In this document: positions 1 through 64,000 of the stretch, piece by piece
Numbering within the stretch: position 1 is the first letter of the stretch
Layout: each line of letters begins with the position of its first letter
DNA from: Parietichytrium sp. I65-24A
Taxonomy: Eukaryota > Sar > Bigyra > Thraustochytrida > Thraustochytriidae
Length of the DNA: 64,000 nt
Reading direction: 5' to 3'
NCBI GenBank assembly: GCA_012862575.1
Contig: BLSF01000028.1
Span: forward strand, 372,001-436,000
The notes under the pieces: generated by a model
The model's database searches: none
Seen by the model: only the letters and a program-made list of their open reading frames with translations
Told to the model about the DNA's origin: nothing
Program-made: the position numbers and the translations under genes

Positions 1-200
1 GGCGGCCATGTGAAGAGCAGCGTGGTGGCCATGAGATCGCGAAAGAGATGTGAAATGGGCGGACTGTTTCGATTGTTTTTGTTTTTGTTTTTGGTTTGAC
101 ATCTTGACATCCCGAAGAAGGTTTGCGTCACGGGTGGGAAATTGGGGAACAGGGAATGCTGACCTGTGTGATGTGCAAATACGTTTTGTGATATCGGGGT

Positions 201-2561
201 ATGGATGCCTGTCTTCGCAATGGCCTGGGCGGCGCTTTAGACAAGGAGTTGCTGGCGTCCGGAGTATTGGAGAGCGGGAAGCTATGTCTTGAGATCGGGC
301 AGACGGGCCGTGCCGCCGCAAGGTTGGAGCTTGCCGCCGAGTTGTACAGGGAAATGGGAAACACGAGTCAGGAACTGAGGGCACTTGACAAGCTGACCGA
401 GGCTTACGCTGTGCTGGGGTGCGAAAAGAGCGCAGCGCCAGTGATTGCCAGGAGACAGTGCATAGCAGACGCCTTGGACAAAAAGACACTATCGGAAAAT
501 GCGGAAGGTGAGAATGTCTTTGGAAGTATAATGTCCATATTCGGAGCATCGTCCACCAGGGATCTGAAAAAGGTCGAAGCAGCCAAGACGAGTATCCGTC
601 AACTGCAGAGCTCAATGGACGATCAGAATGAAAGATTTATGCAGAAACACCTGATGCAAGTCCATCTGTCAGATCTCCCACTCCCTGTAGTTCATGATCG
701 CATGGCGAAGTGCACCTTGCAATCCGTTGACGCACTCATTGAAGACGTGCAGCGCTTTTGCGCAGCGCTGCAAGTGTTCCATGGCAGTTTCTCTGATCAA
801 TCTGCTGCAACTCACGCCATGGAAACCCCTGGCACTTATCAGCGCATGTTGCGTGAGTGGTCTGACTTGCAGCAAAGTTGGTGCACCACCGCGAACACAG
901 CTTGCAGTGAGATCAGAAAACAATTTATCGTCCCCGTGGCGCAGCTCCAGGAGTCTAGCAAAATTATCGTCGATTACTATGTTCACGAAATGGCATCATT
1001 CACGCGGAGGGTTGACGAGGCGCAGAAATCTTTGCAAAGTGAAATGTCTTCAGAGCAAAAGGCGAAAGTCCGGCTAGCCGACGCGGAAGAGCGGCTCAGT
1101 CAAGTGCAAAGGGGTAGCCCAACGGGGAAGCAGGTGTCCAAAACTTTAAGCGAAAGTATGGGAGACATTTTGGGTAAGCGAATGACTGTGGAGGAAAGAG
1201 CTCAAGAAAATATACGCAAGGCTCGGCGTGAGCTGAGCTTGGTGCAGATGGGAGTGAAGGAGAAACAAGAAAAGCTACAAGCTGCCACAGGCGCGAGTCG
1301 TGCAGCTTGGAGGCGCTCCTGCAGAGAGTTTGAGCATTTGGAGCAGACCAGGATGAGTGTGATATCTGATCGGTTTCGGCGATTGGTAGAGACACAGGAA
1401 AGCATGCTTGACGAATGGCACAAGCGACTGTTACAGCTGTCTAGGACCTCTTCGCGAGTGGATGCGGCGTCCGATATACGAGCATTTTGTAATCACGCTT
1501 TGATTGGCACCGTTCTCAATGGTCGGCTGTCCCGGCAAGCACTGTTTTGCTCGCCTTTCAAAATGATCGAATCTGAGGTGAACGACATTCTTCATCCCAA
1601 CCCGGACATGACGGAGGCTAGCACCGATTGCCATGATTCTGGACCCGGTTTGCCTCAAGTGGAAATGTCGACTGTGGTAACTGACACAGAAGTCGAAGAC
1701 GGTGCAGTTTTGCTGGAAACATCTTCTCCGCACAGACGTGTAGAAGAAGAGGAAGTTGCAGTCAGCCCAGTCGGTCCCGATGCTGCAAGTAAGACTGACG
1801 AAAGCTCCTTCACGGACCGAATTCTTGAAGATGAGCTCGCCACGGACGAAGTGCGGGCTGCGGAACTGGAGGTTCAGATCAAACGGTTCGTTCGTCGCTT
1901 GGAGACGACAGATGGGGACAAGCAGTCTGAGCAGTCCGAAGAGTCAGAGGAGGACAGCGCCGTGGTTGCACGGATTTGTGAACTTTTCCGATATCGGTCT
2001 GCCCGGAATACCTTTCTGCGAGAGCTGAATCGATTCCGTTGTGTTCGTACGTGCGTCACGGAGCCTGTCATGAATGACCTGGTGCTCCTCATGATCGCAT
2101 TCTTGAACAATGTGTACATACAAGGCGACGTTCGCGCGGCCAAAATGGCGCTGATTCTTGCGGAAACGTTTTATTCCATGAGTACAAACGATGAGGGCCA
2201 AACGCACAAAACATACGTCCAGGATGGTGTGAAAGAGCACTCCATTTGGAAAAGCATTCACTTTTGGGAAGAGACTTTCTTCCTGGCGATGCGGGAGGAG
2301 GTGTACAGAAATTTGTCAAAGTCTCAGCCTCAAGGCGACGCTTCGCGGCGCAGGAGTTCGACGCTTGATCAGAGTAACATTTCTTTCGGACAAATCGGAA
2401 GTTCGGCATTCAACATGATTTCCGTTGGGCTCCCTGAGGAGATCGTGCACCAATTCGTTGAGAGAATGTGCACAGCCAACCAGATCGGTGAAGAAATGAG
2501 TTCTAGTCTGCTGCAAAACCTCTTTTTTAACTCAGCTGGCACTTTAGAGGCCGCATCTTGA
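201..2561 (+). CDS. F-BAR-like coiled-coil protein with C-terminal SBF2/KIAA0513-type module
   Basis: An intronless 786-residue protein from an ATG at 201. Residues about 20-70 read as paired helices of TPR type (repeated LELAAELYREMG-like heptads). Residues about 105-425 are a long, highly charged helical region with the heptad pattern of a BAR/F-BAR dimer, a fold that binds and bends membranes. An acidic, low-complexity linker follows (about 500-600). The C-terminal part (about 610-720) contains 'ARICELFRYRSARNTFLREL' and, further on, 'SIWKSIHFWEETFFLAM', which match in layout the SBF2 domain shared by metazoan KIAA0513 and myotubularin-related MTMR5/13. The F-BAR call rests on pattern only; the SBF2-like call is stronger because of the conserved W-x-x-x-x-F-W-x-x-x-F-F spacing. 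The likely role is membrane traffic or endocytosis (inference). It is convergent with the carrier gene downstream. Confidence 0.7.
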   Translation: MDACLRNGLGGALDKELLASGVLESGKLCLEIGQTGRAAARLELAAELYREMGNTSQELRALDKLTEAYAVLGCEKSAAPVIARRQCIADALDKKTLSENAEGENVFGSIMSIFGASSTRDLKKVEAAKTSIRQLQSSMDDQNERFMQKHLMQVHLSDLPLPVVHDRMAKCTLQSVDALIEDVQRFCAALQVFHGSFSDQSAATHAMETPGTYQRMLREWSDLQQSWCTTANTACSEIRKQFIVPVAQLQESSKIIVDYYVHEMASFTRRVDEAQKSLQSEMSSEQKAKVRLADAEERLSQVQRGSPTGKQVSKTLSESMGDILGKRMTVEERAQENIRKARRELSLVQMGVKEKQEKLQAATGASRAAWRRSCREFEHLEQTRMSVISDRFRRLVETQESMLDEWHKRLLQLSRTSSRVDAASDIRAFCNHALIGTVLNGRLSRQALFCSPFKMIESEVNDILHPNPDMTEASTDCHDSGPGLPQVEMSTVVTDTEVEDGAVLLETSSPHRRVEEEEVAVSPVGPDAASKTDESSFTDRILEDELATDEVRAAELEVQIKRFVRRLETTDGDKQSEQSEESEEDSAVVARICELFRYRSARNTFLRELNRFRCVRTCVTEPVMNDLVLLMIAFLNNVYIQGDVRAAKMALILAETFYSMSTNDEGQTHKTYVQDGVKEHSIWKSIHFWEETFFLAMREEVYRNLSKSQPQGDASRRRSSTLDQSNISFGQIGSSAFNMISVGLPEEIVHQFVERMCTANQIGEEMSSSLLQNLFFNSAGTLEAAS

Positions 2562-3048
2562 AGAAACGCTCTGCCTCAACTCTGAATGGCGGCACTGAAT
2601 CGTGCCACCAGCCAGCAGACCCTCTCTATGCGTGGTATATTTTTTGTAGTTTTTGATTGGTTGATTGATTGATTGATTGGTTGATCAAGATCAGGAGATA
2701 CTTTTCCGGGCCCCAAGGTCACCAACGGTTAATTTTTATATTCAAGCTCCTCAAGTACTGTTCTATGTTTCATGTGAGCTTGAGGGCACAGCAGAGCGAC
2801 AGCGGAAATCAGAGTGTGGCGAACTTCGGGACTTTGTTTTTTTAATACTACCCAAAAACCAAGGTCAAGTTTCGGAATTTCACATGTTTAGAAAAGAAAT
2901 CGAGAGTCTTCCTCTTGGCCATGTACTCTGAACCTCGTTCCAGTTCTATTAACTTCAAATGATCACAAGCGCTTCGGCTAGTAGAATGGCGTGACTTATC
3001 GAAAAGCGGGAGTGGATCAAGACACAATCAGAGGGAGCACGAATCCAT
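2562..3048. other. Intergenic, convergent 3' ends
   Basis: This is 487 bases between two convergent genes. It contains a short GATT-type microsatellite around 2656-2686 (repeated TTGATTGA). No gene is seen; both 3' UTRs probably lie here. Confidence 0.6.
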
Positions 3049-4014
3049 TTACTTGGACGCCTCCTTCTGCTCGTTCTTCTTCGAGAAAACGCTCATGATC
3101 TGCTGAGCGATGGTGTACGAGAAGATGAGTTTTGGTCCGACAACCAAGATCTTTGGTCCAAGACCCTTGAAAAAGGCGGTGAAGCCTTCGTTGCGAATAA
3201 TGTTTCTGACGATCTGCACACCGCTCTCTGGTGCGTCGAATGGTTTGTTCTGGACGCGGGTCTTGACCACATCCAATGGAGCAGCTACGGTGATGGAGGC
3301 GATGGATCCAGCAATGGATGCAATAAAGTTCTGCATGAAGGTAGCATCGGTGACCTTCTCATGTCCGAAGACTCCGTGGTGGACGATAGCAGATCCGCCA
3401 AAGAGAGCGAAAGATCCAGGAGCGTTACGGGCAGCAGTCCAGCCTGCACCGCGGTAAAGTCCGCGGCCTTCAGTCATGAAGATCTCTGCAACTCCACGCC
3501 CCTTGAGAGCGTCAGGGTTGGTCTGAGCCTTGATCTTGAGAACATCGAGTGGCAGAAGAGCGATCTCTCCGACTCCCATAATGGCTCCAGCAATTCCTGC
3601 AGTGAGAACCTGACCAGTGTTGTTTCCAAATGCTGCGGTGAGGGAAGATCCGTAGTTCTTCTTGATGAAGTCCTTAACGTATGGCTGGCCTCCAAACTTG
3701 TAGGTGCGCTGAAGAATCTTGTACCCAGCAGCGAATCCGAGTCCAGGAAACATAGACTTGAGCTTGTTGAATGGGGTATCGTTGGCAGCCTTGCGAAAGA
3801 TTACCTCGTTCAAGTTCTTGTTGGTGGCTGCGCTGTCTCCTTTGACAAAGATCTGTGAAGGGTTCACCATGAGCCTCTTTGCAATAGTGTCCACTGGGTG
3901 GAACAAGAAGAGCTCGGCGAAACCTGCGCAAGCACCTCCAACAACGCGCCCAAAGCCTTCTCCTCCAGCGCCGCCGTGCGCGGAGTACGCAGTAACTTCC
4001 ACCGGTCTGCCCAT
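3049..4014 (-). CDS. Mitochondrial carrier family (SLC25) protein, substrate unknown
   Basis: A 321-residue protein; the ATG at 4014 is chosen over an upstream GTG. Three carrier repeats of about 100 residues are visible. Their signature Px[DE]xx[KR] motifs read HPVDTIAKR (first repeat), LPLDVLKIK (second) and APLDVVKTR (third). Each is followed by glycine-rich helix ends such as FFKGLGPK and LYRGAGW. The length is normal for the family. SLC25 carriers exchange metabolites or nucleotides across the inner mitochondrial membrane. The first motif carries I-A-K-R rather than the usual x-K-x-R, a variant I associate with fungal-type carriers of unassigned substrate. Family assignment is firm; substrate is not predicted. 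The next gene on this strand is 2.3 kb away. Confidence 0.93.
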   Translation of the reverse strand: MGRPVEVTAYSAHGGAGGEGFGRVVGGACAGFAELFLFHPVDTIAKRLMVNPSQIFVKGDSAATNKNLNEVIFRKAANDTPFNKLKSMFPGLGFAAGYKILQRTYKFGGQPYVKDFIKKNYGSSLTAAFGNNTGQVLTAGIAGAIMGVGEIALLPLDVLKIKAQTNPDALKGRGVAEIFMTEGRGLYRGAGWTAARNAPGSFALFGGSAIVHHGVFGHEKVTDATFMQNFIASIAGSIASITVAAPLDVVKTRVQNKPFDAPESGVQIVRNIIRNEGFTAFFKGLGPKILVVGPKLIFSYTIAQQIMSVFSKKNEQKEASK

Positions 4015-6286
4015 TTTGCCGCTTCTAACTCTTTCACACTCTGCTGCTGTTCGCACCGGTGCAACTCCGCACTTTTCACGCTACCCGCACACGATTCGGG
4101 TCTGCACTCCTTCCCTCCTTCCTTCCTTTCACTTCCTTCCAATCATCCGTCTATGGTAGTGTACTTGCGCCATCAGTCACAGTAAGTCTCTCTCCACTTC
4201 CACGCAAAGCTTTACTTTGACTTACTAAACTGACTGTCTCAGTCAAGGTCAATCTGAGTCAATGGGGTTGCTTTTCCTTTTCGCATAATTCCTGTGCTAG
4301 GACTAGGCTGTTCCTCTTGCTCTTTTGCTCTTGCCACCACTCAACCAGAACTTACTTGGCCTGCACTCAGAGTGATCGATCGTTCACGTTCTTCCTCCTC
4401 CCTCTCGTTTGCATTTTGTCATTTTTCAACATCATTTCATTTCGCAGTTCGCTTTGATATCTTGACTCACTGACTGATCAATTGATGGATAGTGATTTCA
4501 ATTCGATTGCAGCTGTTGATGTTCATGCATGATGATGAAAAACAAGAGAAAAATAATCATTCTCTTTCCATTCACATAAAAGTGTGTTTCCATGTCTGTC
4601 TTGCACAGAGCAAGCTAGGCCTTATATTATCCGTCCGCTTAGTCTTGCATCGCCTACTATATATAGTCTGTCTGTCTGTCTTCCAACTCTGTGAGTCTCA
4701 GTCTCCCTGAGTTTTGACTGCCAATAATGCAGTGTAACGAGTGCCTAGCACCACTCCCCGCCCTCTAAGCTCTCTCAGTGTCTGTCTGTCTTGTCTTTCT
4801 GTCTTTGACTCTTTTCGTCTGTCTTTGCTTGCCTACTACTTGTACAATAACCTTGGTCCATACATTGCTACTTGAATCCCTCATGCCGAAAATGGGTCTG
4901 TCGCTAGTAGCTAGTAGAGGTGGAGCTAGCAAGTAGCTGGGAGTGGACTACTACGCCGGGACGTGGGTGTGGCTAGCGGTGGAGCTGGTGGCTGGCGATT
5001 GAGCGAGCCTGCCTCTCCCTGTGAATGAGTTGCTCGAAGATGTGAAGAATGTGAAGCTAGCGAAGATGTGAGTTGATTTACAACGTGAATCCAAACTTTT
5101 GAAGATGGGCACGAGCAGGCTGAATGACGGACCATTGCATTTGCATTTTCATTCGCATTTGCTGAATTCTGAATAATGTGAAAGAGCAAGCAGTGCAAGC
5201 CAGTGTGGCCAAAAGCTAAAGGCTACCTCCTTGTGGAGACAGCTGAGACGCATCTCAGGTTAGTCTCAAACTGACCAAACTACCCATTCGTTTTCGGACG
5301 AAAGGACGAAGGGATTCATACGTGGACCGAGAGAGGGCAGAGCCGTCCGGATGCCTGACAGGAGCTGACTCGAGCTAACTCGAGCTGAGAGACTTTGGCT
5401 ATCGCTCGCAAGCTCTAGCTAGAGAGTTCGGGAACCTGCGACCACCGACATGGGAAAATATGGGAAAATATGGGAAAGCAGCAATTGACAGTGAGCCAGT
5501 GTGAGCCAGCGAAGCACACCCACGTTGCAGTCTCGTTGCACTCCCAATCGCACCCTGCCAGGAATATCCACAGTCCAAGACTATCCTTTTCAAAAGGACA
5601 TCGTCGCAGAAAGATCACCAAAAACGATTCTGGGACTTCTGGGACACCATGACTCGGAGATGCGACGATCAGAGAGCATGATGAAAGCAACAAGGCTCGC
5701 CCCCTGACGTGTTTCTAGTTAGGTTGCTTCCGAGCAAGAGAGCGTTGCAGGAAACTTGTGTGGTGGTATCTTTGCGCCTCATCATGATTCGGACCGTTGA
5801 ACTGTAACGATCACTGTGGCTCTTTAAGCTCTCGCGCAGGCAACGTCCGGAGAAAGATCTTGCGTTTACAACCAGCCCTAATTTTGAGCAGCCAAACGTA
5901 GCCAAACGATGTGCGCTCGCTTCGTCAACGAATTTCGTTTGACCCACTGAGCGTATCTTTTCGCTCGACAGGCTGGCTGCAAGGAGGTTTGAGTCGAGCC
6001 TGCAGATCAAGACGAGCATTGAAAAAGGAAATGAGAAGGACTGTGAAATAAAATAATTTGGATGTGTGTGAAACTTTTGCTGCAAGCGGTCGATAAATGT
6101 ATATCTGTCAATTCCTCTCGTGCGGTGAAGCATATGATATATAGTCCGTGAGAAGGATATCGAAGATGACAGACAATTTTGGTGCCGACGGCTTCGAGAC
6201 GCGATGGTCTATGATACAGGAAACCGGTCGGCCCGAGCCCTAAAATCTCTCGGAATCGCGTTGAAAAAAAAGTCGGCGCACGGCAC
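4015..6286. other. Intergenic region, no supported gene
   Basis: This is 2.3 kb of AT/CT-rich sequence upstream of the carrier gene. It carries CTGTCTGTCTT-type runs (about 4660-4820), an imperfect GAGCTAACTCGAGCTGA repeat near 5370 and a triplicated TATGGGAAAA motif near 5450-5475. A 154-codon ATG reading frame on the minus strand (5669-6133) has no recognisable domain and I do not call it. No tRNA or conserved RNA was seen. Confidence 0.5.
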
Positions 6287-6802
6287 TTAGGCCATCATGG
6301 CGTAGTCCTTCTTCAGGTCAGTCTTGCGTGACGCACGGCGCACCAGCTCGCGACGGACCTCGGATTGGACCTCCTGCTGCACTTCTGGGTTGCCAGTCCA
6401 CTCGTCGAAATCGACGCGTGGGCGCGCACCCTTCGAGGCAGTTCGCACCAAGAGTTTGCGAATCTTCTCCTGTTGCTCAGGGGAGCGGTTCTTCATGTAG
6501 ATGTCATGAGTACTCTCGTGGTCTGCTGGGTTGACCGAGTCGTGGGTGTGCACCACCTCCGTGGGGCGGAGACGGTTGGCCCCGTGTTCGCCAATCTTCC
6601 AGGTCTGGCCGATGGTGCTGTTCCTGCGAGCCAGGATGCCACGCTTCTTGGCATTCTGAAGTAGGTTGGAGCAGAACGAAGGGAACTCCCACTTTGGGTC
6701 TCCGTGGCTCTTCAAGTACGCGCACTCGTCCAGCGAGACACTCTTGCCGGTTTTGGCGCGGGTGAAAATTCTGTCAACATCTGGGATCTGAGTGGTCGCC
6801 AT
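6287..6802 (-). CDS. Conserved-looking hypothetical protein, 171 aa
   Basis: An intronless ORF of 171 residues from an ATG at 6802 (MATTQIPDVDRIF...). The open frame continues upstream to 6937, but that extension is a T-rich leader translating to low-complexity KKVQKK sequence, so the internal ATG in context AAAATGGCG is preferred. Codon usage and charged composition look genuinely coding. Features are a WKIGEHGANRLRP segment in the middle, an acidic PRVDFDEW stretch, and a basic, helical C-terminus rich in Arg/Lys. There is no signal peptide or membrane segment. I do not recognise the family and assign no function. Its divergent side opens onto a 5-kb gene-free stretch. Confidence 0.65.
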   Translation of the reverse strand: MATTQIPDVDRIFTRAKTGKSVSLDECAYLKSHGDPKWEFPSFCSNLLQNAKKRGILARRNSTIGQTWKIGEHGANRLRPTEVVHTHDSVNPADHESTHDIYMKNRSPEQQEKIRKLLVRTASKGARPRVDFDEWTGNPEVQQEVQSEVRRELVRRASRKTDLKKDYAMMA

Positions 6803-7796
6803 TTTGAAGTCTTGTTGTAGAACCTTTTTTTGTACTTTTTTTCTCTCCTTGCTGAAAAACCAAAAATCAAAAACTCGAGACAAAAACGCAGGACAGTCAG
6901 TCAAGGCCTGGTTTGGACAACCAGTCAGATGAATCAATCAGCCGTCGACTCCGCTCAGACGTGACCCGACCTGTGAAAATCACGCTGGGGTGTGCTTTTT
7001 TCTCCGCGCTGGCAGTCGCCGATGGACCCAAGCTCTTCGCGTCGCTCCTTGCTCCTTGCTCCTTGCTCTTTGCTCTTTGCTCTTTGCTCCTCGATCGTTC
7101 GCCCTTTTCTTTTGTCTATCAGCTTCTCCGCTTTTCTCGCTTGCTTGAGTTTGGGATCTGCTGCAACGTGGCTTCCTGCCTTCATTTCGCTCCGCTGTGC
7201 AACTTCTATCTTTTGCGTAGCCGATCCCTACCGCTCCAATACATTTCCTCGGTTGCAAATCTTGCAACTACTGCAACTCCAAGTGCCGCGTCTACGGCGA
7301 CTTACTAGTGACTCCGAGGGCACGGGGCACTAGCGGAGAATGGGGAATATAGTAGAAGTTTGGGCTGGAAGGACAGTAGTGAGGAAGATCGCTCGAGTTT
7401 GACTTGTTCTTGTTCATCTTGTCAAAGGGTCAAGACGTTTTCGAGCAAAAGTCGAAACTCCTCAGATAAAGAGGAGATAATTGCCATTTTTCAACGTGAA
7501 GAATATGTAATTCCATGAGAGGGAAACGGAAAAATGTTGCGGTGACATCTTTCAACCCCCCCTCCCTCCTCCTCTCTCTGTCTCTATCAGATTCCTCTTT
7601 TTCTCTCTCTTTTGCGAGCGGGAGTTCTAGAGGGAAGCGGTCAAAACGAAGGCCTTCATGTGCCTGGAATTCCCGGTGTCCGAGTAGGAAGGAGGAAGGA
7701 GGAGGGCGAGACGGATTGAGAGACACGCGGGCAGAAAGATGGTCGAGAGCTGGCTTGGTTCGTTCGTTCCCCCGACCCTCTCTCCTCAGCTTCTTC

Positions 7797-7830
7797 CTCT
7801 CTCTCTCTCTCTCTCTCTCATTTTCTCTCG
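7797..7830. repeat. CT dinucleotide microsatellite
   Basis: A run of CT/TC dinucleotides within a longer pyrimidine tract, followed by a GTGTGTGTGGG run at 7861. Typical slippage repeat. Confidence 0.9.
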
Positions 7831-9196
7831 CTTCTGGTTCCGCCTTCTCTCTTTCTCTCTGTGTGTGTGGGTGTGTGTGGGTGTGGCTGATGGTCCTCAC
7901 AGTGTAAACACTCAAATGGTCAAATCCTTCTCTTGTTTTAAGAAATATATGTTCTGTAATGTGCAATCTTACTTTTCTTCTTTCCTTGTTTTTATAGTCT
8001 CTGCAAATTTATTCTTCTAAGGTCGCACTTTGTTTGCCCCTCCGATTTGGGATCGTTCAGCTTTGATTTATTTTTTTGTCCTGAGCTCTGAGTTCTGGAA
8101 ATTGGCAGAAGAAGGTGGCACTATACACCTCGGAAGATACTACAAAATTTGGTGAGATCTAACAGTAAATTCCTTCATTCATTCACCATTTCTAGTTCTC
8201 GCGCTGCTTGAAATGTTTGCAATGCAATACCCAGCACAAGTACTTGGTGGCTAGGCTCAACATGTGCGCTACAAGGTCTGAGATGTCTGAGAGCTCTGAC
8301 ACTGCGAAAGGGAACAACGGAAAGAGAGAGAGGGATAGACAGAAGGACGGCGCGCCTCCCGCCCTGCCGAGTTGAAAACTCTCGCGCGTTCAATGCCCCA
8401 CCCAGCCCGTGAAAAAAAAGCGACCGCCAAAGCCCTATGGTTAATGTGCTTGACTCTGATAAAACGAGTTTGCAGTTCAGAACAGCCAAATTTTACTTTG
8501 CATGTTCTTAATTTGAATGATCTGAACTCTGAACTCTGCAAAACAACTTTCACGTCTCAAGATCCAACATGGAACATTCTCCTTCTCCTCACAACAGCCG
8601 CCTAATCTGAGCGCTGTACGATATTGCGAGATATAGCGGATGATAGGCTCAATAATAAGACCATCGTTACCGGTGAGTGCTGTGCTTGCCAAATAGCCAT
8701 CGCTAAATAATCTGATAGGAAATCAGGAGGTACTACAAACCTCATTAGTCATTTTCGTAAGAGAGTCACAGATATGCAATTCGTTCTCACCTTCACACTG
8801 TTCGTAGTTCCAGAACTGGCAGGTTTTAGGATATTTTCTTTCTTTTTCTTTATTCTTTATTCTTCATTTCGAAAAGCTTTGACAAACAGGAATGTACTCA
8901 CTGTCAGTACCGGTAATTTTGTCTGCATGCAAAGGGCTTCCAGAGCTTGTTCGCCTGGCTGCGAAATGAAATCCTTGGAACAACTTTTCTACCTTCTCTA
9001 GCTGTTCTGCCAAATTTGGCCTTACTCATGGAACCAGGCTGAGGAATTCGGCAAGGACTTTACCTTGCTCCGAGAGTGGCGAAAACTTTAAACCAGATGA
9101 AACATAATTGAAAAAAATTTAAATTATTACGGTTCTCTGTCTGATGAATTCGAAGTTCCAAATTCTACTTTAAATTCTGAACCTAATTCTGAACCT

Positions 9197-9416
9197 GACT
9201 TCAGAATTCTGTTCTGAATTCATCTTGAAGCATTAATTTTGAACCTGATCATCATCAGCTAGCTCTTTTTTTGATTCTAAAGGTAATACGAACACGGAAG
9301 ACTCGAGACCCAATCTTCGAGGGAATCAAATCAGTTTGATTGAACCTTACTCGTCCTTTCTGAAAAGTTTTTAAAGTTAATGCTTCAAGATGAATTCAGA
9401 ACAGAATTCTGAAGTC
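9197..9416. repeat. Perfect 40-bp inverted repeat with 140-bp spacer (foldback element)
   Basis: The arm at 9197-9236 (begins GACTTCAGAATTCTG) is the exact reverse complement of 9377-9416 (ends CAGAATTCTGAAGTC). The spacer is 140 bp. Beyond the arms pairing continues weakly on the inside (A/T only) and stops on the outside. Each arm itself contains near-palindromes around GAATTC. It could be a foldback/MITE-type element or the template of a hairpin RNA. No coding frame is inside. Confidence 0.9.
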
Positions 9417-9445
9417 TGAAATCTGCTAATGTGGATCTTCTGCCT

Positions 9446-9482
9446 CTCTTTCTTTCTTTCTTTCTTTCTTTCTTCCTTTCTT
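9446..9482. repeat. TTTC tetranucleotide microsatellite
   Basis: Six or more TTTC units followed by degenerate CCTTTC units. Confidence 0.9.
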
Positions 9483-12046
9483 CCCCTCACCAGCTTTAAA
9501 TCAATCTGTATCCACGATGGTAGTACACTGAGAACTGGGAATCGCAACTCGCTGTACTCAGTACCGAGGACCAGTAGGTCGCTACTGCGAAATTGGCTCT
9601 TGCTCTGCTCGTCTCTCTTTTCTCTCCCGTCTCCCGCTCGTCCTTTCGCGCCGCGAACGCGCTCAACATCCATCGTTAGTTCGCCAAGGTGACTATAACA
9701 TTCTGTTCTGCTTCTTTGGAAGATAGATTTATTATTTGTAATGGGTACAGACAGGTTGCCAGAGGCTGAGCGCGTTTCACAGTCGGAGTCGACCGAATTA
9801 AGTTGTCAGTCCGAAGATATTGTGTCCGGGTGAAAGTCGCACCAACTGTTGAGTCGTTGCGCCAGGATCACCATTAAAGGCAAGCTCTTCAGTTGGCATA
9901 ACAAATTCGAATGAAGAAACTAATGTTAAAGATAAAGCTTTCTTCGTTGGATTGAGTCGCGTTTTGATCTGGGCCCCGTCCGAAGAGGACAGCTCGGGCG
10001 CTCAGCTCAGCTAGCTGGCCACCAAACGTGCTCTTTCGGAGGCTTTCAAGTGGGGCCCCGCATGGGACATCTGTTTAATGTTATAGTACGTAGAACCGGA
10101 GAGAGAGAACGGGAGAGTACGAGGGGGAATTCAGCAAGTGAAAGATGGCCGGAGACCTCTATATCTTTCGCGCAATTCTTCAGACTGCAAACAATTGATT
10201 CCAGTCGCATTAGTCGCAGTCAAATGTGAATTTGCTTCCGAGTTTTGAGCCTAGAGCTAGCTAGCTCAAGGTGCACGGGAGAAGACAAGCGCTGTGTACT
10301 GGTAAGAAAAGTGATAGCCACCGTGTAAGGCGACCAAAGTATGCGACACAGGTGATCGATTCGATGATCTGCTTCCGAGATCTAAACTTGTTTTCCTCTC
10401 TCTCTAGTAGCTATCTATCTATCTTCTTTCCTTCTTCTTCCACTTCTTACCTCATTCTTTCCTCTTCTTACCGTGACAAGTCCCACAATACCCCCCGCTT
10501 CCCCGATGGTATACTGTTTGGTCTAACACTCTTACGAGGTAGTGAACTTGCTTTTATCAGTGGCACGGTGTAATAATTGTTAAGGATTCAAATAGCGGTC
10601 GGGGGGGCCGGTCGAAAAGTTTGCAGCTCGTATCTTTTCCTATTCGAAAACTGTGAGTGCTCTCGGCAGAAGCACTTGTTGGGTGGCCCAAGAAAACTCT
10701 TTGCTTCAGTAGTAGATCACTATATTTTTTGATAAGCGAGGCGCCTGACTCCGAGTTGGCCAGTCGAGCTAGTGGTTATTAATGACAATTCATAGATAAC
10801 CCTAAGGAAAAGTCTTTCGTTTGACATGCTCTGGTGAGCGGGAGAAAGATCCTTTTGCGCCTGGTGCGAGCCAAAACTGAACTTGCTAAGTAGTCTTACT
10901 GATATCTATCCGGAAAGAAGAAGAAGTTAGGCTCGCTCATGCGTTCGCTGTCCGGGTTGTGCTTTGGTTGCTGTGCTCCAAGAACTCAAAAGAGCGCACT
11001 ATTTCTTCTTTCTTTCTTACTTTTTAAAATGTAAAATTCTAGAAGAACTGTGAGTATAGTACGGATTCACAATGATTCACATGTCAATCAGAGCTCACAG
11101 AATTCACAACATCCTACTTTTCCAAAAATTACCTTTACACTTTATCCTATTTACACCTCTATCTTTGTCTCCAATGGCTACGACAGAGATCTACAGGGAC
11201 TAACTAAGAGACTAAATAAGAGTAATCCACCAGGAGCAGGTACACCAAGCAAATAATAGAGTAGATTAGTGCTGCAACACGAAAGCAATCAATCAATCTA
11301 CTAGAAAAGGAATCTATTTTTATTCTTGCATCCGTGGTCAACTCATAATTCAGACGACATTGTCGCGCCGCTCAATGCTGTCAATCAGCAACGAATAGAA
11401 AAATGGAAAGATAGAAAGAAAGATAAACCGGGATTCAAAACAGTTGACAGGGCGGGCGTTCACTGCACGTCACAATCGCGGAGAACGAGAAGAGCGAGGC
11501 TCGTCGAAGGCGTGTCAACTTTGGCCCTTCATGTCCCGTGCCAGACTTAGCGAAAGACCGAAACGGGACTTGTGATCGAGCAGCTGGTGCGTCGCGTTTC
11601 GGGTCTTGGTTTCTCGTGCACAACGAGCTGGCAGCGGACGAACGAAAAATAAAATAAAAAATACATCTCAAAGACTTGTGTACTCACTGTCAGTTCCGTG
11701 CAACGCAATGAACGTCACGACTCAGATGTTCAAGATTCAACATTTTCTTGTTCCTTTGCAGTATTAAAGTTGCTTTTTTCAAGTTAACTAAAGGTAAAGT
11801 GATAAAAATAATGGTAAGCGAAATGTGTTCATAACTTCAAGTCCGCTGCCTAGAATAGCTCTTTTTGAAAGGGTCAAGCTCGCATGGTTTGGCCGCAATG
11901 TTTAGCTACTCACGAATGCAGGTCCCTGGAAAGTGCGAATGCGCGTCCTCCAGGTGGCCTGTCTTGGATGCAAGGCAATAAAATGGATGGGATTCGAGCA
12001 CGAGAACGCTTTGTAGGAATGCGGAGCGGCGCATAAGTTCTGCAGA

Positions 12047-15000
12047 TCACTCCATCGTTCGTTTGGCCTTCTGCAGGGAGCTCCTGCGTTTTGCTTTGCG
12101 AAGTTCTGCGATCTGACGTTGGGTCAGTAGAGACTCTTGCGTCGCTCTGCGCTTGTGTCTTTCTTTAAACTCTCGTTCATGCTCTGCAGCAAGCCTCTTT
12201 TCCGCCATTTTTGCATCGATCTCTTGAATAGCTTGAGCCTTGCGATCTTGCAAGTCTCTGTGGCGGGACATCATCAGTGAGAGCTTTTCGTTCCTTGAGG
12301 AAATCTCCTGTTCCAACATGCTCTGGCGAGCTTTCAAAGTAGACTTCTTTCCCTCCAGCCGTTGAAGGTTTGCTCGCTGCCTCTCATTCAAGATTGACAA
12401 GGATTGATTGCAAAACTTCGCGTGCAATTGCACGCTCACAACGCTCATCGGGTTTGCTTTCAGAGAGAGCTGAATGCATTCAAGCGCCCTCCTGCGCTCT
12501 TGGAACACGAAGAATTGAGACGTGCCGAGGCAGAGCAAGCTGAGCGCATGCTTCTCGGAGTCACCACGAAAGAAAACCGTTGCTCTTTCGAATAAAGTGC
12601 ACAAGTCGCGCACGCGATCAAGAGCGTGTGGGTCGCTCTCGCAGATCTCGAGGCCCTCGTTGATCAGGCGCTCTCCGGAAGCGACGTCTCCTTTCACGAC
12701 TTGAAGAAGACCAGACCCCACTAGCAGGGCAGGTTGACGAGGGTGATAGAGCAAAAAGCATTCGTACATTTGCGTAGCACAGGTGAGGTCAAGTTGCGAG
12801 TGCGCACTATAAACTGCAATTTCCATTTCTGTCTCTGGCAATTGGAATTGTAGCCCTGCCTCTTTCGATCCAGAGAACAATTCAAAATTGATTTTCCCGC
12901 ACGTTAGCTCCACGAGTGAGATGAAACGCTGTTTCGGGGTTCGTCGAGCTCGGCGCCAAATCGACTGAATGGTGGTGGCCTTGCGATGGCGGCGCTGTTG
13001 CCATTCAACAATCACCTGGCGTACCTCGGAAGCAACAAGGTCGCCTCCAAGCTTCTGAGCAGAGGTCACAAGTCGTCGAGCTGCACTCGAGTCGTTGTCG
13101 AAAAACTCTGCAACCAACGCATGAAGACAGCGGCTTGCAGAGCTCCTCTCGAGCACAAGAAACGACCGCTCCAGGAACTGCTCACGCAAACTCTGCAGAA
13201 ACATGCCCTCTGGATCCGAGCTCGACGCTTGTTGAAATGTCAGCCACGCTTCGGACAGCACGGCCTGGGATCTGTTGTGCATCAAAAGTGCGAGGCCACG
13301 GACATAGTGCAAAGGCGGGAGGCTCTCCGTCAGCTCTGGTGTTATTTCATGAACGCATGTTTCGAACTTAAATTCAAAGCATAGCTTCCACAGAAAGTAA
13401 TAGATTGCGTTGCCGCTCAAGTCTGCACAGAGCTCTCGTTGCATGGCCATTAGCCTCCATGCCTGGTTCCAGCACCTCGCTGAGCAGTCGCTATGGCCAT
13501 TTGCACAAGATTCGAAGATGCGTGACAGCTCAGTACGGCGCCACCGAGTCCTGGTCCGATAACTCCTTACGAGCGCTGTTACTTTGCTCGCGGATCGATG
13601 CCTCTTTAGTTCCTCGTAGAGTACCTGGAACAGCTTTCGAGCAGAGAAACCTCGCCAAATTCGTTGAATGTTGGTTGCGCAATTCGCGAGCCGTCTTTCT
13701 TTTGCGAGTCCCCGACCGCGTTTGCCATGAAATAAGCCTTGAATTTTTGCTGCTGCCCACTCTCTCTCAATTTTCCCTAAGGCTGTCCCCATATCGCGCA
13801 GGACAAGCCGCTGCTTCTGTTTCGCCCAGCTGGTCACCTCCGAGGACGGTTTCTCCGAGCGCTCGATGAGCCCATTGTGCGCCAAAACAGGAACCTGGGC
13901 AGCAGCCCAGGCGATCCCTTCGTAATATAGATTTCGAAATTGCTTGCGCTGCTCCTTGACATCGACGATCTCCAGGAGCTGAGTAACTCTGCTTTGTAGT
14001 GCACAATGATTAGCAGCGTCTCTCCAACCGTACGCAGAAAACATTCTCTGCATCCGCGGGGAGTCCTTGCAAATTTTCTGAACTGTCTCCTTGCCCAGCA
14101 CGAGCATGAAAGTGTCCTCAAGTTCCGCGCAGTAAGCTACAATTCGTAGCCGTGCGCAATTTTCCAGGTAAAATTTGAGGGATAAAGAATAGTTGGCCTC
14201 GGTTTTATGAAATCCAGACCCAATCGGGCTTTGTTTCAGGCGAACGATAGCGTCCATGTCATGCCACAGAGCATCTGAACCGGCTGCAGCTCGCTCGCTC
14301 TTGATGATATCGACGCTATCCGAAAGCATCTTGAAAAGTCGGGTTCTCGAGTCCTCTCGGAGTAAGGTAGGCTGATCCAAGTATTTGGCGAGCTGAACGA
14401 GTTGTTCAAATGACATGACAAGGCACTTTTCCTTCTCACCTAAAACCGGTACACCATTCCCGTCCTCCCTGACGCAAACAATAAGAATGTCGAAAGATCC
14501 GTCCTTCTTTCCCCATTTGCATTTGGAGGTACGAATGTGAATCATTGTTCGAAAGCGGAAATTGCGAATACATCGCGCCTTCGAGCTAGTGTACACAGGC
14601 GGAAGATTGGGCCCGTGCTCCACATAGTCTTCAAAATCTTCGATTGAGACATCAAGAGGCGCCGGAATCCATTCCAATGCTCGTTGGCCGTAGTAGCAGG
14701 CAAGATAAGTATTGTTGCTCGGGTCAATGTCTACTGCAGATTGAAAGAAATATGCCGAGCCACGGCGATCTTTCAGGACGAGCTGGCGAAAAAGACCGTA
14801 GACGCAGTAGCGAGTTGCTTTCAGATTAGCGTCGCGGTTGCTGCTTTCCAAGAGAATTGCTTTGCGTAGAATAAAGTCGACTTCCGAGCTGAAAACGCGA
14901 AAATTTCCTCCAGGACCAAACAGCTTCAGCTCTGGAGGAATGGCAGATTCGATGAAAACGCTTCTCCGATCGAAGCGCTTGCCGCGGTTTGCCATGTCAG

Positions 15001-16495
15001 CTAAATTCCCAGCGCTCATCCCTGTCGTTCTGGCCAGCTTACACGACAGTAGCAATCCGTACAGAGCGCGAGGGTCTTCGAACCGAGAAGCAAGTATCGC
15101 GTGTTGATATGGGACAGCATCCTTCAACAAAGAACGAAATAAATCACGTGCTTTCACAAAGTCTACATCGACGATGAGAAGCCAAAATGCAAGTTGAAGT
15201 AGGAATTCGTATCGACCAAGCTCCTCCACTTGTGTATCCACTAGAGCCAAAACGCGCTTGGGAAGTTCTTCTGCTCCCTGATTCTGGTCTCCATCTTCGT
15301 CATCCTTCCCTTCCTCTTCTTCTTCTTCTTCTTTTTCGTCAAATTCAATCAAAGTGTCATCAGTTGTGCTCTTTACGCTCTGCTCAATATCTGCCCACAC
15401 GGCTTGCAAGCGACCTTGGTTTTGTCGTGCCAGTTGCACGCACTTTTTCGCCCCCAAGGCACGGATTCCGCGCTGCAGGACCTGAGCGGCGCGTTCTCTT
15501 TTCCTGCGTTCTATCCTTTCCCTCAACGCTTGCCGCCGATTATGTGACCTTGCTACGCGCTGCAACCTTATAGACGCATCGATCTGATCTTGTTTTTCTT
15601 TCCGAATCGCGCTTGTTTCCCGCTTTGCTCGGTATTGGCGAAATTTTGATTGCAACGCAATCGCTCCCTTTCGCTCATTTTTAGCGTGTTTGCGTGTGAG
15701 GTGTCCTCTAAAGCGACTCTGAACGATCTCAGCACTGCTTTCCATAAGCAGCTGTCTCTCGAAGGCGAGCCGTTCTTGCTCTTTTGCCCAGGCCACTTGA
15801 AGCACTTTTAAGCGATTCTGAGCAAGCTTGCGTCGTAAAAGGCATTGAATAGTAATGCTTGCTCGAAACTCTATCTGGCGCTGTACTAAATCAGGGTCAA
15901 AACGAACGTTCGCGCCACGTACAACCGCTTGAAAGCAAATGAGTCCATCCCGCAAAACGTTGTATTGATGCTGGTGGTGGTACATTCTCCAAACACGCTG
16001 CAAGTCCACGGCGGCATAGTTTTGCTCCTCAAGAAATCTCTCGCGTTTCCGAGCTGCGAGTTCCTTCTCCCGCTTCTCCTGCCGTTTCTCGACGCCCAAT
16101 CGAAATGTCTCTTCTAGTTGGCTTAATCTCAAGTTCAGAGCCTCCTTGTGGCGTATTCCATTGCGAATTCGATCCAATTCCCCGTGTGAAAGCTGTTGCA
16201 CGCCAACCCGGCCTTTTGCATTTGTTTGCATCTGCACCAAGAACACCTTTTCTGCTTCTCTTTTCCGCCGTCGACCCGTCGCTCTCTCAGCTGTCTTTGC
16301 ATTCTCCGCCCAAGCACCAGCCCCAGCACCTCTGTTCCTCTTTCGCTTCTTGACTACCACAGCATAACATTTTTCGCAAAACGACGAGCTCGAACTTGCT
16401 GCTTTCCCGCACGAGGCACATTTTGCACCTTGCTCTTTCCACTGACTGAGAAACCCAGCCGATTGCGGTCTCGCTCTTCGCTTCCCGCCGTCCAT
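12047..16495 (-). CDS. Large IQ-motif/TPR protein with N-terminal zinc knuckle
   Basis: An intronless 1,482-residue protein. The ATG at 16495 is chosen; an in-frame GTG lies three codons upstream. Residues 26-43 contain two CxxC pairs (C26, C29, C40, C43), likely a small zinc ribbon. From about 130 to 340 there is a series of IQ-type calmodulin-binding helices (patterns such as AAVDLQRVWRMY, SAEIVQSRFRGHLTRK, GAIALQSKFRQYRAKR). An acidic poly-Glu patch follows, then TPR-like helices (for example SAYFFQSAVDIDPSNNTYL). A central region has beta-rich character around NFRFRTMIHIRTSKCKWGKK. More IQ motifs follow (AAAKIQGLFHGKRGRG, CATNIQRIWRGFSARK, KATTIQSIWRRARR), then further TPR helices and a C-terminal basic coiled coil. 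The architecture suggests a calmodulin-regulated scaffold, possibly cytoskeletal or axonemal (inference). I do not recognise a named orthologue. Confidence 0.85.
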   Translation of the reverse strand: MDGGKRRARPQSAGFLSQWKEQGAKCASCGKAASSSSSFCEKCYAVVVKKRKRNRGAGAGAWAENAKTAERATGRRRKREAEKVFLVQMQTNAKGRVGVQQLSHGELDRIRNGIRHKEALNLRLSQLEETFRLGVEKRQEKREKELAARKRERFLEEQNYAAVDLQRVWRMYHHQHQYNVLRDGLICFQAVVRGANVRFDPDLVQRQIEFRASITIQCLLRRKLAQNRLKVLQVAWAKEQERLAFERQLLMESSAEIVQSRFRGHLTRKHAKNERKGAIALQSKFRQYRAKRETSAIRKEKQDQIDASIRLQRVARSHNRRQALRERIERRKRERAAQVLQRGIRALGAKKCVQLARQNQGRLQAVWADIEQSVKSTTDDTLIEFDEKEEEEEEEGKDDEDGDQNQGAEELPKRVLALVDTQVEELGRYEFLLQLAFWLLIVDVDFVKARDLFRSLLKDAVPYQHAILASRFEDPRALYGLLLSCKLARTTGMSAGNLADMANRGKRFDRRSVFIESAIPPELKLFGPGGNFRVFSSEVDFILRKAILLESSNRDANLKATRYCVYGLFRQLVLKDRRGSAYFFQSAVDIDPSNNTYLACYYGQRALEWIPAPLDVSIEDFEDYVEHGPNLPPVYTSSKARCIRNFRFRTMIHIRTSKCKWGKKDGSFDILIVCVREDGNGVPVLGEKEKCLVMSFEQLVQLAKYLDQPTLLREDSRTRLFKMLSDSVDIIKSERAAAGSDALWHDMDAIVRLKQSPIGSGFHKTEANYSLSLKFYLENCARLRIVAYCAELEDTFMLVLGKETVQKICKDSPRMQRMFSAYGWRDAANHCALQSRVTQLLEIVDVKEQRKQFRNLYYEGIAWAAAQVPVLAHNGLIERSEKPSSEVTSWAKQKQRLVLRDMGTALGKIEREWAAAKIQGLFHGKRGRGLAKERRLANCATNIQRIWRGFSARKLFQVLYEELKRHRSASKVTALVRSYRTRTRWRRTELSRIFESCANGHSDCSARCWNQAWRLMAMQRELCADLSGNAIYYFLWKLCFEFKFETCVHEITPELTESLPPLHYVRGLALLMHNRSQAVLSEAWLTFQQASSSDPEGMFLQSLREQFLERSFLVLERSSASRCLHALVAEFFDNDSSAARRLVTSAQKLGGDLVASEVRQVIVEWQQRRHRKATTIQSIWRRARRTPKQRFISLVELTCGKINFELFSGSKEAGLQFQLPETEMEIAVYSAHSQLDLTCATQMYECFLLYHPRQPALLVGSGLLQVVKGDVASGERLINEGLEICESDPHALDRVRDLCTLFERATVFFRGDSEKHALSLLCLGTSQFFVFQERRRALECIQLSLKANPMSVVSVQLHAKFCNQSLSILNERQRANLQRLEGKKSTLKARQSMLEQEISSRNEKLSLMMSRHRDLQDRKAQAIQEIDAKMAEKRLAAEHEREFKERHKRRATQESLLTQRQIAELRKAKRRSSLQKAKRTME

Positions 16496-17542
16496 GTTCT
16501 CCACCTCGAACGCCGCACCGCATCAGCAGCACTCGGGCAGATGGAGTTCACCAATCAATCGAGCCTGCCAGCCTTCAGCTCAGGTCATCACTGCTCGTTT
16601 CGGTGCCCAAGTCGGCGAGGAGTATGTTTTGCTCACGGCTGCGGGGCCGCCGTAAGATCACTCTTTCCGCGCAAGATGGAATATCGAAGCCACGTCTTTG
16701 CTGTGCAAGTGCAATTGATGGAATATCGAAGCCACGTCTTTGCTGTGCAAGTGCAATTGATGGAATATCGAAGCCACGTCTTTGCTGTGCAATTGCAATT
16801 GCAACTCGCTCGTCATTTTGCGGGTGTTGCTGACAGTCACGGTGTGAGTGGGATGAGCGGATAGGTTCACGTCGTTCGTGAGTAGCTCTCTGTTCAGATT
16901 AGCCTTTTTTCAGAACACTAACTATAACTATTTTTCTTTGTGTAAGTGTTTTTTCCCTCAGTCGATGCAATAGACACATTAACAAAGTGATCACGTACTA
17001 CGTGTCCACGTTTACGGAAACAACGATCTTTTGATCCTCGTCGCCTTCCAGTTGCAGGGGAGCAGCTCGTTGCAAAGATGCGGTCATTTTGGCTCGGTTA
17101 ATGGGTTCCATAATAATCTATTGTTTCTTTTGGATGTCTTTCAAGTGTCGATTGGCAAGTTTGTCGAGGAAGAGTGTAGTCCCGTGCGGGAACTGGAGCC
17201 AGGCATGCTTCGCTATGCAGCGAGGCAAGCCTGACATCGCTACGAATACACAGTTTTCTTGGCGCCGCATGTTGACAGGCACACCGTTCGCCACTGTGAC
17301 CCGACTTGGAAATAGAACGTTTTGGGAAATAGAAAATTTTGGGCACTTCGCAAAAGTCCTTCGTCAAAAATGCGGGCTTGGCTTCTCCAACGTCGAAAAA
17401 TGGCCTGCGAGTCTCAGACGCGTCGCTGGCGCGAGTGAAGCTTAATATATAGGCTGCAAACAAATGATTGCGCAGATCGTAGGGCAACAGTGGTTGACAG
17501 AAGGTTGCTGTACTCTCTGGTTCTTCAACCTCCATAAGAGGG
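16496..17542. other. Intergenic region with tandem repeat, no gene seen
   Basis: About 1 kb between the IQ gene start and the 3' end of the TFIIIC6-like gene. It holds three 42-bp tandem repeats (16675-16800). The rest shows nothing recognisable. Confidence 0.6.
16675..16800. repeat. Three tandem 42-bp repeats
   Basis: Units start at 16675, 16717 and 16759 (each begins GATGGAATATCGAAGCC). Units 1 and 2 are identical; unit 3 differs by one base near its end. The unit length is a multiple of three, so several frames on both strands stay open through it. It lies about 180 bp upstream of the IQ-protein start codon. Confidence 0.97.
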
Positions 17543-18270
17543 TTAAATCACAGCAAAACCCGCTGGAGATTGGCCGTTGTCCGAGCTATCGGGCGGTGCT
17601 GGATCAACCCCGCTAGAGCTCTGCTTTGCGCCCTTCTCTTTCTTCTCCTTGCCCTTTTTGTCGGTGGTTTTGGCGCCAGGTGGTTTTGGAGGAGGGAGTT
17701 CATCGTCATCGTCGTCATCATCCTTGATCTCGGTCCCGAAAATCGGCAACTTCCTGTACTTGGGCACTGGCTCTAAGCTCGAAGAGGGCGGGTCAGCCTC
17801 CACCGTTCGAATCCATCGCTTTCCTAATCGTTCAGACGGCTCAGAAACTAGTTTATTTACAGAATATGAACTTGTGCTTGTCCCAACGTAATGACACGTT
17901 GATCTTTCGTTGTCTGCGTACGGCGAATGAGCAGGATACCTTTGCACGTTAGATTTGTTCCACCAGCCATACGAAATTATGCAAACTCACCGCTCTCGAA
18001 CAGTGCAATAGTGCCTATCGTCTCTGCCTGGTGTCCTTCAAAGACAAACTCCCCGAGCTCTATTCGCAGACTATCCGGGGTCTCACCCTACGCAGTCACA
18101 CATCAGCCCCAACTGGAATAAAATCAATTTCAGCCCGCGACAATCGCACTTACAACTTGCACTCTGAACGCGTTGGTGTTTGACTTGAGGTTATAAACAT
18201 CTTTTAACGTCGGTAAGTCCACCAAAATCAGCTCCTCCACCAGGTCGTCATCCACTCCGGCAGAGTCCAT
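17543..18270 (-). CDS. GTF3C6: TFIIIC subunit 6-like protein (GTF3C6 / tau-55 triple-barrel), three exons
   Basis: Reconstructed as complement of 18154-18270, 17991-18087 and 17543-17913 (195 codons including stop, 194 residues). Introns are 66 bp (18088-18153) and 77 bp (17914-17990), both GT-AG with donors GTAAGT and GTGAGT. The protein starts MDSAGVDDDLVEELILVDL, then a beta-rich domain ending GEFVFEGHQAETIGTIALFE, matching the TFIIIC subunit-6 fold (xxLVxVDL near the start; F-x-G-x-x-E-T-x-G-T in the last strands). The tail is acidic (seven Asp) then lysine-rich. In known systems this subunit helps TFIIIC bind the B box of tRNA genes. A GTG-initiated extension upstream is ignored because it meets a stop. 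A competing acceptor for exon 3 at 17938 would give a shorter protein ending after about 26 codons. Confidence 0.75.
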
Positions 18271-20929
18271 CCGCACCAGACAGATATACGACTCGCTGTC
18301 GTTGCTAGCAACCCTGTTCGGTTTACTCTTCACGTAAAAGACTTTCCGCTACGACTATGCGCGCCTGTCCTTTGTGTCCTCTGTGTCCTCTGTGTCCTCG
18401 AGGACACTCGTCCCCTCAACACACTCTCAACTACCGTCACCAGCCCCACTCTGCTCTAGCTAGCTAGACCACAAGTCCCTCGTTCTCGTTAGTTTTCTAC
18501 TAATAGAACAGGAATGTAGTTCATTCATTCATTCATTCATTCACTCATTCTCCATTTCTTTCCTTGTCGACAAGAGTGTCACATTCATCCCATCAACCTG
18601 ATGGAAAGAACAAATCATGACGCGAGCGGAGAGAATGCGCACGCACGCAAGACCTGGTCCTCGCAAGAGCGAAGGAGGAGCGCAAGTCTGTTCATGCTAG
18701 CTGGTCGCGTCAATGTGGCGGGACCCGAGGATGTCAAAATCGACAAGGGCTGGGATGTTACGTCAATGATGGAAGCATTGTGTTGCGTTGCCGGCGAGGA
18801 AGCCTGACGCGCGGTCTTGCGAAGATGCTTGACCGCAAAGTGCTTCTCCTGGCGTTTCAGGGAAAGGCGGCGAATCCGTGCAAAAAATAGAATCTTTGAA
18901 GAGAGTTCAAGCTCGAGAATGTTCTTCCGATGAAGGAGGCGAAGGGAACCAAGTCAGCTCATAAGTTCTGCACTGCAGATCGAGTATGGTTGGGTTCTCA
19001 AATCTCCATAGTATCTCATTCGGCCGATGGCGCTGAGGAGCCAAGTCTGTCGTTCACATTCGAATGCAGTTGATGGGCCTTCCTCACTCTAAGGAGTCAG
19101 AGGTTGACTTCTGTCCTTATTCCTCCTCTCGGTCTACCCTCGGAGTGGTATTACTGCACTTACAAAAGCCTGCACAATGGCCGACATTGGCATGAGAAAC
19201 AAGCCCTGCTACGACGAAAGTTTGGAAACGCCACACCTTCACCTATCTCTCAAATCTGTTCACGACATTCAAGAGTTGTTGCATCGGTAGTGTCCCCAAA
19301 GAGCCGGTGTTTCCAGACTCGCAGTCAGTCCTAGTACCAAGTGTGAAGCCTCGAACTCGGGGCAAAACTTCCCAACGCATTTCACCCTCCGAGGTGTAAT
19401 GAGTGCTCGCTGTCAAAGTGGATCTTCAAGTTCGCAGCTTTGATTCACGGTCAATCCTTGATTGTCAAACGAACAGAAAAAAAGGTTGATGTACTTGTGT
19501 AGCTCACAGCTCTACTACTCGCTATATTTTATGGTAGAACAGCACAATACAGGAGCCTCTGTGACAAAGGGCTACCGGTATAATCGCTAATTACTGAGTA
19601 CTGCTGCCAGTCGCAACTTGGGACATTGGATCCGTTGAGATCAACACTTGCCAATGCAGTGCAGTGCAGTCGCAGTGGCAATGTGCACAAAATGGCACCG
19701 GCGCTGTGGCGGTGGCCTTTCCAAGATTTGCTTTCAAACTTCAGACAGCGAGTTGTACTGGGGCATTAACTGTTTTTACTCAAAATCTTAATTTTGCTCT
19801 GCAGAATATCATCAATGAGACCCTGTTAAAATATTTGTCGGCCGCCAAAGTTGGTGGTACCACGAAGACAAGTGCATCATTTCGAGCTTTACTGCAAATC
19901 TGGCGGAATCGGAGCTGTTGTATAGCTACATCAATGCCGCTTTGGCTTGCACTGCAGGAGTGTAGTTCACAGTGCTTGGCCACGCGAAGGGTGGCAGATC
20001 AGTGAGCAAGTTGCCCGATAGTCAAGTTTTCAAAGAGCAACTTGGAAGAATGCAGGGGTGGCAATAAGCCATCCGAGCTTCTCGCGAGCCTCTCTAGATT
20101 CGATTCCTGATGCTAAAAGTCGAGAGACGCTCCGTAACATCGAACGAACGCCTCCACTTGCCGCATTTACCCAGCGGGCAGATATTTCAGAAGCGTGGAA
20201 AAGTTATTCGTTGAGCACAATTCGATCATCACCATAGCGTCAAAATGTGAATGTGAATTGAGGGATGATCGGAGTTACTTGAGCTTTACTTGTTTTATAA
20301 TCTGAAAGGAAAATGTGGAAACGGCACTTTGACAGTACAGGTTTCGCAACTCTCATAGTGGCTCATAAAACCCTTCCCCAAACATCAGTGATTACTGAGA
20401 ACCAGCACGAAATTCCTTAATCTCATCTCACAACAAGATCGCCTTGTAGCAAAGCTATTCAAATTGGAGCAATATTTGAGGTTTCATCCATTTCCACCTC
20501 ATTCAGGACTAGCCAAAAACTGGGTTTTGCTGATTTCTGTCCACAATCGGCTTGACCGGATTTATTACCTATCCTCACCATAGTTCGCCTATATCCATAG
20601 CCGACGCAGGGGCGTTGAGCGAACCTAATTTCGCAGTTCGGAGGATGAAAAGATTCGTCTTACCTGTCCAAAATAACCAGAGATAAAGAAGGCGTAGAGT
20701 GAAATTGCTAGCGTGGTCAAGGTGGAAATTTGATCACTTTGCGTATGCTGCTCTTGTGCCACGGAGTGGATTCTTGCATTTGAGCTCTTGCCGCAGACCC
20801 CAAATCGAAGCGCGTGTTGGAAGCGTGGTTATTTACAAGAAAGCCTTCGGCCCTATTGCCCTGCGCAAGCCCGTTTAACTTGCAAGAAAGCCATCGACCC
20901 TATTGCCCTGTGTGCAAGCCAGTTGGACG
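18271..20929. other. Intergenic region containing decayed coding sequence
   Basis: 2.7 kb between two genes. It holds an ATTC microsatellite (about 18520-18547), a GTGTCCTCT triplication (about 18369-18400) and stretches of protein-like translation on the plus strand broken by stops and frame changes (about 18600-18895, 19104-19260, 19819-20240). The 19819-20064 part is listed separately. No intact gene is seen. Confidence 0.5.
19819..20064 (+). pseudogene. Relic coding segment with one in-frame TAG
   Basis: Reading from 19819 gives 82 codons of well-mixed, protein-like sequence (segments such as WWYHEDKCIISSFTANLAE and FTVLGHAKGGRSVSKLPD) interrupted only by a TAG at 19963-19965 and closed by TAA at 20065. 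Just downstream another frame gives SLDSIPDAKSRETLRNIERT before a stop near 20230. No GTAAGT/AG pair explains the breaks, so a decayed gene is more likely than a spliced one. The family is not recognised. Confidence 0.35.
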
Positions 20930-22927
20930 ATGAACAAAGCCGTGGCGGTCTTCGGACTGCTCCTCCTCTCCCTGGGGACAATTTTCACCATCGTTATCTC
21001 AGTCCTCGAAGACTGGGTGCGCGTCGGGTTGATTGGAGACGATTTTGCTGTGTGCAGCGTGGAAAATCAACCTATTGGAACCCTTGGACTTTATACAGCA
21101 ACTTACGATGCAAGCTGCGTAGCAAGCATCGAGGGCGCTGAAGCTCAAGCTACGGCAGCATCTTATGCTGCGTTTGATGCAGTCGAAGGAAGCACTACCA
21201 GCTTTTGGCCACTTTTCCCAACACAAACTGCTTATGGAAGCTCCGATGGCGAGGACTTTGAGTCCTGCGAAGCTTTCTATACTGCCGGCTCTGATGGATA
21301 CACAGCCACTGCACAAGTAGGCTACGGTCTCTTCGAAAAGCTCTTGATCCCGGCTTTGGAAGCAAATATTGCGTCGAATTACCCGGTCTTTGTAGAAACT
21401 TTTGTCAACGGAACCCTCGCTCTCGATCAAACAGTTGCTACGGTGTGGAAAGGTAATGTCGCTTTGAGCTCTCCACAAATTGTTGGAAACGTGAAAATTG
21501 CCGCAACTGCTCTGGCGGGAGGGATCGCAGCATTTTACAACAAGTCCGGGGACTTGGAAGCTGATGTAACTGAGCTTCTCACATTAGATTCTTCGAATGT
21601 GACCACACACTGCGCGAATTTTGGACCTTACAGTGGGAACTGTACGATAGCCCTATACGGTGCACAGGCTTTCCTCAATGCCATGCTTCCGATTTTGCCA
21701 GCATTTGGAGTAACCGCTGATTACACTAGCTTGACCACGCTGTTTCTTGGGGCACAGAACTTTGACCCAACTCTTTGGATGTCAGTTTCAAGTGTGTCAT
21801 TGTACGCGTTGAGTGCCGGCTTGGTGGAAGTTGCAACCGAAGAAAACAAGTTTCTTGCCGAGCAGGCAAAAGGACTTACTGGTATCTGCTTAAAGAATGC
21901 AGCGTACACAATGCAAAGCTGCCTCTCAGTGTTCACTGGACTCCCGACCGATTTAGGCGCATCGTGGGATTTTTGTACACTCGCAACAAACATGGGTTAC
22001 ACAAACTCAGTCATACCCAGTGCGAACTGCAGCGCATCCGCTCTGCTGAACGACTTGAACACTACGAAGTTTGCAGGACTAATTGAAGAGGATATGCTCG
22101 AACAAATTCCGCTCCTTGCTGGATTTGTTGAAACGTGTGCTGAGCTTAGTTTGCCTTGGGAGCAACTTCAAGCCTACCCTTCTTCCTTCGACAACGTCTA
22201 CACCAATAGCACGTGTCAAGCAGTGTTGTTAAACCCTACTGGTGATCTGTCGGACCAAACAGGAATTCCTGCTTCTGTGGCAACTCCTTTCGTGTTGTGT
22301 GGCGCGATGAGCCCAAACTGCTACAATTTCGCCGACTTTATGCGCTACGCAGCAATGGCCAATAAAGACCTGACAATATTCGCCGTGGGAGTTGAAAACT
22401 GCATTGCAACGAACGATATTCTGTACACAGATTGCGTCAATAATGTGTTTAAGAACGGCGAAACTACTGGCGGGAAACTTCTCGCGGAATATGTCTTCCA
22501 ATCTGTGCTTGGCGGGAACACCACAGAGGAGTGGGTCGCAGCCTGTGAGGAGGACGAAATCGATGCAAGCCGCGTCGAACTTGCGCAAGTGCTCGTGCCT
22601 GTCGGCTTGGCCTGCGAGATTATCGCTACTATGATTTGCCTGGCTTACGTCCTCTCTTCAAAGTCGCTCTTCGGTGTGGTGTCAGGCTTGATCTGTCTGC
22701 TTGGCACAACTCTCACTATCGTTGCTTTTATGATGGTCATGTCTGCTCCAGTCTATCAGAATGTATCTGTACCTTGCGAGACGCCAGGAGGTAAATGCTA
22801 CAAGGATGGATCCGCCAAAAGCTTTGCCTATCTCTCCATTCTGTTGCCTCTTATAGCTACCTTCTTCATTCTTGGTTCTACGTGTTGCAACCGGGTCAAG
22901 GTTGGAGATGAGAGCTTTGCCAAGTAA
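20930..22927 (+). CDS. Tetraspan membrane protein with giant first extracellular loop (claudin-like topology)
   Basis: A 665-residue intronless protein; the ATG at 20930 replaces an upstream TTG. Four hydrophobic segments lie at about 4-24, 553-575, 579-603 and 633-652. The first extracellular loop therefore spans about 525 residues. It holds many cysteines and N-glycosylation sequons (for example NGT, NKS, NVT, NCS, NNT). Shortly after TM1 there is a W, then C42, then GLYTATYDASC (C63), recalling the W...GLW-C-C signature of the claudin/PMP22 superfamily, but the rest of the loop is unlike it. The second loop has one cysteine pair (PCETPGGKC). The C-terminus is short and cytosolic. It is probably a surface or endomembrane glycoprotein. 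Neither ligand nor family can be assigned with confidence. Confidence 0.75.
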   Translation: MNKAVAVFGLLLLSLGTIFTIVISVLEDWVRVGLIGDDFAVCSVENQPIGTLGLYTATYDASCVASIEGAEAQATAASYAAFDAVEGSTTSFWPLFPTQTAYGSSDGEDFESCEAFYTAGSDGYTATAQVGYGLFEKLLIPALEANIASNYPVFVETFVNGTLALDQTVATVWKGNVALSSPQIVGNVKIAATALAGGIAAFYNKSGDLEADVTELLTLDSSNVTTHCANFGPYSGNCTIALYGAQAFLNAMLPILPAFGVTADYTSLTTLFLGAQNFDPTLWMSVSSVSLYALSAGLVEVATEENKFLAEQAKGLTGICLKNAAYTMQSCLSVFTGLPTDLGASWDFCTLATNMGYTNSVIPSANCSASALLNDLNTTKFAGLIEEDMLEQIPLLAGFVETCAELSLPWEQLQAYPSSFDNVYTNSTCQAVLLNPTGDLSDQTGIPASVATPFVLCGAMSPNCYNFADFMRYAAMANKDLTIFAVGVENCIATNDILYTDCVNNVFKNGETTGGKLLAEYVFQSVLGGNTTEEWVAACEEDEIDASRVELAQVLVPVGLACEIIATMICLAYVLSSKSLFGVVSGLICLLGTTLTIVAFMMVMSAPVYQNVSVPCETPGGKCYKDGSAKSFAYLSILLPLIATFFILGSTCCNRVKVGDESFAK

Positions 22928-24245
22928 ACATCAAGCCTTGTATTGGGCCCGTGGTGTATCGCGCGGCGTACGGGCATTGGGATTGTCTTCGACCGCGAAC
23001 CTCCTCAACAATAAATCATAGCTCTACTGGCTAAAATTTAATGCTTTTCGGTTCTTCTTTTAAAAACTTGCAAAAATACTACAGCCGCGAAAATGCGACC
23101 CTCAGCGTTGAAAATGATTTCATTCATCATAGGCGACTACACCTGAAGAGCCTTCAGGCTCTCTTTTGGACCCTTGTATTCCTTGTATGTTTTCGTGACA
23201 TTGGATTCTATTCTGAGCACTGGTAGCTACGGTGTTTTTAAATTTAAACTTCTGGCTACTCGACTACTCCAGCTGTACGTGCCGTTCTCTAGGACATCAA
23301 TATTGCTTACTAAGCCCCTTCAAAATCGAACTGAAACGCTTTTGGCCAACGAAAACAATAAGAGCCAACTGGACCAAAGCCTTACGGCACGCGCTAGTCT
23401 CTCTTATAGACGTTAACGCAACCTACCGTCCCAATACCCTTGTACCATCCGCCTCTTACTCGCGGACCGTACTCCCATCCCTTAATGCTACCTACCCATT
23501 TCCCTAGAAGAGCCTCTCTCTTAAGATTACTAGTAACGCAATTCGAGTAAAGTTCCTTCCTCCGACCTTAACAACCTTAACCGAGACAGTCTTACGGTAA
23601 AGCTCTATCACTCCTAGCGCATCGGGGGAAAAGAAAGGTGGTCGAGGTGGTGTGTTCTCTCGAGCAGCTTAGGCGCGCTGGTAAAGGAAAAGCGTAAGTC
23701 GGTCGGTGGGTACTCGCGGGGGTGGTGCCGACGACACGGGACCCGGGTTGCGCGGACGGTCAGTTACAGAACGGCCGCGGTTTTCCGCCGTTACGCGCCA
23801 CGCCACTGTGCTGTACATGTTGCGGAGAAACGTGCCGCGGGGGACGCCATTCCGGTGGTGAGAGAAAGAGACCAAGTAGAGGGAAAGAAAGAGAGACGAA
23901 GATTGGAGAGAGAGAGAGGCTAGTGGCGGAGCAGCCGTTTGTAAAGAGGTTGGGCGGCTCGGGTGCCAAGGAACAAGCTGGGAGGGATCTTGTCCGCTTG
24001 TTCGCTACCTTTGCAAGGCTAGCTCCTTACGTTGCTGTTAAAAGAAAATTAAAATACGCGCTGGAGTCTACGGGAAGAAATTGGAGCAGAAGAGACGCTC
24101 GTTAGGGTTTAGTTGGCTCACAAGAAGGAGATTGAATGAAATAGCTTGCCGCAAGTTCTTGAGGAGAGGGAGAGAGAGAGAGAGAGATTTGGGACACAAA
24201 ACACATAGACAGCAAAGAAGGAAGAGAAGGAGAACGAGTGGAGTG
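22928..24245. other. Intergenic region and 5' leader, no gene seen
   Basis: 1.3 kb. The part at 23400-23640 is rich in CCTAC/CTTAC motifs without a recognisable gene. From 23850 to 24240 the sequence is GA-rich (GAGAGAGA at 24170-24186), likely the 5' UTR/promoter of the PHD gene, with a short upstream ATG frame at 24136 (ATGAAATAG). Confidence 0.5.
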
Positions 24246-26138
24246 ATGCTGGTTTCCAATCATACGGAGGAGAATGCCAAGGGTCACAACCCTGCAGCCG
24301 TTGCCATGTCGCCTCGGAGCAAAACAAATGCGGAAGGAAGGGCTTGCGCACGAAGGTTGCCGAGCGCCAGCAAGCTGCAGAAAACTGACACCAGCGACAT
24401 CATGAAAGCGTTCAAAAACCAGCCACCCAAACTGAAGTTTTCGGTGGAGGACCAGCCGGACTCACCTTCATCCTGCAGCGGCCCGGAGGAAAGCTGTGAG
24501 GAGGGCAAGGTGTCTTGCACTTTTGAAGGCGCTATTAGTGTGCTGGAACCGGTCCTGAGGTGCCCGAGCCCAGAGCGCAGCAGTACAGGAGAATCCGATG
24601 CGGGGCGCGCTCGGAGCCTTTTGCGCGACTTGATTCGAGCTCTCGTAAAGGCGGAGGAGCACTGCATCTCTTTAGGGCCTCAAGAGTCTGAAGAAGATGA
24701 AATTTGCAATAGAGAGGAAGAAATTGCTTCGGTCACGCAAGGGAAGTGCGGCAAAGACGACATTTCTTCTGACAAGCCGAGCAAAGGCGTTAAATTCGCA
24801 AGCACCACGCTTGGTGTTTTGACGACCCCGAACATTGGCGTGGAGGGATCTGAAAAGCCTTGCTTTGAGCTGGTGAAAACACTGCACTTTGCCAGTACAT
24901 GTGCTAAGAAGTTGCAAAATTCGTTGACTTCTTCGACGAGCAACGAGACCCGTGCTTTCCTCCAGCAAGGCATCGTTCAGCTTGAAAAGTATGCATACCG
25001 GAACAAGTACTTTGTTTCTTCATGTAGCGTCTTGAAGGAGACCTTGAAAGGTATAGTCAACGGTGACGCCCAGCTCAATTTGTACCACAAACTCTACCAA
25101 GCCGTCGAGACAGGAATCCGATTCATTCTGCGCAAACTTTTCAACAAGCCGCTCAAACGGTACTATTACCAGGAGGCTGATTCGGATTTTGAGGAGGAGT
25201 CGACCTGCGACCGTGCCGTGAATTTGGAAGTCGGAGACATGGGCTCGTATGAATTTAACAACGACGATGTTGCATCCATCATTCGCGATGCTCTCGTCAT
25301 TTGGCATGACACCCTCCCTGTGGTGCAAAAATGGGCCAAAGAATTGCAGAAAGATTCGAGGGAAGAGTCTGTTTGCGGGACCCAGTTGATCACGCGTGAA
25401 TCCAGCGAGGAATCCGAGACCCCTACGGTCTCCTCCATGGACATGGACAACGATGTAACCGAACACAGCAAAGACCAGATGTCGGACACGGGCGGTTTAC
25501 TCCGCTCACACCCTATATTGTTTGATTTCACCGAAGACACCTTCCATGAATGGGAAGAGAAGGTGTCCTCTCTCCACATGTTCAGCCATGCTCAGCAATT
25601 TCTCCATGGACTATTCGCAGAAACTCCAGGGGTCGCAGAGGCCATTAACGACCAAGAAGAGGTTCGCTATTTCTTCGAAGCCTGTGATCGAGCTGCACGC
25701 ACCTTCAATATGCGAGCTCAATTCCCCTTTCTTACGGTTCGAAAGCCATATGAACTTATTAGTACGCTCGGAAGCCACCAACAGCTTTCTGAGGAGCTCA
25801 CTGCTTGGTTGGACCAGTACGAAGATTTCGTACAAAGCAAATCTCTTGTGCGTTCCACTCGCAAGCGAAGACATGTTGCCGTGGAACGCGAGCCACAGGA
25901 AATCGCCGCAACATTTCGATTCCCGTCAGTTTATCTTTCGTCTCAGGAGATGCCAGATGTAGATCGCGACTCGGACGAAGGCTTGCCTTGCTGCGTGTGC
26001 CTCGAGCCGGTGGATTACAGTTCGTCCGGTCTAGGCGTAAGCTGTGAATTTTGCAAGCGCTCTTTCCATTGGCGGTGCCTTAGCATTGAAGAAACTGCCT
26101 TGTATTGCTGTGATGATTGTAGAGATGAGCGACGCTAG
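24246..26138 (+). CDS. PHD-finger protein
   Basis: A 630-residue intronless protein. The ATG at 24246 is taken as start; the frame is open upstream only from a TTG and that part is a GA-repeat translation. The N-terminal 100 residues are low complexity; two predominantly helical regions follow (about 140-360 and 420-560). The C-terminal 50 residues form a zinc finger of the PHD type: CCVC, then VSCEFC, then SFHWRC and a final CDDC (C4-H-C3 spacing). PHD fingers read histone H3 tails, often methylated or unmodified Lys4, so a nuclear chromatin role is likely. There are acidic and serine-rich linkers (EESEE) that may be phosphorylated. No SET, BAH or bromodomain is visible. Histone specificity is not predicted. 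Confidence 0.8.
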   Translation: MLVSNHTEENAKGHNPAAVAMSPRSKTNAEGRACARRLPSASKLQKTDTSDIMKAFKNQPPKLKFSVEDQPDSPSSCSGPEESCEEGKVSCTFEGAISVLEPVLRCPSPERSSTGESDAGRARSLLRDLIRALVKAEEHCISLGPQESEEDEICNREEEIASVTQGKCGKDDISSDKPSKGVKFASTTLGVLTTPNIGVEGSEKPCFELVKTLHFASTCAKKLQNSLTSSTSNETRAFLQQGIVQLEKYAYRNKYFVSSCSVLKETLKGIVNGDAQLNLYHKLYQAVETGIRFILRKLFNKPLKRYYYQEADSDFEEESTCDRAVNLEVGDMGSYEFNNDDVASIIRDALVIWHDTLPVVQKWAKELQKDSREESVCGTQLITRESSEESETPTVSSMDMDNDVTEHSKDQMSDTGGLLRSHPILFDFTEDTFHEWEEKVSSLHMFSHAQQFLHGLFAETPGVAEAINDQEEVRYFFEACDRAARTFNMRAQFPFLTVRKPYELISTLGSHQQLSEELTAWLDQYEDFVQSKSLVRSTRKRRHVAVEREPQEIAATFRFPSVYLSSQEMPDVDRDSDEGLPCCVCLEPVDYSSSGLGVSCEFCKRSFHWRCLSIEETALYCCDDCRDERR

Positions 26139-26476
26139 GTGCTAGCAATTTTAACCCCTGTCCATGTCAAACCATGGACCAGAACTTTACTTTTGGAGTT
26201 CCAAACCACATTTCTAATCGATACCTCTGAACCTTTACCAGGATATTAATAATAATAGTTCCTGCTCGTGTCTACTTTCTCTATTCGCGCTGTATTCTGG
26301 CGGTGAGCGCGCCCCCGTCGGGCGTGGGTTGTTGTCTCCCTAAAAAGTGAAAAGTTATTCCAAGTCACAAATCGTTAAAACCCACTGAGAAAAACACTAG
26401 GATGGCCTTCTTTCGATTTGGCGAACTGTGGTGTGGACTTTGACTCGAAAGACCTCTCTCGGCCATCCAGGCAGCA
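26139..26476. other. Intergenic spacer
   Basis: 338 bases between two same-strand genes. No coding or repeat signal beyond a CG-rich patch near 26300. Confidence 0.6.
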
Positions 26477-27133
26477 ATGGCTCTTGCAAGGGTGCTGGAA
26501 GACAGCGTCACCAGAGAACTCGATGCCGCTTTCTACGATGCAGACTGGCATGCAGTCGAGGTTTCAGACTTGGCACAGCGGTACAACGTGGACCTGACGG
26601 AGGGACATACCCGTGAGGTGGCCAACAGGCTGTTTGAGTTGCACGGGCCAAACATCTCCAGCACGCCACAGCCGTGCCCTGCTTGGCTTTGTTGCTTGTT
26701 GCCAATGCTGAAGAGGACGCCAAGTATGCTGGCGTACAAGGCGTGTATCCCGGAAAGCGCATACATTGTGAGAGGCGGAAAACAGCTGTGTATTGACCCT
26801 GTCTCCGTGGTGCCAGGAGATATCATTTTAGTGAAAGCGGGCCAACTTGTACCTGCCGACTGCCGGATAGTTGAATGCTCCGATGATTTGGCGTTTTACC
26901 CTTTTCACAGTAGCGAGAGGACGCTTTCGGTCTCAAATCAATCCGACCCAAGGGCGCCCTTTCTCAAATGCAGCTGTGCGCTTTACTTCGGGTGCACTAT
27001 AGCGACTGGTAGCGCAAAGGGGATCGTGGTTGGCACTGGCGAACATACTGTGCTGAGCTCTCTCGTCCGGCGGAAGTTGTGGCCCCCCAGCATTAACCAG
27101 GAGGTGGACGAACAAATGCTCCTTCCCCTGTAA
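26477..27133 (+). CDS. Stand-alone P-type ATPase N-terminal plus actuator-domain protein
   Basis: A 218-residue ORF from an ATG at 26477. Residues 24-65 (DLAQRYNVDLTEGHTREVAN..) match the cation-transporter N-terminal domain of P-type II ATPases. Residues 88-205 match the actuator (A) domain: IVRGGK, then DPVSVVPGDIILVKAGQLVP with ADCRIVEC, and later IATGSAKGIVVGTGEHT. The catalytic TGES loop expected near residue 145 is replaced by HSSERTLS. There is no DKTGT phosphorylation motif, no ATP-binding domain and none of the ten membrane helices; only a short hydrophobic piece (CPAWLCCLL) replaces TM1-2. The frame is intact, and the next gene begins (opposite strand) only 364 bp downstream, so the missing 700 residues cannot be nearby. 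It is either a repurposed regulatory fragment of a Na/K- or SERCA-type pump or a truncated gene still open by chance. Confidence 0.75.
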   Translation: MALARVLEDSVTRELDAAFYDADWHAVEVSDLAQRYNVDLTEGHTREVANRLFELHGPNISSTPQPCPAWLCCLLPMLKRTPSMLAYKACIPESAYIVRGGKQLCIDPVSVVPGDIILVKAGQLVPADCRIVECSDDLAFYPFHSSERTLSVSNQSDPRAPFLKCSCALYFGCTIATGSAKGIVVGTGEHTVLSSLVRRKLWPPSINQEVDEQMLLPL

Positions 27134-27496
27134 AAGAAGAAGAGAAAGGGATCCAATGTTGTGTATACTTTATTATTCTCTGTCAGAATCAGACCCTGCA
27201 ATTTTTGTAAACATCTACCAAACACAGAACTGCAAAGATTAATTTACTCCTGATCAATCAAGAGAACGCAAATCAGCGCGAAAACTTGTCAACAATTATT
27301 ATTTTTACCCTTTTTTTTTGAATACTTTCTTTTCATGGATGTGCGCCGGTTATCCGAGGAGGTGGAAGACCAGCTTTTGGTTGCGGCACAAGAGTTGCAT
27401 TCGAGATTGTGAAAGCTCGAGGCTCCTGAACTGCAGTCTGCTATTTTTTTCTCTTTGCAAAGAAACGAGATTTGAACATGAATCTGAAGGCCCGCT
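27134..27496. other. Intergenic spacer, convergent ends
   Basis: 363 bases, AT-rich, between the ATPase-fragment gene and UQCRB. No other gene is seen. Confidence 0.65.
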
Positions 27497-27881
27497 CTAT
27501 TTAAGGAGATCCTTCTCTTCCCTAATAGCCTTGAACCTCTCCATGAGCGGAGCAAGGTAGACTTTTCCTGGCTCCTGAACAGCCTGGACTTCTTTTGGGA
27601 GGTACTCGTGCTTGAAGTTCATGTCAATTGCACGGGAAATTCTACGCTGGCGGGCAATGTACCTGCAGAAACAAAACACGTTTCCAGTGTCAACATCCGG
27701 ATGCATCTCTCCACGAAATTGGCGACAAAAGAACTTACTCCTCCTTTGGAATGTACTTGAGTGCCTGCTGCAGATCAGGGTTCTCGGCAATGATGATGTC
27801 CTCGTACCTGAGTCCATACTGAGCAAGGGACTTGTGAACCTGCTTCTGGTACCACCGCGCGACGGTCTTCATCAAACTCAT
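27497..27881 (-). CDS. UQCRB: Ubiquinol-cytochrome c reductase 14-kDa subunit (UQCRB / QCR7), two exons
   Basis: Complement of 27739-27881 and 27497-27662, with a 76-bp GT-AG intron (27663-27738, donor GTAAGT, acceptor TGCAG). The 102-residue product begins MSLMKTVARWYQKQVHKSLA, continues YGLRYEDIIIAENPDLQQAL and has the junction PKEE|YIARQRRISRA, then a C-terminal EPGKVYLAPLMERFKAIREE. These match the small alpha-helical subunit 7 of mitochondrial complex III in length and order (GLRYEDI and YLxPxL blocks). Neither exon is obvious as an isolated ORF because the natural frame is broken by the intron. It acts on the matrix side of the inner mitochondrial membrane. Confidence 0.92.
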
Positions 27882-29017
27882 CTTGCTCAATTCCTATACA
27901 CCTTGTACACACTTTTCGCAACCAAATGTTAGCGTCACCTTCCCATCTCAGTCGCACGACAGCAAGCCACCTTTCCCCGACAAACCAGCGCCGTGTTTCC
28001 CATTTGCCAGCGTCATGCGAGACCCTAAGAATCACACACGCGTCTCCACATTGTGCGAGACTGCTCGGTTGAGCGATTGGAGCCGTCACGTCGCCAAGCC
28101 AAGAAAACCATCTGCACACAGCACACTATCTGCACTCACATCACCGCGTCTCACACTAACCACCACACGCTCTCTCAAAGCACTTACAAACGACACCTAA
28201 TTCGCGCCCTTGACCTCTTCTTCCCTTCTTTCGCGATATTCTGCGCACCGTCCGTCTGCACCGCACGCACAGCCAGCGACGCTTATTGCTACTGCTTGAG
28301 ATAAGTGAACATTAATGTGTGGTACGCGACAGAGTGCGAGAAATTGTTCACAGCGTGCGTCGAGGAGGGAGCAGGCGAGAAATCTGCCCTGACCGATTGG
28401 GTTAGGGTGGTCTGCCGTCACTTCGGGTGCTCACAGATGTACTCGCAGCCTATCTCCTATATCCAAACATTACTCCGAACAGCTAAAGGCTATTATTCAT
28501 TCTGCTAATATTACCCTAGCTGTATCGACTAGACTTTGTAATATCAACGGTTCCATACTGATTTCAGTGATCTTTATTAATGGAGTACCGTACTACCCGT
28601 ACCCAGTACTGAGTACCGTAGTAGCTGGCATTACCGGTACCGGTACCGGTAGTGAAAGAAGGTGAGAAACAAAAGAATTCTGAAAGTGTTCTCTGTTCAT
28701 GTTGAATGAACGAGTTCATTCATCAATCATCGAACAAAACCCAACAAAACTGTTTTGGAAATTTTTAAAATTTGAAATTTGAAAAATTGTCCGAGGTGGC
28801 GATCGCTGGGGGACATCATACGAGGGACAGGCGCGTGGCATTGGCATTGGCATTGGCGTTGGCATTGGCGCGATTGTGGAGATTCTGAGACAGCTCGAAG
28901 ACGCGCCAATACCATCCTGGACCGCTCGTGGCAAGAGTCGGAAGAGCAGAGCGCTGCACGGTTGAACGGTTGACGGGACAGCGACTGTGGAGGAAGTGGA
29001 GAAACTGGAAGAGGAAG
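27882..29017. other. Intergenic region, divergent promoters
   Basis: 1.1 kb between divergently transcribed UQCRB and RNASEH2B. It contains a CCGGTA run (GGTACCGGTACCGGTA, about 28635-28650), GTACC/GTACT-rich sequence at 28580-28620 and a GGCATT hexanucleotide cluster (28837-28870). No gene is seen. Confidence 0.6.
28837..28870 (+). promoter_or_regulatory. Cluster of inverted CCAAT boxes (GGCATT hexamer repeat)
   Basis: About five tandem GGCATT/GGCGTT units, giving four ATTGG (reverse CCAAT) pentamers spaced by six bases. The cluster ends about 148 bp upstream of the RNASEH2B start codon. CCAAT is the binding site of the NF-Y/HAP complex. A regulatory role here is inference; it may equally be a plain hexanucleotide repeat. 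Confidence 0.4.
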
Positions 29018-30273
29018 ATGGCCAGGTACAGATGCTCGAGCGAGCGCGATGAGACGTTTGTACTTGTGTTTGATTGCGGAGGTGAGTGGGGCCGGGTTGT
29101 GGAGTAGAAAGGGCGTGCAGGCGCTAATTGTTGATGGCTTGCATTCGTACACGCTTTAGATGAGATCCGAGCAGGCGAGAAGCCTGTGTTTGTGTCGCTC
29201 CCGAGCCCAAAAAATGGTAAGTTTCTGTCTGCTCGTATGCACTGCTTCGAGTGCAGACTGGTGAGCTCCCACTGACAGTAGGGGGTTATGCAGATAGCCT
29301 TGTCAAGATGGCCAAAGCAGGCACTCGATGGTTCGAGACGCAGATAGTTCGAAGCCACAAACCATCGAGTTGGCTGGTTGATCAAAGTGTGCAAAGTGAT
29401 GGAGTCCTGTGAGTTTGAATTGCGTGTTTGAATAGTGTCACCCTCACAGCGATATATCTGATCTCTTGAACACGTTGTTATTTTGTGTACAGATACGTGT
29501 GTTCAACGTATGACATTCGATTTATACTGCTGGCTGTGGTGGAGAGGGTCAAGGTTGACTGTCCCGTGAAGGAATTGTTCGATGGCGAGGAGGCAGAAGG
29601 TTTCCAGATGTTGGCTAGCTGCCCTGATCTGCTTCAAAAATTGTCATCCATTTGCGATGTGAGTGGTAAGTATCGAATGAAAAAAGCTCACATTCTATCT
29701 TTATTCTCCACTTAGATTTGCACTGATCGGACGTTGTGTATCACAGAAACGTACGGCCCGCAAATGGAAACCGTCTCCAGAAACGACTCAAAGGCTGAAG
29801 CGTGGCTCTTGGCAAAGCTGGAGCGGATCTGCACAAAGTTGTACAAAAAACAACACTCTACAATGGAAACAGGCGGGGTGTCCGTCTCAACATTTCATAT
29901 CTGTTCTGCGCCCGCGCATAAGAAAGATTCAGGCGCGGAATTCGTGGATCGCAAGTCCCTCAAAGCTTTCATGCCGGCGGCCATACAACTTTTGAGCGAG
30001 TATTTATCTCCGGCGTGGGTGGAAAAGCTTGAGACTCAGTACGGCGCCAATATTGCCAATGAGGCCCAGACGTCTTCCCGGAACGATTTGGCAGACATAC
30101 ACCGCTTTAGTCGCAAGGTAAATGCAGGATCCCAACAACAAGGCGAAGAGATTTCAAAACCACCAGAACTTAGTTTTGCACAGAAGAGGCTCACCAAAGT
30201 AGATACCAAGGGCATGAGCAGTATTTCTTCTTTCTTCACGAAAAAGGTCCAGCCTGCGAAGAAGATTGACTGA
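29018..30273 (+). CDS. RNASEH2B: Ribonuclease H2 subunit B, five exons
   Basis: Joined from 29018-29081, 29160-29216, 29294-29408, 29493-29658 and 29716-30273; 320 codons including stop, 319 residues. The four introns are 78, 77, 84 and 57 bp, all GT-AG (donors GTGAGT or GTAAGT). The translation carries family landmarks: FVSLPSPKN, SSWLVDQSVQSDGVLYVCST and YDIRFILLAVVE near the N-terminal triple-barrel, then a helical C-terminal half. The C-terminus reads KGMSSISSFFTKK, a PCNA-interacting peptide of the I-x-x-F-F type with Met where the canonical Gln sits, as in the human subunit. RNase H2 removes ribonucleotides and RNA-DNA hybrids in nuclear DNA; B is a non-catalytic structural subunit that docks the enzyme to PCNA. 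Without splicing only the last two exons are visible. Confidence 0.9.
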
Positions 30274-30537
30274 AGGTTCCCAAATTCTGTAGAGAATGTA
30301 AAATGCAGTGCTCGGGTCACCTAAACCATGGCGCGAATTTGTTTTTTCAAGACATGCATACAAGATCTGGATACTATCTAGAGAAACTAATTTCATATTT
30401 CAAGCACGTGTCTACACTTAGGATCTAAATTCTGTTTCCACTGCGATCACGCTCATCCGGTCGCCCTAACAAATGTCTCAACCAAACATCGCAAGGACCA
30501 GCACTGTTTGTCTGATCGTTGAATCACGTGACCAGCT

Positions 30538-31536
30538 TTAGCGAGTCAGGGTCAGAGCTGCCGCGAGAGCCAAGGAGAGAGCTCCAGACAAGGTGTTGGC
30601 TCCATTCGGTGCCATAGTTGGTGCAAAGGTTGCCCCCTTGTCAGCAGCGTCTGTTGGTTCCTTAGTCGGAGCCTCAGTTGGCTTGGAGGTTGAAGCCTCA
30701 GAAGACTTGGAGGTTGGAGCCACAGATGGCTCGGAGGTTGGAGCCTCAGATGGCTTGGAGGTTGGAGTCTCAGTACCCAAGGTTGGAGCTGGAGTTGAAG
30801 TTGGTGGTCGAGTTTCGCCCTCAGCAGTAGGTGCCATCGTTGGGGAGGCTGATGGGGCCATCGTTGGGGCGGCTGATGGGGCCCCCGTTGGAAGAGGTGT
30901 GGGACTCTCGGTCTCCGCGCCTTCGAGGAACTGTGCGCATTGATCGAATCCCTTGTTGTAACTTTGGATTCCGGCTCCTGGAGCTGGGTCACCGTAATTG
31001 TCTACGACTTCGTCACCAAACAACGTCCAGTTAGCTTCAGGAACAGGCGAATCCTCTCCCGAGATAAGAGATGAAGAAAATGTACACATGTCTTCGCAGC
31101 TCTCGATACATGCATCTGAAAAGCTCATATCATCACCTTCAAGATCGCCAAAGTCCAACGCGATGTTTGCGGAAATTCCGGAGTTCGCCACCCCAGCCTT
31201 TGTTGCAAACTGTCCAACGGCTGTTGCGAGACCAGTTGCGTTAGAAACGCCCATGTTGTTGCTGTACGCGGTAGATTCAAATGTAATGCTTTCAATGAGT
31301 TTGCTGCTGTCACAGACCACAGTGAGGAATGCGCACTTTGTTGTTCCTTGGAAGTTGCAAGGATCTGCAGATGTGGCTTGGCATGAATTCCAGTTTGCCT
31401 CGTTCATGCTCTCCGCGAAAGTCTTGAACACTTCGCAGCGAGACAATTTGGAAGCGTCCGAGAGACCTGTGCAAGCTGGAAAAGCTTCGCTCTGATGAAT
31501 GGCCAGAGCGCCAGCGGCTGCGATGGCGAGCTTCAT
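30538..31536 (-). CDS. Secreted GPI-anchor-type protein with Pro/Thr-rich repeats
   Basis: A 332-residue protein; the ATG at 31536 is used, not the upstream TTG. Residues 1-18 form a signal peptide ending QSEA. The ectodomain of about 200 residues has about 11 cysteines and two N-glycosylation sites (NAT, NWT). From about 205 to 300 it is a Thr/Pro/Ser mucin-like stalk of degenerate PTSxPSxAPTS units (APTMAPSASPT, KPSEAPTSEPS). The last 20 residues are hydrophobic and end in a short polar tail (SGALSLALAAALTLTR), consistent with a GPI attachment signal. Such PT-rich stalks are typical of stramenopile cell-surface proteins. The cysteine pattern of the ectodomain is not one I can name. It is likely heavily O-glycosylated at the cell surface. 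Confidence 0.75.
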   Translation of the reverse strand: MKLAIAAAGALAIHQSEAFPACTGLSDASKLSRCEVFKTFAESMNEANWNSCQATSADPCNFQGTTKCAFLTVVCDSSKLIESITFESTAYSNNMGVSNATGLATAVGQFATKAGVANSGISANIALDFGDLEGDDMSFSDACIESCEDMCTFSSSLISGEDSPVPEANWTLFGDEVVDNYGDPAPGAGIQSYNKGFDQCAQFLEGAETESPTPLPTGAPSAAPTMAPSASPTMAPTAEGETRPPTSTPAPTLGTETPTSKPSEAPTSEPSVAPTSKSSEASTSKPTEAPTKEPTDAADKGATFAPTMAPNGANTLSGALSLALAAALTLTR

Positions 31537-34500
31537 TTTGCGCAACAAACACCACGTAAAGGCTGAAGGCGTATAGCAGAACTCTCAAGGTGTGTTCAAC
31601 GAATGATGTTTTGGGTCTGCACGACGAAGCCCGGACAATGGATCAGATTCTGACAACACATGATCCTATACAATCTTGCTCGAGAGTGCTATGAAAGAGA
31701 TTACCACAGAGAGAGTGTAAATGAGGTGCTCATCCTCGTGGACTTTTAGTTTCTATCTATAAAGAAAAAGCCAGAGATGGGCTTTCACACTGAATTTGTT
31801 TTTGCATGTTTTACCTCGGCACTCTTATAAGATTATCAAAGAAGTTGGAAATACAGTCCAGCACCGTACTCGGTTGCCTGTTCTGAAAGTACTTTCACGT
31901 GTGCAGAGTTTTCGGCCCACCGTTGCATCAAACTCAACACCTTGACTACAGAAAAAGCCAGCCCTGTAACCGTCTCAGACAGCTCGAGGGAGTCAAGTAC
32001 GGAAAGGTTAGAGCCTCTTAACACTCCGAACGGGTCCAAGAGGGTCAGCATAGAGAGTCATCATAGAGGATAACAGACCCTTAAGAAGTTGTAGCGTACG
32101 GAGATCAAACTGTCCAACCCCTCCATTGTCAGGGTTCAGAATACTAGCACAATTCAGACGGTCTGGTAGTTCGGAAAAGAAACGGTTTTCATATTTTAAT
32201 TAGCCCGGGCCTTTGAGTCTTGTGCGCACCAGTAGTACCAGAGCCCAATTTTCAACCTGCTCAATTGTAAAAGGGGTGCCAATTTTGATCTCGCACTCCA
32301 CCCACCTTGATGTAAAAGTTTTAAACCTGGCGTATACAGTTGTACTCGACTTTGTTGACATTTGCTTCTCTTGCCAACCAGCACGTAATGTGCTGTAATG
32401 AGAGTCAATCAGAATTCACAGTGTCAATTCGGCAAAAGTTTCAACTTGAAACGGTTGCGATTGACTGGCAGGGAAGTATAGAAAGCATAAAAGACAGGAT
32501 AGGAGAAATCTGGTGTACAGCGCTTGACACTGGTTAGGACGGGCTATCGAATGAGGCGAAGTCCTTATCTGTTTGATGTGATAGCCATGACAGCCCCTTG
32601 TTCCGTGGGCTGCTCCCTGTGCTCTACTGTCAGAACCGTTCTGATCCAGAAAATCTGGGCTCAAGCCTTACGTTGTCTGCAAACCTTTCTCTTGCAGCCC
32701 AATGATTCAGAAAGGGGTTGCGCTGACTATAAATGGCTGTTCTAAGTCATTGAATTGTAAAGGTTCATTTGCGCTGCTCGCTCCCCTCCACATTTCGTTC
32801 ACAAAATTTTATATATAATATAAAAAAATTGAATAAAACAGTGACTGAACAAAACAATGAGCTTCTGTTGCGCAACTTGCGCAACGCCGAAAGCATGCTT
32901 CTTAGAGGAGTCTATCGCTGTATAACACAACGGCAAGAATTGGATTGTGTATAATTTTCGTCTGAGGTGGTATGAAGCGGTGACGAAACAACAGTCGACT
33001 GCTTGCTCAACCATCAGCACGACTTCATTCTCTTGAGGAGATTAGACCGGGAGAGGGTCTTTCCGTGAGTAAGTTCATTCACCGGGCACTACCAAATTAC
33101 GTCTCCTGGTGCTTTGAAGACGCCGAAACTCATCCCGTTTCGCCTGAAACGTTTTTGGTGGCGCTGGCTGCAGCTTTTATAGGTACTTAGAGCTGCGCAT
33201 CGTTCCATCAAAGTCAGGCAGAGAAAGACTAGTATCACCCAACGGAAGCGAGACGATTGGTTGACCTCGATAATAAAAGGGACACAAAACACTGAGTAAC
33301 TGAGTTGCGCCGAGCTCTTGCGAACGTGTGCCCGCCCGACCTCAAAAGAACTGTGGCGCTCTAGATGCTAGTCAATCGTTTAAAATTGAGCGACGCCGTT
33401 CCCAAGCTCCTCTAGGATCATGGATGTCAAATATTACGTTGACGACCATTCCTTCTTTGCATTACTTTTTACAAAACGCACGCGAATTATTTTCCTCTTC
33501 TCTGGACATCTGCAAAGGCAAGATATGATAGGGGTTGACTGAGACACTAGGAAATTCGCGAGACAACTCTGTGTTGCACGAATGAACAGACGATATGTCT
33601 TCTGACTGACAAATCTCCCGGAGTTTTGAAAGTGACTTTCTTCACAGACGTTCACAAGTATACAAGCTCTGAGGCATGACCTGCCTCTTGAAGTCGTTCA
33701 TCAGTCAGTCAGCCAACAACAAACAATCCAAACCCATCAAGTCAATCAAAAACAATCCATATGTTTTACCGCTCGGGCATCAGGTCCCGGTGTTACAATG
33801 TCGCGATGTCACGGTACTCACGCGTCATTCCTTTCCGGCTGTGACCGAGCCGCGATCTATTATGGTACTCGAGTACGGGCACTCACTGTCAGTACTCGAG
33901 GACGCATCATTCATCTTGATCGAGATGCTTGCTCACAGCATTCACTGTCAATCATGGTCTCAGTAGTCTCAGTATTGGTCAAGATTGACTGTGAAACATA
34001 TTTTACCAAGGAATACTCACTGTCCGTACAGTACCCGTACCGGTAAGGCTACGAGTGGCGGTGGTTGTTGAATTTTGCAACTTCCTTCCTTGCAACTGCG
34101 AATTTGAATTTTGAACTTATATGTGTGCGTTACTGAAAGTGGGTGCCAGTGACTTGAGGACATGAAGACATATGAAGACCAGACAGGTTGCGTTGGTTAC
34201 GTTGGTTACGTTGGTTGCGTCGCACTGCTCATTGGGCACTCTTCATCGTGCACAGTACGGCCGTTAAGGCGTTGGAAAGAGACGCTCGCCGACGCACAGA
34301 ACAGTCAAATTCTGTGTGGATTCTGTGTGCACGCGTACGCACGGGTGCAAAGAGGACAGTGGCCGCGAGTCAGGTGGCGGTATTGCGAAAGGGAGAGAGG
34401 AGAAAGCCGAACGTCATCGTGCAGACGTGCAGACGTGCAATGCGAGAGCTGCTCACGACGGTGTAGAAGCGGGTGGATCTGAACATCTGAACATCTGAAC

Positions 34501-34559
34501 AGAGGTGTTGTTTCGCCGGGATTGAAGGTAGAGGAGCGAGGGTTCGGAGAGCGCGCGCC
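31537..34559. other. Large intergenic region with decayed coding sequence and dispersed motifs
   Basis: 3 kb between divergent genes. A decayed coding stretch lies at 31836-32415 on the minus strand (listed separately). Three copies of an ACTCACTGTC-type motif lie at 33879-34046 among GTAC and CCGGTA elements. A nine-base GTTGGTTAC triplication is at about 34190-34218, and a GAACATCT repeat is near 34480. No intact gene is seen. Confidence 0.5.
31836..32415 (-). pseudogene. Decayed protein-coding segment
   Basis: On the minus strand, after a TGA at 32416-32418, 71 codons of protein-like sequence (including RWVECEIKIGTPFTIEQVE) run to a TAA at 32200-32202. The same frame then resumes with NRFFSELPDRLNCASILN and FDLRTLQLLKGLLSS before it ends near 32010. 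A frame shifted by one continues as MLTLLDPFGVLRGSNL to a stop at 31836. Further protein-like pieces lie upstream to about 32560 in yet other frames. No consensus splice sites join the parts, so successive stop and frameshift mutations in a dead gene are the best reading. The family is unrecognised. Confidence 0.4.
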
Positions 34560-37500
34560 ATGTCGCCTCCAGGCTCCGAGAATGCGGAGAGGGCTGGGGA
34601 TGATAACATCAAGGTGTTTGTGCGGCTAAGACCGCCAGGGGAAGGCGAGGCTCGAGCAGACTCGGCGCTGATCGCAGATGGTGACTTTGCTGTGCGGACG
34701 ACTGACCAGCAGCAATGCTTCACATTCGACAGAGTGTTCGATAGTGCGGCGGAACAAGACCTGGTTTTTCAAGTGTGCGGCGAGCCGATGGCCAAGGAGG
34801 TTATCAAGGGCTTCAACTGTACAGTATTCGCGTACGGGCAGACAGGGTCCGGGAAATCGTTCACCATCTTCGGCCCCGAAAACGGAGCCGAAGAGAATCT
34901 CCAGGGCTTGCTGCCGCGTACTTTGAAGCGGCTGTTTGCGCTTTTCAGGACCGTGGAGGGCGAGTGTGAATTTTTTTGCAAGGGAAGTATGGTGGAGCTG
35001 TACAACGAAAAAATCTACGACCTCCTGGACCCTATCAGAGGCTCGGATCAGAACCTCCAGCTCCGAGAGTCTATGAGCAGGGGTGTCTACGTTGAAAATC
35101 AAACCGAAGTGGTTTTTGAGACCGCAGAGGACGCCCTTGAAGCTGTGCGTCGAGGCGCTGAAGGGCGTCGTATGGGTGCAACTGCCATGAACCGGGAAAG
35201 TAGCCGGTCTCATACAGTTTTCACACTTATCCTCGAGAGCAAGGTCACGAATCAAGAGGGCGTACTCGTGTCACGCACAGCGAGGCTAAACATTGTCGAC
35301 TTGGCGGGAAGTGAACGCCAGTCCCTCACGCAGGCCTGCGGCGAGCGCCAGAAAGAGGCGAACTTCATTAACAAGTCGCTTTTGTGCCTTGGGACGGTGA
35401 TCAGCTCCTTGGCTTCGCTATCAGATATTCAGCGAACTTCAGCATATCGACCACATATCAAGTATCGCGATTCTAAGCTCACTTTCCTGCTCCGCGACTC
35501 GCTTGGCGGCAACTCCAAAACTCACATGATTGCCAACATAAACCCGGTGGTTAAATACTTTGCAGAGTCGTTGTCCACGATCAAATTTGCACAGCGAGCA
35601 AAACTTATCAGGAACAAAGCAAAGGTAAACGAGGATCATTCCATTGCCAGCGTCGCAGCATTGAAGGCCCAAATTCAAACTTTACAGGAGCAACTTCAGG
35701 ATGCCCGGAACACGGCTGCACCAAGTCTGCCCCGAGCAGTACCCGAACTTCACGACACGGCGACCATCCACCATGATAGGCTCGAGCAGCTTTTGAGTCA
35801 TGCACTAGAGGTTACGGAGGCGGCAAGGCAGCGCGCCGATGGTCTGAAGGCGCTCGTTGATACCAAGGGGGAGGCTTGTTCCAAAGTTTCCAAGGCTTTA
35901 ACAGCACAAAAAGCCTTGTTTAAGCTGAAGGTTGGGCAGGTGGCTCACTTGATGAAGAAAATACCCACAGAACAGGAGATTATTGGATGGCAGGTTCGAG
36001 AAGACATGCTTTGGAAGGAGCTCAACTCTCAAAATGCGGATGCGGTCGAGTGGCGAACAAAGTATGAGGAGGCTCTGAAGCGAAATCAGCTCGACGAAAC
36101 GCAGCTAAAAAGGCTCCGCGAGGTTGAGGAGATGAATCGCAAACTTTGCGAGGAGACTCGTGTCCTGCTAGAGGCCAAACAAGAGCTTCAAGATCGCTTA
36201 GCTGCCGCGCCGAGTTTCAATTCGAGCAGAGAGGAACTGAGCGCGCCTCGTCCGGCTTTCAGTAGCCCACTCAAGCAAGCCAAGAACGCTTTACCTAGCA
36301 CGCCAGAACATTTTCAATCTCGCGAGCGTAGGTTTTCAAGTGTGTCAAGTAGCGCAGGAACTCCGCCTCCGGCGAAGGAGGAGATTGCCAAGGTGGAGTT
36401 TCAAGTGATGAAGAAGAAGTTGGAGGCACGCATCAAGGAACTGGAAGAGAAGGTCACATCGGACGATTCTGAAAAGTTACTAGTTCAGTTAGGGCAAACG
36501 GAGGAGCTACTTCAAAAGGCAAGGTCTGAGCTTGAATCGAAAACTGCGGAACACAGTCAGCTCTTGGCCGAAAATGCAACTCTTCTGAAGTCTGAAGAAG
36601 CAGCTAACAGTAGTGCTCAATCCCTCAATACGAAATTGCAAGACCTCGAGACCAGGCTAATGGATATTGATTCTTTGCGTGAGCAGCTCGAGCACGTGTC
36701 TGCCCACAATCGATTAATTGATCGACGTCTTGAAGAAACCAGGCGTGAAGCTCAGGAGGAGAAAGAGAGCTTGGAAGCCCAGCTCGCTGACTCGAAATCT
36801 ACCATCGATTTACTACGAGCAGCGCAGAAAGAATACGAGGAAGCAGACTCTGCCCAGGAGCAGCAGCATTTCCAGCTGCAATGCGAAGTGGAGTCGCTTA
36901 CCAAGCTCCGGGAAGCCCAAATGCGAACAGATGCTCTTCGCATCGCAAGTCTGAAGAGTACAATATCTGAGTTGCAAGGCAAAGACGTCGTGTATAAAAA
37001 GCAGATTGAGGACCTTCAGACAGCAGCTGTTGAGTATTGCCAGTCGTTGAATACCGAACGATCTCGAAGAGAGCAGCTAGAAGCAGAGCTGGATCAGCAC
37101 CTGAAAGAGGCAGCAGAGTTGGAAAGTATTCTCGAGGAAGAGCGGTCTGAGAACGACCATCTCCGCTCTGCCCTCAACCAAGCGAAGTCGGAGGTTGCAA
37201 GGCTGAACGAGTTGCAGAATGCCCGCGAAAGGCAGCTGTTGCTTCAGCTGGAAGAACAAAAGAAAAACCACGAGCGTTTGCTAGAGGAACAGTTGCAGTC
37301 AAGTGCATGCTCCACGAGCAACGAGCAAGAGGTGGCAAATCTCGAGGAGCAGCTAGCTACAGAGCATGACTTGCGCACCGAGGCCGAAAACAAAGTCGTG
37401 GAGCTTCAGATTAAGGTGGACGAGTTGGCGGCTGCAAACTCTAAACTTGCCGGGAATGCTAATTTGCGCGAGAAAATCAAGTATGTACAGAAACTCAAGG

Positions 37501-37757
37501 ACAGAATTCATGAACTGGAGGAAAATGACACTTCTCTGCGGAAGAAAATCATCCGTCTCGAACACATCTGTTCGTCCACGAATCTCCCGGGAATGTTGTC
37601 GCCACGGAAAATCACGGTTGCAGACTCCAGTAACAAGGAAAACTCCGATTCGAGCAACATCATGACCACTCCTTCTAAAGATTCGAAAGGTGTCCCAGGA
37701 GGAACGCCAAGCAATCGGAGAACGCCTCGGCAAGCTACGCCGCGAACGAGTGACTAA
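34560..37757 (+). CDS. Kinesin-12 (KIF15-like) motor protein
   Basis: An intronless 1,065-residue protein from an ATG at 34560. An N-terminal motor occupies about 15-360: NIKVFVRLRP (16-25), P-loop GQTGSGKS (93-100), switch I NRESSRSH (211-218), switch II DLAGSER (247-253) and the KYRDSKLTFLLRDSLGG block (301-317). The neck continues AQRAKLIRNKAKVNED, a class-12 signature. A long coiled coil runs from about 360 to 1,010, with Gly/Pro breaks around 560-610 rich in Ser/Pro. The last 60 residues are Ser/Thr/Pro-rich with possible CDK sites (TPSK, TPRQATPRT). Kinesin-12 motors move toward microtubule plus ends and act in spindle bipolarity or division-plane structures. Class assignment is by motor-to-neck motifs; phylogeny would settle it. 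Confidence 0.9.
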   Translation: MSPPGSENAERAGDDNIKVFVRLRPPGEGEARADSALIADGDFAVRTTDQQQCFTFDRVFDSAAEQDLVFQVCGEPMAKEVIKGFNCTVFAYGQTGSGKSFTIFGPENGAEENLQGLLPRTLKRLFALFRTVEGECEFFCKGSMVELYNEKIYDLLDPIRGSDQNLQLRESMSRGVYVENQTEVVFETAEDALEAVRRGAEGRRMGATAMNRESSRSHTVFTLILESKVTNQEGVLVSRTARLNIVDLAGSERQSLTQACGERQKEANFINKSLLCLGTVISSLASLSDIQRTSAYRPHIKYRDSKLTFLLRDSLGGNSKTHMIANINPVVKYFAESLSTIKFAQRAKLIRNKAKVNEDHSIASVAALKAQIQTLQEQLQDARNTAAPSLPRAVPELHDTATIHHDRLEQLLSHALEVTEAARQRADGLKALVDTKGEACSKVSKALTAQKALFKLKVGQVAHLMKKIPTEQEIIGWQVREDMLWKELNSQNADAVEWRTKYEEALKRNQLDETQLKRLREVEEMNRKLCEETRVLLEAKQELQDRLAAAPSFNSSREELSAPRPAFSSPLKQAKNALPSTPEHFQSRERRFSSVSSSAGTPPPAKEEIAKVEFQVMKKKLEARIKELEEKVTSDDSEKLLVQLGQTEELLQKARSELESKTAEHSQLLAENATLLKSEEAANSSAQSLNTKLQDLETRLMDIDSLREQLEHVSAHNRLIDRRLEETRREAQEEKESLEAQLADSKSTIDLLRAAQKEYEEADSAQEQQHFQLQCEVESLTKLREAQMRTDALRIASLKSTISELQGKDVVYKKQIEDLQTAAVEYCQSLNTERSRREQLEAELDQHLKEAAELESILEEERSENDHLRSALNQAKSEVARLNELQNARERQLLLQLEEQKKNHERLLEEQLQSSACSTSNEQEVANLEEQLATEHDLRTEAENKVVELQIKVDELAAANSKLAGNANLREKIKYVQKLKDRIHELEENDTSLRKKIIRLEHICSSTNLPGMLSPRKITVADSSNKENSDSSNIMTTPSKDSKGVPGGTPSNRRTPRQATPRTSD

Positions 37758-38879
37758 ACCACCGATAATCGACCTTCCAAAACCACCGCCATAGCGCCCA
37801 TCAATCAAACCATCAAGCTCTGCCATTGAATCATCATATCCGCACTCACAGTCCAACAATTTCTTATTTTTCTCTTCTTCATCACTCACCCGACTCGACA
37901 AGTCCAAAACATTTGTGCGTCAAACCCTTCAGGGGTTTCACTGTTGAATGAATCAAAGGTCATCCACTTCATTTGGACAAAGCCTGCGATCAGATCCAGA
38001 ATTCTGATTTCAGAACAGATTTCAAGACCGACTGTGAGTTCCATCCAAAAGATAAGACCCATTTCGGCTATTTCGCCCGGTTCCATTTCGACGCTGACTG
38101 CAAAGAGTTCCACGCACCGAAACCTTGCGTTTCATTGTCACTTCATTTTCAGTGAACACTTTCCATGAACAATCACGGCCACGGTACTGACTGTGAGTAC
38201 TTTCACCGGTAACTCACTAGTAGAGCAGCGAAGGCCTCTAAGCTAGGAGGCACCACACCGATTGACAGCACAACCTGCTGACGTCTTTGTTTAAGAAAGC
38301 GATGGACATTACTAAGGTGCAGATGACGCAGACTCCGTCGGTGCCACGTGACCCTTCGGGAACTACTTCATACCAAAGTGTCATACCGAGGACACTCTGA
38401 GGTGCGCAGTCCGCGGCAGTTGACTAGTCATCGTTAGATTGAAAATATAGCACCGGCGCGCACGCTCTATCTCATTCCGTCTCTCTTTCGACTCCTTTGG
38501 CGCTTTGAACGTTTACACTCGGAGTTGTCGCGCACGTGTAGGTCGGTGGCCTGAAGTCTGCAAACTTCGATCGTCATCTTGGAAAGAGAGACAGAGAGGG
38601 ATAATATTTGACCATAGAAGTGTCGGACGACGGCGCGGTGAGTGCGGTCGTAGGTAGCGAGGCGTGGGTGCTGACTAGCGAGGCGTGTTGTGGCCAGGAG
38701 TGAGCGCCGGAAACGTTCCTCGCGTAACTCCTGGTTCACTCACTTTACCCTCTTACTGCTTCTCTTTTCTCTCTCTCTTCACACCAACCTCCCTGTCTCA
38801 GTCTCTCCTCTGCGTTCAATATCCTGTTTGAAATTCAGTCAATACGCCTCACTCGCTGCAGCTGCGCAGGCTCGTGACG
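37758..38879. other. Intergenic spacer between same-strand genes
   Basis: 1.1 kb. It carries one GTACTGACTGTGAGTAC motif at about 38184-38200 followed by CACCGGTAA, and a pyrimidine-rich tract (about 38740-38800) just upstream of the EF/SAM gene, probably its transcription start area. No gene is seen. Confidence 0.6.
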
Positions 38880-41800
38880 ATGCGGTGGTACGCACTCTTC
38901 GACGGCGGCAAAAGCAGCAGCTTAAGAAGCAGGATGTATCTCGCCGTGGTGGCCATCGCCATGGCGCTGTCTCTCGCGGGCGGCGTGGACACCGATGGCG
39001 ACGGCAGACTCTCTCGCGCGGAGGTGCATGCGAGCAGATTCTTCCAGCGCACAGATGCAGACGGAGACGGCACCATCTGCGCTGAAGAACTCTCGCGGCA
39101 CATGGCTCGCTTGGGCGCCGACTCCTTGGCTCGCGCTCGCACTGACCTGGACACAGGCATTGGAGTTGGCGACGGGATCGGCACGGGCGCTAAGGCTGGC
39201 ATTCAAGGCGAGGACATCGTCAGGCACTGGGAGCGGCTGACGGCACTGATCACAGCACAGGACGTGGAGGACTGGGTGGCGCACGCAGTCCTGCTTCCCC
39301 AGCATGCGGCTAAATTCCGCGAGAACGGCGTGAAGGGCATTGACTTGCCGCTTTTGCTGGAAGAGCCCGACTTTCTCCGCGAAATTGGCGTGGACGTGGG
39401 GCTACACAGGCGCCAGATCGAGCGCTCCCTGTCTATGAGACTACTTGGCGTGGGCAATGTGCCGCCCACACCTACGCTCGAATGCGTCAAATTGGACCTG
39501 GCCAACAGGACAAAGGGCGGCAAGGGCCAGTTCCGCGCCACGCTAAAGTGGTATACGGATCACGGCAGGGATTCAAACCCGGACACCGGTGCCCACGCTA
39601 ATACTTTCGGCCACGCCAGCGATGCTGGGCGGAGGCTCATCCCGGTGCATCGCTGGCGGGTGTTTTGGAAGCACCCGGCATCGGACGAGTGGACCCTGGG
39701 CGGCGTGTTCGATGGCAGCCGCTCCACGGGGGAGGTGATGCTGCGTATTGAAGGCCAGGTTTTTGAATTGCCAATTTTCAAGCTTGAGGCATGGAACCTC
39801 GTGGGAAGGAGCGACTATGCCTATACAGCATCTTGCTCGCAGATACAGTTTGGCCGAGGGGGTAGTCCGGAGATGAAGAACCCCAGCAAACCTGCGGGGC
39901 TTCTTCCTCTTGCGAGCTCATCGTCGACCCCTGTTGTCAGCAAATCGCAGGGTTGGCTCCCTAACTGCTCGATCGCATCTATGCTTTGGTCCCCAATGTC
40001 TTGTTCAATCTACGGGCCAGGTCATCAGGGTAGTGGCGGCTTGTCTGGCCATGGTGCCGGCATGTCTCCTGATTTGCACACAAAATACGTCTTTGACAAC
40101 GCTGATCTTGACGGCGACGGTGATATTGACGCAGACGAGATGGAAAGCCTGATATTGGGCTTATCGGAGCACCTAGGGCAGTCTTCGGACCGGGGAACTA
40201 CAACCATCCCTTCGGATTCTGAAACAGCGCGAGCTGCATTTTTTCGCAACAAGGGTGTAGAGAGTGGCATTCGAGCTGTGGATGGTAACCAAGATCGTAG
40301 TATTCGACCAGAAGAATTGGAAACACACTGGAAAGGCTTGCAGGGTCTCATGACTGTCGAGCAGACCGGTCGATGGATCAAGCACGCTGTTGAGCTCCCA
40401 GAGTATGAGCAGGTTTTCCACGACCTTGGGGTGACCGGTTTCGACCTTCCTATGCTCGTCGCTGACGAAGGCGCTCTGTTGGAGTCCAAGCTAGGCGTCG
40501 AGAACGCAAAACATCGAGCCTTCTTGGTTCGCGCTATCACAGTGCTTGTTATGGGCATCGGGAGCGTTCCGAATCGTATACACCATGTGGATGTCCGATC
40601 TGGCGAACAGTGCGGCTCCATCAGTCTAGATTGGACCGCCGCGGCTCGTTCATCAAGCGCGAAGAATGAGCTGCCAGTTCATAAATACGTAGTGTTGCGC
40701 AAGTCTAGCGAGAATCCGTACGAAGCCTGGTCGGAGATCTACAGCGGCATGTCCACGTCATTTGAAGACAAGAACCTGTTTCCGGGAAGGTTGTATGCGT
40801 ATCGAGTAGAGGCTTGGAACCTAATCGGTGTATCCCCAACCTATGAGTCCAGCCTCGTGGGACCAAACCGAGACTCTTGTGTTGGCACCTGGGACGGCTT
40901 GTTACGCACACTCTTGAAACTCGTGCTGCTACCTTTCCACATCTTTGGAATCCTTGCAGATAATTACTATCGAATCACCGCGTTCGGTTCCTTAATTGGC
41001 TTCTTGTACATGTTCTCTAATATGCCATATCCAGAGAAACGTCGAGTGATTCTCGCGCTGAGTTCAAAGATGGTCCCCTTGCTTAAAAGCACATTTGGAA
41101 CTGCTTTCGGCCTGGACACGCTATTTCGCACTGCATTGCAATGGCTTGAGAGGAGGCGCGTTCAGCTTGGCTTGGATGACCCTAGCACCATATCCTCTCA
41201 AGCTCGCACAGACATAGGATCGGCGAGCCCGACGCCACTGTCTCCTCACCATGATCTCATAAATCGGGCTGTAGAAGCCACATTCCCTTCTATGCCTCGA
41301 AATCGCGGCCAGCAATTCCCGAGAGGGTATAGCGCCGCCACACGCCCTTCTCGAGAACTGCCAAAGTTGAACACAGTTGACTCGGTGCGTACGCGAAACT
41401 CTTCGTGGGTACACTCCCCCTTTTCTCGGTCGCATCACATTGACCCACTATCTGCGGGGTCAAATGCCTCGCGATCGAGCAAGGACCATACTAAAGATCG
41501 TGATTCAAAGTGGGGTGTGGTTCGGGATCACTTAATGCAGAGGCGTGTCGTGAAGGCTTGGGCTAGCGTTGTGAATGAATCAGTAATGTCTTCAGATACC
41601 GAATCGTCTTCGGTGGCTTCTTTCGACCCCAATGCTTCACCGCGGTCAAACTCCCGAAGAGGCATTCGCCTGCCTAATCCGTTTCGCCGCAAAAAACGGC
41701 GTAGTTCCGAGTCATCTGGAGAGAAGCTGACAGCGCGTAGCAGTGAAGCTCAAGCCTTGCAGCAATATCCGGTATCCGGAACTGGGAATTCGACGAAACC

Positions 41801-42011
41801 ATCTCTATCTCAGCTCTCTCGCGGCGGTGTGGGAAGTACAAAAATGTGTGCCTTCTGTCGTGCTTCCGTGGGCCGCATGAATCGGCACGTCTGCGGCAAA
41901 TGCCATCAGGTCTTTTGTGAAAAGCACACGGCGTACGCCCCGCATGTCATGTTTTTGTCGTGTGGAGTAGAGAGCAAGTGCATCTGCGTGAATTGCGCTG
42001 AATATGAGTAG
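38880..42011 (+). CDS. Membrane protein with two EF-hand/SAM/FN3 modules and a FYVE-like zinc finger (STIM-like sensor)
   Basis: A 1,043-residue intronless protein (ATG at 38880; a GTG two codons upstream is ignored). Residues about 19-34 form a signal peptide or anchor. Module 1 has EF loops 37-48 (DTDGDGRLSRAE) and 59-70 (DADGDGTICAEE), a SAM domain 115-190 and an FN3-like domain about 196-325. Module 2 has EF loops 409-420 (DLDGDGDIDADE) and 468-479 (DGNQDRSIRPEE), SAM 482-560 and FN3 566-662. All four loops have acidic residues at positions 1, 3, 5 and 12 (Asn at 3 in the fourth). The SAM domains contain LPQHAAKF and VELPEYEQVF, close to the LPQYEETF segment of the STIM SAM. Hydrophobic stretches at about 672-692 and 698-713 form the membrane segment. 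A basic/Ser-rich tail of about 275 residues ends in a FYVE-like finger (989-1043: CAFC, NRHVCGKCHQVFC). Luminal EF-SAM plus a cytosolic tail is the layout of ER calcium sensors. Confidence 0.8.
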   Translation: MRWYALFDGGKSSSLRSRMYLAVVAIAMALSLAGGVDTDGDGRLSRAEVHASRFFQRTDADGDGTICAEELSRHMARLGADSLARARTDLDTGIGVGDGIGTGAKAGIQGEDIVRHWERLTALITAQDVEDWVAHAVLLPQHAAKFRENGVKGIDLPLLLEEPDFLREIGVDVGLHRRQIERSLSMRLLGVGNVPPTPTLECVKLDLANRTKGGKGQFRATLKWYTDHGRDSNPDTGAHANTFGHASDAGRRLIPVHRWRVFWKHPASDEWTLGGVFDGSRSTGEVMLRIEGQVFELPIFKLEAWNLVGRSDYAYTASCSQIQFGRGGSPEMKNPSKPAGLLPLASSSSTPVVSKSQGWLPNCSIASMLWSPMSCSIYGPGHQGSGGLSGHGAGMSPDLHTKYVFDNADLDGDGDIDADEMESLILGLSEHLGQSSDRGTTTIPSDSETARAAFFRNKGVESGIRAVDGNQDRSIRPEELETHWKGLQGLMTVEQTGRWIKHAVELPEYEQVFHDLGVTGFDLPMLVADEGALLESKLGVENAKHRAFLVRAITVLVMGIGSVPNRIHHVDVRSGEQCGSISLDWTAAARSSSAKNELPVHKYVVLRKSSENPYEAWSEIYSGMSTSFEDKNLFPGRLYAYRVEAWNLIGVSPTYESSLVGPNRDSCVGTWDGLLRTLLKLVLLPFHIFGILADNYYRITAFGSLIGFLYMFSNMPYPEKRRVILALSSKMVPLLKSTFGTAFGLDTLFRTALQWLERRRVQLGLDDPSTISSQARTDIGSASPTPLSPHHDLINRAVEATFPSMPRNRGQQFPRGYSAATRPSRELPKLNTVDSVRTRNSSWVHSPFSRSHHIDPLSAGSNASRSSKDHTKDRDSKWGVVRDHLMQRRVVKAWASVVNESVMSSDTESSSVASFDPNASPRSNSRRGIRLPNPFRRKKRRSSESSGEKLTARSSEAQALQQYPVSGTGNSTKPSLSQLSRGGVGSTKMCAFCRASVGRMNRHVCGKCHQVFCEKHTAYAPHVMFLSCGVESKCICVNCAEYE

Positions 42012-42344
42012 GTCCTCAGTTCCCACTCAGGCAATGCACTTTCCCCCTGTGGCTAGCTTGCTATTAATCCGGTACCAGCAACCGGAATGTATGTATTCGC
42101 TTCATTAGGAACTGCGCCCTTGCTCTCGCTTTGGCACTGGCACCAGTTGAAAGTAAACTAAAGAAAATTGCGGGATGTCTTAGAACAATGTAAACCAATG
42201 TACACAGGAAACTTTCATATGCCTTTAAAAATTTTGTCTCACTATTTTTCGGATATTACCCCAATCGAGATCCTCTTCATGCCAAGCAGCGTAGTTGAGA
42301 TTCATTTGGTCCCAAAAATATTTGATGCAATAGAGGGGGTTCCT
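42012..42344. other. Convergent intergenic spacer
   Basis: 333 bases between the EF/SAM gene and ALG8 3' ends. Nothing recognisable. Confidence 0.65.
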
Positions 42345-44627
42345 TCAGGAAAAGAGAGACATGTGCGGAACCCGCGAGGACCAGTTTGCGTCGGCTGGCA
42401 AGACATCTTTGGCGGCACTGGCGCGTGGAGACCACTGGTAAGACTCGATGACTGCAACCTTTCGTGTTAGCTGCTGGTATGCAAGGGTCCAACAATGCAC
42501 CATCCCGGTTGCGCAATAGAATGATATTAGCATGAGAGGAAGGAAGGAAAGCTCTTCAAACTCCGCAGCAATGTTTGGCCAATGTCTGGATGTGAAAAAG
42601 GGAATTACCGGGTGGACTACTTCTGAGAAAAGGTATGTCATTGCCAGCCCATAAAAGTATTTGCGATCACTTAGGGAGAGCCAAACACCACCACCGTTAG
42701 GCTCAGGTCGTATTCTCCGTGCGCGCCGTGCCATAATATGGTACTGGTCCAGAGCAATAAATGAGGCGAAGCAATGCAGCACCAGCATGATCGGCTTAAG
42801 AGCTTTCAGGTCCGGGGTTTCCAAAATTGGCAGCACAGAGAGGTTGCCGATCCAGGACATGAGCAGAAACAGCCGTGCATCCATAGTTGAATCACACGCC
42901 GCGAGAGTTAGCGGAACGGTTATCATAAGCACCTGCTTCTCGTGCACGTGAAAGCCGAGCATGAAAGCACACGTCATGCAGTACACAAACGCAGGTAATA
43001 ATACAGAATGGTGCGGATGTCGCCAGACTTCCGTCAAAGCTGGGCTCATCGCAAACAGCACCAAACTTGTGGTTATGAAGAGATTTACGTGCGGCAAAAC
43101 CAACAAATGCGACGCCTCTGGATCCTCGCTAAGCTTCGGGTCGCTAAGAATCTCCCCAAGCGATAGGTCTGCGGGCAAGATTTCCCAAAATTGGGCCATC
43201 ACTTGCAACACTTTATCAAGAACGGAATACAGTGCCCAGATGTTGGGTGCCCAGTAAGAGCGACATAAGCCGAGTTGCGAAGGGTAGAGGCGTGTGAACA
43301 GCTGATATAAGACCTCCATGGGTTCACCGTGCGAAACGAATAGGGGCAGCCAAATTAATGTGAATGTGCACAAAATGACAAACGCCAGGACGATGAACCT
43401 TAACAGGCTAAACTTTCGATGGTCGAGAATGATTTCCAGGCTCGCAGAATTCGATCGAGGGCGCTGCAAGAGATTTTTAAAGCTCGTGTCCAACTTTAGC
43501 CGATCGTACGCTTCTTGAAGACGAAGACCACTTGGGATGTCAGAATAGTTCCTGGAGTGGCTCTTGCGCTCTTTGCGTGAGCGACCACACGATCGAGGCG
43601 ATTCAGACGCTAGGCCAGACGGACTTTCCGAGCCAGACCCTGATGTTGAGATTGTGAGAGCGCTGGTTGAATTCCCGCGAGAGCCATGTTTGCTATTTTT
43701 CTTAAGGTACGCCTCCTCTTTCATATGTTTGAGAATCAGGCCAGGGCTGCTGAGCGGCGCAGTCTTCTCTTGCTCATCTGCAGCGATCCTTCGCCGCCTT
43801 CTGATGGCAATTCTACGCACGAGCTGACTCGGAGCCGGATCATCATCCTCGTCATCCTCCTCGTTTCCCCCATCGCTGAGATCGTCTCCTCCGCTGATCA
43901 AGCCGTCGGACGACGACAAACTCAATCTTCGCCTGCCTGCAGGAATATGACCGAGGCGCTGATCGTCCACTACTGAGCAAAAGTGTTTCGTGAGATATAC
44001 CAGATAGAGCGGGATTGCGGGAACAAATGTATGATCGAACATAAGAAGAATCACGAAGGTGATTGCGCCAAGAAGGTCACCGAGCTCGTCACCACGACGC
44101 AACATTGCCAACGATATGAAAAAGATCCCCACCGCGAATCCGGAGTAATGTAAAAAGATGTGGTCGACCATTATGAGACCGGGATTGAACAGAATGAAGG
44201 CAACTACAACCACCACCTTATTTCGTGACCACTCCATGTCCGTTGTCGTGGTGGATGGCCATGTCGTGCAATAGAGCAAGATTCCGAGAAGCAAGGGCGA
44301 GTCCATTATAATCACGGACAGCCTCTCGAAGGTCACCAGTGCCTCGGAAGAGGGATCGGTATTGTTCAGCAGGAGCATCTCGGGCTCCACCACGAAGGAC
44401 GCGATGGCAGACATAAACCACTTCAAGTAGGCAAACATCGGCGGCGAGTCCAGCGGCCATTTCGACGACTCCTCAAAGTACCATTCTCTCATCGGCAGCT
44501 CCCGAGTCACTGCGAGCCAATTCTTATGCCGCTCAAACTCCACGCTCTGGTACGCTGGAAGCAGCAGAAGCTTGAGTGCCATGGACAGCACCGCGATCAC
44601 GCCGACGGACTCCCCAGTCGTCGGCAT
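42345..44627 (-). CDS. ALG8: ALG8-type dolichyl-P-glucose alpha-1,3-glucosyltransferase with large insertion
   Basis: A 760-residue multi-pass membrane protein; ATG at 44627 (the frame extends upstream only to a TTG). Family landmarks: FERHKNWLAVTRELP (31-45), WYFEESSKWPLDSPPMFAY (49-67, the first luminal loop with the catalytic Asp), NPGLIMVDHIFLHYSGF (148-164), LGLCRSYWAPNIWALY and FMLGFHVHEKQ. The order and spacing match ALG8 rather than ALG6 because of the RSYWAPNxWALY block. ALG8 adds the second glucose to the lipid-linked oligosaccharide in the ER before N-glycosylation. Unusual: a hydrophilic insertion of about 185 residues (219-405) between membrane helices, with poly-Asp/Glu, RRRRR and Ser-rich stretches; typical ALG8 proteins are near 525 residues. 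Confidence 0.9.
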   Translation of the reverse strand: MPTTGESVGVIAVLSMALKLLLLPAYQSVEFERHKNWLAVTRELPMREWYFEESSKWPLDSPPMFAYLKWFMSAIASFVVEPEMLLLNNTDPSSEALVTFERLSVIIMDSPLLLGILLYCTTWPSTTTTDMEWSRNKVVVVVAFILFNPGLIMVDHIFLHYSGFAVGIFFISLAMLRRGDELGDLLGAITFVILLMFDHTFVPAIPLYLVYLTKHFCSVVDDQRLGHIPAGRRRLSLSSSDGLISGGDDLSDGGNEEDDEDDDPAPSQLVRRIAIRRRRRIAADEQEKTAPLSSPGLILKHMKEEAYLKKNSKHGSRGNSTSALTISTSGSGSESPSGLASESPRSCGRSRKERKSHSRNYSDIPSGLRLQEAYDRLKLDTSFKNLLQRPRSNSASLEIILDHRKFSLLRFIVLAFVILCTFTLIWLPLFVSHGEPMEVLYQLFTRLYPSQLGLCRSYWAPNIWALYSVLDKVLQVMAQFWEILPADLSLGEILSDPKLSEDPEASHLLVLPHVNLFITTSLVLFAMSPALTEVWRHPHHSVLLPAFVYCMTCAFMLGFHVHEKQVLMITVPLTLAACDSTMDARLFLLMSWIGNLSVLPILETPDLKALKPIMLVLHCFASFIALDQYHIMARRARRIRPEPNGGGVWLSLSDRKYFYGLAMTYLFSEVVHPVIPFFTSRHWPNIAAEFEELSFLPLMLISFYCATGMVHCWTLAYQQLTRKVAVIESYQWSPRASAAKDVLPADANWSSRVPHMSLFS

Positions 44628-44842
44628 GCTTGCCTTTAGCCAGCTCTTGGTGCCACCACACTCACCATCTGTGTGGCGCACCTCACGCCAGCGCACCCCT
44701 TTCTCTCCGCGCCCTTGACCGACTTGCAACTTTCCCGCCCTCGCACTTTTCGCACTTTTTCACGCCTTTCGCACTTTTCAGAGGTCCGGAAAAGAAGAGC
44801 CCGGCTTTCCTCTCGTCTTCTTCTTGCCCGCCGTGTCCCTCC

Positions 44843-44877
<35 letters not shown>

Positions 44878-45577
44878 TCTTCCTCTCTCTCTGCGCGTGC
44901 TTTCACTGTGCAGGTGTTTTGGTGGTCTAGCACCGCGGCTACGAGTGCGCTAAGATGTACTGCGGTGTACAAAAGATGTTCAGAGAGGGTGCGCGGACGC
45001 CTTTGGTTGGTTTGGCAAGCCTCTAGTCTTTACTATGGTTTGCCATAGCATGATATACGCTTCGAGGTAGTGCCGGGATAGAGCGCCTAGCAGTTGTATT
45101 GTCTTGGTAGTCTTCCATGCTGAGCAGTAGGATGTTGGTAGTGGTATGATGTGAGATTTTCTGGTCGTCATGAGTGGTAGTTGTGGTAATATCATGGGTA
45201 GGAGAAGGCTAATAGATATGAAAGTGTGGGGACGATTAAGACGTCGAATAGGAATAAAGAAGACCTGCACAATGGAGGCCTTATCGTGCCCAGGTTTGCA
45301 GTGATAAGGAGTCAAATTTGATTTGGTTGATGATGATGATGACATCTGGGGATGGATGGGATGGATGGATGGGAAATTGGGCCCGAGTGACATACCAGCG
45401 GGGAAGAGCTGGATGTCTCAAAACGAGACTCGAAGAGGATTCTCAGTCCACGCGAGAGCGTATGCAGTTTTGAGATCGAAGCGGGTAGCCGTGGAATCAG
45501 CACCACGGGCTTTTCCGACCTGTCGCCAAAGTCCCCACCTCCCTTTTCGGAAAGATTGAGGGCTAACTCAAAAGGGT
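44628..45577. other. Intergenic region with TC microsatellite
   Basis: 950 bases. It contains a TC/CTCTTC microsatellite (about 44850-44895) in the promoter of ALG8 and a GGATGGATGG run (about 45352-45372). No gene is seen. Confidence 0.65.
44850..44895. repeat. TC dinucleotide microsatellite
   Basis: About twelve CT/TC units followed by CTTCCTCTTCCTCTC, upstream of ALG8. Confidence 0.9.
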
Positions 45578-45994
45578 TCAAGACTTTGAGGCGCGGAAAA
45601 GGGCGCTGAGAGCGTCTTGAATTGAAATGCCCTTGGCATGGATTATTTTGGTCCGAGACTTGCCTCCTCGCACAATGGACACTTCCGATTTCGAAACTCC
45701 GAGAACTGTAGCGAGCAGCTTCAAAACTGCGGCATTGGCCTGACCATCCACTGGCGGTGCCTTGACGGCAATTGCAATTTGATCATCATTGACTTTAATT
45801 ATCTCGTCCAATTTCTTGCTCGGACGCAAGGTTACGCTGAGAAGAATGCCACCATCTTTAGAAACCTTGACAGAGCTGTTCTGGTCATTTCTGCTGTGAG
45901 TGCTGAAGGGCTCTTTCACGAGGCAGGCCGCCAGACTTTGGCGATACGTTGAAGTGCTCTGGTAGGAACACCGCCTCGCAAGAAACCCAAGCAT
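45578..45994 (-). CDS. YggU / DUF167 family protein, probably mitochondrial
   Basis: A 138-residue protein from an ATG at 45994; the frame is open upstream only from a TTG. Residues 1-45 (MLGFLARRCSYQSTSTYRQS) are basic and hydroxylated, as in a mitochondrial presequence. The C-terminal 90 residues match the DUF167/YggU fold: VKVSKDGGILLSVTLRPSKK, IAIAVKAPPVDGQANAA, VLKLLATVLGVSKSEVSIV and GGKSRTKII, with the conserved APPVDGxAN and GxxSRxK motifs. Bacterial YggU and human C15orf40 share this small alpha/beta fold; the biochemical function is unknown. It is compact and intronless. Confidence 0.9.
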   Translation of the reverse strand: MLGFLARRCSYQSTSTYRQSLAACLVKEPFSTHSRNDQNSSVKVSKDGGILLSVTLRPSKKLDEIIKVNDDQIAIAVKAPPVDGQANAAVLKLLATVLGVSKSEVSIVRGGKSRTKIIHAKGISIQDALSALFRASKS

Positions 45995-46832
45995 GCAGCC
46001 GACTTGCAACGTGTGAAAGCGCGGGATCGATGGCTTTTGAATTAATTTTCTTTCAGTGTCAATCCAAAACAAAGACAGATACAAATCTCAATGCCTCCTC
46101 CTGAGGCGCAAGCGGCACGGGCAAGAAAGAGCCTTCGCCACAATCACTGGTCTAAGCTGACACTGCCAAAAAGCCAAACTGCAAAGCTGGTATCATTCTC
46201 TCAACAGGTGGTTTGCCACTGGAGTCCACAGGAGAAGCGAAGAGAAAGCGCCCCTGAAGGCGGTCATTTCCAAATAGACGAACACTGACTAATTGCTTTG
46301 GTTGGTGCCGTTAGTGCTGCTCTAGCCACCTCACCAGAGATTTTCGTAGCAGGCTTCAGATAGATGGTCAAAGGCTCGCAACGGGTAGATTTTACACGTT
46401 CAAAATTTGGTTCACTCGCCGTTCACTCTCGCACCTTTGCAACTCAGCGCATCTCGTCTCTGAACGTCTCTGAACACTATCAAAGCAGGGCTGAAAGAAA
46501 GAAAACAAAATAGAAGAAGATAAGTGAAGGAAAGAAAAGGGTATGCATGCACGCATGGGGTGGGTGGGCGTAGGAACAACGATGGTAGGGTTGGACATGA
46601 TCTTCGTGCTAGAAAATGTTCTGTGGCACATGTGACAATGGATACATACACTCAATCTGCATGAACTCACAGACAATTTTGGTCTGACGAGTGCAAAGAC
46701 TTGCATTGGTAAGTCGCGAAGAGAAGCCTCGAGTGGCGAAGCAGACGAGTCATCGCGTTCAGACCTCGAGAGGGAGACCGGGCCAAGGAGGAACAATTTG
46801 CGGAGCATAATCGCAAGCCCAGAAAAGGAGAG
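45995..46832. other. Divergent promoter region
   Basis: 838 bases between the DUF167 gene and the C2/EF-hand gene. It contains a purine-rich AAAGAAAGAAAA stretch near 46495. No additional gene is seen; a 285-codon minus-strand frame overlapping from 46392 into the next gene is a shadow. Confidence 0.6.
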
Positions 46833-48242
46833 ATGGAAACGTTTCCGGTACTGAGAGTCCAAATCCTGCGAGCTCGAGAGCTTGCTGCTGCGGATTTGTG
46901 CGGGACAAGCGATCCATACTGCGTGCTCAAATACGCCGGACAGAAGCACAAAACGCAGGTTATTTATCGGACGCTGGATCCCATCTGGAACGAGTCCTTG
47001 ACAGTGGAACTTCAGTCCCTCAATTCGAAGAAGAACACCACCCTCACCGTGGAATGCTGGGACAAGGACAATTTCAAGTTTGATGACCCGCTTGGGAAAG
47101 TTGATGTGTGCCTCGGGCCGGTCCTTGCTGATCAAGAAAGGTATGCGCATCCGCAGTGGTATGCACTGGAGAAAATGAGAAGAAGCGGCCCCAAAGTGTC
47201 TGGCCAAATTCAGCTCAAGTTTACGTACGAAGAGATTCCAATCTCTCAAAAGTCAACTTTAGGGACGAATGAAAGCTCGGGGAGCAGGGTTCTATTCTCG
47301 GAAGACGAAGAAAGTGATCGCGAGGAAGAGGAGGAGAACAACGAAAATAGCTCGATCAAACACAACAATGATGGCCAGCAGCACAAGTCGGCGCACAAGT
47401 CGTCCAAGCCTTGGCCAGAGGCAAATGAGCAGCCGAAGCTTGATGATGCAGCAAGGGCAAACACGTTGGCGAGTGAGATTGTCTTTGTTGCCGACATCGA
47501 CAGCGAAATCTTGGATGCCTCAACGCTCGTGACGAATCTAAGTAGCCGCCTCGACGACGCGGACGAACGCTCAAATAGTATGAGCACTGTACGCTCAGAC
47601 AACAGCTTGGAGAGTATATCGGACTCGGTGTCACCAATTGTCGCCAAGGACTCTAGGAAAGTGTCCACTTCGTCAGAACTTGGACGGAGCAGGCACCCGT
47701 TGGAAACGCATTTGCGCAAAAACACAAACGAAGAAATCATCCGCCCTAACAACACCGTAAATCTGCCATTGCTGGTGTTCAAAAAGTACGATGTGGACGG
47801 CGACGGTACCATGTCCAGACAAGAGTTCTTTGATATGGCTCGCGATCTTGGATATCATTTCAGCGAAGAAGACGGCGAGGGCGGAATGGACAATGCCTTT
47901 CGAATTCTGGATCAGGATGGGAGCTCAAAAGTGGAGCTCCATGAGTTCGTGGAGTTTTGGTCGCGCGAGAACCGATTTAAGTTTCTGCAGCTTGACAGTG
48001 AAGGCAGCCACAAGGTGAAGTCGGTGGACGAATATTTTGCTTTCTTCGACAAAGAAGGCGACCAGCGTCTCAATCGATCCCAGTTCAGGGTCATGTACGA
48101 CAATATGATCTTGTCAGGTTACACCATGAGCAACTTTGAGGAGTGCTGGGCCGAGCTTGATCTCAATAACGATGGATATGTGCACGTGAATGAGCTGCTA
48201 GCTTTCACGATCAGACGTGGACTTTTGCAACCAAGTGCGTAA
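46833..48242 (+). CDS. C2-domain and EF-hand calcium-binding protein
   Basis: A 469-residue intronless protein from an ATG at 46833. Residues about 5-130 form a C2 domain: VLRVQILRARELAAADLCG, TSDPYCVLKYAG, TQVIYRTLDPIWNESLTVEL and VECWDKDNFKFDDPLGK give the Asp positions of a calcium-binding C2 (D in TSDPY and in WDKDNFKFDD). An acidic and serine-rich linker (about 140-300) follows. The C-terminal part has EF-hand loops DVDGDGTMSRQE (canonical), DQDGSSKVELHE, DKEGDQRLNRSQ and DLNNDGYVHVNE (canonical); the second is weaker and the third lacks a terminal Glu. The protein likely binds phospholipid in a calcium-dependent way. No membrane segment is present. Copine, synaptotagmin or calpain homology is not supported. 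Confidence 0.85.
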   Translation: METFPVLRVQILRARELAAADLCGTSDPYCVLKYAGQKHKTQVIYRTLDPIWNESLTVELQSLNSKKNTTLTVECWDKDNFKFDDPLGKVDVCLGPVLADQERYAHPQWYALEKMRRSGPKVSGQIQLKFTYEEIPISQKSTLGTNESSGSRVLFSEDEESDREEEEENNENSSIKHNNDGQQHKSAHKSSKPWPEANEQPKLDDAARANTLASEIVFVADIDSEILDASTLVTNLSSRLDDADERSNSMSTVRSDNSLESISDSVSPIVAKDSRKVSTSSELGRSRHPLETHLRKNTNEEIIRPNNTVNLPLLVFKKYDVDGDGTMSRQEFFDMARDLGYHFSEEDGEGGMDNAFRILDQDGSSKVELHEFVEFWSRENRFKFLQLDSEGSHKVKSVDEYFAFFDKEGDQRLNRSQFRVMYDNMILSGYTMSNFEECWAELDLNNDGYVHVNELLAFTIRRGLLQPSA

Positions 48243-49119
48243 AAGAATTTTCCAATTCGGAAGTTCGTCGTCAAGCACAATCTCATTTTCCGTTACGGTT
48301 GACTGGCGGTCACCTTCCTATCCCATTTGAAGAGCTGTTTGAAATAATTCCATACTGTACTCTGCTACGCTCTGCTCTGTCGGCGCGGATTCCCCGCCGG
48401 CAAAAGTGAGCTATCCACGCGAGAACTTGGCACAAACATGAAATTTCATGATCAGTGAAACGCGACAGAGCGGAACAAATATATTTGAAAAGTAGAAGAA
48501 AAAATCTGTTTTCCTTGTTATCTGGGATCATGGCCTGGTTTCCCGAGCCTCTGACCTTTAACTTTTGTCCTCTGTCTTCTGTCGCTTTCTTCGCATTTTA
48601 ATCCAGAGACAGAGCGACCTGGACCCTCAATCAAAAAGCAAATTTTGAACTTGAATTGAGAGCGAACACAACGAAAACAGGATATACTCCTACTTAAATG
48701 CTATCTACGCCACTAAAGCCTAAATACCCAGTCATCAGTTACTGTAACCCGCCAGAGGCGCCTAGGCGCCAGCTATGCTATCCATAGAGTTAGCCTTCAT
48801 TAGCTTGTAGATAGTCCACAGCAACTAGGCTTCACTCTCCAGTTAAGACTAAAGTTTAAGCTAATCGTTCCTTGGGATCGCAAGCGTCAATGCGCCTCAG
48901 TAGCACTTCAGTGAGTGCTCTGCCAGGTAAGAGTCGTCTTCACATCGACTAGCTAGTAATGGTACCGGTACTTAGCAAAGGGTCGCCGATGGGATTGCTA
49001 CGCTGAAGGATAGCGATGGATACGAAGAGGAAGTGAGATCTTCACAGTCTGAAGGAACGAGCGAAGGAAGGAACGAGAGTAACGAGAGTCAAAGAGGTGA
49101 GAGAGAGAGAGAGAGAGAG

Positions 49120-49168
<49 letters not shown>

Positions 49169-49456
49169 NTGAGAGAGAGAGAGAGAGAGGGACAGAGAGA
49201 GAGAGAGAGAGAGGCAGAGAGAGAGAGAGAGAGAAAGCGGAGAGTGGGAGTGGGAAACAGAAGCGAAGGAGACTGAGCGATTGTCGACCTCTTCGTTCTC
49301 GCGAACGCACTGCCAACTGCTCGGCCACTCTGTATACTGTCTCCCCACTCACGCTTTTCGAGCGGAATTTCGTCCGACGAGGTTGGCGAAGAGTGTTCGG
49401 CCGTTAAGGGCTGCGAGTTGCGGGCGCTTGTTCTTGGCGTGGGTAAAGCAGCAAAG
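48243..49456. other. Intergenic region with GA microsatellite and an ambiguous base
   Basis: 1.2 kb. The GA microsatellite at 49098-49230 contains an unresolved N at 49169, so its length is uncertain. No gene is seen. Confidence 0.65.
49098..49230. repeat. GA dinucleotide microsatellite with one unresolved base
   Basis: A run of GA/AG units interrupted by GGACAGAG, TGAGAG and AGGCAGAG segments. The N at 49169 marks an assembly or consensus ambiguity. It precedes the cullin start codon by about 230 bp, so it may be in the 5' UTR or promoter. Confidence 0.95.
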
Positions 49457-51748
49457 ATGCCTGAACAGGGTGTGATTCAGCTGGAGGAGGGCTGGGCGGA
49501 GATTGATATGTTTATTCAAAACTTGATCAAAACGCTGACATCCATGTCCAAGGGCAAGAAGGATGAGGTCGTGACCTTCTTCGTCCCTGCCGAGTACATT
49601 AAAGTCTACACAACGTGCTATAACATGTGCACGCAGCGGAACCCGCACAACTGGTCGCAGCAGCTTTACGAACGCCATGGGCAAGAAATTGAGCGATACC
49701 TTGTCAACACCGTGGTTCCCGCTCTGAAGGAGAAGCAGAATGAGTCTCTTCTAAAAGAGATGGTTAGTCGCGAGATGCAGTACGAGATGATGGACAAGTG
49801 GATGCGAAAGTTTTTCATGTATCTCGATAGATACTATGTGAAGCACCACACCCTCCCGACTCTTCATGAATCTAGCTTAGAGAAATTTCGCACTCTATGC
49901 TTTGAGCAGGTCGGTTCCGCGTACACAGCCGCGATTCTTGCTGAGATAAACAAAGAGCGATCCGGCGAAGTTGTTGATCGCGGGCTACTCAAACAGAGTG
50001 TGATGATATACGGCAGGCTTGCGGACGACCTGAGGATCTACATCGATGAGTTTGAACAGCCGTTGCTGGAAAACACGCGCGAATATTATTTGAACAAGAG
50101 CCAAGCCTGGATTGCGCAAGACACTCTCCCGGAGTACCTCATCAAAGTTGAAGCTGTTCTTTGGAAAGAGAAGGAGCGTGTTGATAACTACCTTGAGCCC
50201 CGCACCAAACAGAAATTACACGAGGTCGTCGCAACGGAGCTTTTGGAGAAGCATGAAAGCACCCTACTTGAGAAGGAGGGAAGTGGGTGCCGGGCGCTGC
50301 TTGAGGACGAGAAGAAGGACGACCTTGCGCGACTCTTTCGTTTGTTCGAGGGTGTGGAGAATGGCCTTCAGCCAATTGCCACGATTCTACGTGAGCATAT
50401 CACAAAACTTGGAGAAGAGCTAGTGAGCAAGCGCGAAACAGCCCTGCAAGCGGCGAAAACTCCAAAGGAACGCGACGCGCTCGATCCGCAGTTCGTGCAG
50501 TCTCTCCTGGATTTGCATGAAAAGTATATTACACTTATTAACACGGAGTTCCATGGCCATAGTCTGTTCCAAAAAGCTCTCAAGGAAGCCTTTGAGGTTT
50601 TTGTGAATCACAATGTAGGCAAGGCTTCCAACGCAGAGCTCATCAGCTCGTTCTGCGACCGCATCCTGAAGACCGGTGGTGTCAAGTTGAATGAGACCGA
50701 GATCGAGTCATTCTTGGAGCGGACGGTCACTCTCTTTAGTTATCTTAGTGACAAGGATATGTTCAGCGACGTGTACCGCAATCAGCTGTCCAAACGTCTG
50801 TTGCAAGGCCGCTCCGCTTCAGAAGATGCCGAGACCTCGATGATCACAAAGCTCAAGGTCAGTTGCGGTGCACAGTTCACTTCGAAGATGGAAGGAATGG
50901 TGAAAGATCTGCGCACTGGAGGGACATTCAAGAAAGACTTTAAGGAACACGCGCGGACGAAGAGCTCTTCACTGATTCCCAACAACCCGGTAGAGATAAG
51001 TGCCAGCCCTGCAGGGGACTTTGTTTTGATTGGAGCCATTGAGTTTTCAGTGGAGGTTCTCACTACTGGTCACTGGCCGACATACAAGCATGTGGACTTG
51101 GCGATTCCCGACGAAATGTCGCTCTGCATGGAGGCCTACAAGCGATTCTACGATCAGAAAACCTCCCATCGCTGTCTAAAGTGGGTCCACTCGCTCGGGT
51201 CCTCCGTAGTGAAAGCTTCTTTCCAGCGCACCTATGATTTGAGTGTAGGAACCCTCCAGGCGGTCACTCTGTTAGCATTCAACAATATCTCGGATTGGAT
51301 TGATTTTCCTGATCTAATCGCCCTTCTCCAGATGGACGAAGAAGTCGCGAAGCGCGCGCTGCACTCTTTGTCATGCGCAAAACACAAGGTGCTGCTGAAG
51401 GAGCCACCGAACGCGAAAGTCATTAACACCACGGACAAATTTAAGGTCAACGAGAGCTTTGCTTGCCCGATGCGCAAAATCAGAATCCCTATGGCTTCGC
51501 TGGACGAAACCCACAACCCAAAACGCGTCGAGGAAGACCGTTCCATTGCCATTGAGGCTGCAATTGTACGTATCATGAAAGCTCGCAAGAGGATGACACA
51601 CACACAGCTAGTTGCGGAGGTACTCTCTCAACTCCACTTTTTCCGACCCAACCCTCGCGTCGTCAAGCGCAGAATTGAGCATCTCATTGATCGCGAGTAT
51701 CTTGAGAGGGATGCGGAGGCTGCAAATTGTTACAAGTACCTCGCATAA
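49457..51748 (+). CDS. CUL1: Cullin (cullin-1-like) scaffold of an SCF ubiquitin ligase
   Basis: A 763-residue intronless protein; the ATG at 49457 is used (a TTG frame lies upstream). The N-terminal cullin repeats include FVPAEYIKVYTTCYNMC and KWMRKFFMYLDRYYVKHH; the middle has QSLLDLHEKY and NTEFHGHSLFQKALKEAFE. The cullin homology domain shows SDKDMFSDVYRNQLSKRLL, SCGAQFTSKMEGMVKDL and GHWPTYK. The C-terminal winged-helix reads IVRIMKARKRMTHTQLVAE; its Lys in IMKARK is the conserved neddylation position. The last residues YLERDAEAANCYKYLA match the family end. The N-terminal YLDRYY and LPTL segments favour the CUL1 branch, which binds SKP1 and F-box proteins. Activity is regulated by NEDD8 and by CAND1 in known systems. 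Confidence 0.92.
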   Translation: MPEQGVIQLEEGWAEIDMFIQNLIKTLTSMSKGKKDEVVTFFVPAEYIKVYTTCYNMCTQRNPHNWSQQLYERHGQEIERYLVNTVVPALKEKQNESLLKEMVSREMQYEMMDKWMRKFFMYLDRYYVKHHTLPTLHESSLEKFRTLCFEQVGSAYTAAILAEINKERSGEVVDRGLLKQSVMIYGRLADDLRIYIDEFEQPLLENTREYYLNKSQAWIAQDTLPEYLIKVEAVLWKEKERVDNYLEPRTKQKLHEVVATELLEKHESTLLEKEGSGCRALLEDEKKDDLARLFRLFEGVENGLQPIATILREHITKLGEELVSKRETALQAAKTPKERDALDPQFVQSLLDLHEKYITLINTEFHGHSLFQKALKEAFEVFVNHNVGKASNAELISSFCDRILKTGGVKLNETEIESFLERTVTLFSYLSDKDMFSDVYRNQLSKRLLQGRSASEDAETSMITKLKVSCGAQFTSKMEGMVKDLRTGGTFKKDFKEHARTKSSSLIPNNPVEISASPAGDFVLIGAIEFSVEVLTTGHWPTYKHVDLAIPDEMSLCMEAYKRFYDQKTSHRCLKWVHSLGSSVVKASFQRTYDLSVGTLQAVTLLAFNNISDWIDFPDLIALLQMDEEVAKRALHSLSCAKHKVLLKEPPNAKVINTTDKFKVNESFACPMRKIRIPMASLDETHNPKRVEEDRSIAIEAAIVRIMKARKRMTHTQLVAEVLSQLHFFRPNPRVVKRRIEHLIDREYLERDAEAANCYKYLA

Positions 51749-51951
51749 TTTGATTTCTTTCCTGTTTTGCACGTGATTTTTTTTTCTTCTACTCGACCCA
51801 GACTCGTGGTCCTCCAATTTTCTTTGCCGCGCTGATAGCCTAGGCTGTAAGCTGCGAGGGTGTTGACGGTTCACAAATGAAAAGACAAAATAAGAAAAAA
51901 AGAAAAAGGAAACGAGAGAAAAGAAAATGGCGACAAATGAAGGGAAAAAAG

Positions 51952-52024
51952 TACTCGCGCCGGGGCTCGAACCCAGGACTTCAACCGTGTCAGAGTTGCA
52001 CTCTACCAACTGAGTTACGCGGGC
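51952..52024 (-). tRNA. tRNA-Val (anticodon GAC), downstream copy
   Basis: The 73-base gene folds as a cloverleaf: acceptor GCCCGCG with CGCGAGT, D arm ACTC/GAGT, anticodon stem CAACT/GGTTG with loop CTGACAC (anticodon GAC, U33 present), five-base variable loop AAGTC, T arm CTGGG/CCCGG with loop TTCGAGC, discriminator A73. The acceptor contains a C3-A70 mismatch and a G1-U72 wobble. The B box GGTTCGAGCCC is intact; the A box is TAACTCAGTTGG. A run of six T lies 5 bases after the gene on the minus strand, a good Pol III terminator. Valine is inferred from the anticodon and A73. Confidence 0.85.
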
Positions 52025-52046
52025 ACAACAAGAAGAAAGAAGGGAT

Positions 52047-52119
52047 TACTCGCGCCGGGGCTCGAACCCAGGACTTCAACCGTGTCAGAGTTGCACTCTA
52101 CCAACTGAGTTACGCGGGC
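52047..52119 (-). tRNA. tRNA-Val (anticodon GAC), upstream copy
   Basis: Identical over all 73 bases to the copy at 51952-52024, including the acceptor mismatch. The two copies are 22 bases apart, and the spacer (CCCTTCTTTCTTCTTGTTGT and flanking bases on the minus strand) contains no run of four T. This copy therefore has no terminator of its own, and the pair could be transcribed as one Pol III precursor ending at the T6 after the second copy. Confidence 0.85.
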
Positions 52120-52456
52120 ATCCGATTTTACCACTTGGTTATCTCGAGGTTGAGACCTGCCTTACGAATACTTTGGAAGAACCCCCTGATAGGAAAGCCC
52201 ACTAGTAGCTTGCTGAGCAAATTTTTGAATGACTGAAGCGAAAATTTTCCGTTCCGAATTTTGATTTGAAAGGCGAAGAACTGCACAGTTCTTCCGCAGG
52301 CGAGGAAAAAGAACCGGCGTTTACAAAGCTTCGTTCATCTTTCGAGCAGTTCCGCAAACGACGTGGAGAGCGGATACACAAAACGAAGCGAGAACCTTGA
52401 GAAGAAAAGTGCACGCGATCAGTGTGACAGGACGGGTGTGAGTTGGAGGCAGGAAG

Positions 52457-55140
52457 ATGGCTGGCAAAGTCGTGCATGAGCTGGGCGATGCGTCGCCGGG
52501 CAAGGTGGTTAATATTCTGGGGACGTGTATGGAGATGATGAGCTCTGAAAAGAGCAGAAGAGATGTGCTAGGAATGGTGCACTCCGACTTGCCAGAGGCG
52601 CTGGTGAAGGTCGGCAATAAACTTATTGACGAGCCGTGGTCTGAAACTAGCGAAAGAGCGCTCGAGATGCTCTTTCAGTTCATGTGGGATCTCGCAGACA
52701 TGGGACAAGCATCTCAAGCGGAAAGAGAAGAATGGTGGGGGTCGGATGGCACGTGGTGTCTTGCTATGATTGAGACAGCCTTGGAACTCGTGGTGACTGT
52801 ATGTGAACTTGACCTTACACGAGCTATTGCGCTCAACTGCCTTCGGGAACTCCCATTGGTGGCTATTCGCTTTGTCTCTATTGTCAAGCAAAGCGAAAAC
52901 TTTTCAAAGGAGTAAGTTTTTACTATTGCAGAGTTGGAAATTGCAAGGACGGCCTTCAGCGATCAAACTGACGTCACGTGCCAATCAGGCTCTTGAGTCG
53001 CCACAAATGTATCAAATCGACTCAAAATGTTTATCACCTCTTGTTTCGGATTGCTGATATACCCTTTCAGCGCTCGGTTCTTGATTTTGTGCACAAAATG
53101 TACCGAGCGACAGCTAAATACTCTGGCGGGTCCAAAAATATCGTGCTCAAAGCACTTGAAGGAGTGTCTTCCCCCTCGTTAAAAGGAGGTTTGAGAGAGT
53201 TTCTCCAGTCCAAAAAGCTTGCTGATTTCTTGAAAACGAGCTCGCGGCTTCTTGAGGCGGGGAATCTCGAGCTGGAGACTGCTTTCATGATTCCGTGCAA
53301 TCACATCATCATCAAGAAACTCGATGGTGCCGAGCCTATTCTACTCGATACGGACTTGAGTGGAACATCTCTCGAGGTCAATACCACAAGCCTTTCTCTC
53401 GTGTTGGGAGGCTCCTCGCTAGTAACATTTATGACGGGTGCAACTGTGTCACAAGAATTTCGCTGCGACGCCCGCGGATGCACCGTGCGCCTTATATTGG
53501 ACGAGAATGCAGCCGGGGACTTCCGCGCGGCCGCAAGTGCGGATTCAAAGCTGGACCACGCAAGCACAACTTGCGCGGGCTGCAGCGTGATTCTCAGCCT
53601 GGAGCCAACTAGAGTGACTCGAACTGTCCTTGCTAAAATGTTCCAGGCGTTGCGGGACCCAAAAGCATTTACACTCCTCCCATTCCTTAGGAAACTGCAC
53701 CATTCCATGAAAGGAGAGACAATTTCGCCTACAACCAAGTTCTCCAAGGGTCTGAAGCCCATCTGCCTCTTTCCGGAAATCGAAGACACCTCAACTCGTC
53801 CCCCTCGTAAGACGAGCGATATTCCAGCGGAGCCTAGAGACAATGAATGCAAGGCTTCGCATACTGCGCCCAGAAAAACGCTGAAGAGCAAGAGCAAGGC
53901 CGGGAATGAGGTAACCACCCCGGTCTCTAACTCCCCGGTCACCAAGACCCCAGCCAAAAGGCCTGCTTCAGTCAGCTCGGCAGTTAAATCAGGGAGGAAA
54001 AACAAACCACCAGCCACCCCAGGTTCTAAAAGGAGCGGAGGATCAAGGAAGGAGAGACTTGTCAAAGTAGCGTCCGCAGCAGATGAACCGGCTGGAGAAG
54101 ATGTGGGGCCGGGGGCTGCAGAAAGCGTATCGGGCCAACCCGAAGAGGAGAACCCTTCCCCTCAGACGAAGAACTCGCCTCCAGTTGCATCGCAAGAGCT
54201 TACTCTGAAAGAGCTGGAGGCCATTTGCAGCAAGCTTTTCCCGGACTTGTTTTCCAAATTTTTTGACCGAAAAAACAAAGACATGTGGTACCCAAGCGGG
54301 AATCGACCACGCTGGGAAAGAAGCAAAGTTTGCCACTTGGTTGATACCCGAATAAATGATCTCCGTCAGGGTTTTCGCGGCAACACCGAGTCGCTCCCAC
54401 AGCCTCGAGTCCTCGACCTGTTGAGCGAGCTCAAGCTGGCAGGAATGGAAGAGCACAAGGCTACCCGGGATTGCTTCAGTTCGGGTTATCAAATTTGTGC
54501 CGGCAAAGTTGTATCAGAAGTTAAACTACTTCTTCAGGAGTCTGTCCGCGCGGAGAGTTCCAAAATTTTGCAGGAAATGGGCACTATGAGCAGCGCATTG
54601 ACGAACAAGGTTGATGCTGAAATGGAGCGCATTTTCAACAAACCAGCGCTAAATGGCGCTGTAACACCGTTTTCTGCAGGATGCAGCCAGGCAATCACAT
54701 CTACTGAAGCCCTGGTGGCTCTCGATGACGCGTTCGTATCCGTCTTACACTGCCTGGAGAAGGAGAAGAGCAGTGCTTTGCATACGAACGATGAGCCACT
54801 CCGTGCACTACGCAAGCGGAAAGCAGAGCTTATTATAGGTATTGAAGAAGCTAAGCAGCATCTCACTGTGAACCTTGTCCGGGCAAAGAGCTTTACTGCG
54901 GCACTGGAAAGCCTTCGGTCAGACTGCACCGCCGCAACGGCGAATTTTGAAAAGTTCTCGACCTCAATGCTCTCCCGTGACAAGTTGGAAGAACTACCAG
55001 TTCCAGCTCCAAACGTAGCCCAGCAAATGAGAACATTTGCGCAGAAACAGGTTGCGCAAGTGTCAGCAGAACGCAAAGCTCAAATGCGAAGCTTGCGAAA
55101 ACTGCAAACCTTGCTTGCCACATCGTTGGTGTCCGACTGA
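52457..55140 (+). CDS. Two-exon coiled-coil protein resembling meiotic chromosome-axis (SYCP2-like) proteins
   Basis: Exons 52457-52911 and 52989-55140 with a 77-bp GT-AG intron (donor GTAAGT, acceptor ATCAG); 868 residues. Exon 1 and the start of exon 2 are helical repeats (armadillo-like), for example LNCLRELPLVAIRFVS and VYHLLFRIADIPFQRSVLD. Residues about 240-420 form a beta-rich module that could be a PH-like fold. A Pro/Ser/Lys-rich linker (about 440-580) contains many KT/SP steps. The C-terminal 200 residues are a charged coiled coil. This order (ARM, PH-like, disordered, C-terminal coil) is that of SYCP2/Red1-type axis proteins, but I see no diagnostic motif, so this is a suggestion only. 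Splicing is needed; the exon-2 frame otherwise starts at a GTG. Confidence 0.65.
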
Positions 55141-55341
55141 ATGCGGCACGGGATAAACTATTCAAGAGCACACCAGACTTCAGGCTTTTCCTTTTAAAAA
55201 TCGCGCTGAAGCAGTTCATCACAAGATTATCAATTACGGGAAGAAAAGATAAAGTTTCATGTTTTGGTTTTTACTGAACAAATGAAAAATGCCCCCCTGC
55301 ATAAATGTCACTTTCATGATAGAAAGTGCTTTTTCGACTGC

Positions 55342-56766
55342 TTAGATCACTCCTTTCTGTTTACCGACTTCGATGAAGGCTTTCACACAGGCATCAACAT
55401 CTTCTGTTGTGTGCGCGGCGCTAATCTGAGTTCTGATGCGCGCGGCACCGATTGGAACACTATCGAATACGAAACGTCCAGCGGCCAAGTTAGTTTCCGA
55501 CCTATCTTTAAAAATCAAGCGTTCTTCAATCGAGGGGGAAGAGTAGAGAGAACTTACACAGGATACGAGAAACCAATGACGTAGATTCCACGCTTAAGCA
55601 TTTCGTCGGCAAATTCCGCAGCAAGACGAGCGTCGCCGAGCATGACTGGAGCGATGGGGTGGTCGTACTCACCAGAAAGCTTGAAACCAGCCTCTGTCAT
55701 TTTGTCACGAAAGCGGTGCGTATTCTCGCGAACCCGCGCGACGTAAGGATTGTTTGGTTTGCTAAGCATTCTGAAGACTTCAAGACCTGCACCCACGACT
55801 GCAGGTGCAACCGAATTTGAAAAGAGGTACGGGCGGGCTTTCTGGCGCATCAGATCCACAACAGGCTGAATACCAGTGCAGTAGCCGCCAGTGGCCCCCC
55901 CAAGCGCCTTGCCAAGGGTGGAGTTGATGATCGCTACTCGGCCGTGCACATCAAAGTGCTCAATAGTACCTCTCCCAGTCTCACCAAAGAACCCGGTTGC
56001 ATGGCACTCGTCAATGAACACCATGGCGTCGTGCTTTTCGGCCAGGTCGCAGATGTCCTTGAGAGGTGCAACATCGCCATCCACTGTAGCGCCGATATGA
56101 ATCGTAGTTTTCAATGACCAGAGATGATTGTCAGCAACTTCGGGCATTTACACGCTAGATTTGGCTCCATAACTTACTGGAAAATACACCGTCGGTCGCG
56201 ATGAGGCGGACACGGGCGTCCTTTGCCTCAACGAGCTTCGACTCGAGATCTTTCATGTTCATGTGTTCATAACGAAAGCGCTTGGCTTTGCAAAGACGGA
56301 TTCCATCGATGATTGAAGCGTGGTTGAGTGCATCGCTGATGATGGCGTCTTCAGGTCCCAAAATGGTTTCGAATAAGCCGGCATTCGCATCAAAGCAAGA
56401 CGGAAACAGGATCGTGTCGTCCATGCCATGAAATTTTGCAATTTCGGTCTCCAGCTCCTTGTGAATTGACTGCGTTCCGCAAATAAAGCGCACCGAGGAA
56501 AGTCCAAATCCAAAGTCATCCATGGCCTTTTTGGCAGCCTTGATGACGTTCGGGTCATCAGAGAGCCCAAGATAGTTGTTGGCGCAAAAGTTAAGAACCT
56601 TCCCATCCATGCCCTGGACCGAGATCTTGCTCTCCTGTGGGCTGGTGATCACCCGCTCTTTCTTGAAGGTCCCAGCCTCCTTGATGCCTTCCAACTGAGA
56701 CTGCAGGATGCTCGCAAGTTGCGACGCGCTCCTGCGCTGCACGCTCCATGGGGTCCTGCTCAGCAT
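55342..56766 (-). CDS. KBL: 2-amino-3-ketobutyrate CoA ligase (glycine C-acetyltransferase), mitochondrial, three exons
   Basis: Complement of 56178-56766, 55558-56083 and 55342-55459; 411 codons including stop, 410 residues. Introns are 94 bp (56084-56177) and 98 bp (55460-55557), both GTAAGT...AG. Splicing restores [18 protein letters not shown] and [20 protein letters not shown], which match the family without gaps. Catalytic features: [28 protein letters not shown], and the PLP lysine in [14 protein letters not shown]. The ATG at 56766 starts a basic presequence ([19 protein letters not shown]) that fits mitochondrial import. The enzyme is a PLP-dependent alpha-oxoamine synthase that splits 2-amino-3-ketobutyrate (from threonine dehydrogenase) with CoA into glycine and acetyl-CoA. 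Length and order are normal. Confidence 0.95.
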
Positions 56767-56840
56767 CTCGACAGCCGCTCGACCCGTAGCCTTCTATCCT
56801 GCGCTCGTTCTCGCTCACCGCTGCACAAAGACTACAGAGA

Positions 56841-56880
56841 TGTCCAGAGATGTCCAGAGATGTCCAGAGATGTCCAGAGA
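56841..56880. repeat. Four tandem 10-bp repeats
   Basis: Four exact TGTCCAGAGA units, 75 bp upstream of the KBL start codon. Confidence 0.97.
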
Positions 56881-57474
56881 GCCCTGAGTCCAAACGTGTC
56901 CAAATCTCCTTTGCAAAAGCAACAAAATAGCAAAACGCAGAAGAACAGCAACAACAACAAAAAAAAAGCTAACAAAAGACAAACAGTCCCTAACCTTACT
57001 ATTCTCCGTAATGGTACCCGTCTCAACCGTAGCCATCGCGTGGCTGGCTAGTCCCAGACTATCGTAGACAATAGGCTAGAGGCTAGATGCGTGTTTATAG
57101 TCTGAGTTCTACGAGGAGGTAGTGGTGGTTTTGGAAGGGAATGTGTCATCGGTAGGCCTGGCGTAAGGTTCCATGCTCCGACAACCGCTACCAGGTATCT
57201 TAAGACTGCGGTAAGGGAAAGGCCAATTTTGTGCCTCAAGCTTGCGAACACCATGGAGTGCTCTACTAGCTAGCTAGTCCATGCGAGCGCTTTGGCTGTC
57301 TTGCTGTTGAGCCAGATGCACCGGAGAGCGCGGCAATGGGAGCTTTACAGCTTGCTTATCATCTCAATTTCTGTAATCTCTGTGAACTCTGTGATCCCTG
57401 TGAACCCTGTGAGCGTGTGCGAAACGGTTGTCACTTGCTCCGCGACAATGGCAAGTTTGGTTCTCTGGTTCTCT

Positions 57475-57612
57475 ACTTCCGGGTTCTGGGTTCTGGGTTC
57501 TTCTGGTGTCCCTATACGTCGCTGTGTTGCTTTGGGTGCACGCAAATCGCCGGAGACGCGGTAGGTTCTTGGGTTCTTTTGGGTTCTTTTATGTTCTCTT
57601 GGGTTCTTTTGG
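57475..57612. repeat. Degenerate GGTTCT-type repeat
   Basis: Repeats of GGGTTCT with one to four trailing bases: TCCGGGTTCTGGGTTC near 57480, and three copies of GGGTTCTTTT between 57575 and 57612. Confidence 0.85.
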
Positions 57613-57721
57613 TGGCACGGATATGCCAACAAGTGGCTTTCGAGCTCTGTAGAACCCGAATCCCATAGCTGAGCGCTGGTTTGCAAACGGACTGGCACGG
57701 CGTGAGTCTTTCTTGTGCAGC

Positions 57722-58486
57722 ATGAAGCGCCGAAACGCGAAATCGCGCCCTAATGGAGCGGGTTCATCAGGCCGCTCACGAGGAAGGAAGGCACAGCGAG
57801 TGGAGCAAGAAGAGTACGCTTCGTCCGGGAGAGAGGAGGAGTCGGCCGAGAGCGGAGATGATCAAGTTCAATCCATGATGGCCTCGATTATTCAGGAGCG
57901 CAAACGCAAGGATGACAGCAAGCTGAAGTCCATTGTCAAAGCAGCGAAACGGTCGATCGCGGAGATGGCAGACCGACGTAAGTCTATTTCAAAGAGAGAT
58001 CCCGTGTGCTCTTGAGGGTTTTTAAAATTTTTGTCTCGGCCGAGATGATCGCCTAACAATGCGCAGTTAGCGCTGAGCTTGATGATGTCTCGATCCCTCG
58101 TGCGACTGCAACAATGCTTCCCGATGAGGAGCTGCAACGGGCTCTTCATCAAGCGGAGTCTCAACATTCTGACCTTGCACAAAGGCAGCTTGAGCTTACC
58201 AGAGATGCTCAAAATGTTGCTAGTGAGATTGCAAAGGCGCAATCTAGGTTGACTGCTCACCAGCGAGAAATGCGGGAAATCGAGAATGAAATTCTGGTGA
58301 TCGAAAAAGTAAGTGGGCAGATTTGTAATGCCAATTGCAGTGATTGTTGGATCGTGCTAATGTCATTCTTAGAACAAGCGAGCTGAAACAGCGAATTTCG
58401 AGAAAATTATTGACGCGATCTACTTGTCAATGAGGCTACATGAGGAGAAACTACAGGCTCTGCGCAATGGAGGTATCACATCCTGA
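57722..58486 (+). CDS. Small coiled-coil protein, three exons, unknown function
   Basis: Exons 57722-57977, 58067-58308 and 58373-58486, giving 203 residues. Introns are 89 bp and 64 bp, both GTAAGT...AG. The N-terminal 60 residues are basic then acidic and disordered (Arg/Lys/Ser rich, EEESAESGDD). From about 60 to 200 the protein is a long coiled coil (LDDVSIPRATATMLPDEEL, then LELTRDAQNVASEIAKAQ, then FEKIIDAIYLSMRLHEEKL). The size and composition would suit a kinetochore, spindle or transcription-complex coiled-coil subunit, but no family is recognised. It lies tail-to-tail with the O-FucT-like gene, 202 bp apart. Confidence 0.65.
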
Positions 58487-58688
58487 GCGAAAGCGCTCAC
58501 GACGTTCGACTTGGAAAGAGTTGAGAGCTTGCGCTCATTCGCAATGGTTCGTCGAAATCGCATCCGACAGTCCCAATCACGAGGAACAAATCAACATCAT
58601 CAACAACAACAAAGAACTAAAAAATAAAATAAAACAACAGGAGAGAAGTTTTAGCGTGGTAGGTACAGTGTTTTCAAAAAAAAAGGTT

Positions 58689-60467
58689 TCAGCAAATGCG
58701 CAGTGACACTGGCCCGCTGTCGCACACCGTTTCTCGTTTAAGCAACGCGAGTTCTCGCTCCGCGGGTGCAATTTGATCATTGCTTAGTTGCCTTTGAGCA
58801 ATAGCCTGAGAGAAGATGTCTTGAAGCTCCTGCCCATTGCAATTTGAGAGAAAGACTTCGTCGTAGCGGTACCTCTCAGGAAGAAGCGACTCGTCAAACA
58901 GTAATGACTTGTCATTTCTTTTGACACGAATATACCTCGAGAATGTGGAGAAGCCCGTGCCCAGGAAGAATTTTGCTCGTGCGCATATAAGCTGCTCAAC
59001 TAGACCCAAGATCGATGACTGAATGTCATTCTTTGGAAAACGATTTAAGAACTCGATGAGGTGCGAATTATCCATGAACGCATCAGAGAAGACAAGCTCA
59101 AATCCTGCAGCACGAAAAGCGTCAAAGTAGGGCTGATTGATCTTGCTGGGTTGAGTTGCCACGTAGAGTTTCTTAGACTCGTCGAGCACACCCTTTTTCA
59201 CGAGCCGTCTGACGAATGTCCCAGCAGGGCTTAGCTTGTCAGTCAGCACCTGTGTGTATTTGTCTTCGAAGCGAATGTGTACTGCGTTGAAAGGTGTACC
59301 TCTTGGAAAGAGGTGGTCAACGGCAACTCTGGCAATGTGCCGGAAGGAGGCATCCAATTGCACGTGACTTTCTGCATATTGGAGCTCCTCCTCGGAGAAA
59401 TCGAAACTTTTCCACATCGTTGTCTGCGCGAAAAACAAGACGTCCTCGGTGACATTACCAAAGAGATTCTTTATATCAGTAAGCGTCCACAGCTCACCCC
59501 TGGCCGCACCCTTTTTCTCTCTCTGGATGCGGAGCCATTTCTGCCCTAGTTTTCCTTCGTTGAACTCTACAAATCGGCGCAAAATAGTGTTACTAAGGCC
59601 AAGGGCCGGCACAGCGGCCTGCACCCTATCTTTCGAAAACACATGAAAAGACTCGACAGTGCGGTCCCATTCCACTTTGTTGTAATTCCAAAACATGCTG
59701 GTATGGGGACAGAGCGGCGGCACTACCAATGTGCGACCAAGTGCTCTGGCAATAAGGAGAGCATGTTCGAGAATGATGCGCTGATTGCTCATTCCTCCGC
59801 TCGGCTGATACACGAAGTACTTGACCCCAGGAACGAACCAATGGCCTTTCAAGAAATGTTTTTCAATCTCCTTGTTCTTGACGGGTTTCTCCGGGGTCCC
59901 TTTCACCTTGCGTCCGCTGGGATACCCTGCTGCAGCGGAGAGGAATTGAACGTCGCTAGCTTTCAAATAACTCTCCTGCGCTTCCAAGAACGCACGAGTT
60001 GTTTTTTCTCTTTCTACAGTGTTCTGAATAATCTCCTTTGTCAAAAGGATGCTTGCTCTACGACCTTGCGGCAAGTCCACGTCTTCCTCCTCCTCCTCTT
60101 CTTCTTCTTCTTCTTCGCCGCCTGCACCTTCCTCCCCGCGTGCGGACATACCGTCTTGGTCTACCCTACCGGCTTGTGAGAACTCTGTTTCACCTTCCTC
60201 CGCCCAAGATTGTTCGGCGTCGATTTCGCCAGCGTCGCCCAAGTACTGCTGCTGGATGCGCCACTGTGTGCCGGGGCCCATCTGCACGTGCACATTGACG
60301 CCAACTTCCCTGTTCAGGAGCCACGACCGCCAAATGACTAACACAGCAAACGCCAGCAAAGAGGCCGCGCCAGGCCACCTCGAGCGCCACGCAGAGAGCG
60401 CCGCAACATCTTCTCGCCGCGAGTCCGTCTTGAGAGAGGACCGGCGCTTTCTGTTGCTGCTGGACAT
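58689..60467 (-). CDS. O-fucosyltransferase-like type II membrane protein
   Basis: A 592-residue intronless protein from an ATG at 60467. A basic N-terminus is followed by one membrane anchor (about 33-50, AASLLAFAVLVIWRSWLL), the Golgi type II topology. An acidic poly-Glu stretch (about 115-130) precedes the catalytic region. Motifs: FVYQPSGGMSNQR (the G-G-x-x-N-Q loop of GDP-fucose O-fucosyltransferases), AVHIRFEDK (HxRxED), and QSSILGLVEQLICARAKFF then FLGTGFSTFSRYI, matching the STFS end motif. These motifs fit the O-FucT superfamily (PF10250-like) with GDP-fucose donor. The acceptor and even the sugar are not predictable. Expected location is Golgi or ER lumen. Confidence 0.8.
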   Translation of the reverse strand: MSSSNRKRRSSLKTDSRREDVAALSAWRSRWPGAASLLAFAVLVIWRSWLLNREVGVNVHVQMGPGTQWRIQQQYLGDAGEIDAEQSWAEEGETEFSQAGRVDQDGMSARGEEGAGGEEEEEEEEEEEDVDLPQGRRASILLTKEIIQNTVEREKTTRAFLEAQESYLKASDVQFLSAAAGYPSGRKVKGTPEKPVKNKEIEKHFLKGHWFVPGVKYFVYQPSGGMSNQRIILEHALLIARALGRTLVVPPLCPHTSMFWNYNKVEWDRTVESFHVFSKDRVQAAVPALGLSNTILRRFVEFNEGKLGQKWLRIQREKKGAARGELWTLTDIKNLFGNVTEDVLFFAQTTMWKSFDFSEEELQYAESHVQLDASFRHIARVAVDHLFPRGTPFNAVHIRFEDKYTQVLTDKLSPAGTFVRRLVKKGVLDESKKLYVATQPSKINQPYFDAFRAAGFELVFSDAFMDNSHLIEFLNRFPKNDIQSSILGLVEQLICARAKFFLGTGFSTFSRYIRVKRNDKSLLFDESLLPERYRYDEVFLSNCNGQELQDIFSQAIAQRQLSNDQIAPAERELALLKRETVCDSGPVSLRIC

Positions 60468-61751
60468 GGGCGGCTACTCCGCCTCCGCTTTTGCTTGATC
60501 TCGCCTTTATAACCTTGTGTATGTATGTATGCCTCTAGATCCTGGCTGGCTCCCAGCGCCCTCTGCCCTGCGCCCTCTTTCAACTTTGGCTTCCGATCCT
60601 GCGACTGCGAGTAGCTCCTCGCTCTTTACGCTTGCAAGGCTACTAGCGGGCTCCTCCGAATCGTCCCCGCTTCTGTGGGGTGCACTCGCGGAGTATCTCT
60701 AGCTAGTGTGCGGTGCGAGGGACGCGCTACTGAGTTCCAGGTACCACTGGCTGGCAGCTAGCTAGCTAGCTACAGCTCCTCGTGACTGCGTTCGCCTTCA
60801 CGGTCTCATTCGCTCGCGAACACCTCCTCCGCTTCCTCGGTTCCGCACTCCTTCTTCCACTTTCCCTCTCTGTCTTTCTGTCTTTCTGTCTTTCTTTCTC
60901 TCTTTCTTTCCGCGTTACTCTGGTTGTTTGTTTGTTGGAGTTGGAGGTAGTTGGAGTAGTTGTTGCTGTTGCTGTGGTTATTGTTATTGTTACTGGTATT
61001 GTACTCGGTAGCCTTAGCCCATACACAGATAACAGGTGAAAATGTGCTGTCTCCTGCTTGCGTCATTGGATGTATTTTACACGTATATCAGTGTAGCAAT
61101 GACGATGGATTGGAGGCAAGGGTAGATGCACTGGGCTCTCTCTTGCGTGCCTATTAGCTGGTAGCGCTCTAGACACCTGGCGCGGTAGGATTTAGTTGGC
61201 AATTTGCGTAAGGTTGATGGCAGCTGAGAGTCGATGTGCGCATTTTGGTCCTCTCCAAATGCAAGGTTAGGACAGTCTATTCTGGGCTTTAGTAAAACGA
61301 TGGAGTGGACCAATTCGCGGAACGCCTCGAAAGGTTAGCTTCATAGCGCATCAGCTAACATCAGCTAACAGAGGCAGTTCGGTGATCCGAATTCTGAGGA
61401 ACCATGTACTGCCAGTTGCGTATCTACTTTTTCAACCAGTTATTGGGGCGCAATAACAAAGACACACGGTCATTAATATAGATGGATGGGTTTTGGAAAA
61501 ACGCAAAAAAGGCGAGAGACGAGACACCCTACCTTCCACTATGGTTCGTTTACGCAGTTTACGCTCCACTTATTATAAAAAATTTGAATCACCGTGACGA
61601 AAATCACGGAAACGAAACTGCTGACTCTGCGAACTTGTACTCGAGTACACTTGCAATCGAGCAGGCTGTAAGAACATAAATGGGCGGGAGTCTTCGGCAC
61701 TTGGACGCCTTGAAAGCACACAGAAGAAGAAAGTGGCGAGAGTAGGTCGAG
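60468..61751. other. Intergenic region, low complexity
   Basis: 1.3 kb between divergent genes. It includes TTTCTGTC-type runs (about 60868-60915), a GTTGTTGTTGC stretch near 60958 and a CTAGCTAG palindromic run near 60760. A duplicated CATCAGCTAACA occurs near 61350. No gene is seen. Confidence 0.6.
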
Positions 61752-62369
61752 ATGGAGGTGGAGAACTCCAGCGCACGGACTGTGGAGGCGCTCGCGTGGC
61801 TAGGAGAGCTTTGCGGGGAGACCGCGGAGGCGGTGGTGACCAACCCTTGGGGTGCGTGGAGCACAGCTGAGGAGATTTGCGAGGAGAGAATTCAGGCAAG
61901 GGACTCGCTGGCCGCGGAGATACAAATGTTGCAAACGAAACTCGCGGAGCTGTCGACGCGCAAGACTTACTTTGACAGGCAGATTAAGCTGATAGGCGAA
62001 GAAGAGGATGTTAGACAAAGCGGGCTTCCCTACTCGGGAAACGAGTTTTCTTTGGCGGAGGTGTCGGCAGAAGATTCCGCGAAGCTGCTCGATCTGCTAA
62101 AGTCCAAGGAGAAAGCCTATAAGGCCCGCACGAAGGCAGCAAAGGCAGCCGTTGATGATGACGTGCCCTCGCACGAAGATCTCCTGCACCTACGAGAAAG
62201 GCTCGATGGGAGTCGCGAAAAATATTTACAGGCGTCAAGCCAGCTGAGCAGATACCACGGTCTAAGCGAGGACGTTCACCTAGCTCAAATTCAGCTGTCT
62301 GAGAAGAAAGCCCAGTTGGCCCAATTGCAAACAAAGTTCGAAGCCCTCATCGGACGGATCGATGTGTAA
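61752..62369 (+). CDS. HAUS1: Augmin complex subunit 1-like protein (HAUS1)
   Basis: A 205-residue intronless coiled-coil protein from an ATG at 61752. The N-terminus reads VEALAWLGELCGE, similar to the HAUS1 'AWL' start, followed by heptad repeats (IQMLQTKLAELSTRKTYFD). The C-terminal segment YHGLSEDVHLAQIQLSEKKA then LAQLQTKFEALI has the order of the HAUS1 end (L-x-x-x-x-S-L-A-Q-x-K-I-E-E). Augmin recruits gamma-tubulin to spindle microtubules to nucleate branches. The protein is somewhat shorter than human HAUS1 (about 278 residues). The call rests on the two ends, since the middle is generic coil. Its 3' end is only 24 bp from the next gene's stop. Confidence 0.6.
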   Translation: MEVENSSARTVEALAWLGELCGETAEAVVTNPWGAWSTAEEICEERIQARDSLAAEIQMLQTKLAELSTRKTYFDRQIKLIGEEEDVRQSGLPYSGNEFSLAEVSAEDSAKLLDLLKSKEKAYKARTKAAKAAVDDDVPSHEDLLHLRERLDGSREKYLQASSQLSRYHGLSEDVHLAQIQLSEKKAQLAQLQTKFEALIGRIDV

Positions 62370-62393
62370 ATTATGCATGAACCTGAAAATAGC

Positions 62394-63818
62394 TTATTTG
62401 TCACAAGAGAGATGAAATCCAAGGAGAATCCAATTTGAGGTGCCGCATATAATCCCACAAATGGCCAAGGCAGCGAACGGCCCAATACGCGTCCTGGCAC
62501 TCGCAGGATGTACGCCACGGCTCTGAAAAATGGCTGCCTTGATCATGTCAGAGGCGCTCTCCAGCAAGATTGCTAAAAGCAGCTTTGCAAAGTCTTTCTT
62601 GACGTTAGACCATCCGGTCAAAAAAAAACTTAATAGCCAAGCACCAAATAGAGAGGTCATATCACCGAGCGATTCATACGACAGCAAGGCGGCATGAATT
62701 TCGAAGAAGGCTTCTCTTGAATAATCTCTAGATTTCACTGCTCCGACCTCGGCAAGCACCTTTTGAAGAAATTTGGCCTGTCGATTGTCAACGGGTGTGA
62801 CATTTGGATGAGCGCAGCCGTCAAGCGCTGGTGAAGGCCCCTGGGTCTCGAGTGGGCTGATGGATTTGGATGTTGCCCCTCGTCTGCCCACTTTTAGCAT
62901 CAGGTGTACGAAAATCGCCGCTCCGACATTTTCGACGACCAATTGAAGAATGGATGTGACTACGAACTGTCTGATGTTCTGCACCCAAAACAAGCCCATG
63001 TAAGCGGGAAACGAGAGGGAACATACAATAAGCAGCTCGGCCCTTCCGAGCACCTCGCACAGACGTGAAGTCTCTGTCTGGTTGGTCGTAGCTTTGCTTG
63101 ACAGTCGGAGAGCAAGACGCCTAGTGCTCAGTCGGCTCGCAATTTGCAAAGCTGGATAGATCACCCCGATAACGACTGTTTGCATCCACCCAGTGGTGTT
63201 GACTGCGAACACGACATATAGTTCAATGAGCACTGCAACGCCAAGCAGAAATAGGAAAACGCTGAGCTCCGTCAAAGTTCGTTTCACACACGTGCGAAGC
63301 GACTTGCCGGAGAACGCTGTCTTGGCAAAGAGTGGTAAGCAAGAGGACACATACAAGAAAAGATGGCCTTCTAGAGCCTCTACTTTGAACGAAGGCACTT
63401 TTACAAAGGCAATAAATACCGTGATCCACATTGGCATTCCAAAAAGGAGAAAGTATCTCAATCTTCTCTTGAGCTGCTCTGAGGAAGCGGTGGCTGCAAG
63501 GAGCCCCAAACTCATAGCTTCGGTGCATAGAGAGATTATGAACGCGTACGCGAGCCAAGAGCCGTCTCTGGAATTCGGGACTTGGGAGCGCGCCTCGCAG
63601 TAGCCCGCTGATATATTTTGAAACCCGTTTTGAGTGACGTACGCTTGGATCACGTCAAACGAGCAGCTTTGTGCAATTGACTGCTCGAGTCTATCTCGAA
63701 TCAGTTTACTCAACGCAGCAAAGACACAGAAGCCCAAGGTTGCTAGGATGACAGCCTTTGCAACTGTCCGTACGCACCAGCCCGCAAGCAGAACTGCTTC
63801 TCTAGGTGCCTTCCCCAT
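62394..63818 (-). CDS. Polytopic membrane protein of unknown function
   Basis: A 474-residue intronless protein from an ATG at 63818. About nine hydrophobic segments are visible (roughly 17-37, 88-108, 122-140, 150-168, 186-232 as two, 262-310 as two, and 445-468). The first loop has two cysteines and a sequon (NIS). Between about 325 and 395 there is a hydrophilic, helical segment (LLKVGRR..., then FLQKVLAEVGAVKSRDYSRE). No transporter, GPCR or enzyme motif is recognised, so no function is assigned. It is convergent with the HAUS1-like gene. Confidence 0.7.
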   Translation of the reverse strand: MGKAPREAVLLAGWCVRTVAKAVILATLGFCVFAALSKLIRDRLEQSIAQSCSFDVIQAYVTQNGFQNISAGYCEARSQVPNSRDGSWLAYAFIISLCTEAMSLGLLAATASSEQLKRRLRYFLLFGMPMWITVFIAFVKVPSFKVEALEGHLFLYVSSCLPLFAKTAFSGKSLRTCVKRTLTELSVFLFLLGVAVLIELYVVFAVNTTGWMQTVVIGVIYPALQIASRLSTRRLALRLSSKATTNQTETSRLCEVLGRAELLIVCSLSFPAYMGLFWVQNIRQFVVTSILQLVVENVGAAIFVHLMLKVGRRGATSKSISPLETQGPSPALDGCAHPNVTPVDNRQAKFLQKVLAEVGAVKSRDYSREAFFEIHAALLSYESLGDMTSLFGAWLLSFFLTGWSNVKKDFAKLLLAILLESASDMIKAAIFQSRGVHPASARTRIGPFAALAICGIICGTSNWILLGFHLSCDK

Positions 63819-64000
63819 CGGACCTTGCGCAGCACTCGCTCATCTCCAGCCGTCCTTGCGAATCTGCGCAAGCGGCCTCGGTCACGAGGTTGTGGACTGT
63901 ACGAACTATGTTCTAGTGACTCGCGAGTTTGTGGCGTTCCGTTGGTACTAGCCGATTCGTTATTTCGGCTTTCTTCGTGCTCTTTGTGGTTCATTCGTGT

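Follow-up and report, generated by a model that had tools for sequence, protein, structure and literature searches.

The gene at 38880..42011 of the window (the whole 64,000-nucleotide stretch of DNA that was analysed) encodes a protein with a signal-like start, two diverged copies of an EF-hand, SAM and FN3-like unit, one or two hydrophobic stretches, a basic tail and a zinc finger, in that order. Judged by sequence comparison, the resemblance of its second copy to the EF-SAM head of STIM calcium sensors goes beyond a motif. Our best reading, which is tentative and falls somewhat short of an even chance, is that of an ER-luminal Ca2+ sensor that is STIM-like but new in its architecture. Since the doubled STIM-like calcium-binding head occurs together with an Orai relative in the same genome, the protein may be the candidate sensor that non-animal lineages are presumed to lack.

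Gene and domain architecture

As judged from its sequence, Pfam matches and codon usage, the gene is a real open reading frame with much the layout of the original prediction (Table 1). Codon usage was scored over residues 1-1000, leaving aside 1001-1043, and the frame was the best of six in nine of the ten blocks of 100 residues, the exception being block 901-1000. A close second copy was not found in the gene's own genome, in which the search returned three matches, namely the gene itself and two others at 0.001 and 0.05. The last of these (C19, residues 724-829) was rejected as a paralogue, as its frames, read by eye, contained no similar protein, and the match is taken as chance. Relatives were also sought in viral_contigs (8 pattern matches) and genome_contigs (591 pattern matches) and none was confirmed in either, as expected because the gene is eukaryotic.

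Table 1. Features of the gene and its predicted protein, in coordinates of the window.
Feature	Residues	Position	Strand	Basis or remark
Whole gene, single ORF		38880..42011	+	1043 aa; ATG 38880, stop 42011, uninterrupted
Signal sequence / N-terminal hydrophobic stretch	15-36	38922..38987	+	Insertion energy -0.44, lowest in protein
Copy 1 EF loop a	37-48	38988..39023	+	Canonical DxDxDG...E; Pfam EF-hand stretches, sequence
Copy 1 EF loop b	59-70	39054..39089	+	Canonical; Pfam; aligns with copy 2 canonical EF
Copy 1 degenerate hidden-EF exit helix	107-120	39198..39239	+	Alignment with copy 2; inside STIM2 match
Copy 1 SAM	125-186	39252..39437	+	Pfam SAM_2 1.2e-5
Copy 1 FN3-like beta domain	197-325	39468..39854	+	Model strands, Foldseek FN3 rows, copy 2 match
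Copy 2 canonical EF loop	409-420	40104..40139	+	Pfam EF-hand in whole protein; below cut-off in copy 2 alone
Copy 2 hidden-EF loop	468-479	40281..40316	+	Near-canonical, Arg at position 6; STIM1/STIM2 alignment start; 19-mer test
Copy 2 SAM with STIM-type last helix	489-559	40344..40556	+	Pfam SAM_2 2.2e-4; STIM2 best PDB match
Copy 2 FN3-like domain	566-665	40575..40874	+	Pfam fn3 0.022, under cut-off
Hydrophobic stretch 1	674-693	40899..40958	+	Predicted 0.34 kcal/mol
Hydrophobic stretch 2	696-712	40965..41015	+	Predicted 0.74 kcal/mol
Basic tail	721-985	41040..41834	+	Net charge +21; polybasic cluster within 929-943
Zinc finger, cross-brace spacing	990-1039	41847..41996	+	CxxC-x11-CxxC-x4-CxxH...CxxC; sequence

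The two halves represent an internal duplication (BLASTP 2e-24 between the copies), and their hidden-EF and SAM parts are alike at 29.6 s.d. (500 shuffles). Searched whole, the protein exceeded the Pfam cut-offs for EF-hand_5 (6.4e-13, three stretches) and SAM_2 (4.9e-11, two stretches). Searched alone, each SAM passed SAM_2 and not SAM_1, the EF-hands of copy 1 passed three Pfam EF models, and the EF-hand of copy 2 stayed under all the EF cut-offs (24.2 bits vs 25.4 at best). The proposed tandem of EF-EF-SAM-FN3 units is thus upheld for the duplication, the EF-hands and the SAMs, but the EF content of the copies is unequal and FN3 stays below cut-off. The EF pair assigned to each copy needs revision: copy 1 has two canonical loops, only 22 residues apart, and a degenerate hidden EF, and copy 2 has one canonical loop and a near-canonical hidden EF. 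As the first loop of copy 1 lies directly after the signal sequence, its entering helix would be lost on cleavage.

The FN3-like parts of the two copies are alike at 8.7 s.d. in a shuffle test, and both end in EAWNLxGxS. A further similarity to fibronectin type III lies in the model of copy 1, which has seven strands (pLDDT 60-79 in the better blocks) and whose Foldseek list holds FN3 domains among other folds. The difference lies in Pfam fn3, which gave 15.4 bits against a cut-off of 25 in copy 2 and was not listed for copy 1 searched alone. The FN3 domains of the original prediction therefore gain from the copy-to-copy similarity and a moderate model of copy 1, but the cut-off is reached in neither copy. 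AF2 models built from two-row alignments had a mean pLDDT of 52.2 for copy 1 and 37.5 for copy 2. At E <= 0.001, Foldseek returned 27 matches for copy 1 (Brr2 Sec63 first, with FN3 domains and others) and none for copy 2, and a STIM chain was absent among the best 50 matches listed for each copy's low-confidence model. At this confidence the models are too weak to show an EF-SAM, and the EF-SAM reading does not rest on them.

Resemblance to STIM proteins

In PDB searches, human STIM2 EF-SAM came first for the whole protein (1.5e-7), for the copy 2 EF-SAM (7.9e-9) and for a two-copy profile (3.9e-11). The SAM of copy 2 alone matched STIM2 at 2.1e-7, and the best entry other than STIM reached 0.0016; a third STIM chain, 6pw7, matched copy 2 at no better than 0.39. 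In the reverse search, a 91-aa STIM2 fragment gave five matches in the 42.5 Mb genome, led by copy 2 (2.3e-8) with copy 1 next (1.2e-5). The alignment of copy 2 with STIM1 and STIM2 starts in the hidden EF and runs through the SAM, including its last helix. A hidden-EF 19-mer of copy 2, picked from this alignment, ranks 4th for STIM2 and 3rd for STIM1 among 154,917, ties included; for copy 1 two registers were tried, and the better one reached ranks 48 and 281. The available text of one report gives Leu192/195/199 as the STIM1 anchor residues (PMC10400917), which, mapped by hand, fall on V550/I553/V557 of copy 2 and on E181/L184/L188 of copy 1.

For copy 1, the best PDB match was SHANK3 (0.0021), not STIM, and copy 1 matched the STIM2 fragment no better than did a generic SAM from the same genome (1.2e-5 vs 1.4e-5). 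The predicted STIM-like EF-SAM is accordingly supported for copy 2, where the best matches agree in both directions. The L-P-x-x-x-x-x-F segment (VELPEYEQVF in copy 2), which had been taken as a sign of STIM, is generic, and LPxY...F was discarded as STIM-specific evidence, as LELPQYGAQF stands in a different SAM protein of this genome. A C2/EF/SAM protein of the genome (C52, 3774-aa open frame) combines EF-hands with a SAM carrying LELPQY; it differs in its six C2 stretches and in a charged, coil-like segment before its SAM, and its STIM2 match, third in the reverse search, begins at fragment residue 17, past most of the hidden EF.

In its layout, the protein shares with animal and choanoflagellate STIM1/STIM2 (PDB 2k60, 2l5y) the signal-like start, the order of canonical EF, hidden EF and SAM, and hydrophobic anchor positions in the helix that ends the SAM, followed by a membrane stretch and a basic C-terminal tail. 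It differs by its two EF-SAM units, the FN3-like domain after each, the extra EF in copy 1, a longer linker from EF to hidden EF, the C-terminal zinc finger and a doubtful number of spans. The Orai-activating CC1/SOAR (CAD) region of the STIM cytosolic part was not found in the protein, SOAR being absent from the nine Pfam families listed at E <= 10, a list from which filters remove most weak matches. Nowhere in the genome (six frames, introns ignored) was SOAR above cut-off, with two sub-threshold matches elsewhere, and no control genome had it above cut-off.

Membrane stretches, tail and zinc finger

Predicted insertion energies, calculated with parameters that we take to be correct for all three hydrophobic stretches, point to a signal-like N-terminal stretch, in partial agreement with the signal peptide of the original prediction. 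A hydrophobic region is also present where one membrane segment had been proposed, but it consists of two marginal stretches and not one clear one; if both were spanning, the tail would be luminal. The N-terminal half contains two N-glycosylation sequons; sequons lie at residues 209 and 362, with further ones from 840 onward. The tail carries the polybasic cluster RLPNPFRRKKRR, after which comes the zinc finger.

The finger resembles FYVE and AN1 fingers in its cysteine/histidine spacing (CGKCHQVFC) and differs from them in falling under both Pfam cut-offs (AN1 0.0085, 16.6 bits vs 27.9; FYVE 0.029, 14.9 vs 27.8). With AN1 and FYVE fitting about equally, the FYVE-like identity first suggested is not established. 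The basic patch and WxxD, presumably hallmarks of FYVE, are missing. Searched against its own genome, the finger matched only itself.

Orai and lineage of the host genome

The search for an Orai-type channel proposed with the original prediction was successful: an Orai homologue lies at L030:4767-5501 on the minus strand (Pfam Orai-1 9.6e-35, 120.2 bits vs cut-off 25), with its filter-glutamate motif VEIQV aligned to VEVQL. Equivalents of Arg91 and Glu190 are missing in the alignment as read by eye. The genome also contains an IP3-receptor-like ORF with Ins145_P3_rec, RIH_assoc and Ion_trans (Pfam).

The host, a single-celled eukaryote, apparently lies outside Opisthokonta. A placement among the oomycetes, considered at first, is not supported. 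Several genes were surveyed whose meaning as lineage markers we assume (EF1A, DHFR-TS, TPI, PfaA, elicitin). EF1A is without the opisthokont insert, and DHFR and TS share one frame. Read-through of TPI into GAPDH was seen by eye in neither of two TPI frames, PfaA was not found above cut-off in the genome (13 weaker matches), and elicitin had no match in the genome and none in any control either.

Proposed mechanism and alternatives

From the STIM similarity, the domains, the duplication and the Orai and IP3-receptor-like genes, all of them read from sequence, we infer a role in store-operated entry and a coupling to Orai. The best explanation, to which we give a little less than even weight, is a STIM-like ER calcium sensor coupled to the genome's Orai by depletion-driven clustering. 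The N-terminal part would enter the ER lumen, where a Ca2+-filled EF-hand, with the last SAM helix in its groove, would keep each EF-SAM unit closed. On store emptying the EF-hand would let go, SAM surfaces would be exposed and chains would cluster. Conceivably, two unequal EF-SAM units allow a single chain to bridge neighbours and to respond at two Ca2+ levels, and the FN3-like domains may serve as spacers. Clustering would then bring the tail, with its basic residues and its finger, up to the plasma membrane, and there the tail could recruit or open Orai.

The resemblance could instead be convergent, the EF-hands and SAM having been joined independently and without common descent with STIM. 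The genome contains 59 SAM_2 stretches at E <= 1, including the two of this gene, it holds another EF and SAM protein, and copy 1 scores no better than that protein against STIM2. However, the similarity of copy 2 spans the hidden EF and the SAM with its last helix, and two control stretches, chosen from the other 57 SAM stretches, have liprin/SARM1 and caskin as their best matches; we consider convergence unlikely on balance.

Rather unlikely, too, is a cell-surface or endomembrane receptor or adhesion protein, with the FN3-like domains and a Ca2+-stabilised EF-SAM outside, a tail signalling inside and no role in store-operated entry. FN3-like domains are typical of extracellular proteins, and their presence, the sequons and the missing SOAR suit such a protein, but FN3-like domains do not speak against an ER location, and a hidden EF-hand adjoining a SAM is the STIM arrangement, with copy 2 and STIM2 matching best both ways. 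The basic tail, the cross-brace finger and the lack of a recognised channel-activating domain would also fit an ER or endosomal membrane-contact tether, in which EF-SAM has a structural role and lipids or other partners attach to the tail and to the FYVE/AN1-type finger. This we regard as improbable, as the EF loops, four of them canonical or nearly so, and the hydrophobic SAM anchors of copy 2 suggest sensing over scaffolding.

Possible evolutionary implications

The available text of one study places the origin of STIM around the base of animals (PMC7016017), and the accounts considered here limit STIM to animals and their close relatives. In nine oomycete genomes neither STIM nor Orai was found, as far as the available text of another study goes (PMC4820453). 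That the STIM-like ER calcium sensor favoured here is a tandem STIM-type sensor outside opisthokonts, activating Orai by a cytosolic device unrelated to SOAR (the basic tail and zinc finger), is possible though doubtful. If true, EF-SAM sensing of store Ca2+ would predate animals or would have passed from one lineage to another, and a sensor of Orai channels outside animals would be known. With a STIM-like membrane protein of tandem EF-SAM type found beside Orai and an IP3-receptor-like gene in one apparently non-opisthokont genome, the question of the non-animal sensor becomes directly testable.

Open reading frame and genomic setting

The single open frame at 38880-42011 (+ strand) encodes 1043 residues. 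When 100-residue blocks were scored with a codon-usage table trained on six neighbouring ORFs, this frame outranked the other five in nine of the ten, block 901-1000 being the exception (the last 43 residues lie outside the scoring). A search of the 42.5 Mb genome of 172 contigs gave three matches (the gene itself, 0.001 and 0.05), none of them a close second copy. The flanks are ordinary eukaryotic genes, with a kinesin upstream and, on the opposite strand downstream, an ALG6/ALG8-family glycosyltransferase, followed further on by a cullin. The window also carries a nearby 469-aa C2 and EF-hand protein (46833-48242, +), a P-type ATPase piece (26477-27133, +; E1-E2_ATPase 6.9e-14), and two adjacent tRNA-Val (GAC) genes (51951-52120, -).

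Domain organization and topology

Features of the 1043-aa protein (residues) and of putative partner genes in the same genome
Feature	Location	Strand	Remark
Hydrophobic N-terminal stretch	15-36		strongest predicted membrane insertion, -0.44 kcal/mol
Copy 1 canonical EF loops	37-48 and 59-70		22 residues apart, directly after putative signal sequence (window 38988-39089)
Copy 1 degenerate pre-SAM EF remnant	between EF loop 59-70 and SAM 125-186
Copy 1 SAM	125-186
Copy 1 FN3-like domain	197-325
Copy 2 canonical EF loop	409-420
Copy 2 near-canonical loop	468-479
Copy 2 SAM	489-559
Copy 2 FN3-like domain	566-665
Orai homologue, 244 aa	L030:4767-5501 (contig C29)	-
IP3-receptor-like open frame, 3528 aa	L028:4479-9899 and L036:2-5155 (contig C129)

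By sequence comparison the two units are homologous; BLASTP between them gave 2e-24, and their similarity exceeded 500 shuffles by 8.9 (EF), 29.6 (hidden EF plus SAM) and 8.7 (FN3) s.d. In the whole protein, EF-hand_5 (6.4e-13) and SAM_2 (4.9e-11) passed the Pfam cut-off, while fn3 (0.15), AN1 (0.33) and FYVE (4.6) fell below it. With pieces as queries, each copy passed for SAM_2 but not for SAM_1; EF-hand models passed in copy 1 and not in copy 2, and fn3 was below cut-off in copy 2 (0.022) and unlisted for copy 1. The doubled EF-EF-SAM-FN3 layout of the original prediction holds for the duplication and SAM, with EF-hands of different make-up in the two copies; its FN3 part stays below cut-off. 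Its FYVE-like identity for the C-terminal finger was not borne out, as FYVE (0.029) and AN1 (0.0085) both missed the cut-off with the finger as query, although the Cys/His spacing is compatible with a cross-brace fold. Among PDB matches to the EF stretch at 38988-39089 is a weak lanmodulin chain (0.084).

The N-terminal stretch is compatible with a signal sequence, S31/A33 or A33/G35 presumably satisfying the (-3,-1) rule. The probable luminal N-terminus and the tail charge of +21 favour a single membrane span that leaves the tail in the cytosol; two further hydrophobic stretches (674-693 and 696-712), both marginal in predicted insertion, could conceivably form a membrane hairpin. AF2 models were poor (pLDDT 37.5 and 52.2). 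The copy 1 model has five helices at the SAM position (block pLDDT 41-58) and seven strands at the FN3 position (better blocks 60-79, loops lower); Brr2 Sec63 led its Foldseek matches, which included FN3 domains (best 1.5e-4), and STIM was absent among the best 50 listed.

Resemblance to STIM

In phmmer searches of 177,635 distinct PDB sequences, the human STIM2 EF-SAM ranked first for both the whole protein (1.5e-7) and the copy 2 EF-SAM (7.9e-9); a further STIM1 chain, 6pw7, matched the latter at only 0.39. The copy 2 SAM alone matched STIM2 (2.1e-7) and STIM1 (1.7e-4) ahead of the top non-STIM (0.0016; 20 matches listed), and a two-copy profile matched STIM2 at 3.9e-11 and STIM1 at 1.1e-6, a single calmodulin scoring between the two. 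When the STIM2 fragment was searched into the genome (5 matches), copy 2 came top (2.3e-8, spanning residues 2-88 of 91), followed by copy 1 (1.2e-5) and a C2/EF/SAM protein (1.4e-5). The predicted STIM-like EF-SAM is supported for copy 2, for which STIM2 is the best match in both search directions; the best PDB match of copy 1 is SHANK3 (0.0021). Two of the 57 SAM stretches outside the gene served as controls: one matched liprin and SARM1 best, with STIM absent from the best 60 of 80 matches, and the other caskin, with STIM absent from all 57. The STIM case is carried mainly by copy 2, and copy 1 alone is no nearer STIM than a generic SAM of this genome.

The ORFs of 42 sequences supplied 154,917 distinct 19-mers. 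Among these the copy 2 pre-SAM hidden-EF 19-mer, picked from its own STIM1/2 alignment and so not an independent choice, ranked 4 (STIM2) and 3 (STIM1), ties included; that of copy 1 ranked 281 and 48 in whichever of the two registers compared gave the better result. Mapped by hand from the following Gly, the STIM1 anchor residues Leu192/195/199 (cited passage of PMC10400917) correspond to V550/I553/V557 in copy 2 and E181/L184/L188 in copy 1. At E <= 1, SAM_2 matches 59 stretches of the genome, including two within this gene and many on contigs C14 and C4. A very long protein (L029:3-8732, contig C52) combines six C2 stretches with EF-hands and with a SAM that reads LELPQY.

Putative partner genes and phylogenetic setting

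The Orai-type channel sought in the same genome was found (Pfam Orai-1 9.6e-35). Its best PDB match was a CRAC channel chain, 6bbf (3.1e-10), which we take to be Drosophila Orai; the first-helix motif gfevvvlveiqv aligns with gfamvamvevql, and thus the selectivity glutamate is kept. By eye, equivalents of Arg91 and Glu190 are missing. A neighbour (L030:7392-9890, -) has a PA14 match that passes the cut-off and a lectin-like match that falls short. The 3528-aa frame, read in two halves (Ins145_P3_rec 4.3e-25, RIH_assoc 9.3e-19, Ion_trans 2.5e-15), is an IP3-receptor-like channel. No SOAR passed the cut-off in this genome (six frames, introns ignored) or in any control genome, and neither of its two sub-threshold matches lies within the tandem gene; we therefore keep the protein out of the STIM family.

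The opisthokont insertion is absent from the host's EF1A, and a single frame holds both DHFR and thymidylate synthase; together these traits presumably put the host outside Opisthokonta and Amoebozoa. Tests for elicitin, TPI-GAPDH and PfaA in the genome gave no supporting result for an oomycete or thraustochytrid. A 5583-aa open frame on contig C66 matches the PfaA profile repeatedly, each time below threshold, and resembles a modular enzyme of the polyketide-synthase type.

The cited passages place STIM around the base of animals (PMC7016017) and record it from animals and choanoflagellates, with a different sensor expected elsewhere and with Orai of oomycetes and brown algae in the tree (PMC11085791). 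Those on nine oomycete genomes report neither STIM nor Orai, with a P. infestans match that has just a SAM in common (PMC4820453), an absence restated in a passage of PMC9694693; the passage on protozoan parasites likewise gives neither for those examined (PMC3194816). Among the full-text literature matches listed, a tandem EF-SAM or EF-SAM/FN3/finger protein is unreported, and an earlier mention may exist. We regard the gene as encoding a STIM-like membrane protein with tandem EF-SAM units and an architecture that is new. With slightly less than even confidence, its most likely role is that of a calcium sensor of the ER, whose proposed luminal step would work in the same way as that of STIM.
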